Of a stretch of 7,645 nt of DNA, positions 1 through 7,645 are shown one piece after another (position 1 is the first letter of the stretch; the number at the start of each line of letters is the position of its first letter). The notes under the pieces are model-generated. The model had not been told where the DNA came from and did no database searches. It saw only the letters and a list, made by a program, of their open reading frames with translations. The translations under genes were made by a program, and so were the position numbers. The stretch spans positions 1 through 7,645 of the forward strand of contig CAJJNP010000163.1 of NCBI GenBank assembly GCA_905193145.1. Direction: 5' to 3'. This stretch comes from an uncultured Odoribacter sp. Its GTDB lineage: Bacteria > Bacteroidota > Bacteroidia > Bacteroidales > Marinifilaceae.

Positions 1-590
1 GCAACGAGGTGTGGAGCCGGGTGCTCGACATGGACGGGAACGTCATCGAGGAGACCGGCAACAAGGGGATGATACCGTTCCTGTTCCAGGGGCAGTATTA
101 TGACCGGGAAACAGGGCTGGCGTACAACAGGTTCAGGTATTACTCGCCGAAAATGGGCATGTATGTCTCGCAAGATCCGATTGGATTAGCAAGCGGAGAA
201 CCTAATTTTTATGCGTATGTAAGTGATAGTAATCAATTAATTGATCCTTTTGGACTTGCTCACTTGAATTCCCTTACAGCAAAAGCAAATTTCAAACTTT
301 ACATTATTTATGAAGACGCAACCAAAACAAAAGTATTAAAGATAGGAAAAGCTAAATCAGACGATGTAATGCCTACCTTAAGTAACAAGAACAGAAGGAT
401 GCATAATAGTGAAAGGGCTGCAAAAAGACAATACCCAAATGCCTTTGCAGAAGAATATAGAGATTTGGGATATACTTCTACTCGAAAAGCAATTGGAGCA
501 GAAGCAAAAGAAGTAAGAAAGAGAAGAAATAAAGGAGAACGACTTCCCTTAAATAGGGAAAAAAAGAAATCTTATCAAAGAAATAGCTAA
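1..590 (+). CDS. Rhs protein C-terminal end with a probable GIY-YIG nuclease toxin tip (5' partial)
   Basis: This is the 3' end of a larger Rhs gene: the frame is open to the left edge, with the first full codon at 3. Taking the GTG at 9 as residue 1, residues 24-83 hold the conserved end of an Rhs core: [20 protein letters not shown], then SQDPIGL, then a final DPFGL. Such cores form a shell around a variable toxin released after the DPxGL region. The remaining 110 residues are the tip. It fits a divergent GIY-YIG endonuclease: YII (98-100), ten residues, KIG (111-113), arginines at 129/130/136, a glutamate at 165 in a helix and an asparagine at 182 in PLN. It is strongly basic at the end, as expected for a nucleic-acid-binding toxin. 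Base composition falls from GC-rich to AT-rich near 185, a usual mark of tip exchange. The Rhs assignment is firm; the nuclease fold is inferred from residue spacing. Export is probably by T6SS. Confidence 0.85.
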
Positions 591-592
591 TT

Positions 593-1057
593 ATGAAATT
601 TAAAATAGTATATAGTTCACAATTAATGAACACAGATTTTAATATTGAGAATCCAAAAGCGGAGGCTTATCTAACCAAAAAAACTAAATTTATTGATAAC
701 GATTTATTGGGAAATTGGGTTGTTTTTATTAATGTTATATATTCAAGTGCCTCGTATCTAAGTTCTATATTAATAAGTAAAAAAGGAATTACCTATACGA
801 AAGATTTGGAAAAATATATATCAATAGACATACCCATTCCAACAAAAGAGCAAATCGTATGGGGCATTGATAAAAAATGCACTTCATATCAACCCATTTA
901 TAAAGATATTGAAAAACATAATTATATTATTAATTTTGACTATAGTAAGTTTGACAATATACAAGATTATATAGAAGCTGCTATAATTTTTGCTTTAGAT
1001 AATTTATTTAAAATCGGTTTTACAATAAAAGGAACGAAAATTAAGGAGCATTGGTGA
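593..1057 (+). CDS. Probable immunity protein for the Rhs toxin tip
   Basis: A 154-residue soluble protein with no signal peptide or membrane helix. It starts two bases after the toxin stop codon, so the two are almost certainly cotranscribed and translationally coupled. It is very AT-rich like the toxin tip, which suggests they moved together. Position and size are those of a polymorphic-toxin immunity gene, whose product binds the cognate toxin in the cytoplasm and protects the producer and its kin. The sequence is rich in Ile, Tyr and Lys. The segment INFDYSKFDN followed by an amphipathic helix ending ALDNL is loosely reminiscent of the Imm44 family, but I cannot confirm that by eye. The role rests on context; the family is unassigned. 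Confidence 0.7.
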   Translation: MKFKIVYSSQLMNTDFNIENPKAEAYLTKKTKFIDNDLLGNWVVFINVIYSSASYLSSILISKKGITYTKDLEKYISIDIPIPTKEQIVWGIDKKCTSYQPIYKDIEKHNYIINFDYSKFDNIQDYIEAAIIFALDNLFKIGFTIKGTKIKEHW

Positions 1058-1070
1058 ACGTTTTTGTAAT

Positions 1071-1547
1071 TTTGGTTCCCAGGGACAAGAGTACGACAAG
1101 GCTATAGAATTAAGCTATAATCGTTTTAGGTACTACTCGCTGTAGATGAGGATGTGTATCTCGCAAGATCTGATTGGACTTGGAGGGAGAATACTAAACT
1201 TATACGGATATGTCAGTGACACCAATATAAGTTGTGATTATTTCGGGTTATATTTGCTTATTCCAAATGCACCAACATATTCAGGTGTTTACCATATCAA
1301 GCTACCAAATGGTGATGGTTACGTAGGTTCTGCTATAAATATTGGAGAAAGATTAGAATCGAATAATCATCAAACAGCAAAACAAATGATAGAAACTGGA
1401 GAATACACAATAACATTTTATGAGGTTGATATGGGAACAGCTACAACCAGGAAAGAACAAAACCATGTACTAAGGCATTTTGAACAGCAAATAATGGATG
1501 TTAGTCCTCATAATCAGAATCGTTCGCGCGCGATGAACCAGACATAG
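1071..1547 (+). pseudogene. Displaced Rhs C-terminal tip with GIY-YIG nuclease domain, broken by a stop codon
   Basis: Starting about 14 bases after the immunity gene, the frame at 1071 reads a degraded copy of the Rhs core end ([15 protein letters not shown]). It meets TAG at 1143-1145 and continues in the same frame as ISQDLIGL and LYGYVSD up to a degraded DYFGL. It matches the intact core end at about 84-262. With residue 1 at the ATG at 1146, a clear GIY-YIG nuclease follows: GVY (47-49), ten-residue spacing, YVG (59-61), arginine 69, glutamate 113 in a helix and asparagines at 123/125. The last residues, from about 1520 on, probably belong to the adjoining FRG gene read in another frame, so the toxin's own end may be lost. 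No start signal or full Rhs shell is present. This is an orphan tip, silent unless recombined back onto an Rhs core. The toxin half could still be translated from 1146, but delivery would fail. Confidence 0.75.
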
Positions 1548-1879
1548 CCTATCTTCTGCATGAAATTAAGTACGAGAAACCCCATTTTCAGAATGTGATT
1601 GACTCAAAGGATATCGAGAGAGTCTTTTGTGTAAAACCGATGTTTGACAATCCTCGCATAATCCGGCAGTCCGGGGCATTTTTCCTTTATGGTATCAATG
1701 GCAATAAAAGCCAACCAGCATCACTCAACTTCAGCTACAAAGTGTACATCATCAATAAAGCGCAGAAGCAGAAGATCAGGAAGCAGCTTGAAGCCCTCGG
1801 CATAGACAAATCAACGTTGTTCCCAGAAGTCGAACACGTGGCCGAGCATATAAAGGACAAATATCATCTACCTAAGTAA
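1514..1879 (+). pseudogene. C-terminal fragment of an FRG-domain protein
   Basis: The open frame after the TAA at 1511-1513 encodes about 121 residues. From about 1529 it reads RDEPDIAYLLHEIKYEKPHF, then IERVFCVKPMFDNPRIIRQ, SGAFFLYG and a final TLFPEVEHVAEHIKDKY. These are the recognisable parts of the C-terminal half of the FRG domain (named for its Phe-Arg-Gly motif; function poorly known, common in phage-related and defence islands). The N-terminal half with the FRG motif is missing, and the frame overlaps the end of the displaced toxin. This is therefore a deletion or recombination remnant. A GTG at 1595 could start a 94-residue product, but the domain homology begins well upstream of it, so I treat that start as spurious. 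It is richer in GC than the toxin region before it. It may be unrelated to the Rhs locus and simply mark an old breakpoint. Confidence 0.7.
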
Positions 1880-1893
1880 CCTTTCCCTCATTT

Positions 1894-1932
1894 AAAAAAA
1901 ACAAGCCGAGCTATTACACGGATAACTCGGCT
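1894..1932 (-). terminator. Rho-independent terminator of the minus-strand operon
   Basis: A seven-base stem, AGCCGAG (1904-1910) with CTCGGCT (1926-1932), encloses a 15-base loop. On the minus strand it is followed by a short spacer and eight Ts (complement of A 1894-1901). The T run is on the minus-strand side only, so it ends transcription of the membrane-protein gene whose stop lies at 1960. As a hairpin it may also help end transcription coming from the Rhs side. Confidence 0.8.
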
Positions 1933-1959
1933 CTCAGCTTGAAAAAATTACATCAAGTC

Positions 1960-2703
1960 TTAATCTCGTGGTATATCTTGAACTTGCAAGCATTTCTCTA
2001 CTTTGTATAAATAATACCTACATTTTATTATTACAAATGTTACTATTATACGAGAAATTACTATATGCCCTATGAATAGAATGAGGGGAAAGAGCAATAC
2101 AATCAAACTTATAACAACAAACGGGAACTCAAATTCAGAGAAAAACTTATAAGTCCAATCAAAGCTAACAATTCCAACTACAAATAGCGTAATAAAAAAT
2201 ATAAATCTAATATTTGACCATAGATTTCTACTATATTTCCTACAATCTTCTTGATAAAGGTTATAGCCCGATATAAATAGCTCTATAACTAAAACTATCT
2301 GAGAAGTTACTAAAATATAAGTTTTTACAAGTGCTTCATGTTGAGACCCAAACATCCCGATACAAAACAAGCATAAGAAACCGTATAATCCAGCATATAA
2401 TCCGATGAAACCACAACCTTCCAAATCAAGTTGGTTTTCATCAGTCAGATATTTTAAACGGCGATATGCCTTATCTAAATAGGCACTATTTAATATACAT
2501 TCACTATTCTCACTTTTTAGACTCTCTGTTATAATATCATTAGCACGAGACAATACCGCCCGTACCGACAACTTTAAATCTTTCTGATATTTACGATAAA
2601 TTTCAGTCAGTACATGCTTGTTATCAAGATAGTATAATCCAAAGTCAAAAGCAATTATAAATTGTATGAATGCAAGTAGATTAATACATTCTATTCCAGA
2701 CAT
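1960..2703 (-). CDS. Five-helix membrane protein, second gene of a two-gene operon
   Basis: A 247-residue protein that I do not recognise. From the ATG at 2703 it has about five hydrophobic segments: residues 4-25, 98-118, 128-147, 165-183 and 194-217. The last may run on to about 226. A roughly 70-residue hydrophilic, helix-forming, charged stretch lies between the first and second segments. A basic tail rich in Tyr, Lys and Arg follows the last helix. It is an inner-membrane protein with no enzyme motif I can see. A TTG at 2715 would extend it by four residues and overlap the preceding gene; I prefer the ATG, which lies four bases after that gene's stop and implies coupled translation. It shares the promoter and terminator of the LexA/UmuD-like gene. 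By position it could be a membrane effector controlled by that protein, or its partner in sensing; this is inference. Confidence 0.75.
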   Translation of the reverse strand: MSGIECINLLAFIQFIIAFDFGLYYLDNKHVLTEIYRKYQKDLKLSVRAVLSRANDIITESLKSENSECILNSAYLDKAYRRLKYLTDENQLDLEGCGFIGLYAGLYGFLCLFCIGMFGSQHEALVKTYILVTSQIVLVIELFISGYNLYQEDCRKYSRNLWSNIRFIFFITLFVVGIVSFDWTYKFFSEFEFPFVVISLIVLLFPLILFIGHIVISRIIVTFVIIKCRYYLYKVEKCLQVQDIPRD

Positions 2704-2707
2704 TTTT

Positions 2708-3400
2708 CTATTCAAGTTTTTTAGCTCTCCATTCTTCTCCGTTATGTTTTAATACATATTCAGCAACGTACTGTATTAAATCAACCGGATGGAAAGAATA
2801 GCGCAAATTCCCTTTACGATAAGTAACCGATAACATAAGTTCTTTCTTGTCTTTATAAAACCCAATAGCCTCATTATACTTGATTTCTAAGTTCTTTTGG
2901 TTTTCTTCCAAAAAGATACTATTGGTTATTTTTTTCAAAGAGGCTATCAATTTCTCGATAGAGCTTTCTACCGGAACTTTCAATAAGGTATGACGCAACT
3001 TATAATCAAACTTCAACTCTTTGTTTTTAGATTCATAGTATTCCTTATCAACAGCAATAACCACAAATTTTCCTTTCCCGATTAATTTTGCTGCATCGGC
3101 ATCTACTTTTCTGCATAGTAATTTATCACCATTAGAGATGTCTTCAGGTGACATAGAGGAGCCTTCAACAGTAAATATTAAGGGATTCTCAGATTGTTTA
3201 TACTTAGAAATGTCTAACATTGAATTTTCACACGGAATCCTATCTGGTAACATTTCAAGACCTTTCAACGGAGTTACACTCAACGTAGGATCTCCAGCCG
3301 CCACACTCATAGTACCATCGGCATTCATACCGTTGGTATGCACTTCTTTCCCAAAGGCAAAGTGATAAAGATTAGATACTAACTGTTTCAATTTCAACAT
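2708..3400 (-). CDS. LexA/UmuD-like (S24 family) autoprotease-type protein lacking a DNA-binding domain
   Basis: A 230-residue protein read from the ATG at 3400; the longer frame to 3472 would start inside the promoter. The first 33 residues are too short for a helix-turn-helix. They lead to SVAAGDPT (32-39), resembling the Ala-Gly self-cleavage site of LexA. Then comes IFTVEGSSMSP (75-85) with the Ser-Met of the S24 active site (S82), SNGD (89-92) matching the conserved turn, and KFVVIAVDKE (111-120), a typical strand. KLR (134-136) is the best place for the catalytic lysine, after an insertion of about 14 residues compared with LexA. Residues 143-230 are an extra C-terminal region ending in a predicted helix. 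LexA, UmuD and phage CI cleave themselves when stimulated by RecA filaments. If this one does too, it links DNA damage to the membrane protein encoded four bases downstream. An inactive S24-like fold is the main alternative. Confidence 0.55.
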   Translation of the reverse strand: MLKLKQLVSNLYHFAFGKEVHTNGMNADGTMSVAAGDPTLSVTPLKGLEMLPDRIPCENSMLDISKYKQSENPLIFTVEGSSMSPEDISNGDKLLCRKVDADAAKLIGKGKFVVIAVDKEYYESKNKELKFDYKLRHTLLKVPVESSIEKLIASLKKITNSIFLEENQKNLEIKYNEAIGFYKDKKELMLSVTYRKGNLRYSFHPVDLIQYVAEYVLKHNGEEWRAKKLE

Positions 3401-3441
3401 ATTAATTAATAGTATGCGTCTAAGCGCACATTTATGATTCG

Positions 3442-3472
3442 CAAAGTTAGCGTTTTTTCTCATAACTCGCAA
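3442..3472 (-). promoter_or_regulatory. Bacteroidota-type promoter for the autoprotease/membrane operon
   Basis: On the minus strand, TTG (3472-3470) is followed by a 20-base spacer and TAACTTTG (3449-3442). This matches the Bacteroidota primary sigma-factor consensus TTTG / TAnnTTTG. Transcription should begin near 3435 and leave a leader of about 35 bases before the ATG at 3400. It decides the start codon: the upstream in-frame candidates at 3472 and 3463 fall within the promoter. Confidence 0.75.
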
Positions 3473-3480
3473 GTTTATAG

Positions 3481-3765
3481 GGGTTAAACATCAATAATGC
3501 CATCGTATGAGGCCCTTGCCTGAACTGTAACAAGAGGATTACACAACAGCCCTCACTCACTAATAAAACATTCTACCATAAAAACAAAAAGAATGCAATG
3601 AATGATTACGATTTAACCTCTTTTGTTTAAAAGCCGGTTTGCTTTGCCTGTGATGAATTGAATAGCAGGATGAAAAAAGACTATGTAAGATAATATTTTT
3701 GTGAGGAGGACAGCCTGTAAGCAGTGTTTCTTCTATTTTGTCGGTTAATAAATTTAATTGATTGC
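3481..3765. other. Divergent intergenic region without a convincing gene
   Basis: This region separates the leftward operon from the rightward TssD gene. It is AT-rich. The one 72-codon minus-strand frame across it (3560-3778) has no recognisable motif, promoter or start signal. A TATTTTTG at 3694-3701 resembles a -7 element but has no TTG at the proper distance. I see no strong repeat, RNA gene or attachment site here. Confidence 0.5.
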
Positions 3766-3796
3766 TTGTTAAGTTCAAGGGAAAATTCTATATTTG
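3766..3796 (+). promoter_or_regulatory. Bacteroidota-type promoter for the TssD/Hcp gene
   Basis: TTG (3766-3768), a 20-base spacer and TATATTTG (3789-3796) match the Bacteroidota promoter consensus, with the same spacing as the promoter of the leftward operon. Transcription should begin near 3803, giving a leader of close to 90 bases before the ATG at 3890, longer than usual and containing two dyad structures. Confidence 0.7.
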
Positions 3797-3825
3797 CGAA
3801 ATATGATATCCTCCTTCTTGTCTTG

Positions 3826-3844
3826 AAAGCGGTCTGACTGCTTT
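3826..3844 (+). promoter_or_regulatory. Nine-base inverted repeat in the tssD leader, possible operator
   Basis: AAAGCGGTC and GACTGCTTT lie either side of a single T and are reverse complements in eight of nine positions. The one-base spacer makes this a better candidate for a dimeric DNA-binding protein than for an RNA hairpin, although the outer AAAGC/GCTTT could also pair in RNA. It lies just downstream of the predicted transcription start, where a bound repressor would block elongation. No cognate regulator is visible. Confidence 0.4.
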
Positions 3845-3870
3845 AACCAAGGCGAAATGTCTTGGTTTTT
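3845..3870 (+). terminator. Terminator-like hairpin in the tssD leader, possible attenuator
   Basis: AACCAAG (3845-3851) pairs with CTTGGTT (3861-3867) around a nine-base loop. The T run at 3866-3870 starts in the last two bases of the stem. The form is that of a rho-independent terminator, yet it lies between the tssD promoter and the ATG at 3890. It may act as an attenuator, be a leftover terminator, or only stabilise the leader. The stem holds only four G-C or C-G pairs, so its strength is moderate. Confidence 0.45.
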
Positions 3871-3889
3871 AATAAATAATAAGATCAGC

Positions 3890-4279
3890 ATGGCAGAATT
3901 AAAGGCAACCGTGTGCTTGCAAGGGAAGGATATAGAAGTGATTTCATCACATATTGAATTTAACCGCAAGACAGATAATAAAGGAAGGCCAGTGACAAAT
4001 GTTATTGGCGGACGTATTACCATAACCGTTGAATCTACCAGAGAAACTACTATTCTTGAAGCAATGGTAAACAGTCCTTTCAAAGCGATAAGCGGCAAGG
4101 TGATTTATTACAACACTAAGGATAATTCAATCTTTCGTGTCGTGGAGTTCAAATATGCGTATATCGTATATTACAAAGAGGTTTACAATGTTGACAGGAA
4201 ACGCCAAATGTATTCCACCATCACATTTTCTGCGGATATTATTATGATAGGAGACGCATATTTAAGCAATCAATGGTAA
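3890..4279 (+). CDS. tssD: Type VI secretion tube protein TssD (Hcp), Bacteroidota type
   Basis: The 129-residue product from the ATG at 3890 matches Bacteroidota TssD proteins in length and layout. It opens MAELKATVCLQGKDIEV, has the early strand arginine (FNRK), then GRPVTNVIGG, ITITVEST and EAMVNSPFKAISGKV, and ends with paired strands IVYYKE and YSTITFSADIIMIGDAY. These proteins stack as hexameric rings to form the tube expelled by the T6SS, and some variants carry small effectors within the ring. The start at 3890 is chosen because family members begin with MAxxA; the in-frame ATG at 3857 falls in a leader hairpin. It has its own promoter, and no other T6SS structural gene is visible, so it is an orphan copy, probably paired with cargo. 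It is somewhat Tyr- and Ile-rich for the family, suggesting divergence. Confidence 0.85.
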   Translation: MAELKATVCLQGKDIEVISSHIEFNRKTDNKGRPVTNVIGGRITITVESTRETTILEAMVNSPFKAISGKVIYYNTKDNSIFRVVEFKYAYIVYYKEVYNVDRKRQMYSTITFSADIIMIGDAYLSNQW

Positions 4280-4370
4280 GACTGACGATTCCTGCAAGCC
4301 TTTATTGGATCTTTCAAAGAAGAAACATGAAATTTAGTTGTTTGGATATTATTGTATTAAGAAATATCAC

Positions 4371-4378
4371 TAACTTTG
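4371..4378 (+). promoter_or_regulatory. Probable -7 promoter element for the KAP-like NTPase gene
   Basis: TAACTTTG is an exact match to TAnnTTTG and identical to the -7 element of the leftward operon. No TTG lies at the favoured 19-21-base spacing; the nearest, at 4352-4354 and 4342-4344, give 16 and 26 bases. Transcription would begin near 4385, leaving a leader of about 117 bases before 4502. The 222-base gap between tssD and the NTPase gene otherwise holds only a 72-codon frame that I reject. Confidence 0.5.
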
Positions 4379-4501
4379 TTCATTGTGGATGTGGTGATAA
4401 TGGATTTGCAGCGTCGTTTACTATTTCAATATTTAATGTTCTTATTGCTACATTTTTGTTTTCCAATGGAGTTAAAATAGAATTATGTTAATAACAAAGG
4501 T

Positions 4502-6391
4502 ATGAATACTTTGATTCTTGATTTTTTAAACAGCTATGCTGATAATACTAATCCTCAGTATGCCGTGATGCTGAAAGGAAAATGGGGATGTGGCAAAACT
4601 CATCTTATAAAAGAATGGAAGAAGAGGTTTGATGGAACCGCAGATACCGACGAGGAAATTACGCTAAAGCCCATTTATATTTCGACCTATGGAATGGATA
4701 GCGTGAATGACATCAAGACAGCTATAGATAGGGAATTAAATCCTTTCTTCTATTCGAAAACGGGGCGTTTCATAAAGGGAGTTTTGAAATTAGCCGGTAA
4801 GGTAGTCTTCAAGACGAGTATGGATTTTAATGAAGACTCTAAAGAGGATGGTTCATTTTCCGCAACACTGGATTCGTTGTCGTTACTACAAGTGAAAGAC
4901 GACAGTATAAAAGGTGTAAAGTTTCTGATATTCGATGACATCGAAAGGTGCCTGATAGAGATGAAGGAATTGTTAGGCTTTATCAACTATTTTGTAGAAC
5001 ATTGTAATTGTCATGTTGTCGTAATTGGAGATGAGAACCACCTTGAAGAACTTCCCAAGGCTGTATTGGATGAGTTTAAGGAAAAGACCATAGGTAGGGA
5101 ATTTGAAATACAACCTGACATAGAAGAAGCCATCGAATACTTCCTTGGCGAAGTACCGGTATCCGATTATTTGAAAGAAATGCGTGATTTCATTATTGCC
5201 TGTTTTATGTGCACAAAATCCGATAACTTACGGGTTTTGAGACAATGTTTATATGATTTTAAAAGCCACTTAAACAAACTTCCTCCCGAGCTGGTTGAAA
5301 AGGATAATATCTTTCTTAAAAATATTCTTGGGTCATTTATTGCAGTGTATGCAGAGTATAATAATAGTGAGAACAAAGAGGTAATTTGTAATTGGAGTAG
5401 AGATTGTCGGATTTCACTACTCCAAGATAATAATGAAGATAAGCAAAGGATACATCATCTAAGGGAAAAATATCACTCTTTGAACAAGGAGTTAATTTAT
5501 AATGTCTTAAATCCGGAGTATGTTACGGCTATTATACAATATATTATCACAGGTGCTCCACTTGTAGAATTTATTGTTACGGAGATAAGGGATAAGCAAA
5601 AAGAATTGAAACCTTGGGAAATGCTATCCGGCTTTTTCGATATGGAGCAGCAAAAACTTGAAAGAATTTGTCAAGATACTATAACATCCATATTGGATAG
5701 AGAGATAAAAGATGCTTATCAACTTGGTTATAGTATTGCGTATCTATCATACTTTCACGCTATTGGCATTTTCTATTTTATACAGGCTTATGTCTCTTTA
5801 ATAAAAGTAAGAATAGCAGAAATGATTGATAGCCAAACCTGTTTAGAGGAACTTTATCAGCTAAGAGGGCTTTTTATTAGTGGATGTAATTATGTAACCA
5901 CAGATTCCAAAACCCCAATAACGGATGATATTGTGGACTATTTCTTGCAGAAGATGAAATCAAAGATAAATGAGTTGCCGGATCAAATGCAAAAAGCACT
6001 GCGTAATTTGACTGAAGGAACAGTAGAACAACTTATAATCATAGACAGATTGCCTTATCCAGATAAAAGTTGTACATACGAACTTCGTGCTATATTTGCA
6101 TATGAAGATGCCAATGCTCTTTTTGATGCTATCTGCAAACTAAGCAATAAAAGCAGAAATACTTTTACGCAATTTCTTGCTTATCATTATAATTTTGACT
6201 ATGATTTACAAGATGTGGGAGACAGATATAAGGCAGATGTTCCTTGTTTACTCAAGTTGAAAGATTTGGTCGGTAATGAAATCAGTATATCAAAAGGAGT
6301 GGATAAACTTGCCTTCATAAGATTAAAAGATGCCTTGATTGAAGCTATTAGGAGGTGTGAAGGCAAAAGTGATACATTGCCACCAATGTAG
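4502..6391 (+). CDS. KAP-like P-loop NTPase
   Basis: A 629-residue protein whose N-terminal third is a P-loop NTPase. Walker A is GKWGCGKT (26-33). Walker B is KFLIFDDIERC (140-150), with paired aspartates 145/146 followed by Glu-Arg, as in KAP NTPases. A further strand, HVVVIGD, leads into an alpha-helical region that fills the rest of the protein. A modest hydrophobic stretch at 82-107 sits where many KAP proteins have membrane helices, but it is too polar for certain insertion, so the protein may be soluble or membrane-associated. KAP proteins include PifA, which blocks phage T7 on the F plasmid. An anti-phage or signalling role is therefore plausible; a link with the TssD gene 222 bases upstream is less certain because this gene seems to have its own promoter. 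The ATG at 4502 follows AAAGG, a possible ribosome-binding site. No nuclease or protease domain is visible in the C-terminal part. Confidence 0.75.
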   Translation: MNTLILDFLNSYADNTNPQYAVMLKGKWGCGKTHLIKEWKKRFDGTADTDEEITLKPIYISTYGMDSVNDIKTAIDRELNPFFYSKTGRFIKGVLKLAGKVVFKTSMDFNEDSKEDGSFSATLDSLSLLQVKDDSIKGVKFLIFDDIERCLIEMKELLGFINYFVEHCNCHVVVIGDENHLEELPKAVLDEFKEKTIGREFEIQPDIEEAIEYFLGEVPVSDYLKEMRDFIIACFMCTKSDNLRVLRQCLYDFKSHLNKLPPELVEKDNIFLKNILGSFIAVYAEYNNSENKEVICNWSRDCRISLLQDNNEDKQRIHHLREKYHSLNKELIYNVLNPEYVTAIIQYIITGAPLVEFIVTEIRDKQKELKPWEMLSGFFDMEQQKLERICQDTITSILDREIKDAYQLGYSIAYLSYFHAIGIFYFIQAYVSLIKVRIAEMIDSQTCLEELYQLRGLFISGCNYVTTDSKTPITDDIVDYFLQKMKSKINELPDQMQKALRNLTEGTVEQLIIIDRLPYPDKSCTYELRAIFAYEDANALFDAICKLSNKSRNTFTQFLAYHYNFDYDLQDVGDRYKADVPCLLKLKDLVGNEISISKGVDKLAFIRLKDALIEAIRRCEGKSDTLPPM

Positions 6392-6577
6392 AAGCTAAAA
6401 ATGGCGTATCGCAAAAAACGGATATGCGATGAAAGAATATTATCTCTATTTGACTAAAAACAGAAGATATTAATAGCTATAAATGAGAATGGGTGGTGGC
6501 GGGGAATCGGGAGGTTATAAAGGGAGAAAGGATGCCATAAAAGAGTAGAGCCGTCGGCAGACCGGAGCGCAAAAAAA
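6392..6577. other. Convergent gap between the NTPase gene and the helicase terminator
   Basis: No gene is seen here. A weak dyad after the NTPase stop (ATCGC at about 6408-6412 with GCGAT farther on) has no T run, so I cannot name a plus-strand terminator for the NTPase gene. The second half, from about 6490, is distinctly richer in G and in GC, and probably marks the join between the AT-rich cargo and the conjugative-element backbone. Confidence 0.4.
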
Positions 6578-6612
6578 TCCCTCTGCCCAGTCATCGCGAC
6601 CATGCAGAGGGA
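6571..6612 (-). terminator. Rho-independent terminator of the helicase gene
   Basis: A nine-base perfect stem, TCCCTCTGC (6578-6586) with GCAGAGGGA (6604-6612), has a 17-base loop. On the minus strand it is followed at once by seven Ts (complement of 6571-6577). It lies 20 bases beyond the helicase stop codon end at 6633. Confidence 0.85.
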
Positions 6613-6632
6613 ACGGTTGAATTATGATTATG

Positions 6633-7595
6633 TCAAGCAGCTTCGGCAATAGCTTCGTGTTTGGCAGCCTGCGGTTGTTCGGCCTCTTTCAGGCTTTCAT
6701 CAATCCTGTGCTGGAGTTCCTTACATTCCTGTTTGAGCCTTGACAGTTCATCGGCTTTGCTCCACTGACGGCAAATGATGTCCTGCAATGTGGGAATTTC
6801 GCTTTCTATCCGCTCTACCGCCTTTTGTTGCTTCTCGATAAGAGAGGGCAATTTGCTTAATGCTCCATGCGGATATTGTGCCGACTCAACAAAACCAAGC
6901 GGCAGCGCACCGCTCAGACCGCATCGGTATTTCAATCCACTTATACCCTCTACAAAGAATGTATTGCGGTCAAACGTACCGTCCATATTATACTCGCTAT
7001 GCACCAACAAGTTTAGCCCTGCATACGTGCCAACTGTACCATACGCTCCGTTGCGGTAGGTCTTGGCGATACGGTGCAACTCCCGGCCAACTTCCTCGGT
7101 ACTGGCTTGCGGCAAGTTCAAAAGCAGGGTTGCCTTTGCCCCATTATACGAGTTGATGTATTCCAAATCCCTCTTGAAATCGGCCTCAGTACGCTTTGCC
7201 TTTTCGATTTCTCCCTGACCGGCAGCTATTTTACGCTCGGCACGGATGCGTTCTTTCTTGAAAATAGCCTGTTCCTTTTCAAGCTGCATAATCTTGTTGT
7301 CGAGCTTCGTCTTGTTCAGCAAGTCGTTATTGCCTGACAGAATAGCCACGAACTCGGCGAAGTTCATACCGCTGTCCTCATCCATGCCTCCCTCGTCAAT
7401 ACGACGCACGGCGATTGTGCCGTTGTTAATTTGATTGATAAACATCTGCTTGTTTCTCAACAGATTGAACTTGTAGGCGTCAAGGGTCTTTTCCGTGCCG
7501 TAAATTACAATATCTACCACATTGCCACCCCACAGCTTTACAGTGTTGCCTTTGCGTACCGCCCTGCCGTTTCGTTGCTCCATGTCAGCAGGTCG
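6633..7595 (-). CDS. C-terminal exon of a large SNF2-type helicase/DNA methylase of conjugative elements (5' partial)
   Basis: The 320-residue segment begins RPADMEQRNGRAVRKGN, which is helicase superfamily 2 motif VI (QRxGRxxRxG) in the form typical of the very large (well over 1,000 residues) helicase/N6-methylase proteins of Bacteroidales conjugative elements. Next comes the family-like stretch IVIYGTEKTLDAYKF and a region holding FAEFVAILSGN. Two coiled-coil stretches rich in Glu, Lys and Arg lie at about residues 100-150 and 250-305, with a compact domain between. The methylase and the helicase core would lie upstream, beyond the window. Family members normally read a Leu-Asp-x-Pro-Trp just before RPxD; here that is replaced by group II intron sequence, so the gene is split and this is the downstream exon. 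An apparent ATG at 7583 is an internal methionine. Such proteins probably protect or remodel the element's DNA after transfer. The gene is more GC-rich than the cargo to its left. Confidence 0.8.
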   Translation of the reverse strand, partial: RPADMEQRNGRAVRKGNTVKLWGGNVVDIVIYGTEKTLDAYKFNLLRNKQMFINQINNGTIAVRRIDEGGMDEDSGMNFAEFVAILSGNNDLLNKTKLDNKIMQLEKEQAIFKKERIRAERKIAAGQGEIEKAKRTEADFKRDLEYINSYNGAKATLLLNLPQASTEEVGRELHRIAKTYRNGAYGTVGTYAGLNLLVHSEYNMDGTFDRNTFFVEGISGLKYRCGLSGALPLGFVESAQYPHGALSKLPSLIEKQQKAVERIESEIPTLQDIICRQWSKADELSRLKQECKELQHRIDESLKEAEQPQAAKHEAIAEAA

Positions 7596-7645
7596 ATCGG
7601 GTAGGTCAAGGGCATTACTGCCCTCTTCCCCCCTCAGAACCGTAC
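7596..7645 (-). mobile_element. 3' end of a group II intron (partial domain V and domain VI)
   Basis: Read on the minus strand, the window edge starts GTACGGTTCT, the standard 3' strand of domain V of many bacterial group II introns. A hairpin follows, with GCCC/GGGC arms at 7620-7623 and 7610-7613 extended by an A-T and a G-T pair, as in domain VI. The end reads CCTACCCGAT: it closes with the usual AY, and the A at 7602 lies seven bases from the end, where the branch-point adenosine belongs. The next base, 7595, begins the codons RPAD of the helicase, exactly where the family's conserved sequence resumes. The rest of the intron, with any reverse transcriptase, lies outside the window. Splicing would restore the helicase message. 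Confidence 0.8.

What the first reader, a model, noticed from the sequence alone, without database searches (positions are those of the whole stretch)
2701..3472. LexA/UmuD-like protein without a DNA-binding domain, coupled to a membrane protein
The protein has an Ala-Gly site (AAGDP), an S24-type Ser-Met motif (EGSSMSP), a matching NGD turn and a KLR that could supply the lysine, but no helix-turn-helix. It also has an 88-residue extra C-terminal domain. It therefore should not be an ordinary repressor. It lies alone with a five-helix membrane protein in an operon with its own promoter and terminator. A working idea is a two-part defence or suicide system in which a RecA-triggered (or otherwise triggered) self-cleavage releases or activates the membrane protein. 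LexA/UmuD/CI self-cleavage is established for the family; its use here is inference.
Basis: partly seen in the sequence, partly recalled or inferred. Interest (0 to 1): 0.8.

Follow-up and report, generated by a model that had tools for sequence, protein, structure and literature searches.

The report
Membrane-coupled LexA-like switch gene pair
A gut-Bacteroidales gene pair joins a LexA/UmuD-type protein, of the kind that cuts itself but without any DNA-binding part, to a membrane protein encoded beside it; distant relatives keep both the cutting site and a membrane partner, which suggests a stress or damage switch that acts at the membrane instead of on DNA.

The parts
2708..3400 (-). S24 (LexA/UmuD-like) protein without HTH, 230 aa, soluble form
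3401..3472 (-). in-frame upstream extension (251/254-aa frame) that overlaps the promoter; probably 5' untranslated
   Evidence: not proven
3293..3298 (-). Ala35-Gly36 codons, predicted self-cleavage site
   Evidence: invariant; aligned to the LexA VAAG site
3155..3157 (-). Ser82 codon, predicted nucleophile
   Evidence: invariant
2999..3001 (-). Lys134 codon, predicted general base
   Evidence: invariant
2846..2974 (-). helical insertion in the S24 fold (residues about 143-185)
   Evidence: secondary structure, LexA alignment range; limits approximate
2789..2830 (-). family-specific S191-x-T193 ... S202-x-H204 mark
   Evidence: invariant; S-x-T followed by S-x-H in 30 of 30 family and 0 of 24 UmuD-like proteins
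1960..2703 (-). membrane protein, five predicted TM helices, helical hairpin after TM1 (cytosolic by my reading of charges), FDFG motif in TM1
3442..3472 (-). Bacteroidales-type promoter TTG-N20-TAACTTTG (consensus recalled)
1903..1933 (-). intrinsic terminator (12-bp stem, T-run)
3857..4279 (+). TssD/Hcp (T6SS tube protein), divergent neighbour; context only
   Evidence: PF17642, E 8.9e-33
4502..6391 (+). KAP-family P-loop NTPase, PADLOC candidate defence family PDC-S49; context only

Best explanation
The pair is a membrane-coupled S24 switch. The S24 protein works like UmuD: a short N-terminal arm, an Ala-Gly site and a Ser-Lys dyad on a LexA-type core, with no DNA-binding domain. The arm keeps the core at the membrane and on the co-encoded membrane protein: by an anchoring helix in one branch of the family; in the window's branch by a short N-terminal helix or by the five-helix partner itself. 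When a signal (RecA-ssDNA filaments or another cue) favours the cleavable conformation, the protein cuts itself between Ala35 and Gly36. The processed core then lets go of, or changes, the membrane protein, which acts as the effector (altered envelope permeability or growth arrest). Shown here: fold, conserved catalytic residues, a predicted membrane anchor in the sister branch with the catalytic domain predicted cytosolic, tight gene coupling, promoter and terminator, purifying selection. Inferred: that it cleaves, what triggers it, that the partner is the effector, and that the purpose is defence.
Against: No experiment shows cleavage. Foldseek alone gives no match below E 0.001 (best LexA 0.042). 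The window's own N-terminal helix is not significantly amphipathic (39% of shuffles as high), so a membrane role for it rests on relatives. Hydropathy counts for the small partners scatter from 2 to 5; 'four helices' is my reading of their alignment, whose only fully invariant columns are M1 and a Trp. The two partner families do not match each other by profile (probability 0.1-0.2%), and the L072 partner matches the window's only weakly (E 0.009), so the five-helix equivalence is only a count. In L056 the partner is short and its family is not recovered there by tblastn. The partner profile found one convincing match in the 393 genomes where the S24 profile has four clear members. No known SOS box at the tested stringency. 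L057 sits among ribosomal-protein genes, an odd place for a suicide module.
Confidence: 0.55

Rival explanations
1. The pair is a regulator or accessory of the cell envelope or of T6SS rather than an immune module: the S24 protein senses damage or stress and adjusts a membrane protein that affects secretion, surface polysaccharide or permeability.
For: T6SS genes adjoin the pair in 3 of 16 loci: TssD in the window, VgrG in L073, TssD and VgrG on either side in L074. At least five loci lie in or beside polysaccharide-type gene clusters by my reading of the ORFs (L055, L056, L060, L077, L079). Purifying selection on both genes.
Against: Patchy distribution (4 clear members in 393 Bacteroidales genomes) and very different neighbours argue against a fixed partner pathway.
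Confidence: 0.2
2. The S24 domain is a protease acting in trans, closer in use to a signal peptidase: it cuts its membrane partner or another protein, and its own Ala-Gly is incidental.
Against: Ala-Gly kept in 16 of 16 loci although the rest diverges to about 20% identity; the catalytic domain is predicted cytosolic, the opposite of signal peptidases (their topology recalled); LexA-like VAAG context in the window.
Confidence: 0.13
3. A toxin-antitoxin-like pair in which the S24 protein neutralises a toxic membrane protein by binding, and cleavage is a decay route without a specific signal.
For: Tight two-gene arrangement with a small membrane protein, accessory distribution, mobile element.
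Against: Conserved catalytic dyad and site imply a regulated event; no toxicity data.
Confidence: 0.1

Closest known systems
UmuD (UmuDC translesion system)
   Same: S24 core with a short N-terminal arm, no HTH, Ser-Lys dyad, Ala-Gly site (AGF in 24 of 24 Bacteroidales UmuD-like proteins), encoded beside the protein it controls (UmuC; recalled)
   Different: partner is a membrane protein; helical insertion of about 43 residues; S-x-T followed by S-x-H in 30 of 30 family and 0 of 24 UmuD-like proteins; separated from them in a quick tree, with low support (0.28)
LexA / CI-type repressors, including the non-canonical Bacteroidetes LexA (PMC8565304; abstract, section list and 12 passages seen)
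   Same: S24 fold, Ala-Gly site, dyad
   Different: no DNA-binding domain here, and membrane coupling; the Bacteroidetes LexA proteins carry a phage-repressor-type HTH
IrvR of Streptococcus mutans (PMC7101444; abstract and section list seen)
   Same: precedent for a LexA-like protein outside the RecA paradigm
   Different: a transcription regulator
Type I signal peptidase (S26)
   Same: same clan fold, N-terminal membrane anchor in the sister branch
   Different: predicted cytosolic catalytic domain, conserved internal Ala-Gly site
GA1 T6SS integrative element of gut Bacteroidales (PMC8102008; section 10 and 11 passages seen; PMC4714493, 12 passages seen)
   Same: the window carries an mhgA 3' part, tssD and Rhs-type genes as expected of it
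   Different: in the main text of PMC8102008 'S24' and 'peptidase' do not occur; in PMC4714493 'peptidase' does not occur and the 'S24' I saw were strain names. Supplements were not read

Membership tests
S24 peptidase family (LexA/UmuD/CI) | S24 fold | tested here: met
S24 peptidase family (LexA/UmuD/CI) | Ser-Lys dyad and Ala-Gly site conserved | tested here: met
   invariant in 36 of 36 rows, 35 of 35 rows, 15 of 15 loci
S24 peptidase family (LexA/UmuD/CI) | self-cleavage | not testable with these tools
   needs protein
LexA-type transcriptional repressor | N-terminal DNA-binding domain | tested here: not met
   no HTH in Pfam or NCBIfam; 35 residues with one helix before the site
UmuD | co-encoded Y-family polymerase partner | tested here: not met
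   neighbour is a membrane protein with two or more predicted TM segments in 15 of 16 loci and a 101-aa ORF with one in L056; of 15 UmuD-like control loci with any close same-strand ORF, 11 have one of 416-449 aa without TM, the size of UmuC (UmuC identity not tested)
UmuD | short N-terminal arm removed by cleavage | tested here: inconclusive
   arm of 35 residues and conserved site present; cleavage untested
Type I signal peptidase | anchored with catalytic domain outside the cytoplasm | tested here: not met
   no TM helix found in the window protein by hydropathy; in the anchored branch 30 of 30 have the positive charge on the catalytic side (prediction)
Anti-phage defence system | position next to defence genes | tested here: inconclusive
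   PADLOC matches at E 1e-5 or better within about 1.2 kb of 7 of 16 loci; none among ten neighbours of L058, L059, L075, L076, L077 and L079 or two of L073; neighbours of L057 and L074 not scanned; 0 of 10 further genes of L055 and L056
Anti-phage defence system | protection from phage | not testable with these tools
   needs infection assays

The most novel reading that the evidence does not exclude
A family of two-gene systems in Bacteroidales, undescribed in what I searched, in which LexA/UmuD-type self-cleavage has been moved from DNA to the membrane: the S24 protein is held at the inner membrane by its own cleavable helix or by its partner, and DNA damage or infection makes it cut itself free and switch a membrane effector, giving a direct route from DNA damage to the cell envelope without transcription.
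Probability: 0.4. Interest if true: 0.88.

Novelty: new variant of a known kind. Interest (0 to 1): 0.7.

Why it matters
S24 self-cleavage is known for switching repressors and a polymerase subunit. A conserved membrane-coupled branch would show the same chemistry used for post-translational control at the membrane, would give Bacteroidales a fast output of DNA damage or infection, and offers a clear and cheap test (one serine, one glycine, one partner gene). The window's copy rides on a T6SS element that moves among gut Bacteroidales, and several relatives sit beside defence candidates.

Tried and rejected
Ordinary LexA/CI repressor: rejected, no HTH. Ordinary UmuD: rejected on partner, insertion and family-specific mark; the column comparison alone would not do, because the columns of Lys134 also fell in gaps there for 22 of 24 UmuD-like rows. 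A WYL-like or other separate C-terminal domain (my first idea from the motif): dropped after the structure comparison. KAP NTPase as obligatory third member: KAP (PDC-S49) lies near the pair in the window and in L060/L003 and the two are related, but no KAP match appeared among the neighbours scanned in other loci (not every neighbour was scanned), and L060 has promoter-like sequence between KAP and the pair; kept as context. Homology between the two partner families: not found. A solved relative of the five-helix protein: none convincing (model of pLDDT 71). PHROGs matched only a repressor profile, weakly, in the S24 part. Phage records: no match for P0001 or P0141; viral contigs: one locus, whose genes look like a GA1-like element, none for the anchored form; plasmid records: none for P0131. 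Weak matches in genome searches that I read are ordinary: L015, L034 and L050 carry N-terminal extensions of repressor type, L051 lacks the family mark, L023 is UmuD-like, and 24 further loci are UmuD-like; all were left out of family counts. L017 and L018 (partner profile, E 5e-4 to 7e-4) were not taken as relatives. Literature: the rows shown (at most 20 rows of up to 10,203 papers each) name no such pair; subscription papers are mostly missing from the library and supplements were not read.

Full report
WHAT IS THERE. The finding lies on the minus strand. The S24 gene runs 3400 to 2708 (230 aa) and the membrane gene 2703 to 1960 (247 aa), 4 nt apart. A TTG-N20-TAACTTTG promoter at 3472-3442 fits the Bacteroidales consensus (recalled) and is kept in L001 and L005; the loose pattern has six matches in the window against about one expected. 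A 12-pair terminator lies at 1933-1903. The longer frames (251 or 254 aa, as in many database entries) would start inside this promoter. In L056, L059, L060 and L003 a TAnnTTTG box lies shortly upstream of the shorter S24 start, and in L058 upstream of the operon. I therefore prefer the 230-aa start, but the absence of indels in the extension among close homologues leaves room for the longer one.

CONSERVATION. One search found 57 homologues and another 40, mostly distant. Invariant in the window protein plus 35 of the 57: V33 A35 G36 D37 P38 G80 S82 M83 G91 K134 L135 R136 and others. Invariant in 35 rows (window protein, 33 of the 40, and L014) at 31% mean column identity: A35 G36 V78 G80 S82 K134 R136 S191 T193 S202 H204. 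Invariant in 15 proteins from separate loci at 29%: A35 G36 V78 G80 S82 I88 K134 R136 S191 T193 S202 H204; the sixteenth, L076, shows the same marks in its edge frame. Direct test: S-x-T followed by S-x-H after the serine occurs in 30 of 30 family proteins and 0 of 24 UmuD-like Bacteroidales proteins, so this mark is specific to the family among the proteins compared. Its role is unknown.

TWO FORMS. Of 39 proteins tested (P0142 left out), 30 have a TM helix before the Ala-Gly site; seven of the other nine begin late and look N-terminally short, and two (P0104, P0106) belong to the soluble form. All 30 have more Lys/Arg after than before the helix, so the catalytic domain should face the cytosol. 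The helix ends 6-28 residues before Ala-Gly; a cut there would release the domain from the membrane. In the soluble form the arm carries a short helix that scores as amphipathic in some of 11 proteins tested (P0046, P0048, P0052: at most 0.4% of shuffles as high, best window chosen and shuffles not maximised) but not in the window protein (39%).

PAIRING. I counted 16 distinct loci with sequence around the S24 gene: window type (with L001, L005, L006), L055, L056, L059 (L004), L060 (L002, L003), L072 in the soluble form; L057, L058, L071 and L073-L079 in the anchored form. All were found through the S24 protein, not the partner. The soluble form is followed by a membrane gene of 237-268 aa in 5 of 6 (five helices by my reading; script 4-5); in L056 the following ORF is 101 aa with one TM segment. 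The L072 partner resembles the window's only at its N-terminus (pairwise E 0.009). The anchored form is preceded by a membrane gene of 131-188 aa in 10 of 10 (four helices by my reading; script 2-5). Gaps run from -38 to +41 nt in the 15 loci listed. By a uniform rule (same strand, 90-300 aa, two or more TM segments, within 60 nt) 14 of 15 family loci have such a neighbour against 3 of 24 UmuD-like control loci (L076 was not scored because its S24 gene meets the contig end). The small partners share an Asp in their second helix in 9 of 9 aligned by my reading and in L075.

DISTRIBUTION. In 393 Bacteroidales genomes the broader profile matched 63 at E 1e-3. Four are clear members; the other 26 loci that were held are UmuD-like or repressor-like, and the remaining weaker matches were not read. 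The partner profile gave 3 of 393, one convincing. A Bacteroidota sample gave 4 of 395 at E 1e-7, of which two are ordinary S24 proteins. Narrower groups, centre genome included: 1 of 3, 1 of 101, 2 of 149, 4 of 81 and 7 of 61. It is an accessory family.

SURROUNDINGS. The window looks like part of a GA1-like T6SS element: mhgA 3' part, KAP NTPase, tssD, the pair, FRG remnant and Rhs pieces, in the same order as in L001 and L005. Plasmid-collection records of three species carry the pair at 97% identity, two of them with the same protein accessions, as expected of the transfer of such elements described in PMC8102008. PADLOC matches at E 1e-5 or better lie within about 1.2 kb of 7 of 16 loci: window and L060 (PDC-S49), L055 (PDC-M29A/B), L056 (AbiH), L071 (HEC-02, HEC-04/ATPase types), L072 (NsnB, NsnC, PDC-S05), L078 (cll). 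Ten other genes of L055 and L056 gave none, and twelve neighbours of seven further loci gave none. AAA-type ATPases match many PADLOC models, so these are candidates, not systems. T6SS genes adjoin three loci. L057 sits between ribosomal protein genes that I read as rpsJ and rplC (names by recall), and L058 lies 1.2 kb from recA. These very different settings suggest a self-contained module.

MECHANISM. The simplest reading is a UmuD-type switch whose partner is a membrane protein. Known chemistry of the family (LexA, UmuD, CI; recalled, and in the introduction passages of PMC8565304) makes self-cleavage at Ala35-Gly36 likely. RecA need not be the trigger: IrvR is a published exception (PMC7101444, abstract). 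Neither Bacteroidetes SOS motif of PMC8565304 was found upstream at the tested stringency, so the gene is probably not induced by those repressors, which says nothing about RecA-driven cleavage. Whether cleavage turns the partner on or off, and whether the purpose is defence, cannot be decided from sequence.

VERDICT. I rate it a new variant of a known kind: known chemistry and fold, with a membrane coupling that I found described nowhere in the searches listed.

Noticed in passing
window 6633-7645 (-): C-terminal part of mhgA (GA1 methylase-helicase) joined at about 7596 to what looks like the 3' end of a group II intron; L005 has an intron with ltrA at the same junction (103 bases at 98%; Rfam RF00029 at L005 3968-4044; no Rfam match in the window itself). 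PMC8102008 reports frequent mhgA disruption.
   Followed up: partly
window 1146-1879 (+): Rhs C-terminal cassette with a GIY-YIG-like end directly followed by a C-terminal remnant of the FRG-domain gene that is full length in L005 (9719-11203); looks like a cassette exchange.
   Followed up: no
window 9-1057 (+): Rhs-core fragment and an Imm9 immunity gene (PF15587, E 1.8e-28).
   Followed up: no
window 3413-3430: Short inverted repeat TGCGC-TTAG-ACGCA between promoter and start codon of the S24 gene; one arm changed in L001.
   Followed up: no
L057 2454-3580: Anchored-form pair between ribosomal protein genes read as rpsJ and rplC.
   Followed up: no
L058 1716-5074: Anchored-form pair about 1.2 kb upstream of recA on the same strand.
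   Followed up: no
L074 2886-6760: Anchored-form pair between tssD and vgrG, all on one strand; L073 has vgrG beside the pair as well. A possible T6SS link in three separate lineages.
   Followed up: partly
L056 5172-6609: AbiH-family gene next to the S24 gene and a short partner frame (101 aa).
   Followed up: partly
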